NCBI GenBank assembly: GCA_017433125.1 | Contig: JAFRHT010000019.1 | Span: forward strand, 1-35,183 | From: Solobacterium sp. | GTDB lineage: Bacteria > Bacillota_I > Bacilli_A > Erysipelotrichales > Erysipelotrichaceae | Length of the DNA stretch: 35,183 bases | Direction: 5' to 3' | Shown here: positions 1-35,183 of the stretch, piece by piece | Layout: every line of letters begins with the position of its first letter | Numbering within the stretch: position 1 is the stretch's first letter | The notes under the pieces: generated by a model | Seen by the model: only the letters and a program-made list of their open reading frames with translations | Told to the model about the DNA's origin: nothing | The model's database searches: none | Position numbers and translations under genes: made by a program

Positions 1-44
1 ATTTTATCAATCTCAGTAACCAAATCAGTTACAAATGAATTATA

Positions 45-179
45 TCAGTATTCCTCCCATGGCCCTACCCACTCACAGCTTTCTGTTGTGCTGCCGTTAG
101 CATAATGATGAATAATACATGTTGTAGTGCCGCCATTCTCTTCATATGTCTTCGTTTCTTCGTATTCCTGTTGGGTCAT
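45..179 (-). CDS. Possible 44-residue small protein, unknown function
   Basis: An open frame of 44 codons starts at ATG (179) and ends at TGA (45-47). The product is acidic and polar, with two cysteines (C21 and C35), a His-His-Tyr stretch, and a C-terminus rich in Trp and Glu (EWVGPWEEY). No signal peptide or membrane segment is visible. There is no good ribosome binding site before the ATG, and the frame opens only four codons upstream of it, so the start is the only one available. The region is more AT-rich than the genes that follow. I do not recognise a family. It could be the tail of a degraded gene or chance. Confidence 0.3.
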   Translation of the reverse strand: MTQQEYEETKTYEENGGTTTCIIHHYANGSTTESCEWVGPWEEY

Positions 180-332
180 TTTTGGGTCAAATTATAAATA
201 ATGGAGGAGCCGAATAGAGACGGATATACCTTTATAAAGCTTCTTAAGGCAGTATAAGAATCCCAAAAGTATATATTAGTACTATATAAGAGTACTTATC
301 CGACGGTCTACCAAGCGGCACCATCAGTCAAG

Positions 333-358
333 AAAACCGCATATATATGCGGTTTTTT
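333..358. terminator. Bidirectional rho-independent terminator
   Basis: A perfect palindrome, AAAACCGC-ATATATAT-GCGGTTTT, has T-runs on both strands (TTTTTT at 353-358). On the minus strand it closes the seven-gene operon and the surface-protein remnant that follows it. Confidence 0.75.
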
Positions 359-393
359 CTTTGTTTCAGTTATGTTCGGTGTGCTTTATCCGG

Positions 394-768
394 TTATTCG
401 GTGAAGCTTCTGCGGTACGCCAGCAGCCCGGCCAGAATGATCAGCGACAGGAACAGAAGTCCGGCCCGCATCCCGGAATCTCCCTGATCCTCTGTATTTG
501 GCACATAAGTCACAGGACCAGTTGGTGTTTTTGCCGGTGCCGGTTTCGGCTTGACCGTCAGGGTTGTCTCCGCGATGCCGTCCTTGAAGATGAATTTCAC
601 TGTATGTGCACCTTCGGACAGTGTGTTCAGATATGATTTGCTCAGCGCGGCATTCAGGCTGCCCGATGCAGCGGTATAATCTGACGGCGCAATGGCGGTG
701 CCGTCTGCTTCTATGCCTTCAAACAGCGCATACGTCTTATCGTCACTGATGCTCCGGTTGACTTTATA
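394..768 (-). pseudogene. C-terminal remnant of a membrane-anchored surface protein (X2/Ig-like domain)
   Basis: An open frame of about 124 codons runs from 768 to TAA (394-396), but the recognisable domain begins without a start codon. The only ATG (600) lies inside it. The N-terminal part resembles an X2-type Ig-like module (TYALFEGIEADGTAI, then SYLNTLSEGAHTVKFIF). A Lys/Pro/Ala/Thr-rich spacer follows, then QGDSGM, a hydrophobic segment of about 17 residues and a short Arg-containing tail, which is a typical C-terminal anchor without a classical LPXTG. The frame begins 5 nt inside the end of the YdcF-like gene, so the 5' part was lost at that junction. What is seen is a gene fragment. The surface location is inferred from the tail. 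Confidence 0.65.
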
Positions 769-1801
769 TTACGCCGAATATCCTGAACCCGACCAGCAGC
801 CAGAACAGCCAGCCGGATCCGTATAACACGGCATGTTTCGGTTCGGTATGAACCGCGATGAATTCACGGATCAGGGCACTCGGCCAGAAATAGAAGGCAA
901 CCCGGCTGCCGATCCCTGTACACGCAAGGCCGATTTTCCGGCAGTTCCGCAGTGCCCTGTACACATGATAATTGCCGGTGACCAGGGCAGTATACTTTCT
1001 TCCGTCCAGCCCGTCCAGAATTGCCTTGGAATTCTTCAGGTTTTCCAATGTGTTCGTCGACTGGTCTTCCATGAGAATATCCTTCTCCGGAATACCCAGG
1101 TCCAGCAGATACTGCTTCATGGCGGCGGCTTCCGGTATTGTTTCATCACCGCCCTGCCCGCCGGAGGGAATCAGCACAGGCGGCGTCGGATCACGCCGGT
1201 AAACCGCAACAGCTTTGTCCAGGCGGTCTTTGAGCAGCCGGGAAAGCCGGTTACCCTCAATGAGTCCGGCGCCCAGGATAATGACATAATCGAAATCCCT
1301 TTTGATCGGAATAATCTGCAGGAAAACAGAGTAGATCATGAAGATCAAAAACGCCATAGAACCGTATATGACCGAAACACTGATAAAGACCATGATCCCG
1401 CGCACAAGCAGCCGGGATGTTTCCGGTATCAGGTCCGGGTCACCCATATAGAACATCAGGACAACGGCAATGGTTGCGATTTCCCCGATCAGGATAAGAA
1501 TTCCCAGAACCAGTGACAGCATATGCGGAAGCTGCCGGCCTTCCCGCCGGATCATCACAATGCCGTTATGAATCAGGAAGAACGGGACGATCAACAGCGT
1601 GATGAACACCGTCATGCCGATCATGAACAGAACCCTGCCGCTGTTCTCCCCGGATAGTGCCACGGAAAAAGGAATCAGTGAAAGCAGTGCCAGAAACAAA
1701 AAATTACAGTTACGGTATCTGCTTCTGTCCTTATGAAACGAGTAAGCAAACAGCCCGAATGCAGCCACTGAGATAAGTCCTGTAATAACAATCTGATTCA
1801 C
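764..1801 (-). CDS. YdcF/SanA-type DUF218 membrane protein
   Basis: The 345-residue product has about five membrane segments in its first 165 residues (around 5-21, 34-50, 57-79, 93-119 and 133-165). A DUF218 domain follows, opening with VIILGAGL and containing the family signatures SGGQGGDE, EDQSTNTLEN and VTGNYHVYRA. A last hydrophobic stretch lies near the C-terminus. DUF218 proteins (SanA, ElyC, YdcF) are linked to envelope integrity, but the biochemical role is unsettled. The GTG start is chosen because GGGGAG lies 6 nt upstream. It is the last intact gene of the operon, 34 nt after the MATE fusion, and its end overlaps a surface-protein remnant. The family assignment is confident; the function is not. 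Confidence 0.8.
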   Translation of the reverse strand: MNQIVITGLISVAAFGLFAYSFHKDRSRYRNCNFLFLALLSLIPFSVALSGENSGRVLFMIGMTVFITLLIVPFFLIHNGIVMIRREGRQLPHMLSLVLGILILIGEIATIAVVLMFYMGDPDLIPETSRLLVRGIMVFISVSVIYGSMAFLIFMIYSVFLQIIPIKRDFDYVIILGAGLIEGNRLSRLLKDRLDKAVAVYRRDPTPPVLIPSGGQGGDETIPEAAAMKQYLLDLGIPEKDILMEDQSTNTLENLKNSKAILDGLDGRKYTALVTGNYHVYRALRNCRKIGLACTGIGSRVAFYFWPSALIREFIAVHTEPKHAVLYGSGWLFWLLVGFRIFGVI

Positions 1802-1835
1802 TCTGTTCTCCCCTAAGCAAGTATCCGGTGCGGGC

Positions 1836-3614
1836 CTACATCCGGATCGTCAGTACATTCAGGCCCAGCATGTTTTGATACCGGACCTGTTCGGCAAGTC
1901 CGTAGATCATCCGGATGCCGATATTCTTTGTAATATCTTCCGGGTCAACGATCCGGCTCCGCTCCTCCGGATCAAACGGTACACAGTCATCCCTGACCCT
2001 GAGAATCAGATCATCCGCCTTGCAGACTACCCGGATATCCACCGCATGTTTTTTGCTGTCTTTCCGGAAACCATGGGCCACAACATTGCCGGCCATCTCC
2101 TCCATTGCCAGCCCGGCCAGTTCGGATTTCCTTTCATCAAAACCCTTCGTCCGGCAGAAAGCCTCCACCTGCTGTGCGACATTAACCACTTCTTCCATGC
2201 TTGCCATTGTCATATCCATCCGGTCACCGTCCTCTGCCCCGAAGGTATCCGGCAGGGCAAGCACAGCTTCCGGAGTTTCCGGCAGCCTGCGGCGGTGCAG
2301 GCAGGCATAGCATAATATGACCGGCAGCAGGCACAGCCCGTTCAGAATATTTGCAATATAAACACCCCGCAGCCCCCACGCCGGGGTCAGCAGAGCAGAG
2401 AATCCGGCAACGAATACAACCCCGTCCAGCAGCGACAAAAGATTTACCGGGAGCTGTTTTCCGAAAACCTGGTTCAGCCCGACAAAATGCATGCAGATCA
2501 CAGACAGCGGCATGCATAACGGCAGCAGCCTGAATCCCTGCACCGTCATCTGGTACACCGGCGCGGCAGCATCACGGTAATACAGCCGGGTGAACGGCAC
2601 TGCGCATGCGGCCAGGCAAACAGCCATGACCGCCGTCAGCGGGACAAAACGCCGTATCATGTTTTTCATGACATCAATCAGCGTCTGACGATCTTCTTCC
2701 CCGACCGCCACACTCATCAGCATGCGCGAAACCGCAATCATGCCGGCCGGAACAGCCCAGAATACACTCAGCAGCGTATTGGCCGTTGCCAGCGCGGAAA
2801 CCCCGGCACTGCCGACATACTGCAGGATCAGGTTATTGAGAACCAGTCCGCGCAGCGCCTGCCAGCAGTAGCTGATGGAACCGGCCGCCCCGAGCAGGAT
2901 TATTTCCACAGCGTCATGCCGCCGCATGCTGTTCCGTTTGAATTTCACCTTTGACTTTCCGGAAAGAAAATACCCGGCCTGAACACACAGAAGGGCCCAT
3001 TGCGACAGCGAAGCCGCCAGCGCCAGCCCCAGGGTGCCGGCATGCATTCTGACAACGAACAGGTAATTGAACAGCATTGTTGCGGCAAGCAGTACCGCGA
3101 CCCCGGCAGCTGTCCGCCGGTTCTGGTTCTCCAGGGAAAGAAACGCTGCCAGCTGCTGCGTCATCATCAGCGGGATCACCCCGGCCGCCTGGCCGATAAT
3201 ATACAGATTCAGATAGGCTCTCGCGGCGGCATCCGCACAGATCCACACGGTCAGATTCAGTCCGGCCCCAAGCAGAAGAATCAGTGTGATTACTGCCGCG
3301 GCAGTCAGGGTTGTTACAAGATCCAGAGTGAAAACAGCACCTGTCTGTTCCAGCTGGTTCTTTCCCATATACCGGCCGCAAAGTATCTGTGAACCGGAAA
3401 CCATCATCAGGGTAAGCGCACCGATCAGCATATTTACAGGACTGTACAGGCCCACTGCCGTCATCGCTTCAGGCCCGATGACATTGCCGGCAAACAGGCT
3501 TGAAATGATAACGGTTAAAGCACTCGAGGCTGCCAGCATGATCTGCGCCGGCAGAAGCCTGAAGAGTGTCTTCCTGACAACTGCGCTGTTTCCCGCTTCC
3601 GCCTTAAAAGACAT
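1836..3614 (-). CDS. MATE-family transporter fused to an RsbW-like HATPase domain
   Basis: The product has 592 residues. Residues from about 15 to 440 form the multi-helix MATE fold (AGNVIGPEAMTAVGLYSPVN near the N-terminus, SGSQILCGRYMGK after it), normally a Na+- or H+-driven exporter of drugs or lipid-like substrates. The last 130 residues or so form a soluble serine-kinase/anti-sigma type ATPase domain: N-box AMEEMAGNVVAHGF, G1-like RDDCVPFDP and G2-like NIGIRMIYGL. Ordinary MATE proteins are about 450 residues long and lack this tail. ATG 3614 is preferred (AAAGGGG a few bases upstream). A TTG at 3632 would overlap the preceding gene. An ATP-binding regulatory tail next to a free RsbW-like protein and two STAS proteins suggests transport gated by partner switching; that is inference. 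Confidence 0.85.
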   Translation of the reverse strand: MSFKAEAGNSAVVRKTLFRLLPAQIMLAASSALTVIISSLFAGNVIGPEAMTAVGLYSPVNMLIGALTLMMVSGSQILCGRYMGKNQLEQTGAVFTLDLVTTLTAAAVITLILLLGAGLNLTVWICADAAARAYLNLYIIGQAAGVIPLMMTQQLAAFLSLENQNRRTAAGVAVLLAATMLFNYLFVVRMHAGTLGLALAASLSQWALLCVQAGYFLSGKSKVKFKRNSMRRHDAVEIILLGAAGSISYCWQALRGLVLNNLILQYVGSAGVSALATANTLLSVFWAVPAGMIAVSRMLMSVAVGEEDRQTLIDVMKNMIRRFVPLTAVMAVCLAACAVPFTRLYYRDAAAPVYQMTVQGFRLLPLCMPLSVICMHFVGLNQVFGKQLPVNLLSLLDGVVFVAGFSALLTPAWGLRGVYIANILNGLCLLPVILCYACLHRRRLPETPEAVLALPDTFGAEDGDRMDMTMASMEEVVNVAQQVEAFCRTKGFDERKSELAGLAMEEMAGNVVAHGFRKDSKKHAVDIRVVCKADDLILRVRDDCVPFDPEERSRIVDPEDITKNIGIRMIYGLAEQVRYQNMLGLNVLTIRM

Positions 3615-3624
3615 ATATCCCCTT

Positions 3625-4404
3625 TTACTCAATCAGTCCGAAGTGTCTCAGTGCCTTCTCAATGCCGCGGTTATCCACTGAATCCGTAACATAATCAGCC
3701 GCTGCCTTGACCGTATCACTGGCATTGCCCATGGCTACGCCGATTCCGGCAAATTTCAGCATCTCGATATCATTCTCGCCGTCCCCGAAAGCCATGATCT
3801 GGGAACGGTCCAGTCCTTCTTCATCCAGGAATTTCTGAATCCCCGCGGACTTTCCGCCGCCCTTCGGGATAATATCAATGCCGGTATCGTTCCAGCTGGT
3901 AACCGAGCACTCGTCCAGCAGGTCATCCAGCAGCTGTTTCTGATGCTGCGGGACAAAGGCCAGGATCTGATAGACGTTTTCCCCGGTATAACCGCCGACT
4001 TCCGGTACGGTTCCTTTGGTATCATGCTGGGTCTTGATCACGGTTTCATTGATGTAATTGATATACCGGTCGTTTTCACCGATCATGACAAACGGAATGC
4101 GCTTAGCCGTGAAAATCCTCGACAGGACTTCCATCTCCCCCTTGTCAATCGGGGTTCCGGCATATACTTTCCGGCTCGCATCCAGCATCAGGTTCCCGTT
4201 CAAAGTGAGGTAGCCGTCAAACGGGATATCACTGACCGGCAGTTTGGACAGTTCGATCATATGCCGGCCAGTCGCAACCACCGTTTTGATGCCCCTGAGC
4301 CGGAGCTCATGCAGTGCCCGCCGGGTGCTGGCCGGAACGTCATTCTGCTTATGCGACATCAGCGTACCGTCCACATCGAAAAAGATTGCGTTGATATCCG
4401 TCAT
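3625..4404 (-). CDS. Cof-type HAD-IIB phosphatase
   Basis: A 259-residue cytosolic HAD-superfamily hydrolase of the Cof/YbiV type. Motif I is FFDVDGTL (D10 nucleophile, D12 acid/base), motif II is VVATGRH, and the C-terminal motifs are the lysine in KGGGKSAGI and FGDGENDIEML. The middle cap domain is the IIB type. Family members dephosphorylate sugar phosphates, FMN or PLP, and the substrate cannot be read here. It lies 28 nt after the RsbW-like gene and its stop is 10 nt before the MATE fusion start, so it is co-transcribed with the regulatory set. It is the only clearly cytosolic phosphatase in the operon, which has no PP2C gene; whether that matters is speculative. Confidence 0.85.
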   Translation of the reverse strand: MTDINAIFFDVDGTLMSHKQNDVPASTRRALHELRLRGIKTVVATGRHMIELSKLPVSDIPFDGYLTLNGNLMLDASRKVYAGTPIDKGEMEVLSRIFTAKRIPFVMIGENDRYINYINETVIKTQHDTKGTVPEVGGYTGENVYQILAFVPQHQKQLLDDLLDECSVTSWNDTGIDIIPKGGGKSAGIQKFLDEEGLDRSQIMAFGDGENDIEMLKFAGIGVAMGNASDTVKAAADYVTDSVDNRGIEKALRHFGLIE

Positions 4405-4432
4405 TGTTTCCTCCCGTATCGGGCGGCCGTAT

Positions 4433-4843
4433 TCAGCTGATCTGCTTCCTGATCGTCAGAATATTCTGACCGCCGCTGTATTCGTAGTGCACATCATCCA
4501 TGGTTTTTTTCACCAGATAAATACCCAGCCCGCCGATATTTCTTTCCTCCGGTCCCAGCATCAGGTCCGGATCCGGCTTCGCCAGCGGGTCAAACGGCCG
4601 GCCATGATCGATAAAGGCAATCACCACCGCAGCCGGGTCCTTCTCCGTCTCCACCCGGACTGTCGCCTCGCCGCCTTCGGGGCCGTAGGCATACCTGGCA
4701 ATGTTGCTGAAAATCTCATCGACGGCCACCGCGATCTGAATCTGCGCTTTCCGGCTGCAGTCCAGCTTTTCAAGCTGCTCCTCCACAAAGGCCGTCACGG
4801 TCGGAATGCTTTCGATCCGGGCCGCAATTGTCATTTCTTTCAT
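4433..4843 (-). CDS. RsbW/SpoIIAB-like serine kinase (anti-sigma type ATPase)
   Basis: A 136-residue GHKL ATPase of the anti-sigma type. The N-box contains E43 and N47 (VDEIFSNIARYAY), the G1 box is IDHGRPFDP (D79), and the G2 box is GGLGIYLVKKTMD (around 104-116). Such proteins bind ATP, phosphorylate a Ser on a partner STAS protein, and sequester a sigma factor or other client. It sits 24 nt after the STAS-APH gene and directly upstream of the Cof phosphatase. No sigma factor gene is nearby, so the client may lie elsewhere in the genome or be the MATE fusion. Family call confident, client unknown. Confidence 0.85.
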   Translation of the reverse strand: MKEMTIAARIESIPTVTAFVEEQLEKLDCSRKAQIQIAVAVDEIFSNIARYAYGPEGGEATVRVETEKDPAAVVIAFIDHGRPFDPLAKPDPDLMLGPEERNIGGLGIYLVKKTMDDVHYEYSGGQNILTIRKQIS

Positions 4844-4867
4844 AAAATTATTACCTGGCCGGTGCAG

Positions 4868-6064
4868 TCAGCCACCCTGGGCATCTGTATCCCCGTCTTC
4901 AAAGGACAGCGAGTCAACCCGTTCGAGCAGCTCCGAAAGATGGCTCTTCCAGAGTTCGGCAGTCACCTTGTCCTCCTCCGAGTTATTGGAAGGATGCCGG
5001 TACTTCCAGCTGATCAGCCGGGTATAGGATACACAGCGGATCTTATCTTCCAGTTTCTTCAGTTTCTCTTCATCTTCCGTCTCAAAATAGGCCTGCAGGC
5101 ACTTATGCCAGAATGTCCGGGCTGTTTCCGGACTGAAGCCCTGGAAGTCCCTGACAATTTCCGGATTGTATTCGGAGAAGCCGATGTAGGAGTTGTACAT
5201 CTGGGCCAGTTCATAGATCGGATACCCGGCACAGAGTGTATCCATGTCAATCAGCAGGACTTCATCACCGGCCAGCACGATATTCTTTGTATGGTAATCC
5301 CCGTGGATCATATGATCGGAATCCGGCATGCCCGCAATCAGCTGTTCCAGCTTCCTGCTTTCGGCTTCCGGCAGATCCGCCCTGATTTCATTCTCCCACT
5401 TGACGATTTTCTCTTTGGACGAAGGCAGTTTGCCTTCCGGCACCGTGATGCCGTGAACTTTCTTCAGCAGATTGATATACTCAGTGACGCACCAGTCCAT
5501 CCGCTCCGGCTCATCAGCCAGGATCTTGGCAAAGGAACGGGCATTGAGCAGTTCAAAAACCGAGCCGTAGCTGTCACCGACCTTCACGACGTCATAGGAT
5601 ATGGCAGTCGGCACGCCCAGGATCAGCGCCAGCCGGGCCACTTCCCGCTCATGCTGGATATCCGCCAGCGCGTCCGCGTTTTTATAGACTTTGACAACAT
5701 TGTCCTTGTCAACCCGGTATACCTTGCCGTTGAAGCCTTCACCGATGACTTCACATCCCTCCACAGAAATGACTTTATACGCTTTTTCTACCGTCATCAT
5801 CTCCGTAAAGCCGGTCGTTTCAAGAATTTCATAGACTTCCGGTGAGGCGTTGATGATCCTGACATCCGGCCATGTTTTCTTCACCCGCAGAATCACCCGC
5901 AGGCCGGCACTGGATATATATTCCAGTTCTTCAACATCCAGGGTGACAGCGGTATCCGTTTTTCCTTCCAGCTGTTTCAGAATATCGTTTTCAATTTCGG
6001 CGGAATTGGCCGAATCGATCCGGCCGCTCAGCCTGATCATTACTGTGTTGTCCATCTGCGTCAT
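4868..6064 (-). CDS. STAS domain fused to an APH-type kinase
   Basis: The product has 398 residues. Residues 1-95 are a STAS (anti-sigma antagonist) domain with LEYISSAGLRVIL; S52 aligns with the phosphoacceptor Ser of SpoIIAA/RsbV. From about residue 100 an aminoglycoside-phosphotransferase/choline-kinase fold follows: glycine loop GEGFNGKVYRV, lysine K125 in VVKVYK, catalytic HGDYHTKN (H254, D256, N261) and metal-binding LIDMD (D273). All key kinase residues are present, so it should be active on a small molecule or a protein. It lies 30 nt after the free STAS gene and 24 nt before the RsbW-like gene. The fusion implies that kinase activity is tied to STAS phosphorylation state (inference). 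It is unlikely to be a drug-resistance enzyme in this setting. Confidence 0.85.
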   Translation of the reverse strand: MTQMDNTVMIRLSGRIDSANSAEIENDILKQLEGKTDTAVTLDVEELEYISSAGLRVILRVKKTWPDVRIINASPEVYEILETTGFTEMMTVEKAYKVISVEGCEVIGEGFNGKVYRVDKDNVVKVYKNADALADIQHEREVARLALILGVPTAISYDVVKVGDSYGSVFELLNARSFAKILADEPERMDWCVTEYINLLKKVHGITVPEGKLPSSKEKIVKWENEIRADLPEAESRKLEQLIAGMPDSDHMIHGDYHTKNIVLAGDEVLLIDMDTLCAGYPIYELAQMYNSYIGFSEYNPEIVRDFQGFSPETARTFWHKCLQAYFETEDEEKLKKLEDKIRCVSYTRLISWKYRHPSNNSEEDKVTAELWKSHLSELLERVDSLSFEDGDTDAQGG

Positions 6065-6094
6065 ACTGTTTCTCCTGTCTATGCCTGTTCAGCC

Positions 6095-6397
6095 TCACGG
6101 CTCGATTTTCAGAATATCCGTAAATCCGGTAACTTCAAAGATTTCCATGACGACCTCATTGACGTTCACGATTTTCATTGTGCCCTGATTCATCATGGTT
6201 TTCTGGGCCGCCAGCAGCACCCGCAGGCCGGCGGATGAAACGTAGTCAAGGGCAGCAAAATCCAGTGTCAGTTCGCTGATCCCGTCCATGGTTTCCTTCA
6301 GTTCGGCTTCCAGTTCCGGTGAGGTTACGGTATCCAGTCTGCCCTCCAGACTGATGTTGACCTTGCCGGCATCAGTTGTCTTATTGATCTTCAGCAT
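6095..6397 (-). CDS. STAS-domain anti-sigma factor antagonist
   Basis: A single-domain STAS protein of 100 residues, the usual length for SpoIIAA/RsbV proteins. The conserved loop is LDYVSSAGLRVLL, and S55 aligns with the regulatory phosphoserine. The N-terminus (VNISLEGRLDTVTSPELE) is typical. In known systems the unphosphorylated form binds the RsbW-like kinase and frees its client. It is 14 nt downstream of the HAD phosphatase gene and 30 nt upstream of a second STAS domain carried by the APH fusion, with which it shares the SSAGLR loop and the GFT near the C-terminus. The two STAS domains may compete for the same kinase. Confidence 0.9.
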   Translation of the reverse strand: MLKINKTTDAGKVNISLEGRLDTVTSPELEAELKETMDGISELTLDFAALDYVSSAGLRVLLAAQKTMMNQGTMKIVNVNEVVMEIFEVTGFTDILKIEP

Positions 6398-6411
6398 CGT
6401 TTTTCCCCCGT

Positions 6412-7548
6412 TTATTCAGCTGTCTTTTTCCTGACAACCCCGTCTCCGTAAATGGTCGTCCAGTCATTCTTCATGGATACCGGGATCCAGTCATACTGCC
6501 GGCAGAGTTCATACATCTTGTCAGCCTTTGCCGTGTTGCCGTTTTCCCGTTCGGTATCGTCGCAGCACAGCATGAAGGCCAGACTGCGGTACGGATTGCC
6601 GGTCGTGACATATTCAGCCATGCTGGAGTCACCGGTGCTGTTGCCGAAGGAGAGCACCGGCTGCACACCGATCTCCTGGATAATTACCGCAACCTTGTTC
6701 ATCTTCAGGTTCTTGATGATGAATTCGCCGCCCAGCACCAGTTCGTCCTGGTCGTCAAACACATAGCCAAGACCATCCGTGCCGCCCTGCTTGCGGGTCA
6801 CGACCGTCTCGTCGGAACCGATGATCTGTCCCATCGGCACATGCAGCGGGGACTGGTCGACAATGCCCCGGACGATGAAGCGGTCCGTGCCGCTGACCAC
6901 ATAGACAGTAAAATCATTTTCCTGCAGGTAATTCACGACTTCCAGCATCGGCTGATACCAGCCCTCGCCGCGCTTCATGCCTTCATAACCCGGCATGGGC
7001 AGCTGCTTGAACGCCTGGATATACGCATTGAATTCCGCCAGGGTCATGCCGGCAAAGGAGGAAGCGATCGCCTGCCCGTGATCAACTTCAAGCCCGGCAA
7101 ATGACGCGCCGGTCTCATTCTGCTCCACGATTTTACCGGCAATTTCCTTTTCGAAATCACTGGCTTTGTCAATATAATCCGGATCTTCCAGAACCCGGTG
7201 CACCAGCAGGGTGTAGTCAAAGTAATTCGGATCGGTTTCGCAGAACAGGGTCCCGTCCAGGTCAAACACGGCAATCCGGTTTTCCACCGGGATATAATCC
7301 GGGCTGTCCGGATCCGTGATGGCTTCCATAAACGAAATGAGTTCTTTGCGGGCCGGCGCGTCTTCCTGCCACAGCGACAGGACTTCCGCCGCGGATTTCT
7401 CCGCTGTTTCTGTCTCAGCCGGTTCTGCCGGTTCTTCCCCCCGGCTTCCGGTTCCCGCAAAATGCATCAGATTAGTGATTACCAGCAGGCAGACGGCAAT
7501 GATCGCCGTCAGCCGCCAGGCCTTCAGAGCCTTATTCTGTTCTTCCAT
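6412..7548 (-). CDS. Membrane-anchored, probably extracytoplasmic HAD phosphatase
   Basis: The product has 378 residues. A Lys/Arg-containing N-terminus is followed by a hydrophobic segment (about 14-31) without a lipobox, then a Glu/Pro/Ala-rich linker and the HAD domain. Motif I is AVFDLDGTLF, motif II is YVVSGTDRF, and a late acidic motif is SFGNSTGDSSM. The charge pattern predicts a cytosolic N-terminus and an external catalytic domain, similar in topology to secreted acid phosphatases. ATG 7548 is chosen because GGAGG lies 7 nt upstream; longer frames to 7626 lack a site. It is the first gene of the seven-gene operon. The substrate is unknown. An external enzyme cannot directly be the phosphatase for the cytosolic STAS proteins. 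Confidence 0.8.
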   Translation of the reverse strand: MEEQNKALKAWRLTAIIAVCLLVITNLMHFAGTGSRGEEPAEPAETETAEKSAAEVLSLWQEDAPARKELISFMEAITDPDSPDYIPVENRIAVFDLDGTLFCETDPNYFDYTLLVHRVLEDPDYIDKASDFEKEIAGKIVEQNETGASFAGLEVDHGQAIASSFAGMTLAEFNAYIQAFKQLPMPGYEGMKRGEGWYQPMLEVVNYLQENDFTVYVVSGTDRFIVRGIVDQSPLHVPMGQIIGSDETVVTRKQGGTDGLGYVFDDQDELVLGGEFIIKNLKMNKVAVIIQEIGVQPVLSFGNSTGDSSMAEYVTTGNPYRSLAFMLCCDDTERENGNTAKADKMYELCRQYDWIPVSMKNDWTTIYGDGVVRKKTAE

Positions 7549-7569
7549 AATGATTCCTCCGGATGACCC

Positions 7570-7586
7570 GTTTTCGCAATGAAAAC
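7570..7586. promoter_or_regulatory. Inverted repeat upstream of the STAS/MATE operon
   Basis: GTTTTC-GCAAT-GAAAAC, a perfect 6-bp inverted repeat, lies between the putative promoter and the first ribosome site. It could be an operator or a leader hairpin; no regulator is identified. Confidence 0.35.
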
Positions 7587-7614
7587 ATGTGCCGCCTCTT
7601 ATCACTCCATGTAC

Positions 7615-7645
7615 ATGATAACCCATTCCCGCCCCAATATGTTAA
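7615..7645 (-). promoter_or_regulatory. Weak candidate promoter for the STAS/MATE operon
   Basis: On the minus strand, TTAACA (7640-7645) and TATCAT (7615-7620) are separated by 19 nt, just after the galT terminator. The spacing is long, so this is a tentative call. Confidence 0.3.
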
Positions 7646-7648
7646 ACA

Positions 7649-7681
7649 GAAAAAAGACTTCTGCCCTTGCAGACAGAAGCC
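7649..7681 (-). terminator. Rho-independent terminator of maf-galT
   Basis: The minus strand reads CTTCTG, a 10-nt loop, CAGAAG, then TCTTTTTT. It follows the galT stop by about 20 nt and separates galT from the STAS/MATE operon. Confidence 0.65.
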
Positions 7682-7700
7682 TGTTCCGCAAAATATGCGT

Positions 7701-9314
7701 TTACCTGTTCAGGGTGCTGATAAAGCGCAGGAAGCCGCTGTTCCCTTCCGGCGTATTCTTGAAGACCCCGGCGTGTTCCAGCACCTGTGAGAAGACCACA
7801 CCGATCTCCTTTTCAATAATGCCGGCAAGCTCTGCATCCGCGTTCATGCGGCCCGCCGCCCGGATGGTTTCGGCCACGGTATCCCGGCGGTATGCCGGAT
7901 AGGCAGAACGGATGCCGTCAGCCCAGTCCGCGTGTGCTGCCAGTTCGGGGATGGCATGAATATCCTTCCCATCAAGCATGGCCTGCCGCAGCTGTTCCAT
8001 TTCGCCCAGCAGTCTGGCCGGCAGCACCGCCAGCCCCATCACCTCGATCAGGCCGATGTTTTCTTTCTTGATATGATGCAGCTCGGCATGCGGGTGGAAG
8101 ATGCCCAGCGGATGTTCCTCTGTCGTGCGGTTGTTGCGCAGCACCAGGTCCAGTTCAAACAGCCCGTCCCTGCAGCGGGCAATCGGGGTGATTGTGTTGT
8201 GAGGGGCAACGCCCTCCGGCAGATGTGCGTAATCCGCCTGGCAGAGCCTTCCCTCCGGATCTGTGAAAGCCAGGATATCCGCCGCTTCGTCCGTGTAATT
8301 GCGCCAGGCGCAGAGGATGCGGTCGGCCAGTTCGACCAGCCGGCTGGTATCATTACCCTGCAGACGGAGCACGGACATCGGCCAGTTCACAATGCCTGCC
8401 CTGATATCTTCAAAGCCGCTGAACTGCACTTCCTGCCGGATACCGGCCCGGGCCATCGGGAATTCATACCGGCCGCCCTGGTAGTGCTCATGGGTCAGGA
8501 TCGAACCGCCGACAATCGGCAGGTCCGCGTTGGAACCGAGGATATAATGCGGGAACCGGGTCACGAACTGCAGCAGCCGCACAAACGTGTTATGGTCAAT
8601 GACCATTGGGGTATGCCAGGCCGAAAGCACGATGCAGTGCTCGTTGTAATAGACATACGGTGAATACTGCATGAACCAGTTTTCCCCGGCAAGGGTCATG
8701 GGAATCAGCCGCAGATTCTGTCTGGCCGGATGATCAAGCCGGCCGTGATATCCTTCATTCTGCACACAGAGAAGACATTTCGGATAAGCATCCTGCTTCT
8801 TGGTCAGGGCCGCGGCAATGGCTGCCGGATCCTTTTCCGGTTTTGACAGATTGATGGTGATATCCAGCGCCCCATAGGGGGTTTCAGCCTGCCATTTACG
8901 GTCTTTTCTGACTCTGTATGTGCGGATGTAATCCGTATCCCGGGCCAGCCGGTAGAAATAATCCGTCGCCGCCTGCGGTGATTCCTTTTCCAGCGCCGCA
9001 AACGCCGCTGTCACTTCCGAAGGCCTGGGAGTCAGCACGCCCATGATCCGGGTGTCGAGCAGATCCCTGGAGGCGATCCCGCCGGCAATGACTCCCCGGT
9101 TTACGGCATCCGCCAGCAGACATGCCAGCATTTCCTCCAGCGGCCTTCCCGCCGTGCCGCCGTGCGGGTCAAAGTCCCCTTCCGGTTCCAGCTGCAGCGC
9201 ATCAAAAATCCCGTTGGCCGCATAGTATACATCATCAGGACCGATCAGGCTCCGTTCCAGTCCATAGGCAATCAGATCCCTGACCGTGTTTTCAATCTTC
9301 ATCATGTCTTCCAT
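7701..9314 (-). CDS. galT: UDP-glucose-hexose-1-phosphate uridylyltransferase, class II
   Basis: A 537-residue Leloir-pathway enzyme that exchanges UMP between UDP-glucose and galactose-1-phosphate (EC 2.7.7.12). It belongs to the Bacillota-type class II family rather than the short E. coli type. Recognisable features are TPRPSEV around residue 95, CLLCVQNEGYHGR, the nucleotide-binding IVGGSILTHEHYQGG, and HNTITPIAR with HPHAELHHIKKENIG in the C-terminal half. ATG 9314 has AAAGGG upstream; Met4 or Met5 are possible alternatives. It follows maf by 33 nt and ends before a terminator. No galK or galE is in the window. Confidence 0.9.
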   Translation of the reverse strand: MEDMMKIENTVRDLIAYGLERSLIGPDDVYYAANGIFDALQLEPEGDFDPHGGTAGRPLEEMLACLLADAVNRGVIAGGIASRDLLDTRIMGVLTPRPSEVTAAFAALEKESPQAATDYFYRLARDTDYIRTYRVRKDRKWQAETPYGALDITINLSKPEKDPAAIAAALTKKQDAYPKCLLCVQNEGYHGRLDHPARQNLRLIPMTLAGENWFMQYSPYVYYNEHCIVLSAWHTPMVIDHNTFVRLLQFVTRFPHYILGSNADLPIVGGSILTHEHYQGGRYEFPMARAGIRQEVQFSGFEDIRAGIVNWPMSVLRLQGNDTSRLVELADRILCAWRNYTDEAADILAFTDPEGRLCQADYAHLPEGVAPHNTITPIARCRDGLFELDLVLRNNRTTEEHPLGIFHPHAELHHIKKENIGLIEVMGLAVLPARLLGEMEQLRQAMLDGKDIHAIPELAAHADWADGIRSAYPAYRRDTVAETIRAAGRMNADAELAGIIEKEIGVVFSQVLEHAGVFKNTPEGNSGFLRFISTLNR

Positions 9315-9347
9315 ATTTCCTTCCCTTTCTGCCGGTTCCGCACTGTT

Positions 9348-9908
9348 TCAGAAGCCGGCCTGTTTCAGCAGTTCATATACCAGGTGCACCGGCAGACCCA
9401 TAATCGCATAGTAATCCCCTTCAATGCCGGTGATATACCGGGCTGCCATGCTCTGGATGCCGTATGCCCCGGCTTTGTCCAGCGGATCACCGGAGGCCGC
9501 ATATTCCCTGATCTCCGCCTCGCTCATGGCCGCAAAGGTCACATGACTGACGGAGACATCCGTCTGACAGAACCCCGGGCCCAGCAGGCAGACACCGGTC
9601 AGCACCTGGTGCGTCTTGCCCGAGAGTTCCTTCAGCATCCGGACGGCATCGTCCGCGTCCGCCGGTTTGCCCAGTACTTCCCCGTTCAGCACGACAATCG
9701 TGTCCGATCCCAGCACCAGCGCTTCGGGGTGTTTCGCATAGACAGCCGCCGCCTTGGCTTTGGCCAGTTTCTGTATTTCCTCACTCAGCGGCTTCTGCGG
9801 ATTCATCATTTCCTCAATATCCGCTGCTTCCACGGTAAACCGTTCCGTGCATTTTGCCAGCAGTTCCCGCCGCCGGGGTGACTGACTGGCCAGTATCAGT
9901 TCTTTCAT
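9348..9908 (-). CDS. maf: Maf-family nucleoside triphosphate pyrophosphatase
   Basis: A 186-residue Maf/YhdE protein of standard length. It has the N-terminal ASQSPRRRELL signature, the catalytic VLGSDTIVVLNGEVLGKP block, and the C-terminal DKAGAYGIQ motif. Maf proteins hydrolyse dTTP, UTP or modified nucleotides to the monophosphate and have been linked to septum control. The ATG at 9908 has an AAGGA about 10 nt upstream. It is the first gene of a maf-galT transcript and diverges from the sugar nucleotidyltransferase gene. Confidence 0.9.
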   Translation of the reverse strand: MKELILASQSPRRRELLAKCTERFTVEAADIEEMMNPQKPLSEEIQKLAKAKAAAVYAKHPEALVLGSDTIVVLNGEVLGKPADADDAVRMLKELSGKTHQVLTGVCLLGPGFCQTDVSVSHVTFAAMSEAEIREYAASGDPLDKAGAYGIQSMAARYITGIEGDYYAIMGLPVHLVYELLKQAGF

Positions 9909-9932
9909 GTGACATTATTCCTTTATGTGCAT

Positions 9933-9938
9933 ATTATA
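9933..9938 (-). promoter_or_regulatory. Candidate -10 box for maf-galT
   Basis: TATAAT is preceded by GG on the minus strand, 24 nt before the maf start. No convincing -35 box is visible. Confidence 0.4.
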
Positions 9939-9964
9939 CCCTGTTCGCTTTTCCGAAAGTGTAA

Positions 9965-9973
9965 TGCTATAAT
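9965..9973 (+). promoter_or_regulatory. Extended -10 promoter of the nucleotidyltransferase gene
   Basis: TGCTATAAT is a consensus extended -10 element, about 40 nt before the start codon, which compensates for a poor -35 region. Confidence 0.6.
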
Positions 9974-10012
9974 CAATTTGAACAATTTCGAAAGGAGTTT
10001 CATAAATCGATC

Positions 10013-10921
10013 ATGAAAAAACCGGTACTGGTAATTTTAGCAGCGGGCATCGGCAGCCGCTATGGAGGAATGAAACAGATTGACGGCGTGGGCAATCACG
10101 GTGAACCGATTATCGAGTTTTCCATCTATGACGCATACCGGGCCGGCTTTGAAAAAGTAATACTGATCATCAAGAAGGAGCACGAGGCTGTCTTTCGTTC
10201 CTGCCTGACTGACCGGGTAGAGCGGCACATGGAGGTCGGTTTCGCCTATCAGGATATGCATGACCTGCCGGACGGCCTGGAAGTGCCGGAAGGCAGAACT
10301 AAGCCGTGGGGCACAACCCATGCCCTGTGGGCCTGCCGGGATATCGTGGACGGACCGTTCGCGATCATCAACGCGGATGACTTCTACGGCCGCAATGCCT
10401 ACAAGACAATCTATGATTATCTCTGCAATGAGATCGAAGATGACAAATACGCGATGGTGGGCTGGCAGTGCAGAAACACCCTGACTGATCACGGTACGGT
10501 GACCCGGGGCGTCTGCCAGACAAATCCGGAAGGTTATCTGACCGATATCGTGGAGATCAAGGAGATTGCCAAGAAAGACGGAAAGTGCATCGCGATCCGG
10601 AACGGCAAGCCGGAGGAACTGCCGGATGACACGCTGGTATCAATGAACTTCTGGGGCTTCACACCAAAGATCTTCGCGGAAGTCGAGCCGATCATGGCCG
10701 CTTACCTGAAGACCAATATCCCGGTCAACCCGGAGAAATGCGAGCACGTGATTCCGACAGCGGTCGGCGATCTTGTGGAAAGCGGGAAATGCACCGTGAA
10801 GGTGCTCTCCAGCGCGGATGACTGGTTCGGCGTTACCTACCAGGAAGACAAGCCGGAAGTCATTAGGCGGATCCAGGAACTGAAGGATGCCGGGGTATAT
10901 CCCGACATCGTCTGGGAATAA
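10013..10921 (+). CDS. Sugar-1-phosphate nucleotidyltransferase
   Basis: A 302-residue GT-A fold nucleotidyltransferase. The N-terminus has the pyrophosphorylase signature LAAGIGSRYGGMKQ (GxGxRxG with a downstream Lys), and INADDFYG supplies the metal-binding Asp. RTKPWGTTHALWAC is typical for a group of Bacillota and bifidobacterial proteins that activate hexose or N-acetylhexosamine phosphates. The exact sugar and nucleotide cannot be read. The AAAGGAG ribosome site is 15 nt from the ATG, longer than usual, and no better in-frame start exists. It diverges from maf-galT, so a joint role in galactose or UDP-sugar supply is possible. Confidence 0.8.
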   Translation: MKKPVLVILAAGIGSRYGGMKQIDGVGNHGEPIIEFSIYDAYRAGFEKVILIIKKEHEAVFRSCLTDRVERHMEVGFAYQDMHDLPDGLEVPEGRTKPWGTTHALWACRDIVDGPFAIINADDFYGRNAYKTIYDYLCNEIEDDKYAMVGWQCRNTLTDHGTVTRGVCQTNPEGYLTDIVEIKEIAKKDGKCIAIRNGKPEELPDDTLVSMNFWGFTPKIFAEVEPIMAAYLKTNIPVNPEKCEHVIPTAVGDLVESGKCTVKVLSSADDWFGVTYQEDKPEVIRRIQELKDAGVYPDIVWE

Positions 10922-10925
10922 CAAT

Positions 10926-10970
10926 AAAAGGTGCGGGCATGAGCCTTCCGAATAAAGAAGTATTATGACA
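10926..10970 (+). repeat. Left 45-bp inverted repeat of the recombinase island
   Basis: It starts 5 nt after the nucleotidyltransferase stop. It matches the reverse complement of 15915-15959 at 36 of 45 positions without gaps, including blocks AAAAGGTGCGG, TGAGC and ATAAAGAAGTAT. The inner part can form a small stem, AATA-AAGAAG-TATT. Confidence 0.75.
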
Positions 10971-10974
10971 AATT

Positions 10975-11005
10975 CGGTGTAACCTTAATGGTTATGCCGT
11001 TTTTG
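10975..11005 (+). terminator. Probable terminator after the nucleotidyltransferase
   Basis: CGG-TG-TAACC, loop TTAAT, GGTTA-TG-CCG, then TTTTTG. The stem has a small internal mismatch. It lies just inside the left inverted repeat. Confidence 0.5.
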
Positions 11006-11028
11006 TTTGTTGTGTTTGATAGTAGCCG

Positions 11029-12630
<1,602 letters not shown>

Positions 12631-12670
12631 TTACCTCCTGTAGTTTTAAGTACTTGTTTTTTTCTACAGT

Positions 12671-12684
12671 CAGACACACAACAG
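12671..12684 (-). repeat. Short motif shared with the right island end
   Basis: The minus strand reads CTGTTGTGTGTCTG upstream of the recombinase gene. CTGTTGTGTGCCTG is on the plus strand at 15903-15916, overlapping the right inverted repeat: 13 of 14 bases agree. It may be a recombinase or regulator binding site. Confidence 0.35.
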
Positions 12685-12724
12685 TGCTGAAAGTAGTATA
12701 CCATTTCATACATCATCAATTCCA

Positions 12725-12934
12725 TCATCCGTTGTCTTGTTCCAGAAGATATTTGTTCCAGATGGATGCCAGGGAATGGATTCCTTCATAATCGGTTTCT
12801 ATCTCATAGAGGGTGTTGCCAATCTGTTCATAGATCTTCTGTTTCGGTAAGAAATGTGATGAGAAGTTCTTAAAGGTTATTACTCCGTTGTCATCGATCG
12901 AATAATTGTGTTTTCTGGTAGTTGTTTCTGACAT
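12725..12934 (-). CDS. 69-residue hypothetical protein of the island
   Basis: A small polar protein without membrane segments, starting MSETTTRKHNYSIDDNG and containing IGNTLYEIETDYEG. The ATG at 12934 has GGAGTG upstream at a usual distance. It is 100 nt upstream of the recombinase gene on the same strand, so the two may share a transcript. Small ORFs in this position of clostridial elements include TnpW-like proteins. The IGxTxYE pattern is faintly similar, but I cannot assign it. The function is unknown. Confidence 0.6.
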   Translation of the reverse strand: MSETTTRKHNYSIDDNGVITFKNFSSHFLPKQKIYEQIGNTLYEIETDYEGIHSLASIWNKYLLEQDNG

Positions 12935-13442
12935 TACATCACTCCTTTCGTCGAATATCTCTCAATTAATAGTGGGGACGGAATTGAACCTCTTTGGCTC
13001 AGATTTCTTTCAACTTTTTGAAATACCTTCCCATTACTATCTAGTGGATTGATTCTGGGGAAGTTGTACAGTCAGATCGACATTTTCTTCAAAATCCTTT
13101 CTGAATATGTCAAACACTGTCTGTTAAATTTCATCGTCAGAGCCTTCAGTTTAACAGATCCCTTCACTTATCTTTAGGGGACAGAAATGAGTGAAGTTGT
13201 TCAGATAAAATGAAAAAATCCGCAATCTTTTTATCGATCACGGATCTGTTGAAAGCATACTGCTATTCCTTCATCTGCGAAGGCTGTGAATGGTAATGAG
13301 CCGAGTGAAACGTCAGAGGGTTTGGGGAGCAGTATCCCCAACAAGTTGCCTGTCATCAAAAATCATGAAAATGAATTTTTGTATGACAAGGAGAATCTTG
13401 CTCTAATCAATAGAAAGCTATCGCCAATACAATGATAACTGA
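12935..13442. other. Noncoding, hairpin-rich stretch (possible oriT or structured RNA)
   Basis: No convincing gene lies in these 508 bases. Six inverted repeats follow one another: CTGTTAAA/TTTAACAG (13121-13157), CTTCACT/AGTGAAG (13162-13196), ATCCG/CGGAT (about 13218-13245), CCTTC/GAAGG (13268-13283), TTGGGGA-GCAGTA-TCCCCAA (13322-13341), and GTCATCAAAAAT/ATTTTTG(T)ATGAC (13352-13387). Clustered repeats of this kind are usual for transfer origins or structured RNAs. Which of these it is cannot be decided here. Confidence 0.5.
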
Positions 13443-14371
13443 TCATTCATTCGCATTGATCATAATATCCTGATAGAGTTCATTTGTTACAATTTCCGGA
13501 TCATTCCCAAAGAAGGCTTTTCCCGCTTCTTCGTCTCCTTGCAGATAATACATAAACCAGGCAGTAATATACCCATCGGGTTTGTAGAGAACCTCATTAT
13601 GCGGTGTGGATCTTCTTCTTGCAGCGATCTTGTTGTCAGGAATATCTTCATAGATTTCAACAATTGTTCACCGGTCACGACCCAGTCATCTCCTCCGCCT
13701 TCACCTGAAATAAGTAAGAGTGGAACATCCACCAAAGAAGCATCATAGTCCCAGAAAAGATTATGAGCCAGTGTTTTATTGGTCGGTGATAAAGACACAG
13801 CTGTTTTGTAGATGTCTTTATGTTTTGTATCAGTGATTGCATTGATGACTCCCACACCACCTTGAGAATGACCGACGATGCCGACATTATCGAAGTCAAC
13901 TTTCTGATAAAAGATGCTTTCTGTATCTTCGATCTTTTCATTCTCATGCATTCTTTCGAGATATCTGATACTCATCTCTGCTCCAAAGGCATTCCAGGAG
14001 TTCATTTCCTCCGTTCCGATTACGATGAAACCCCAGGAAGCATAGTGCTTCGCTACCACCGGATACTTAGACAACGGTGTTCCGCTTCCGTTGCATATGA
14101 CGATTACCGGATATTTCTTATCAGTATTCATTAATTCGGAAGGATAGTAGGTCCAAAACTTCCCGAAGTCCAGGAGTGTTCTTTCTTCCTTTAAAGACAC
14201 TTCATACGGGCCGTTTGCCATATACTTTGCTTCGATCTCGCCGCCTGTTTCCGTCTTTGTCTGATAACCAACAGGAACGGCAGGCCTGTTTCCCAGATAT
14301 TTCAATACTGCAAACGCTGCAATAATTACAATGATCAGAATGATTCCCAATATTTTCAATACTTTCTTCAT
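13443..14371 (-). pseudogene. Frameshifted membrane-anchored alpha/beta hydrolase
   Basis: The N-terminal frame gives a membrane anchor (about 7-25), a chlorophyllase/PETase-like hydrolase core (VIVICNGSGTP), the nucleophile elbow GHSQGG (S169) and an acid region (SGEGGGDDW). After residue 238 or so this frame turns into an implausible tail ending at 13487. In the neighbouring frame a natural-looking continuation (EIYEDIPDNKIAARR, then STPHNEVLYKPDGY and AWFMYYLQGDEEAGKAFFG) runs to a TGA at 13443-13445. It supplies the expected catalytic His. The shift lies near 13653-13669. As read, the protein lacks its C-terminus and catalytic His and is probably inactive, unless this is a sequencing error. 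It is 16 nt after the paralogous hydrolase gene. Confidence 0.75.
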
Positions 14372-14387
14372 TATCCTTTCCTTCCTG

Positions 14388-15245
14388 TTAGTTAATACGC
14401 GAATTGATCCATTCGCTAATATATTTTTCGGCCTCTCTGGCCATTAATTCCTGCTCAGGAGATTTGCTGGTAGCTTTCAGAATCTCATATTCTGGATTAT
14501 TCTCTTCAATGAAACCATGTTTGGAAGCTTCATATTTCTTGACAGTGGTATCTATGCCATTTTCCTCCAGGGACTTCTGATAGATGAGAGATCCTTCGCT
14601 GATGGGATCATTATCTGCAAGGATAAATAATGACGAGCACATACTCTTTCTGAAGGATTCGCTTTCTGCCAGATATGTATCATTTACTTCCTTGATAAAG
14701 CCGTAACAGATGATCTGTCCGGAAATGTCGATTCCTTCTTCTTTCAGTTTCAGTGTGGAAGCCATCGCGTGGTATCCTCCGGCGGAATAACCCATGATGA
14801 AGATATTATCTGTATCAATGTCATATTCATCCGCATGATTCACGAAATACTTGACGGTATCAACAACTTCATTCGTACCATAGGCAATATCATAATCTCC
14901 TTTGGCAAGCTTATAGTTCACTGTTACTACATCGACATTCCACTCTTTTGATATTCGATCACTCTGTGTATCCAGGGTATCGGCATCTCCTGCAATGAAA
15001 GCGCCGCCGTGAAGATTGATCACCAGCGGATGTTTTCTGCCGTCATTTAACAGATACAGATTGACATCGACATCCTCTTTATCATCTCGCGGAACATAGA
15101 AATGCGTACCGATCAGTTCTTCATCTGTTTTGATCATTAATGCCTGCTGCTTTTCCTGTTCTTTGGAATTCCTGATCATTGTAATGATCAGAACGGCGAT
15201 TATGGTCAATACCACGATTCCTGCCGCTTTTAACACTTTTTTCAT
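14388..15245 (-). CDS. Membrane-anchored alpha/beta hydrolase (HSL-like esterase)
   Basis: The product has 285 residues with an N-terminal anchor (about 7-24) and an esterase/lipase domain of the hormone-sensitive-lipase type. The oxyanion motif is NLHGGAF, the nucleophile elbow is GYSAGG, the acid lies in ADNDPI and the His in SKHGF, so the triad is complete. The substrate is unknown, probably a small acyl ester. The start has GAGG 8 nt upstream. The first residues (MKKVLK) resemble those of the next hydrolase. It diverges from the TetR gene, which probably controls this two-gene operon. Confidence 0.85.
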   Translation of the reverse strand: MKKVLKAAGIVVLTIIAVLIITMIRNSKEQEKQQALMIKTDEELIGTHFYVPRDDKEDVDVNLYLLNDGRKHPLVINLHGGAFIAGDADTLDTQSDRISKEWNVDVVTVNYKLAKGDYDIAYGTNEVVDTVKYFVNHADEYDIDTDNIFIMGYSAGGYHAMASTLKLKEEGIDISGQIICYGFIKEVNDTYLAESESFRKSMCSSLFILADNDPISEGSLIYQKSLEENGIDTTVKKYEASKHGFIEENNPEYEILKATSKSPEQELMAREAEKYISEWINSRIN

Positions 15246-15281
15246 GCATATACCCTCATCAGAGTTGTGTTGACTCTTCCT

Positions 15282-15330
15282 TCTATTAATGATACATTTG
15301 TTACGTTACATATGTTACATTGTATCAAAC
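15282..15330. promoter_or_regulatory. Hydrolase/TetR intergenic control region with repeated GTTAC units
   Basis: Between the divergent hydrolase and TetR genes lies GATACA (about 15289), then TGTTACGTTACATATGTTAC, then TGTATC. The GATACA/TGTATC pair is an inverted repeat and the TTAC units are tandem. This is a likely TetR binding zone; the exact operator is not resolved. Confidence 0.4.
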
Positions 15331-15381
15331 ATGACTTCAATATGACCGGAGAAAATGTTACAGAGACACGGAGATTGTTAC

Positions 15382-15879
15382 ATGGCAGAACAGTTATCAT
15401 ACGCAAAAACTGAACTTACAAAAGCTTTATTGCTGCTTCTGAAAAAGAAAAAACTGAACGAGATCACCATTAGCGAATTATGTAATAAGGCAGGCCTCAG
15501 CAGATTATCCTTTTACCGCAATTATGATTCGATGGAAGAGATCATCAGGGAACATCTTTCCGGGATCACTGATTCCTTTTTGGCTTCATCATCTGCAAAT
15601 TTCCGCACCACTCCAAGAGAAGAGTTCATAACCTTGCTGTTTGAGCATATGTACAGCATTAGAGATCTGGTTTCTCTCCTTATCGACAACAATCTTTCCT
15701 ATCTTTTGAAAGAAGAATTTGATGCTGCCTTCATGAGAAGTGTCAACACCTACAATGACCCTTACAGGTGCTATGCAGCTTCGGGAACTTACTTCAATCT
15801 ATTCTATTACTGGTTTTCTAATGGCTGCAAAGAAAAACCGTCCGAGGTATCTAGGATGTTGGACGGATTTCTCGTATAA
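15382..15879 (+). CDS. TetR/AcrR-family transcriptional regulator
   Basis: A 165-residue regulator with an N-terminal TetR helix-turn-helix (about 5-55; ITISELCNKAGLSRLSFYRNYDSMEEI) and a helical C-terminal domain of the type often found in Bacillota (YCYA-like AASGTYFNLFYYWFSNG before the end). ATG 15382 is preferred because GGAG is 8 nt upstream; an ATG at 15355 has GGAG only 3 nt away. It is divergent from the two-hydrolase operon of the island and is its likely repressor. The inducer is unknown. Confidence 0.85.
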   Translation: MAEQLSYAKTELTKALLLLLKKKKLNEITISELCNKAGLSRLSFYRNYDSMEEIIREHLSGITDSFLASSSANFRTTPREEFITLLFEHMYSIRDLVSLLIDNNLSYLLKEEFDAAFMRSVNTYNDPYRCYAASGTYFNLFYYWFSNGCKEKPSEVSRMLDGFLV

Positions 15880-15914
15880 TATTCAGTTTCTCAAATTCTA
15901 GCCTGTTGTGTGCC

Positions 15915-15959
15915 TGTCTTGATACTTCTTTATCAGGATCGCTCACAGCCGCACCTTTT
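15915..15959 (-). repeat. Right 45-bp inverted repeat of the recombinase island
   Basis: It is the inverted partner of 10926-10970 (36 of 45 identical). The inner segment forms TGATA-AAGAAG-TATCA. One base-pair difference from the left copy is compensated on the other arm (A-T versus G-C). It ends 12 nt from the coaX stop. Confidence 0.75.
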
Positions 15960-15971
15960 GTTTTCTGCCGG

Positions 15972-16754
15972 TTATACTCTGCCGGCTTTTTTCATCAGGT
16001 CATAGATGACCCGCATGCCATGGTATGCCAGGTCCGGGTCATACTCGTCAATCAGATCGGTGGCCGAAGATACAACCCTGCCCAGGCCGCCGGTTGCGAT
16101 GACCCGGCAGTCCGGATCGTGCAGTTCTTCTTTCATCCGGCGGATAATCGTTTCAATCATGCCGATATAGCCGATGACCACACCCACCTGCATGGCATCC
16201 ACCGTGTTGGAAGCCAGTGAACTTTCCGGCACCCGGATCTCGATCTCCGGCAGCTTGGCAGTGTTATCAGTCAGCACATTGGCGCTGATCCCCAGACCCG
16301 GGCAGATGACCGCATAACGGAAGAACGCGTCTTTGGATACATAAGTCAGGGTTGTGGCAGTGCCGAAATCAAGCACCAGGCAGGAATCCTGAACCCGGCT
16401 GTATGCGGCCGCCATATCCACCAGCAGGTCTGCGCCGACCTCACGGGGATTGTCGATCGCCACAGTAATGCCGGTCTCGGTTTCATGATCGATGATCAGC
16501 GGTTTTCTGCCAAACGTCTTGAAAACAGCGGCGCTGAGGGTATAGTTCAGTTTCGGCACAACACTGGACAGCACAATATCATCAATTTCCTCCGGACGGA
16601 CCCCTGCCGTTTCCAGGAAGGAATAGAGAAATGTCATGAATTCATCGCTGGTCCGGGGTGTTTTTGTCATCAGCCGGAAACTGTCCACAATCCGGTCCCC
16701 GTCCATCAGCCCGATGGCAATGTTGGTGTTGCCGGTATCAATCGTCAGAAGCAT
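15972..16754 (-). CDS. coaX: Type III pantothenate kinase
   Basis: A 260-residue ASKHA-fold kinase that phosphorylates pantothenate, the first step of CoA synthesis. The ATP-binding DTGNTNIAIG lies at the N-terminus, GADLLVDMAAAY supplies the catalytic Asp region, DFGTATT is the second phosphate motif, and ATGGLGR lies near the C-terminus. ATG 16754 is preferred: AAGGAG lies 9 nt upstream, while a GTG at 16760 would be only 3 nt away. It diverges from the phosphoesterase gene. Confidence 0.93.
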   Translation of the reverse strand: MLLTIDTGNTNIAIGLMDGDRIVDSFRLMTKTPRTSDEFMTFLYSFLETAGVRPEEIDDIVLSSVVPKLNYTLSAAVFKTFGRKPLIIDHETETGITVAIDNPREVGADLLVDMAAAYSRVQDSCLVLDFGTATTLTYVSKDAFFRYAVICPGLGISANVLTDNTAKLPEIEIRVPESSLASNTVDAMQVGVVIGYIGMIETIIRRMKEELHDPDCRVIATGGLGRVVSSATDLIDEYDPDLAYHGMRVIYDLMKKAGRV

Positions 16755-16786
16755 ACGCACATTCTCCTTTCAGGATCTCTGTTCTG

Positions 16787-16821
16787 ATTATAATGCGGAT
16801 TGCCTGTGATTCGGCTATAAT
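16787..16821. promoter_or_regulatory. Divergent -10 boxes for coaX and the phosphoesterase
   Basis: TATAAT on the minus strand (16787-16792) serves coaX, and TATAAT on the plus strand (16816-16821) serves the phosphoesterase. The -35 boxes are weak in both directions. Confidence 0.5.
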
Positions 16822-16843
16822 TCTCGGGAAGGAGTCAATTATT

Positions 16844-17386
16844 ATGAAATATCTGGTTATCTCTGATATACATGGGGCTGCGGACGGTGTCCGCAGGGCC
16901 CTGGAAGCGATCTCATATCACGGCTGCGATGCCGTGCTCTGTCTGGGTGATGTACTTTATCACGGTCCGCGCAACGAACTGCCGGAAGACTACGCCCCGA
17001 AAGAGGTCATTGCCCTGCTGAATCCGCTGTACGAGAAGATCACTGCTGTGCGCGGCAACTGTGATGCCGAAGTGGACCAGATGGTTCTCGATTTTCCCGT
17101 GACCGCTGACTACAACATCCTGTATCTGGGGGCGCGGAAAGTCTTCCTGAGCCACGGGCACATTTACAGTCCGGAGCACCTGCCCCACCTGCAGGCCGGT
17201 GATGTCTTCCTCTCCGGACACACCCATATCCCCACCTGTGAGATCTGTGAGGGCATCTATCTGCTGAACCCCGGGTCCTGTGCCCTGCCGAAGGGCAGCC
17301 ATCCCCGCTCTTACGGTATTCTGGATGAAACCGGCTTCACGGTCTTCAGCCTGGACCACAAGGTCTGTGAGACTATACAGTTCTGA
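16844..17386 (+). CDS. YfcE/MJ0936-type metallophosphoesterase
   Basis: A 180-residue calcineurin-like phosphoesterase. The metal-ligand motifs are SDIHGA (DxH), LGDVLYHGP (GDxxxxG), RGNCD (GNCD), SHGH and GHTHIP. These small enzymes hydrolyse phosphodiesters with Mn2+; YfcE is the usual relative, and the physiological substrate is open. ATG 16844 is supported by GGAAGGAG 9 nt upstream. It ends at a strong terminator shared with the convergent ribokinase operon. Confidence 0.88.
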   Translation: MKYLVISDIHGAADGVRRALEAISYHGCDAVLCLGDVLYHGPRNELPEDYAPKEVIALLNPLYEKITAVRGNCDAEVDQMVLDFPVTADYNILYLGARKVFLSHGHIYSPEHLPHLQAGDVFLSGHTHIPTCEICEGIYLLNPGSCALPKGSHPRSYGILDETGFTVFSLDHKVCETIQF

Positions 17387-17387
17387 A

Positions 17388-17425
17388 GAAAAAGGCGGTT
17401 CACATATGCTGTGAACCGCTTTTTC
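17388..17425. terminator. Bidirectional terminator between phosphoesterase and ribokinase
   Basis: GCGGTTCAC-ATATGCT-GTGAACCGC, a 9-bp perfect stem, is flanked by A-run and T-run. It serves both convergent transcripts. Confidence 0.85.
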
Positions 17426-18333
17426 TATGCATGCTGTTTCAGAAATTCGTCTGTTTCAGCCCGGTGCGGCATCGAGTCGCGGGCCGAGGGTCTTGTGACG
17501 CTGAGCGCGCTGGCGGCGCCGGCAAAGGTGCAGGCTTCAATCAGCGATGCCCCTTCATCCAGTTTCACTGCCATGGCCCCGTTGAAGCAGTCACCTGCTC
17601 CGACGGTGTCCCTGGCCTGGACCCGGAAAGCCGGCAGACGGGTGAGCACCCCGTCACTCAGGACCAGGCACCCCTCTTCACCAACGGTCACGACAACATT
17701 GGCAACCCCGAGATCCGCCATATACCGCATCTTCTCCTCCCGGGGCAGGTCCTGCGGGACAAGCCCGTCCAGTTCTGTCTCATTTGGGGTCAGATAATCA
17801 ACATAGCGGTAATAAGACGGATCGAATGCCGGATTGAACGGGGCCGGATTCAGAATGACTTTCGTACCGTATGCATGGGCTGTTTCCAGTACGGTATAAA
17901 TGGTTTCCAGCGGAATCTCCTGCTGCAGGACAATGAAATCCGCGTTTTTAATCAGATCCGTGTGGCTGCGGATATAGTCCGGTGTGCAGAGTTCATTGGA
18001 GCCGCGGCTGACAATAATCCGGTTCTGCCCGCTGTCTTCCACTTCGATCATGGCAGTTCCCGTCGGAGCATCATCCGTAACTTTGACGGAAGACACATCA
18101 ATGCCGTCAGCAGCAAGATGTCCGGTCAGGGCCCGGCCGCTGTCATCATTGCCGACACAGCCCAGCATTGTTACATGTCCGCCAAGCCGTCCGGCTGCCG
18201 TGGCCTGGTTCGACCCCTTGCCGCCGTCACTGAAGAACATCCCTCTGGCCGCAATTGTCTGACCGGGCCTGACAAATTCAGGAACCCGGAAGTTGATGTC
18301 CATATTCAGGCTTCCGACAACAAGGATACTCAT
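17425..18333 (-). CDS. rbsK: Ribokinase (PfkB family)
   Basis: A 302-residue PfkB-family sugar kinase. It has GSLNMDINF at the N-terminus, the substrate motif SDGGKGSNQATAAGRLGG, NPAP, LTPNETE and the catalytic DTVGAGDCFNGAMA anion hole with the base Asp. These fit ribokinase (ribose to ribose-5-phosphate), although related nucleoside kinases cannot be excluded. The ATG directly follows the TAA of the M24 peptidase gene, so translation is coupled. It is the last gene of an AKR-peptidase-ribokinase operon. Confidence 0.88.
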   Translation of the reverse strand: MSILVVGSLNMDINFRVPEFVRPGQTIAARGMFFSDGGKGSNQATAAGRLGGHVTMLGCVGNDDSGRALTGHLAADGIDVSSVKVTDDAPTGTAMIEVEDSGQNRIIVSRGSNELCTPDYIRSHTDLIKNADFIVLQQEIPLETIYTVLETAHAYGTKVILNPAPFNPAFDPSYYRYVDYLTPNETELDGLVPQDLPREEKMRYMADLGVANVVVTVGEEGCLVLSDGVLTRLPAFRVQARDTVGAGDCFNGAMAVKLDEGASLIEACTFAGAASALSVTRPSARDSMPHRAETDEFLKQHA

Positions 18334-19416
18334 TTACTCTATGACCTCCAGTTCTTTCGGCAGAGTGTTCAGGTTCTCATAGCCGTCTTCAGTAATCAGC
18401 ACCAGGTCCTCGATTCTGACCCCTGCCGTAGCCGGATCATAAATACCCGGTTCAATGGAGAAAATATTGCCCGCTTCCGTGAGACTGTGGTTGGCCTGGG
18501 AAACATCACCGAATTCATGATCCTGCAGGCCGATGAAGTGACCCAGACGATGGGTGAAGAACTTTCCAAAACCGCCTTCCGTAATGATATCACGGGCTTT
18601 CTTGTCAATGTCAGCAATGACAATGCCCGGTTTCAGCATGGCTTCAGCTTCCATGTTGGCCCTGAGAACCAGTTCATATACCCTTCTCTGGTCCGCATTC
18701 GGTTCCTTTTTGTAGAAATAGGTCCTGGTCATATCCGAGCAGTAATCCTCAACCACGCAGCCGACATCAAACAGCACCAGGTCGCCTTCCTTCAGCGGTG
18801 TATCGTCCGGCATATGATGCGGATCAGTTGAGTTGATACCGAATGAGACAATCGGCGGGAAGGAATATCCCGTGGCTCCGAAGGACTTGTATATAGCCAT
18901 CGTCTGCGCAGCAACTTCTTTTTCGGTAACGCCTTCGTGCAGGAGTTTCTTGAATTCGGCAAGCGCCAGGTCATTGGCTTTCGAAGCCTTCTTCATACTG
19001 GCAATTTCAGCCGCGTCCTTGATTGCCCTGGTCCGGTCAACGGCAATGGAAGAATTGACGACTTTTGAGGCTTTGCCGCTGTTGATCAGCGGCAGCAGGA
19101 ATCTGGCTTCCATGGCCTTGTCCACGCCCAGCACGGCGCCTTCGCCGATCCGGCCGTCAAACAGCGGCATAACGGGATCCGTATCCGTGTAATAAACCTG
19201 CTCGAGACCAAGATCCTCAGTCACATTGAACAGCTCGTTCAGGAAAATCACCGGCCTGGTGTCCTGTCCGATCATCATGGCCAGGAACCGTTCACCGGCC
19301 CAGACCATCCGCCCGGTCAGATAGAAAATCGCCATGGGATCCGTGATCACCATCTGGTCGACATTCATCTCCCGGAGCTTCTGTAATACGCGTTCTACTC
19401 TGTCTTGTTTCAGCAT
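18334..19416 (-). CDS. M24 metallopeptidase (Xaa-Pro dipeptidase/aminopeptidase type)
   Basis: The 360-residue product has a creatinase-like N-terminal domain (about 1-130) and a pita-bread M24 domain. The five dinuclear-metal ligands are visible: Asp in VLFDVGC, Asp in YCSDMTRTY, His in HRLGHFIG, Glu in SIEPGIY and Glu in RIEDLV. Such enzymes release amino acids from X-Pro peptides in the cytosol. It lies 16 nt after the aldo/keto reductase and abuts ribokinase. The pairing with ribokinase gives no clear pathway. Confidence 0.88.
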   Translation of the reverse strand: MLKQDRVERVLQKLREMNVDQMVITDPMAIFYLTGRMVWAGERFLAMMIGQDTRPVIFLNELFNVTEDLGLEQVYYTDTDPVMPLFDGRIGEGAVLGVDKAMEARFLLPLINSGKASKVVNSSIAVDRTRAIKDAAEIASMKKASKANDLALAEFKKLLHEGVTEKEVAAQTMAIYKSFGATGYSFPPIVSFGINSTDPHHMPDDTPLKEGDLVLFDVGCVVEDYCSDMTRTYFYKKEPNADQRRVYELVLRANMEAEAMLKPGIVIADIDKKARDIITEGGFGKFFTHRLGHFIGLQDHEFGDVSQANHSLTEAGNIFSIEPGIYDPATAGVRIEDLVLITEDGYENLNTLPKELEVIE

Positions 19417-19432
19417 TTTTATTTCTCCCTTC

Positions 19433-20611
19433 TCAGCGGTTCAAAAACTTTCTGGCAATGGCGGTGCCGGCCCGGTACAGCGGCGGCAGCAGTTCTTTCT
19501 GAGCCTGGCCCAGCAGGTCGGGAATAGCCAGATTCTGCGGACAATGGGATGTGCACTTGCCGCAGCGGATGCACTTCTCCGCAAAGCCCGGGTCCTTGCG
19601 CAGGGCCACTGTCATCATAAAGTCATTCCGGCCGTTCGATTTTCCCTCTGTATACATCCGGTTATAGGCCCGGAAGATATCGGGAATGGCTACACCCTGC
19701 GGACAGGGCATGCAGTAACGGCATTCCGTGCAGCCGATTTTGACGGACTTCCGGATAATCGTGCGGATTTCCTCATACAGGGCAGCGTCTTCCTCCGTCA
19801 GCGAGTGCACTTCCGTTGCCGCGGCGATCCGGCAGTTCTCCTGCACCATCTCCAGGGAATTCATGCCGGACAGCACACAGGTGACTTCCGGCTGGTCAAA
19901 GAGCCAGGCAAACGCCAGCTCGGCAGCACTTCTGTGCCGGGAATCCGCAGCGATGCGGGCCTTGGCCTCAGCCGGCAGCAGGGTTACCAGTTTGCCGCCC
20001 CTCAACGGTTCCATAATGATGACCGGAATGCCCAGTTCATGCGCCCGCAGCAGTCCCGGCCGCCCGGCCTGGGCATATTCATCCATGTAGTTGTATTGGA
20101 TCTGGCAGAAATCCCAGTCATAATCCTCCAGGATCTTTATAAACATCTCAGTGTTGCCATGATAGGAAAAACCGATGTTCCGAATCTGCCCGGATGCTTT
20201 TTTCCGACTGATCCATTCTTCAATGCCCAGCCGCTTCAGCTTGTTCCATGCCTGGATATCCGTCAGCATATGCATAAGATAATAGTCGATATAATCGGTT
20301 TTCAGCCGGCGCAGTTCCTCCTCAAAATACCGGTCCAGGGCATTGGCCGAACCGATCAGGTACTGCGGCAGCTTGGTGGCAATTTTCACTTTGTCACGCA
20401 GCCGGCTGCGTTCCAGAATCGTCCCCAGGGTTTCCTCACTGCCCGGATAAATATAGGCGGTGTCAAAATAATTCACTCCCAGAGACACTGCCTGCAGGAT
20501 TTCCTGTTCGGTCTTCTGCAGGTCGATGCCGGTTCCGCGGCGGGAAAAACGCATGCAGCCGTAGCCGAGGACAGAGATCTCTTCTCCATGTTTATCTTTT
20601 CGGTATTTCAT
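19433..20611 (-). CDS. Aldo/keto reductase with C-terminal 2x[4Fe-4S] ferredoxin domain
   Basis: The product has 392 residues. An AKR barrel (about 10-270) carries the tetrad as NYFDTAYIYPGSE (Asp, Tyr), ATKLP (Lys) and YLMHM (His). The C-terminal 110 residues hold two iron-sulfur clusters: CTECRYCMPCPQG and CIRCGKCTSHCPQN. This fused type is common in anaerobes and probably couples ferredoxin-like electron transfer to carbonyl reduction; the substrate is unknown. No ribosome site precedes the ATG. An extended -10 (TGCGACAAT, 20621-20629) ends 6 nt before a GTG that directly precedes the ATG, suggesting a leaderless message. It is the first gene of the operon with M24 and rbsK. Confidence 0.88.
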   Translation of the reverse strand: MKYRKDKHGEEISVLGYGCMRFSRRGTGIDLQKTEQEILQAVSLGVNYFDTAYIYPGSEETLGTILERSRLRDKVKIATKLPQYLIGSANALDRYFEEELRRLKTDYIDYYLMHMLTDIQAWNKLKRLGIEEWISRKKASGQIRNIGFSYHGNTEMFIKILEDYDWDFCQIQYNYMDEYAQAGRPGLLRAHELGIPVIIMEPLRGGKLVTLLPAEAKARIAADSRHRSAAELAFAWLFDQPEVTCVLSGMNSLEMVQENCRIAAATEVHSLTEEDAALYEEIRTIIRKSVKIGCTECRYCMPCPQGVAIPDIFRAYNRMYTEGKSNGRNDFMMTVALRKDPGFAEKCIRCGKCTSHCPQNLAIPDLLGQAQKELLPPLYRAGTAIARKFLNR

Positions 20612-20636
20612 CACAGTTTCATTGTCGCACAAACGG

Positions 20637-20668
20637 CAGAAAAAAAGTCTGCATTTTTCATGCAGACT
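20637..20668 (-). terminator. Terminator of the CoA-disulfide reductase gene
   Basis: On the minus strand AGTCTGCAT-GAAAA-ATGCAGACT is followed by a run of seven T. It is 10 nt downstream of the reductase stop and close to the AKR promoter. Confidence 0.85.
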
Positions 20669-20678
20669 GACTGATTCT

Positions 20679-22373
20679 TTACTTGAAGTTATAAGCTGTC
20701 ACAATGGGTTCCTGGCCCTGCAGGGTATCCTGCGGATATTCATACAGGGAGATGCCCAGGAAGGATCCGGAAATGTTAAACAGATTGTCGAAACCGCGCT
20801 GCTGCAGGGCCATGATCGCGTTGTAGCTGCGCTGGCTGCTGCGGCAATGCAGGTAAACCGGAACATCGTGCGGGATTTCATCGGTTCTCTGCCTGAGCTG
20901 GCTGAGCGGGATATTAACCGCGTTCTTCAGATGGCCGGCAGCGAATTCGTTCGGCTCACGGACGTCAATGATGCAGGCATCAGATTCCACCAGGGAGCGG
21001 ACTTCGGATACCTTAACCTGGCGGAAGCGGCCATGCAGGATATTCAGGCCGACCATGGCAGCCATGTTGGTGACATCCTTGGCTGTGCCGACAACCGGCG
21101 CGTAGCAGAGTTCGAGATCCTTCAGGTCTTCCAGGGTGCCGTGCATCTTGATCAGGGCTGCGATAATATCAACCCGCCGGTCAGCCGCGCCCTTGCCGAT
21201 GGCCTGGGCCCCGAGGATCTTTCCGGAAGGCACTTCAAACAGGAGTTTGAAGTACAAGACACTGTTGCCGGGCATCAGGGCAACCCGGTCGTTGGACAGC
21301 AGATAGACGAAGTCATAGGCAATACCGGCGGCCTTTGCGCTCTTTTCATTCAGACCGGTGCTGGCCGCGTACAGGTCAAAGATACGGACGACCGATGAAC
21401 CGATAAAGCCGAGTTCCCGGCTGTCTACGCCGCAGATATGATCCGCCGCTGCCCGGGCTTCCATCTGGGCCGGCCAGGCAAGCGCCAGCCGCATGGCTTT
21501 TCCGGTCTGTTCGTTGCGGACTTCAACCGCATCACCGACTGCGTAAATATCCGGATCACTGGTCTGGTAGTTGCCGTTTACCTTGATGCCGCCGGTTTCC
21601 CCGATCTCCAGACCGGCTGCCCGCGCCAGGGTTGTTTCCGGACGGACACCGATGGCCATCACAACGGCCTGCGCCGGAACACAGCGGCCGGAGGCTGTTT
21701 CAACCTCACTCTCCCGGATTGCCGCTATGCCATCATTGAGAATCAGTTCCACCCCGTGGTCCATCATTTCCTTGTGAAGGGTCTGTACCATATCATAGTC
21801 AAACGGAGCCATGATCTGGTCTGCCGCTTCAATCAGGGTTGTCTTGCGCCCGGCATGGACCAGGTTTTCCGCCACTTCGCAGCCGATAAAGCCGCCGCCG
21901 ATGACAGCCACATCCTGCACTTCATGGGTCTGCAGATACTCATCGAGTTTCTGGATATCCACCACATTCCGGACAGTGAAGACATTCTCCCGGTCAATTC
22001 CCTCGATCTTAGGCAGGATCGGGGCACCGCCCGGTGACAGCACAAGCTTGTCATAGGCTTCCTCATATTCTTCACCTGTATCTGTTTTCCGGACAGTGAC
22101 CGTCTTCTTCTGCGGATTAACCGCGGTGACTTCACTCTCCGTACGGACATCGATATTGTACTGTTTCTTAAACCGTTCCGGTGTCATCATGATCAGCCGC
22201 TGCGCTTCCGCAACCGTCCGGCTCAGATAATACGGAAGGCAGCAGTTGGAGAATGATACATGCGGGCCTCTTTCAAAAATGGTTACGTCGGCCATCTCAT
22301 CAAGCCGCCGGATTCTGGCAGCTGCCGAAGCACCGCCGGCAACACCGCCAACAACCAAAATACGTCTGTTCAT
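20679..22373 (-). CDS. CoA-disulfide reductase/NADH oxidase-type flavoprotein with rhodanese domain
   Basis: The 564-residue product is a pyridine nucleotide-disulfide oxidoreductase: FAD-binding VVGGVAGGASAAARIRR at the N-terminus, the redox-cysteine segment SFSNCCLPYYL, the NAD(P)H-binding VIGGGFIGCE, and IYAVGDAVEV for the flavin. Residues from about 460 form a rhodanese domain with a persulfide loop YLHCRSSQRS. The same architecture is known for CoA-disulfide reductases with persulfide/polysulfide activity. The motif has two adjacent cysteines where SNCGLPY is usual. The start is supported by AGGAGG 9 nt upstream. Single-gene transcript with its own terminator; likely thiol redox or sulfur detoxification. 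Confidence 0.9.
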   Translation of the reverse strand: MNRRILVVGGVAGGASAAARIRRLDEMADVTIFERGPHVSFSNCCLPYYLSRTVAEAQRLIMMTPERFKKQYNIDVRTESEVTAVNPQKKTVTVRKTDTGEEYEEAYDKLVLSPGGAPILPKIEGIDRENVFTVRNVVDIQKLDEYLQTHEVQDVAVIGGGFIGCEVAENLVHAGRKTTLIEAADQIMAPFDYDMVQTLHKEMMDHGVELILNDGIAAIRESEVETASGRCVPAQAVVMAIGVRPETTLARAAGLEIGETGGIKVNGNYQTSDPDIYAVGDAVEVRNEQTGKAMRLALAWPAQMEARAAADHICGVDSRELGFIGSSVVRIFDLYAASTGLNEKSAKAAGIAYDFVYLLSNDRVALMPGNSVLYFKLLFEVPSGKILGAQAIGKGAADRRVDIIAALIKMHGTLEDLKDLELCYAPVVGTAKDVTNMAAMVGLNILHGRFRQVKVSEVRSLVESDACIIDVREPNEFAAGHLKNAVNIPLSQLRQRTDEIPHDVPVYLHCRSSQRSYNAIMALQQRGFDNLFNISGSFLGISLYEYPQDTLQGQEPIVTAYNFK

Positions 22374-22389
22374 CTGACTATTCCTCCTG

Positions 22390-22418
22390 CCGGCAGCCGG
22401 CGCTGATCCGCCTGCCGG
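22390..22418 (-). promoter_or_regulatory. Leader hairpin next to the ribosome site of the reductase gene
   Basis: CCGGCAG/CTGCCGG with a 15-nt interior lies directly upstream of the AGGAGG. A -10-like TACAAT lies at 22431-22436 (minus), so the hairpin would be in the 5' leader. It may influence translation. Confidence 0.35.
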
Positions 22419-22490
22419 ATTTCTATTTACATTGTATTACATGGCGGCCTTCTTATGTACTGGATTATTCTGTACCGGATGGTTTATGAA

Positions 22491-22499
22491 TGCTATGAT
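22491..22499 (+). promoter_or_regulatory. Extended -10 promoter of the M20 amidohydrolase gene
   Basis: TGCTATGAT lies 29 nt before the start codon. The -35 region is weak. Confidence 0.5.
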
Positions 22500-22527
22500 T
22501 TTATAAATATCACCAAGGAAGGAATTC

Positions 22528-23973
22528 ATGAATATGGACAGAAAGAAACTTGCACTGGATACCGTCGACCGGATTGCCGATACGATTACTGCCCTGAGCG
22601 ATGCGATCTTTGACCAGCCGGAAACCGCCTATACGGAAGTGACAGCGGCCGTCCGGCAGATCGATGTCCTGCGGCAGCTGGGGTTCACGGTTGAGGAAAA
22701 ACTTGCCGGTATCCCGACAGCGTTCTCCGGACGCTGGGGCCAGGGACGTCCGGTAATCGGTATCCTCGGGGAATTCGATGCCCTCTCAGGACTGAGCCAG
22801 GAGGCCGGAAACAGCAAGCCGAAGCCGCTGGTCAGCGGCGGAAACGGTCATGGCTGCGGGCATAACCTGCTCGGCAGCGCCGGCATTGCGGCAGCGCAGG
22901 CTGTTCGGACGTACCTGGAAGAAAACAAGCTTGCCGGAACGATCATCTACTTCGGCTGTCCGGCTGAGGAAGGCGGCTCCGGCAAGGGTTTCATGGCCCG
23001 GGACGGGGTTTTTGATGAACTTGACTGTGCTGTTTCCTGGCATCCGGGGGACATGAACTGCACGGTCGTGTCATCCTCCCTGGCCAACATCGTTGTCCGT
23101 TACCATTTCACCGGCAAACCCGCCCATGCGGCCGCTTCCCCTCATCTTGGCCGCAGTGCCCTCGACGCCGTCACCCTGATGAACACCGGGGTGCAGTTCC
23201 TGCGGGAGCACATCATCCAGGAAGCCCGTATTCATTACGCCGTCACCGATACCGGCGGCTTCTCCGCCAACGTCGTCCAGGCAGAGGCCGAAGCCCTCTA
23301 CATGATCAGGGCCCCGAAGATTGAACAGGTCAATGAAATCTATGCCCGGGTCAATGACATTGCCAAAGGCGCAGCCCTGATGACCGGGACAAAGGAAAAG
23401 CATATCTTCGTCAAGGCGACCTCCGATATCCTGCCGAACCTGGCACTGGAAACCGTCATGCAGAGGAATCTTGAGGAAATACCCCTGCCGGAAGTGACCG
23501 CCGAAGACATTGCCTTCGCCGAAGCCCTGCGCAAAACCTACAGCAACTGCGGCAATTCCATGCAGAAATACCTTGCCAAACTGAGCGCGGAGCAGGCCGC
23601 CCCCTTCCGCAGCCATGTAAATGACGCTGTCTGTACATTCGTCATGCCGATGCAGCAGGATGAAACACCGATGGCCGGTTCCTCCGATGTCGGGGACGTC
23701 AGCCAGGTCTGCCCGGTCGCGCAGATCAATACCGCCACCATTGCCCTGGATACACCCGGCCATTCGTGGCAGGTCACGGCCCAGGGCAAGAGCCCGCTGG
23801 CCCATAAGGGAGAACTGTATGCCGCCAAGGTTATGGCCGGATCAGTGATCGACCTGCTGGACAACCCGGAAATCATTGCCGAAGCCAAAGCGGAATATAC
23901 CCGCCGGCGGAACGGTGTTCCGTTTGTTTCCCCGATCCCGGCCAGAACAAAGCCGCCGGTGCCGAAAAAATAA
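22528..23973 (+). CDS. M20 amidohydrolase (AbgB-like)
   Basis: A 481-residue metallo-amidohydrolase of the M20D group, closest in pattern to AbgB (p-aminobenzoyl-glutamate hydrolase subunit). Metal-ligand motifs are GILGEFDALSG, GNGHGCGHNLLG, CPAEEGGSGKG and SWHPGDMN, with the dimerisation-domain motif KPAHAAASPH. The substrate may be an acylated amino acid or folate breakdown product. AAGGAAGGAA precedes the ATG at a usual distance. It is monocistronic and ends in a terminator; no abgA or transporter partner is adjacent. Confidence 0.85.
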   Translation: MNMDRKKLALDTVDRIADTITALSDAIFDQPETAYTEVTAAVRQIDVLRQLGFTVEEKLAGIPTAFSGRWGQGRPVIGILGEFDALSGLSQEAGNSKPKPLVSGGNGHGCGHNLLGSAGIAAAQAVRTYLEENKLAGTIIYFGCPAEEGGSGKGFMARDGVFDELDCAVSWHPGDMNCTVVSSSLANIVVRYHFTGKPAHAAASPHLGRSALDAVTLMNTGVQFLREHIIQEARIHYAVTDTGGFSANVVQAEAEALYMIRAPKIEQVNEIYARVNDIAKGAALMTGTKEKHIFVKATSDILPNLALETVMQRNLEEIPLPEVTAEDIAFAEALRKTYSNCGNSMQKYLAKLSAEQAAPFRSHVNDAVCTFVMPMQQDETPMAGSSDVGDVSQVCPVAQINTATIALDTPGHSWQVTAQGKSPLAHKGELYAAKVMAGSVIDLLDNPEIIAEAKAEYTRRRNGVPFVSPIPARTKPPVPKK

Positions 23974-24000
23974 GCACCTTCCTGCCATAAACACAGCAGC

Positions 24001-24027
24001 GGAAATCCATGGGATTTCCACTTTTTT
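24001..24027 (+). terminator. Terminator of the M20 amidohydrolase gene
   Basis: GGAAATCC-ATG-GGATTTCC is followed by ACTTTTTTC, 27 nt after the stop codon. Confidence 0.8.
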
Positions 24028-24269
24028 CATGGCTGGCAGCTTTCCACAAACCATTTATCCTTTTCCAGGAAAAGATTCTTCCGCTGTCCCTGAACCATGC
24101 ACACATAGCGGATCCCGCAGCCGCCGACCGGTGACACCCTGCGGCTGACATTCAGAACCTGATCCACCTTGTATTTCCGCCCGTCTTCCCAGCAGATATA
24201 CATCGGTGTCATCTTCCCGCTTTTCCTGTGCATGGCAATCACATCCACATATTTTTTATACAGATCCAT
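24027..24269 (-). CDS. 80-residue partner protein of the Y-family polymerase, function unknown
   Basis: A small, probably beta-rich soluble protein (MDLYKKYVDVIAMHRKSGK, then PMYICWEDGRKYKVDQVLNV and CGIRYVCMVQGQ). It starts inside the end of the polymerase gene (14-nt overlap), so the two are translationally coupled. Similar short proteins follow Y-family polymerase genes in many Bacillota, as far as I recall, but no activity is known to me. Being in the damage-regulated transcript, it may be an accessory of translesion synthesis. Confidence 0.75.
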   Translation of the reverse strand: MDLYKKYVDVIAMHRKSGKMTPMYICWEDGRKYKVDQVLNVSRRVSPVGGCGIRYVCMVQGQRKNLFLEKDKWFVESCQP

Positions 24270-25533
24270 CCGTCATCGACTTCCTTCCGCCGAAACTGCC
24301 GGCCGGCCCCGGGATATGCTCTGCCGTATAGACCGGATCAGCCAGTTCTGTGTCCATCAATGTACAGCCGCGCCTGACCATGCCGGCCCCGAACCGTTCC
24401 CGGATATCGTCACAGGCCTGTTCCAGGCTGCGCAGCCGGGCCCGCCGGTTTTCATCCGTAAACAGGGAAAGCTGCCTGTCACGGTCAGCCGGCCGCAGTT
24501 CCGTCAGGGTCAGCCCCACGGCCCGGAGCGGTTTTGTCAGCGTATACTTTTCTCTCAGCAGGGACATGCTTTCACGCCACAGTTCTTCTCCCAGATCAGT
24601 AGGCCCCGGCAGTTTTCGCTGCACCGTCTGCCACTTCAGATCATTCGTGCGCAGCGCCGCGGCAATTACCCGACATTCCAGGCCCATATGCCGCAGCCGG
24701 GCCGACAGCTGTTCTGCCACAATGCAGAAAACAGCAGACAGATCAGTGAAACTGTCCGCGTCCCGCATCATGGTAACCGTCATGCCGAGCGCTTCCTGCG
24801 GTTTCCGGTATCCATATGCAGCTACCCTGCCCGGATCTTCTCCCCGTGCTGCCGCCCGCATGATCTCCCCCGGCAGGCCGAATATTTCCCGCAGAGCAGG
24901 GCCTGAATACACAGCCAGATCACCGATTGTATGCACGCCCAGCAGCTGCAGTTTCCCAGCCGCGGCCGGACCGACATGCATCAGCTCCCTGACCGGCCGC
25001 GGCCAGGCAGTCTCCCGGAAGTTATCCCTGCCGACGGTGACAATCTGCCGGGCCCCGGCCATATCACTGCCGAGTTTAGCGAACACCTTGTTCCAGGAGA
25101 TCCCTGCCGAAACCGTCAGGCCCGTCTCCAGTTCGATCCGCTTCATGACCGCTTCCGCCGCCTTGACGGCACTGCCGGCAGAGTCATACAGGGCCGTGAC
25201 ATCGATCCAGGCTTCATCCAGTCCATACGGTTCCACAAACTCTGACCAGTCCGCATAAATCTCCCTTACATATTCCGTCAGCCGCATGTACTCGTCATAA
25301 TCAGGCGGCAGGATCAGCAGGCCGGGACACTTCTGCACCGCTTCCCGCAGGGTTTCCCCGGTTTTGACACCGGCTGCGGCAGCCGCGTCGTTTTTGGCCA
25401 GGATAATCCCGTGCCGGCGGCTCGCGTCCCCGCCGACAGCCATTGCCCGGCGCCGCAGTTCTGGCCTTCTGACTTCCTCGATCTGCGCATAGCAGTGATT
25501 GATATCCATATGTACAACTGTCCGGTCCTTCAT
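24256..25533 (-). CDS. Y-family DNA polymerase (DinB/UmuC-like)
   Basis: The 425-residue translesion polymerase has catalytic carboxylates in VHMDINHCYAQ and YGLDEAWIDV, a helix-hairpin-helix region around LQLLGVHTIGDLA, and a little-finger domain after about residue 240. A QLSLF sequence (RDRQLSLFTDE) is a good beta-clamp binding motif. ATG 25533 is chosen because GGAG lies 6 nt upstream; an upstream ATG at 25545 has no site. A consensus promoter lies just upstream, with its -35 inside the palindromic operator, so control by the adjacent S24 repressor is likely. Confidence 0.9.
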   Translation of the reverse strand: MKDRTVVHMDINHCYAQIEEVRRPELRRRAMAVGGDASRRHGIILAKNDAAAAAGVKTGETLREAVQKCPGLLILPPDYDEYMRLTEYVREIYADWSEFVEPYGLDEAWIDVTALYDSAGSAVKAAEAVMKRIELETGLTVSAGISWNKVFAKLGSDMAGARQIVTVGRDNFRETAWPRPVRELMHVGPAAAGKLQLLGVHTIGDLAVYSGPALREIFGLPGEIMRAAARGEDPGRVAAYGYRKPQEALGMTVTMMRDADSFTDLSAVFCIVAEQLSARLRHMGLECRVIAAALRTNDLKWQTVQRKLPGPTDLGEELWRESMSLLREKYTLTKPLRAVGLTLTELRPADRDRQLSLFTDENRRARLRSLEQACDDIRERFGAGMVRRGCTLMDTELADPVYTAEHIPGPAGSFGGRKSMTDGSV

Positions 25534-25553
25534 CTTCATCTCCATGCAAGTCG

Positions 25554-25582
25554 ATTATATGCCCGTTTGTTGCGTATATCAA
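25554..25582 (-). promoter_or_regulatory. Promoter of the Y-family polymerase gene
   Basis: TTGATA (25577-25582), 17 nt, TATAAT (25554-25559) on the minus strand. The -35 box lies within the central palindrome, so repressor binding would block polymerase. Confidence 0.65.
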
Positions 25583-25595
25583 TATTATACGCAAC
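25569..25595. promoter_or_regulatory. Palindromic operator, probable S24-repressor site
   Basis: GTTGCGTATA-TCAATAT-TATACGCAAC is a perfect 10-bp inverted repeat between the divergent polymerase and repressor genes. A related half site, GTTGCGCA (25622-25629), lies between the -35 and -10 of the repressor promoter. Confidence 0.75.
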
Positions 25596-25612
25596 ATTCT
25601 GTGTTTTATTAA

Positions 25613-25647
25613 TTGTGAATTGTTGCGCACTGTATTATAATAAGCAC
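25613..25647 (+). promoter_or_regulatory. Leaderless-type promoter of the S24 repressor gene
   Basis: TTGTGA (25613-25618), 17 nt, TATAAT (25636-25641), then 6 nt to the ATG. The expected transcription start coincides with the start codon, and there is no ribosome site. Confidence 0.65.
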
Positions 25648-26241
25648 ATGGAACTGAAACAGCTGATCAGAGAATACAAACAGAAAACCGGGATCACTGA
25701 CAGTGAGATTGCCCGCCGCACCGGTGTAAGCCGTTCGACGGCTGCCCGCTGGAGCAGCGGAGAAATCCGCCGTCTTTCCCCGGAAACCATGGACCGGCTC
25801 AGCCGGATGATGGGCTATAATATCGAACCGGTACTCAGGGGAATGGATATTTCCGTTACCATCCCCGTGCTCGGTTACGTTAAGGCCGGCTATGATCTGC
25901 AGGCCGAAGAGAATTACCTCGGCGAGGAAGAGGTTTCCCTGGCCGAACGGAAAGCCGGCGACTACTACCTAAAAGTCAGCGGCGACTCAATGAACGGGGC
26001 CGGCATTCTGGATGGGTCCCTGGTCCTGGTGCGGCAGTGCAGCCAGGTGGAAAACGGAACGATCGCTGTTGTGCTGGCGGGTGATGAAGTAACCGTCAAG
26101 CGGGTCCTGTACAAGGGTTCCATGATGATTCTTGAAGCTGCCAATCCGGACTATGAGACCAGATATTTCACAGCCCGGGAAGTCCGCAGCCTGCCGGTCC
26201 GTATTCTCGGCCGGGTTATTTCGTGCAAGACATATTTCTGA
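25648..26241 (+). CDS. XRE-type HTH, S24 self-cleaving repressor (LexA/CI-like)
   Basis: The product has 197 residues: an XRE helix-turn-helix at 5-60 (DSEIARRTGVSRSTAARWSSG), a linker, and a S24 peptidase domain. The Ala-Gly cleavage site is visible (A80-G81 in YVKAGYD), as are the catalytic dyad S114 (SGDSMNGAGI) and K151 (DEVTVKRV). Such proteins cleave themselves when RecA filaments form, derepressing damage genes. It diverges from the Y-family polymerase with a strong palindrome between them, which fits a local SOS-like switch with autoregulation. It is not the canonical winged-helix LexA. Start codon set by the promoter, since no ribosome site is present. Confidence 0.88.
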   Translation: MELKQLIREYKQKTGITDSEIARRTGVSRSTAARWSSGEIRRLSPETMDRLSRMMGYNIEPVLRGMDISVTIPVLGYVKAGYDLQAEENYLGEEEVSLAERKAGDYYLKVSGDSMNGAGILDGSLVLVRQCSQVENGTIAVVLAGDEVTVKRVLYKGSMMILEAANPDYETRYFTAREVRSLPVRILGRVISCKTYF

Positions 26242-26253
26242 GCCGGATGCGGA

Positions 26254-26282
26254 TTGCACCGGGAAAGAAATGTCATTAATAT
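26254..26282 (+). promoter_or_regulatory. Candidate promoter of queA-queH
   Basis: TTGCAC (26254-26259), 17 nt, TAATAT (26277-26282), 21 nt before the queA start. Confidence 0.45.
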
Positions 26283-26303
26283 ATTCGGGGAAGGTAACTG
26301 CAA

Positions 26304-27338
26304 ATGAAAACAAGCGATTTTGATTATGAACTGCCGAAGGAACTGATTGCCCAGACTCCCCTGGAAGACAGAACCTCCAGCCGGATGATGGTTGTGCACA
26401 AAAACTCCGGCCGACTGGAGCACCGGCATTTTTTTGATATTCTCGATTATCTGCACAGCGGCGATGTGATTGTCCGCAACAATACCAGAGTCATTCCGGC
26501 CCGGCTGTACGGAATCAAGGAAGGAACCGGGGCCCATGTGGAAGTTCTCCTGCTGCGGCAGGAACCGGACGATGTCTGGGAGTGCCTGGTCGGCAACGCC
26601 CGGACTGTCAAACCGGATACAGTTGTCTCCTTTCACGATGGCCGCCTGAAAGCCAGGTGTGTCGGGGTCGGCGACAAGGGCATCCGGAAGATGAAGATGC
26701 TGTATGACGGGATTTTCACGGAGATTCTCGATCAGCTTGGCACCGTACCGCTGCCGCCGTATATCCGTGAAAAACTGGATGATCCCAACCGCTACCAGAC
26801 CGTCTATGCCCGGGTTGACGGTTCCGCTGCCGCCCCGACCGCCGGCCTGCACTTCACCCCGGAGATTTTCCGGAAGCTGGAGGAAAAAGGCGTGCAGATC
26901 GTTGATGTCACCCTGCATGTCGGCCTTGGCACATTCCGGCCGATGGATACCGAGAATATCGAAGAGCATATCATGCACTCGGAAGTCTATTACATGTCTG
27001 CCGAAGCCGCCGAAGCCCTGAACCGGGCCAAGGCAGAAGGCCGCCGCATTGTGGCAGTCGGCACCACTTCCGTACGGACCCTTGAATCTGTCTGGAACAG
27101 GTTCGGAAGGTTTGAGGAATGCTCCGGGGAAACCACCCTGTTTATCTACCCGGGCTATGAATGGCATACCATCGACTGCATGCTGACCAATTTCCACCTG
27201 CCGAAATCCACGCTGATCATGATGATTGCTTCCTATGCCGGCCAGGAACTGGTGTTCAGGGCATATGAGGAAGCCGTCAGGGAGCGCTATCGTTTCTTCT
27301 CCTTCGGAGACTGCATGTTTATTACTGATGAAGACTGA
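26304..27338 (+). CDS. queA: S-adenosylmethionine:tRNA ribosyltransferase-isomerase
   Basis: A 344-residue QueA of usual length. It transfers the ribosyl part of SAM to preQ1 at the tRNA wobble position, giving epoxyqueuosine. Signatures are [14 protein letters not shown] and RTSSRMMVV at the N-terminus, [22 protein letters not shown] and [19 protein letters not shown] lies about 9 nt before the ATG. It is directly followed by queH, the next step of the pathway. Confidence 0.95.
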
Positions 27339-27372
27339 AGAATATTGGGAATACCTGCAGAAACGCAGGCAG

Positions 27373-28014
27373 ATGAACAAAAAAAATTACTACCTGGAGT
27401 CACTGCGGGAAATCGAGCAGATCCGCAAGGAATTTGACCGCAGGCCGCGGCTGCTGCTGCATGCCTGCTGTGCTGTCTGTGCCGGCTGGCCGCTCGAATT
27501 TCTCTCCGATGTTTTTGATATTACAGTTTACTATGCCAATTCGAATATCTGGCCGGCCGCGGAATACAGCCGGCGGCTGGCTGAGCTGCAGCGTTTTGTA
27601 AAGGAAGTCTACGGTGATGCCGTCAATGTGATTGTCCCGCAGTATGACAACGCCGCCTATACAAAAAAACTGGAGCCGCTGAAGGATGATCCCGAAGGCT
27701 TCCGGCGGTGCTTCCTGTGCTATGCCGAGCGCATGGGCGAAGCATATCAGTATGCGGCTGAGAACGGCTTTGATTACTTCACAACCGTCATGTCATCGTC
27801 CCGCCAGAAGGACAGCCAGAAAATCAATGAAACCGGCAGGGCCCTGTCAGCCAGATGGCCGCAGGTCAGATACTTCTACTCTGATTTCAAGAAAAAAGGC
27901 GGCCAGGAACGCCGCGATGAGCTCGCCGCCGAGCATCACCTGTACCGCCAGGATTACTGCGGATGCATCTATTCGTGGGAAGAACGTTTTCTGCCTGATC
28001 TGAAAAGCCGCTGA
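27373..28014 (+). CDS. queH: Epoxyqueuosine reductase QueH
   Basis: A 213-residue DUF208/QueH protein that reduces epoxyqueuosine to queuosine with Fe-S and metal cofactors. Cysteine motifs are visible: HACCAVCAGW (C32, C33), CFLCYAERM, and YCGC near the C-terminus. The usual N-terminus starts near NYY, so ATG 27373 is chosen. An in-frame ATG at 27328 would overlap the end of queA and add 15 residues; neither has a good ribosome site, so coupling to queA is likely. The stop lies inside a bidirectional terminator. Confidence 0.92.
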   Translation: MNKKNYYLESLREIEQIRKEFDRRPRLLLHACCAVCAGWPLEFLSDVFDITVYYANSNIWPAAEYSRRLAELQRFVKEVYGDAVNVIVPQYDNAAYTKKLEPLKDDPEGFRRCFLCYAERMGEAYQYAAENGFDYFTTVMSSSRQKDSQKINETGRALSARWPQVRYFYSDFKKKGGQERRDELAAEHHLYRQDYCGCIYSWEERFLPDLKSR

Positions 28015-28038
28015 CTGTCTTCACAGCCGGCGGCTTTT
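28003..28038. terminator. Bidirectional terminator between queH and flavodoxin
   Basis: AAAAGCCGC, 18 nt, GCGGCTTTT. The stem begins just before the queH stop and serves both convergent genes. Confidence 0.7.
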
Positions 28039-28047
28039 ATCTTTCCC

Positions 28048-28536
28048 TTACTGGATTTTGAGGGCCTGTTCGGCAAATCTCTTGCCGTAGGTGACAAACA
28101 GATCCCGGAAAGTCTCCATGCCCATGGTGCTGACTTCCACCGGTCCGTAATGGATGACCGGGGCGCCCTTGGAACCGCCGCCGGAATAGAACAGCATGCC
28201 GAAGACCAGGATATGTTCCGCAATCCGCATGATGGTCAGATCAGCGCCGCCGTGGATATACTGTTCGGTTGCGAAGGCACCGCCCAGTTTGCCGGCCAGG
28301 CCAAGTTTGCCGGCCCGCTTCTCGAGGAACTCATAGAACGCCGCGGTCGGACCGCCCATATATGTAGGGCAGCCGAAGATCAGCGCGCCGCTTTCTTTGG
28401 CATATGCTTCATCAATATCATCGATATGGAATGTCCGGGCTTCCACCCCTTCAACCTGCTGCAGGCCTTCGGCAATATAGCCGGCCATGGTTGCGGTATT
28501 GCTTGTTTTTGAATCATAAATAACCGAGATTTTCAT
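28048..28536 (-). CDS. Flavodoxin-family protein
   Basis: A 162-residue flavodoxin-like fold. The FMN phosphate loop is IYDSKTSNTATMA, and later loops are FGCPTYMGGPTAAFYEFLEK and FYSGGGSKGAP. The pattern is between flavodoxins and WrbA-type NAD(P)H:quinone oxidoreductases, so either electron carrier or reductase is possible. The ribosome site GGGAGGA overlaps the stop of the SDR gene, making a two-gene operon. Confidence 0.85.
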   Translation of the reverse strand: MKISVIYDSKTSNTATMAGYIAEGLQQVEGVEARTFHIDDIDEAYAKESGALIFGCPTYMGGPTAAFYEFLEKRAGKLGLAGKLGGAFATEQYIHGGADLTIMRIAEHILVFGMLFYSGGGSKGAPVIHYGPVEVSTMGMETFRDLFVTYGKRFAEQALKIQ

Positions 28537-28537
28537 A

Positions 28538-29287
28538 TTATCCTCCCTGTTTTATCCTTGCCAGTATTATCTTACGCATCCCCCGCGGCAGCAACAAACC
28601 TGCCCTGTCAAACAGTCTGCCGATATAAACCGGCCGCCGCCGCAGCATTGCCCTGTAAGCCTGCAGGGCCGCCTGTTCCGCCGTGATGGCAGTGAAGTTC
28701 CGTCGGCTGTTCGCTTTGGCCAGAAAGCCGGTATCCACCTGGCCCGGGCAGTAACAAACCACATGTACTCCTGTGCCTTTCAGTTCTTCCGCCAGGGCTT
28801 CGCTGTAGCTGAGGACGAACGCCTTGGAAGCATAATAGCCGGCCATGTACGGACCCGGCTGAAACGCTGCCATCGAGGCGATATTCAGAATCATCCCCTC
28901 ACCCCGGGCCACCATGTCCCGCGCAAACAGTTTTGTCAGGCTCATCATGGCGGCGTCATTGAGCATGACCATGGCTTCCTCATCGGCAATGGGAATCTCC
29001 CAGCTGCGGCCGCAGAAACCGCAGCCGGCATTGTTGACCAGAATGTCAACACCGATCTTCTTTTCCTGCAGTTTCCGGTACAGCTTTCCGGCACTTCCCG
29101 GCTGTGACAGGTCTGCCTGTACGGCGAGGGCCGGAAGCTGGTAAGCCGCTTTGATTTCCGCCGCTGCCTGTTCCAGTTTTTTCCTGTTTCTGGCCACCAG
29201 CACCGGCCGGTAACCATGGACCGCCATGACATTTGCCAGGGCCCTGCCAATCCCTTCTGTCCCGCCTGTGATCAATACGCTTTTCAT
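28538..29287 (-). CDS. Short-chain dehydrogenase/reductase
   Basis: A 249-residue classical SDR. Cofactor motif is GGTEGIGRA, then NNAGCGFCG, the catalytic Ser in LNIASMAAF and YYASK, and PGQVDTGF. The substrate is unknown; the DltE-like subgroup is possible. ATG 29287 is chosen as it begins the Rossmann strand at the usual distance. There is no ribosome site, but TACAAT ends exactly 6 nt before the ATG, which suggests a leaderless message. A TTG at 29302 would lie inside the promoter. Confidence 0.85.
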   Translation of the reverse strand: MKSVLITGGTEGIGRALANVMAVHGYRPVLVARNRKKLEQAAAEIKAAYQLPALAVQADLSQPGSAGKLYRKLQEKKIGVDILVNNAGCGFCGRSWEIPIADEEAMVMLNDAAMMSLTKLFARDMVARGEGMILNIASMAAFQPGPYMAGYYASKAFVLSYSEALAEELKGTGVHVVCYCPGQVDTGFLAKANSRRNFTAITAEQAALQAYRAMLRRRPVYIGRLFDRAGLLLPRGMRKIILARIKQGG

Positions 29288-29299
29288 ATATTCATTGTA
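29288..29299 (-). promoter_or_regulatory. Leaderless-type -10 of the SDR gene
   Basis: TACAAT (29294-29299) and a 6-nt spacer to the ATG on the minus strand. The -35 (AGCACA, 17 nt away) is weak and lies in the preceding terminator. Confidence 0.45.
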
Positions 29300-29304
29300 C
29301 AAGG

Positions 29305-29325
29305 AAAAAGGGAGCCTGTGCTCCC
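29305..29325 (-). terminator. Terminator of the TetR/coiled-coil operon
   Basis: On the minus strand GGGAGC-ACAG-GCTCCC is followed by TTTTT, 8 nt after the stop of the coiled-coil gene. Confidence 0.85.
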
Positions 29326-29332
29326 CTGTCAG

Positions 29333-29659
29333 TCAGTTTTCGTCCAGTGCTTTCAGCTGCTCGTTCAGCAGTTCGATGACTTTTGTGTTGGATCGCAGGA
29401 TATCGAGTACATCCCCGACCCCGTTCATGGATTCACCCTTTTCAACATACTTGAAATAGGCTTCCCCCAGCCGGGTGTATGCCTTGGTGACATTGCGCTG
29501 ATGCTGGCCGATCTGCGAACGGAGCTCCATCTTGCGCCGTTCTTTATTTACGGTACCGGACCATTCCTTTGTGCTGTTTTCAACAATTTTCGCTGCCTTG
29601 TTTACAGCTTCTTCGAATGTCCCCTGAAGTTCATCAATTGTCTTTTTGATATCTGCCAT
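29333..29659 (-). CDS. 108-residue helical/coiled-coil protein, unknown function
   Basis: A charged protein without membrane segments, rich in Glu, Lys and Asn, predicted mainly helical: an N-terminal helix (IKKTIDELQGTFEEAVNKAA), a middle helix (RSQIGQHQRNVTKAYTRLGE) and a C-terminal helix (VLDILRSNTKVIELLNEQ). It follows the TetR gene by 2 nt and is probably translated with it. I do not recognise a named family. It could be a stress or envelope-associated protein controlled by the TetR regulator. Confidence 0.75.
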   Translation of the reverse strand: MADIKKTIDELQGTFEEAVNKAAKIVENSTKEWSGTVNKERRKMELRSQIGQHQRNVTKAYTRLGEAYFKYVEKGESMNGVGDVLDILRSNTKVIELLNEQLKALDEN

Positions 29660-29661
29660 GT

Positions 29662-30225
29662 TTACTCCTTTCCGGATCTGATCAGACCCTCAATGATTTT
29701 CTTGATTTCTTCCCCGGTTGCCTCACTCTGGGCAGCCAGGTCTGCCATGCCCCCGATAATTGCCTCGGCAAACAGTTTCGGGCTGAGAATATTAAGTTTG
29801 CGGCTGCTGTTGCCTTCCTCCAGAAGCTCCTCCAATACCGAAGAGGCTGTCTTCTTCGCTTCATCCACGCTCCGGCTGGCCAGGATCGACAGATCGATAT
29901 CATCGCTGTCACCCCTGAGCTTTTCCCACATCTGCCGGAAGGAAAGAATCGAATCTTCTATGAAAGCATCCAGCCGCTGATCAAATTCATCCTGCCGCAG
30001 AGAACGTTCAATGGACCGGCGGAAATCCAGATTATACTTTTCACTGATGGCGTCTATCACATCATCCTTGGATTCGAAATAGTAGTAGAACAAGCCTTTG
30101 GCAACGTCCATTTCCTTGACAATCGCATTGATTGTCGTTTCCACTATGCCGTTCTCCCGGAACAGTTTCTCCGCAGCCGCGACAAATTCATCCCGCCGGA
30201 TTTCACTGTCCTTGCTTTCCCGCAT
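29662..30225 (-). CDS. TetR/AcrR-family regulator
   Basis: A 187-residue regulator with a TetR helix-turn-helix in the first 55 residues (FVAAAEKLFRENGIVETTINAIVKEM, KGLFYYYFESKDDV) and a helical ligand domain. GGAGGTGA precedes the ATG. A near-perfect 19-bp palindrome overlaps its promoter, so autoregulation is likely. It forms an operon with the coiled-coil protein gene and diverges from rlmA, which the operator could also affect. Confidence 0.88.
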   Translation of the reverse strand: MRESKDSEIRRDEFVAAAEKLFRENGIVETTINAIVKEMDVAKGLFYYYFESKDDVIDAISEKYNLDFRRSIERSLRQDEFDQRLDAFIEDSILSFRQMWEKLRGDSDDIDLSILASRSVDEAKKTASSVLEELLEEGNSSRKLNILSPKLFAEAIIGGMADLAAQSEATGEEIKKIIEGLIRSGKE

Positions 30226-30256
30226 GATTGTCTCACCTCCACCCTCAGATTATCAT

Positions 30257-30275
30257 TTGACTGACCGTCGGTCAA
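30257..30275. promoter_or_regulatory. TetR operator overlapping the tetR-type promoter
   Basis: TTGACTGACCGTCGGTCAA: 8 of 9 positions pair around the central base. The minus-strand -35 (TTGACC, 30270-30275) lies in the right arm. Confidence 0.7.
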
Positions 30276-30295
30276 GAACGTTTTCCACCAGTATG

Positions 30296-30304
30296 TGCTA
30301 TACT
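30296..30304 (+). promoter_or_regulatory. Leaderless-type extended -10 of rlmA
   Basis: TGCTATACT is followed by CTCCGT (6 nt) and then the ATG. There is no ribosome site between them. Confidence 0.55.
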
Positions 30305-30310
30305 CTCCGT

Positions 30311-31105
30311 ATGAAACTTCTATGCCCTGTCTGCGGACAGGAATTGCACCGTGAAAACCGCCGGGTCTGCTGCGCGCAGAACCACTCCTTTGATTATGCC
30401 CGGCAGGGATATCTGAATCTGGCTCTGCGTACAAGAGCCGGTTCCGGGGATGAAAAACGGATGGTCAGGGCCCGGACAGACTTTCTGCATACCGGGGCTT
30501 ACGGTTTTCTGCGGGATACCCTGTGCGCATGGATCAGTGAAGAAAAACCGGAAGTGCTGACGGACCTCGGCTGCGGGGAAGGTTATTACACAAGCGCTTT
30601 CCCGGTTAGGGAAAAATACGGCTTTGACCTGTCCAAGGATGCCCTGAAATACGCGGCGGCCCATGATAAATCCACGGCTTATATTGTCGCCTCAACCAGC
30701 TGCCTGCCGCTGCCGGATGCGTGCGCGGATATGGCTGTCATATGCTTTGCCCCGGTTTTTGAGAAAGAAATCTGCCGGATCCTGAAAGACGGCGGTTCTT
30801 TCCTGACCGTGACCCCCGGACCGGATCATCTGCTGGAAATGAAATCGGTGCTTTACGAACATCCCTACCGGAATCCGGAAAAGTCCGGTGTTTCCTTTGC
30901 GCCGGAAAAAGAAGAGATCATCCGCGGGACTTTCCGGGCCGGCGCAGAGGAACTGGCAGCCCTGCTGACCATGACGCCCTATTTCTACCGTACCAGTCCG
31001 GAAGCCGCGGCCCGGCTGAACAGCTGCGGGCAGCTGCAGATTACCGCCGAATTTATTCTCCGGCTGTACAGAAAAAAGTCACCTGCCCTTTTTCCGAGCA
31101 GGTGA
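30311..31105 (+). CDS. rlmA: 23S rRNA (guanine) methyltransferase, RlmA/RrmA type
   Basis: A 264-residue enzyme with an N-terminal zinc-binding segment (CPVCGQELHRENRRVCC, then NHSFDYARQGYLNL) that is diagnostic for RlmA/TlrB. A SAM-binding methyltransferase domain follows (LTDLGCGEGYY, FDLSKDALKYAA, and CFAPVFEKEICRILKDGG). These enzymes methylate N1 of G745 or G748 in 23S rRNA helix 35; the TlrB type affects macrolide sensitivity, but which position is used cannot be read. The start codon lies 6 nt after the -10. The last codons are within the terminator hairpin shared with fumarase. Confidence 0.88.
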   Translation: MKLLCPVCGQELHRENRRVCCAQNHSFDYARQGYLNLALRTRAGSGDEKRMVRARTDFLHTGAYGFLRDTLCAWISEEKPEVLTDLGCGEGYYTSAFPVREKYGFDLSKDALKYAAAHDKSTAYIVASTSCLPLPDACADMAVICFAPVFEKEICRILKDGGSFLTVTPGPDHLLEMKSVLYEHPYRNPEKSGVSFAPEKEEIIRGTFRAGAEELAALLTMTPYFYRTSPEAAARLNSCGQLQITAEFILRLYRKKSPALFPSR

Positions 31106-31112
31106 CATTTTT
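31073..31112. terminator. Bidirectional terminator between rlmA and fumarase
   Basis: GTCACCTGC, 11 nt, GCAGGTGAC, with A-run before and T-run after. It contains the rlmA stop codon and lies 5 nt beyond the fumarase beta stop. Confidence 0.85.
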
Positions 31113-31116
31113 TGTA

Positions 31117-31644
31117 TTATTCGTCGTAGATATCGTTTCCCAGCGTGTCCACGCCGACAAAACACGGGAAGTCCTCAACCGTAAGACGGACAATTGCTTC
31201 ACTAAGCAGCTCCTCGAACGCAACCGGTTCTGCTTTTTTAATACTCTGGGAAAGCAGGGCTCCGGCTCCGCCGACGGCCACAAAGTTGATGGCCTGATTG
31301 CGGATAATTGCGTCAACCACTTCTTTGGATCGCCTGCCCTTGCCGATCATGCCGGCAAGTCCGTCATCCAGCAGTTCCGGGGCATAGGGATCCATCCGGG
31401 TGGCAGTTGTCGGTCCGGCCGAGCCGACGGCATGACCCGGTTTCGGCGGTGTCGGTCCGACATAGTAGACAATTGCGTCCTTGACATCAAACGGATAGGG
31501 TTCCCCTTTTTCCCGCAGTTCATGGAGCCGTTTATGGGCAGCATCCCTGGCGGTATAGATAATACCGGTCAGGTATACTTCGTCCCCGGCCCGCAGTTTT
31601 TTCCTGGTTTCCAGGTCCATCGGCAGTTTGATATTGTACTTCAT
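31117..31644 (-). CDS. fumB: Class I fumarate hydratase, beta subunit
   Basis: The 175-residue Fe-S hydro-lyase C-terminal (beta) subunit. It has GDEVYLTGIIYTARDAAHKR, GPTPPKPGHAVGSAGPTTATRMD and MIGKGRRS, which bind the substrate carboxylates. With the alpha subunit it interconverts fumarate and malate in an oxygen-sensitive way; a tartrate dehydratase is the alternative. The ATG follows the alpha stop with no more than one base between them. The symbol denotes the split subunit, not the E. coli single-chain FumB. Confidence 0.88.
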   Translation of the reverse strand: MKYNIKLPMDLETRKKLRAGDEVYLTGIIYTARDAAHKRLHELREKGEPYPFDVKDAIVYYVGPTPPKPGHAVGSAGPTTATRMDPYAPELLDDGLAGMIGKGRRSKEVVDAIIRNQAINFVAVGGAGALLSQSIKKAEPVAFEELLSEAIVRLTVEDFPCFVGVDTLGNDIYDE

Positions 31645-32490
31645 TCAGATCACCATCCTTGCATGACGGCATACGTGGCAGCAGATATTGACTGCGCAGG
31701 GAAGCCCGGCAATATGTGTCGGGAAATACTCCACCTGGATCTTGAGGGCTGTCGTCCTGCCGTGCAGGCCCATCGGCCCGACATTCAGCTGATTCGCTTC
31801 TTCCAGCAGTTCATCTTCCAGCTGCTTGTATCTTTCATCCGGATTGGACTGACTGATCGGCCGCAGCAGCGCTTTCTTGGCCATGACCGCGCAGGAATCA
31901 AATGTTCCGCCGACCCCCACACCGACAACCATCGGCGGGCATGCATTCGGACCGGCTTCCTTGATTGCGTCGAGGACGAACTTCTTCACACCCTCCACAC
32001 CGTCTGCCGGCGTCAGCATCTTGGTCTTTGACTTGTTTTCGGAACCGAAGCCCTTGGCCATGACTTCCACTTCCACTTCATCACCCGGAACGATGTCACA
32101 GTAGACAACTGCCGGGGTATTGGTTTTTGTGTTCTTTCTGTCGAACAGCGGATCATCCACCACCGAAGCCCGCAGATAGCCGTCATGATATCCGGCTGCG
32201 ACGCCGCGGTTGATCGCATCAATCAGCGACCCGCCGGTGAAATGAACCTCCTGCCCTGCTTTTACCCAGACAATTGCCATGCCTGTATCCTGACAGATGG
32301 CAATCTGTTCCCGGGAGGCAATTTCCGCATTTTCCAGAAGCATCCGCAGGGCTGCCTTGGATTTTTCTCTGGTTTCTTCCTGTTCCCCTTTTCTCAGGGC
32401 GCAGATAATATCATGAGAATACTCGACTGCGATCGCCATGCAGGCTTCTCTCAGTTTATTCTCAATGATACTGACATCAACATCTCTCAT
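31645..32490 (-). CDS. fumA: Class I fumarate hydratase, alpha subunit
   Basis: A 281-residue Fe-S hydro-lyase alpha subunit. Three cysteine motifs that hold the [4Fe-4S] cluster are visible: ICQDTGMA, NACPPMVVGVGVGGTFD and NICCHVCRH near the C-terminus. LNVGPMGLHGRTTAL is also typical. Function: fumarate hydration in the cytosol, probably in a partial reductive TCA branch. A GGAGGA precedes the ATG. The promoter carries a cre-like site. It forms a two-gene operon with the beta subunit. Confidence 0.9.
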   Translation of the reverse strand: MRDVDVSIIENKLREACMAIAVEYSHDIICALRKGEQEETREKSKAALRMLLENAEIASREQIAICQDTGMAIVWVKAGQEVHFTGGSLIDAINRGVAAGYHDGYLRASVVDDPLFDRKNTKTNTPAVVYCDIVPGDEVEVEVMAKGFGSENKSKTKMLTPADGVEGVKKFVLDAIKEAGPNACPPMVVGVGVGGTFDSCAVMAKKALLRPISQSNPDERYKQLEDELLEEANQLNVGPMGLHGRTTALKIQVEYFPTHIAGLPCAVNICCHVCRHARMVI

Positions 32491-32517
32491 TGATTGTTTC
32501 CTCCTGCCTCTATCTGA

Positions 32518-32545
32518 ATCATACCAATTGAGAAAGCGTTTTCAA
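32518..32545 (-). promoter_or_regulatory. Fumarase promoter
   Basis: TTGAAA (32540-32545), 16 nt, TATGAT (32518-32523) on the minus strand, the latter preceded by TGG. It is 28 nt before the alpha subunit start. Confidence 0.6.
32530..32545 (-). promoter_or_regulatory. Catabolite-responsive element (cre) overlapping the fumarase -35
   Basis: The minus strand reads TTGAAAACGCTTTCTC, 15 of 16 positions of the WTGNAANCGNWNNCWW consensus. Its location on the -35 box predicts repression by CcpA on good sugars. Confidence 0.6.
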
Positions 32546-32574
32546 TGGCCAATAATTGTATAAGTCTTATATTT

Positions 32575-32916
32575 TTATTCTGATACTCTTTTCCGGGAAA
32601 TCTCGCGTGGCTCCTTCAGCCGGATCTTCTCATGCAGGGCCTGCAGCAGAACCGCCTCATCATCACTGACGATCATCAGATGACTGCCCTCAGCCAGGAA
32701 CATCTCTGCCATTTCCGTTATGATCTCCGGAAACAGCATGCCGTACCGGCAGAACATGTCGAGCCGCAGCATGTTCGTGCCGCTTTCATATGCCGACACC
32801 GTCCGGTGACTGACGCCGAGCCGCTCACCGACCTCCCATTGTTTCAAGCCGCGCCTTCTTCTCGCCTGTTTCAGGATCCGGCCAACGGCAGCCTGATCAA
32901 AAACTTTTTCTTCCAT
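32575..32916 (-). CDS. XRE-family transcriptional regulator
   Basis: A 113-residue protein with an HTH_3 domain at about 10-65 (GRILKQARRRRGLKQWEVGERLGVSHRTVSAYESG) and a short helical C-terminus. It is Arg-rich in the DNA-binding region. GGAGGAGGAAAGG precedes the ATG. The gene lies between fumarase and htpG with its own upstream region, which holds two perfect palindromes, likely its operators. Its targets beyond itself are unknown. Confidence 0.82.
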   Translation of the reverse strand: MEEKVFDQAAVGRILKQARRRRGLKQWEVGERLGVSHRTVSAYESGTNMLRLDMFCRYGMLFPEIITEMAEMFLAEGSHLMIVSDDEAVLLQALHEKIRLKEPREISRKRVSE

Positions 32917-33005
32917 TCACCTTTCCTCCTCCATTTGTCCGCAGCCTTGCCGCAGACCTCTTCACTATCATCTTAATATTCATTTTACCATTTGGGGTAC
33001 TTATA

Positions 33006-33038
33006 AAATTCCATGATTCATGGAATTTCGGCCGAAAT
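33006..33038. promoter_or_regulatory. Two overlapping perfect palindromes, candidate XRE operators
   Basis: AAATTCCATGA-T-TCATGGAATTT (33006-33028) and ATTTCGGCCGAAAT (33025-33038) overlap by 4 bp between the XRE regulator gene and htpG. Neither has a T-run of terminator type. Confidence 0.6.
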
Positions 33039-33068
33039 CCGCCTTGTTCTGGCATATCAGCGAGAGTT

Positions 33069-33093
33069 TTGACATCCCCTTGAATAATGTCAA
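33069..33093. promoter_or_regulatory. Inverted repeat upstream of the htpG promoter
   Basis: TTGACAT, 11 nt, ATGTCAA: a perfect 7-bp inverted repeat overlapping the htpG -35 box. It could bind a second regulator. Confidence 0.4.
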
Positions 33094-33108
33094 CACCGGT
33101 GCTATCAT
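33080..33108 (+). promoter_or_regulatory. htpG promoter
   Basis: TTGAAT (33080-33085), 17 nt, TATCAT (33103-33108), with an extended TGC before the -10. The CIRCE element follows directly. Confidence 0.65.
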
Positions 33109-33109
33109 T

Positions 33110-33136
33110 TTAGCAGTCAATAGTATAGAGTGCTAA
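33110..33136. promoter_or_regulatory. CIRCE element (HrcA operator)
   Basis: TTAGCAGTC-N9-GAGTGCTAA: one mismatch to the TTAGCACTC-N9-GAGTGCTAA consensus. It covers the expected transcription start of htpG. Confidence 0.85.
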
Positions 33137-33150
33137 AGGAGGCATATGAT

Positions 33151-35055
33151 ATGGCAAAAAAACAGTTTAAAGCGGAGTCAAAGCGGCTTCTGGAGCTGAT
33201 GATCAACTCCATCTATACGAACAAGGAAATCTTCCTGCGGGAACTGATTTCCAACGCTTCGGACGCATTGGATAAACGGTATTATCTGTCCCTGACCGAT
33301 AAGGATCACAAAGTTGACAGGAAAACACTGCAGATCCGAATCGAGCGGCATCCGGAAAACCGGACTCTGGTGATTGAGGATACCGGCATCGGCATGAACC
33401 AGGAAGAACTCGAGAAGAACCTTGGTACAATTGCCCGCAGCGGCTCAGCCGAATTCCGGGAACAGCTGGAAAAGGCAACCCGCAACATCGATATCATCGG
33501 ACAGTTCGGCGTCGGCTTCTACAGCGCCTTCATGGTTGCCAGGAAGATTACTGTGGAATCCCGGCCGGCCCTGTCTGACGAGGCCTGGACATGGGTCAGC
33601 TCCGGCGAAGACGGCTACACCATCACCCCGGGTGACAGGACATCCGTCGGCACCCGTATCACTCTGGAACTGAAGGACGATACCGAAGACGAAAAGTACA
33701 GCAGCTATCTGGATGAGTACAAGATCCGGGACCTTGTACGGAAATATTCCGATTATGTGCGTTATCCGATTGTCATGGATGTCGTCAAAACGGAAACAGA
33801 CCCAGAGGATAAGGACAAGACCGTTGTTCATACCGAAACCGAAACCCTCAATTCGATGATCCCGCTGTGGAAGAAGAACCGCAGCAAGATCAAGCCGGAA
33901 GAATACAATGAATTCTACAAGTCGAAGTTCAATGACTGGCAGGATCCCCGCAAGGTCATCCACTACAGTGTCGAGGGCAATCTTTCCTACACTGCCCTGC
34001 TGTTTATCCCGGCTGAGGCGCCGTACAATTTCTACAACACGGATTTTGAACCGGGGCTCCAGCTGTATTCCAAGGGTGTCTTCATTCTGGACAAGGCCAG
34101 CGACCTTCTGCCGGACGCTTACCGGTTCGTCACCGGACTGATTGACAGCGATGATATCAGCCTGAATATCTCCCGTGAGATTCTGCAGCAGGACCGTCAG
34201 GTCAAGGCCCTGGCCTCATCCATCGAGAAGAAGATTCACGGTGCCCTGCTCGATATGCTGAAGAATGAACGGGAAGACTATGAGAAATTTTTCGACAGCT
34301 TCGGCCGTAACCTGAAGTATGCCATCTACAAGTCCTACGGCCTGGAGAAAGAAAAACTGCAGGACCTGCTGCTGTACAGATCCAGCCAGGACGGCAGCTA
34401 TGTCACACTGAAGGAATACCGTGACCGCATGCCGGAAGCGCAGAAGGAAATCTACTTCGCCAGCGGCCGCAGCATCGAGGAGATTGAAAAGACCCCGGGG
34501 TTTGCCAGGATCAGGGACAAAGGTTATGAAATTCTCTGCTTCCTGGATGATCTGGATGAGTTTGTCATCACCATGATGAATGAGTATGACGGCAAGCAGT
34601 TGAAGTCCATCGCCAAGGCTGACCTCGACCTCGACACTGAGGAAGAGAAGCAGGAAAAAGAACGGAAAGCCGAAGAGAACAAGGACATGCTGCAAGCCAT
34701 GCAGGAAATCCTGAAAGACAATGTCAAGGCTGTCAGGATCTCTTCCCGCCTGAAGGATGATCCGGTCTGCCTGGTATCGGATGAAGGTCTGTCCATTGAA
34801 ATGGAAAAAATTCTGGCCCAGCAGGATCCGGCCGGCCGCAGCATGAAAGCTGAGAAGATTCTGGAAATCAATCCGGATCACCCGATCTTCGCAACCCTGC
34901 AGAATGTATATAAAAACAGCCCCGAAGAGCTGAAAGAGTATACGGATGTCCTGTATGATCAGGCCCTTCTGATCGAAGGCCTGCCGCTCGATGATCCAGC
35001 CGCCTATGCCCGCAAGATCGTCAGTATGATGATCCAGGCTGCTGACCGCAAATAA
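33151..35055 (+). CDS. htpG: Molecular chaperone HtpG (Hsp90)
   Basis: The 634-residue product has the GHKL ATPase domain at the N-terminus (ELISNASDALDK, DTGIGM, GQFGVGFYSAFM), the middle domain with the catalytic-loop Arg (SLNISREILQQD) and a C-terminal dimerisation domain. It is an ATP-driven cytosolic chaperone. ATG 33151 is chosen: AAAGGAGG lies 8 nt upstream. A longer frame to GTG 33130 would begin inside the CIRCE element. HrcA control of htpG is less usual than of groE/dnaK in Bacillota, and in B. subtilis htpG is not a CIRCE gene. Ends at a double hairpin. Confidence 0.96.
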   Translation: MAKKQFKAESKRLLELMINSIYTNKEIFLRELISNASDALDKRYYLSLTDKDHKVDRKTLQIRIERHPENRTLVIEDTGIGMNQEELEKNLGTIARSGSAEFREQLEKATRNIDIIGQFGVGFYSAFMVARKITVESRPALSDEAWTWVSSGEDGYTITPGDRTSVGTRITLELKDDTEDEKYSSYLDEYKIRDLVRKYSDYVRYPIVMDVVKTETDPEDKDKTVVHTETETLNSMIPLWKKNRSKIKPEEYNEFYKSKFNDWQDPRKVIHYSVEGNLSYTALLFIPAEAPYNFYNTDFEPGLQLYSKGVFILDKASDLLPDAYRFVTGLIDSDDISLNISREILQQDRQVKALASSIEKKIHGALLDMLKNEREDYEKFFDSFGRNLKYAIYKSYGLEKEKLQDLLLYRSSQDGSYVTLKEYRDRMPEAQKEIYFASGRSIEEIEKTPGFARIRDKGYEILCFLDDLDEFVITMMNEYDGKQLKSIAKADLDLDTEEEKQEKERKAEENKDMLQAMQEILKDNVKAVRISSRLKDDPVCLVSDEGLSIEMEKILAQQDPAGRSMKAEKILEINPDHPIFATLQNVYKNSPEELKEYTDVLYDQALLIEGLPLDDPAAYARKIVSMMIQAADRK

Positions 35056-35082
35056 TCTTCACCCAGGGGCTGTAACAGTTAA

Positions 35083-35125
35083 GGAATGAGAAATCATTCC
35101 TGAGGCTGAAAACAGCCTCTTTTTT
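35083..35125 (+). terminator. htpG terminator with preceding hairpin
   Basis: GGAATGA-GAAA-TCATTCC (35083-35100), followed by GAGGCTG-AAAA-CAGCCTC and six T (35102-35125). The second hairpin is a strong rho-independent terminator. Confidence 0.9.
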
Positions 35126-35152
35126 CGATATGCCCATCATGGCTGCGGAAGG

Positions 35153-35183
35153 ATGAACGAAATATATGCCGGGATTGTTGTCA
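35153..35183 (+). CDS. Possible start of a further gene, cut by the window end
   Basis: ATGAACGAAATATATGCCGG opens a frame MNEIYAGIVV that runs off the window. The purine-rich GCGGAAGG is almost in contact with the ATG, which is too close for a good ribosome site. Too short to identify. Confidence 0.2.
   Translation, partial: MNEIYAGIVV

Follow-up and report, generated by a model that had tools for sequence, protein, structure and literature searches.

DinF-type MATEs such as PfMATE and DinF-BH share their fold with one half of a protein encoded in a 35,183-nucleotide stretch of Solobacterium sp. DNA (contig JAFRHT010000019.1 of assembly GCA_017433125.1, hereafter the window), and PfMATE is the best match of that half by both structure and profile. 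Unlike these transporters, the fusion protein of the window has a GHKL tail, Arg255, Arg297 and a GEED motif, and its family is without the TM1 Asp in 55/55 members and without the TM5 Asp in 47/55. RsbW, SpoIIAB and UsfX share the fold and the N-box with the tail, and the operon of the fusion encodes STAS partners; in contrast to them, the tail is membrane-bound on a MATE, it has Cys in G1 and Asn in G2, and no SigB/F-type sigma factor is over the cutoff in ten genomes of the same genus.

Partner switching with a non-sigma output is described for SiaABCD of Pseudomonas aeruginosa, which comprises a PP2C, a HATPase kinase and an anti-sigma-antagonist-like switch protein (PMC7647112, in the part of the text available), and the tail of the fusion also matches SiaB in fold. 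The SiaABCD output is a diguanylate cyclase according to the same partial text, whereas the candidate output or input here is a MATE with a HATPase of its own. CbrA, an SLC5 transporter-kinase fusion (PMC13022988, available in part), and Ks-Amt5, an Amt transporter-kinase fusion (PMC5764959, likewise), combine a transporter fold with a signalling kinase as the present fusion does, but they use histidine kinases, while the present tail, which sits on a MATE, belongs to the Ser-kinase/STAS type. In SLC26/SulP proteins a transporter is joined to a partner-switch-type domain (PMC8256260), although the fused domain is the STAS; in the present protein it is the HATPase partner that is fused, with STAS as a free protein. 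The available text of that paper covers STAS-only proteins and SulP transporters, that of PMC11109136 covers transporter-receptor links, and MATE is mentioned nowhere in either available text. In the open-access literature, we found no published description of a MATE-HATPase or MATE-RsbW-type fusion. Each half, the partner-switch circuit, transporter-kinase fusions and partner switching without a sigma output are already known.

Sigma factors and a few enzymes are the main known targets of partner switching. In this gut bacterium, its components are encoded around a drug-pump-like membrane protein, a MATE, which suggests that a known signalling circuit is connected directly to a membrane transporter or sensor. 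Our main reading, to which we assign a probability of about one half, is that the fusion acts as a membrane-bound partner in a partner switch without a SigB/F-type sigma factor, and that STAS docking gates the MATE half.

The fusion protein

The fusion and its two halves lie as follows, and residue numbers are those of the 592-aa version throughout.

1836 to 3614, minus strand: MATE-HATPase fusion protein, 592 aa (ORF, Pfam and start-codon placement)
2280 to 3614, minus strand: MATE half, aa 1-445, MATE/MOP fold (Pfam MatE, AF2 and PfMATE match)
1839 to 2222, minus strand: GHKL tail, aa 465-592, RsbW/SpoIIAB class (Pfam, tail-only AF2 model and PDB matches)

The preferred start is the ATG at 3614, with the Shine-Dalgarno-like AAGGGG just 5' of it, and this agrees with the end coordinate of 3614 in the first-pass annotation; the mechanically called ORF begins at TTG 3632 and gives a 598-aa version. 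In the 592-aa protein, MatE (PF01554) scores 42.7 bits against a gathering cutoff of 24.9, and HATPase_c_2 (PF13581) scores 52.1 bits against 27.4 in the same frame; both are also above their cutoffs in the 598-aa version. A contig scan gave 332 relatives in one genome collection, the best 80 of which were taken as loci, and two family alignments were made, one of 22 fusions and one of 55 members.

The MATE-HATPase fusion is confirmed as a real protein, a single minus-strand ORF that arose neither by chance nor by a join. The two halves are co-located in 80/80 of the best loci, Pfam detects both domains in all 55 aligned members, and a copy 98% identical lies in a separate public assembly, on the Solobacterium sp. 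MAG contig of locus L063, the nearest named relative. The possibility raised in the first-pass annotation that an assembly error had joined two genes is excluded by this copy and the 80 loci. Comparison of the window with the 94% and 72% identical copies gave dN/dS values of 0.086 and 0.231 for the MATE half and 0.107 and 0.151 for the tail, so that purifying selection acts on both. Distances in the MATE half and in the tail correlate (r 0.85 for 22 rows and 0.64 for 55 rows), with 0/2000 permutations reaching either value. A few broken copies elsewhere (L130, L041, G152:C18) could be taken as a sign of an assembly chimera or a decaying fusion, but the 80 loci with both halves, the dN/dS range of 0.09-0.23 and the presence of both Pfam domains in 55/55 members leave that explanation a negligible probability.

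The operon and the circuit in the host genome

The fusion belongs to a minus-strand run of seven genes (HAD, STAS, STAS-APH, HATPase_c_2, Cof-type HAD, fusion and DUF218), with gaps of 10 to 34 bases within the run.

6412 to 7626, minus strand: HAD-superfamily protein that opens the run (Pfam)
6095 to 6397, minus strand: STAS-only protein with the motif YVSSAGL (Pfam and motif)
4868 to 6064, minus strand: STAS-APH protein, STAS at about aa 1-96 and then an APH-type domain (Pfam)
4433 to 4843, minus strand: free HATPase_c_2 protein, G1 (DHGRPFDP) and G2 (GGLG) both canonical (Pfam and alignment)
3625 to 4404, minus strand: Cof-type HAD phosphatase (Pfam)
764 to 1801, minus strand: DUF218 protein that closes the run; relatives have it near the fusion as well (Pfam)
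7655 to 7682, minus strand: terminator-like hairpin and T run ahead of the first gene (consensus scan only)

The true start of the first HAD gene is probably internal, because its close homologues have only 379-381 aa. The YVSSAGL motif of the STAS-only protein holds what we take to be the acceptor Ser, assigned via SpoIIAA/RsbV numbering, and the free HATPase is, by its sequence, likely the STAS kinase. The window operon lacks a PP2C gene, and promoter-like sites around it are at chance level (5 observed, 6.2 expected). A role in anti-phage defence was considered and rejected, as six proteins of the run had no PADLOC match. At L086 (7416-8969) and L076 (786-2339), two of the window operon genes are joined into one STAS-APH-HATPase protein. 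At L034 (10269-11426), a STAS is fused to a Cof-type HAD on a contig shared with a MATE-HATPase, and the 3625 to 4404 protein is an unfused relative of it.

Profile matches in the host genome assembly (2,176,723 bases) number 4 for STAS, 3 for PP2C, two of which lie at contig ends, and 7 for HATPase_c_2, with 5 of the 7 over the cutoff. STAS and HATPase are thus in the operon and PP2C elsewhere in the genome, and judged by these profile matches, a partner-switch circuit is present in the host, while the usual target class (SigB/F/G) was not found: the SigB/F/G model was over its cutoff in 0/10 same-genus genomes, the host included, and in 1/22 fusion-bearing genomes. The host genome has a second partner-switch set: at L145 (G000:C87), STAS and one further ORF are accompanied by a PP2C gene that the contig end truncates, and at L249 (G000:C130) the end of a PP2C gene is followed further along by STAS and HATPase side by side.

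Four host proteins have sigma-70 region 2, namely RpoD, a SigA-like protein of 329 aa and two in frames of about 165 aa, and the second, SigA-like sigma factor makes a sigma target of the partner switch still conceivable. Together with the RsbW/SpoIIAB fold class of the tail, it is also what could be said for the fusion as a membrane-bound anti-sigma factor acting on an ordinary or SigA-like sigma factor. We consider that improbable, given the SigB/F/G counts above and because none of the seven genes in the run encodes a sigma factor.

The GHKL tail and its ATP site

Since structure comparison of the whole model covered mainly residues 7-461, the tail was also folded alone, giving an AF2 model with pLDDT 88.4. 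UsfX, RsbW and SpoIIAB head its PDB matches (Z 14.4-16.5, rmsd 1.8-3.1, 102-129 residues), compared with a Z of about 8 for histidine kinases. Profile and predicted fold support membership in the anti-sigma-kinase GHKL fold class, as the first-pass annotation had proposed while naming absence of the GHKL fold as a possible objection; the fold is present in the tail-only model, and a chance GHKL resemblance is excluded by the Pfam score together with these fold matches. The resemblance is to the class and has its limits, as the fusion scores 26.8 of the 145 needed for the RsbW equivalog PRK04069 and 20 of 155 for TIGR01924 (NCBIfam), and the weakest tails among the relatives are under the Pfam cutoff.

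The N-, G1- and G2-like boxes were all located where they had been described.

2067 to 2102, minus strand: N-box, aa 505-516 (E506, N510 and H514; ExxxNxxxH), from the alignment of 55
1968 to 1991, minus strand: G1 box, aa 542-549, DDCVPFDP, Gly changed to Cys; C in 55/55
1911 to 1928, minus strand: G2 box, aa 563-568, KNIGIR, first Gly changed to Asn; N564 and G566 in 55/55

Residues E505, E506, N510, H514, D542, D543, C544, N564 and G566 are identical in 55/55 aligned members, so the spelling DDCVPFDP, correctly read at the outset, is no oddity of one protein. The tail departs from the canonical pattern, with no Gly in G1 (DxG) and no GxG in G2 owing to Cys544 and Asn564; in the alignment suggested earlier with the 4433 to 4843 protein, that free HATPase is canonical in G1 (DHG) and G2 (GGLG), and its lid is longer. 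The Cys in G1 is probably derived, because some distant MATE-HATPases (L043, L170, L180, L259 and L260) keep the Gly. The suggestion that ATP binding may be altered is possible in view of the G1 Gly to Cys and G2 Gly to Asn changes, but a dead site is disfavoured: because the Glu, Asn and His of the N-box are invariant in 55/55 members, a modified yet fixed ATP site appears more likely. Outside the 55-member alignment, L027 has Gly where the others have H514.

The MATE half and the lost proton site

The AF2 model of the whole fusion, with the 55 family members as input, has pLDDT 83.4 and pTM 0.79. Its MATE half is nearest to inward-facing PfMATE (6fhz; Z 38.9, rmsd 3.0, 434 aligned residues), and PfMATE is also the best PDB profile match (E 1.1e-23). 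The places of the two acidic residues of the PfMATE proton site are occupied as follows.

3501 to 3503, minus strand: Ser38, in the place of PfMATE Asp41, TM1 proton site (alignments)
3066 to 3068, minus strand: Asn183, in the place of PfMATE Asp184, TM5 proton site (alignments)

Among the 55 members, the TM1 place holds S in 46, T in 8 and A in 1, and is acidic in none, while the TM5 place holds N in 45, D in 8, H in 1 and S in 1; nine plain MATEs aligned alike as a control have Asp at both places (9/9). In DinF-BH, D40N and D184N abolish transport, D40 being the equivalent of PfMATE D41, and NorM and eukaryotic MATEs have Asn at the D184 place (PMC4866600, available in part), so the TM5 loss by itself says little. 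Because the TM1 Asp is lost in every member and the TM5 Asp kept in only 8, the usual DinF-type proton coupling is probably gone in the window subfamily. The first-pass annotation had stated that MATE exporters use ion gradients and do not need ATP; the MATE fold stands, but the ion-gradient remark does not simply carry over to this branch.

In 30 distinct distant HATPase-MATEs, counted by eye, Asp is at the TM1 place in 26 and an acid at the TM5 place in 23, and L259 and L260 have Asp and Glu at the two ion places. As most of these distant proteins retain both acids, the alignments place the fusion before the loss of the acid pair, a loss that sets apart the branch to which the window protein belongs (members with at least 44% identity). 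In the distant HATPase-MATEs compared, we saw no sign that losing the acid pair and losing the ATP site are traded off against each other.

This branch has further residues of its own. Arg255 is found in 54/55 members and Arg297 in 55/55, and both, which lie in helices of the C-lobe, are absent from 9/9 plain MATEs; they are reminiscent of the positively charged C-lobe in the citrate MATE HvAACT1 (described in the available part of PMC12358922). Asp397 is conserved in 53/55 and could be a substitute carboxylate. Glu306, the first Glu of GEED, is in 22/22 fusions of the 22-row alignment and in 0/9 plain MATEs. The GEED motif itself (aa 305-308, about 2691-2702) lies between two C-lobe helices and may be a possible tail contact.

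To our knowledge, RsbW/SpoIIAB-type domains are protein kinases and binding proteins, and we know of no transport motors among them. This weighs against an exporter driven by ATP hydrolysis in the tail, an explanation to which the loss of the acid pair and the retained N-box residues might lend something, and which we regard as very unlikely.

The foremost alternative, less probable than gating by STAS docking, is that the fusion is a transceptor, in which the MATE half would have given up pumping by ordinary coupling and would bind a ligand, perhaps anionic; the ligand would alter the activity of the tail, and the tail would phosphorylate or sequester STAS, so that the signal runs from the membrane to STAS. 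An input role is favoured because the window branch lost the ion site: the TM1 place is S, T or A throughout and the TM5 Asp is rare, plain MATEs and most distant HATPase-MATEs keep the acid pair, and the DinF-BH mutants cited above lose transport. The two C-lobe arginines, the N-box invariant in the 55-member alignment and the precedent of CbrA (PMC13022988, in its available part) are consistent with it. However, operons with a PP2C receptor, which has an N-terminal part of its own, already have an input, other residues may stand in for the acid pair, and kinase activity of a tail with altered G1 and G2 is only putative. We give much the same, slightly lower probability to the wider proposal that a MATE branch without ion-coupling acids became a receptor signalling via an RsbW-type tail to STAS, widespread in rumen and gut Bacillota.

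Gene neighbourhood of the relatives

Upstream context was counted in the 54 of the best 80 (of 332) loci with at least 5.5 kb upstream, and 57 loci served as the downstream control. On the same strand and within 5.7 kb upstream, 20 of the 54 loci have STAS, 14 HATPase, 13 APH, 10 PP2C (SpoIIE) and 5 DUF218, and 21 have any of STAS, HATPase or PP2C; no partner gene lies on the opposite strand within this distance. Downstream, STAS and HATPase are found in 0 of 57 loci, PP2C in 1 on the same strand and 2 on the opposite strand, and DUF218 in 5. The difference for STAS between upstream and downstream gives a Fisher p of 6e-8 with loci treated as independent. In 33/54 loci there is no partner gene within 7 kb upstream, and linkage of the fusion to its partners is common, not general.

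In two genomes of a different Bacilli family (L259 and L260), MATE-HATPase, STAS and PP2C-HATPase stand in a row with gaps of about 4-11 bases, and profile search found no further module gene in the 10.5 kb examined; at L027 and L031, a STAS lies 12-15 bases upstream of the fusion. The partnership with STAS proteins that the first-pass annotation had put forward is in this way backed by gene context, which includes operons of just these three genes. By motif, 36/40 annotated STAS domains in the 80 loci have Ser at the acceptor place. Natural fusions at the loci of relatives comprise STAS-APH-HATPase, PP2C-HATPase, STAS-Cof HAD (L034) and GH3-STAS (L125). The last is a GH3-family protein with a C-terminal STAS (10787-12829), directly behind the MATE-HATPase. 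L097 and L105 have three and four consecutive STAS-only genes, respectively, with a spacing of about 900 bases, followed by PP2C, HATPase and the fusion.

Proposed mechanism

To hypothesize, a PP2C receptor and the free HATPase would set the phosphorylation state of STAS, and unphosphorylated STAS would dock on the MATE-linked tail as RsbV does on RsbW; we infer this binding of tail and STAS from class membership. Docking, together with the nucleotide state of the tail, would then shift the conformation of the MATE half and switch substrate transport on or off. The tail would be a regulator, and export would not be powered by its ATP hydrolysis. In the window subfamily, the MATE half may be driven otherwise (as a facilitator, or by a carboxylate such as Asp397) or may be a ligand sensor, and an ordinary gated pump is disfavoured because the DinF acid pair is lost there. 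We favour an output role, such as the STAS-binding gate suggested in the first-pass annotation, since a receptor, a phosphatase and a kinase are already provided by neighbouring genes. Against gating stand the loci without partners, the absence of an operon PP2C, the G1 and G2 boxes unlike those of RsbW, the equivalog scores far below cutoff, and the occurrence of HATPase_c_2 and PP2C in fusion-negative genomes of the genus as well.

Of the two halves, the tail is the better conserved, with a mean identity of 0.45 in the 22-row alignment (MATE half, 0.29), and it persists on MATE proteins with only 15-20% identity to the window protein, as would be expected if it sequestered STAS or another partner while the MATE half were mainly an anchor or an independent transporter. 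Purifying selection on the MATE half and its own fixed signature, e.g., Glu306, make this unlikely.

The MATE of the window carries one part of the switch in its own chain, and STAS phosphorylation could directly switch membrane transport or sensing; a MATE transceptor, if true, would signal by partner switching through Ser phosphorylation, where other systems have a His-Asp relay. The branch without the usual proton site offers a clean test of roles of the MATE fold besides antiport, and the minimal three-gene operon of the L259/L260 type is small enough for reconstruction.

Distribution across genomes

The family is large, with its 332 relatives in one genome collection, and some members are in strain-titled genomes: among the 80 loci, the strain-titled records without a MAG mark are L096 (Sarcina sp. 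DSM 11001), L126 (Lachnospiraceae bacterium P6B14) and L139 (Butyrivibrio sp. INlla14). STAS and PP2C are present somewhere in the genome in 31/31 fusion-bearing genomes examined. Within the genus, PP2C is found in 15/15 fusion-positive and 10/15 fusion-negative genomes (Fisher p 0.042, genomes treated as independent); with strong PP2C matches only, a cut set after inspection of the table, the fusion-negative count is 7/15 (Fisher p 0.002, on the same assumption of independence). HATPase_c_2 is in 13/15 fusion-negative genomes of the genus and does not discriminate.

In 12 genomes behind named loci, the tail profile gave 33 matches, 30 of which were taken as loci, and the MATE half was present at 28 of the 30; of the two loci without it, L173 encodes a free HATPase and L179 a PP2C protein. 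In a sample of the phylum, 6/295 genomes had a tail match, which by inspection were MATE fusions in G000, G204, G214 and G278, a broken frame in G152 and a PP2C protein in G219. The fusion copy at L130 (3580-5343) has an in-frame stop in its tail, and those at L041 (11019-12799) and G152:C18 (L150, L153) have an in-frame stop or a split frame.
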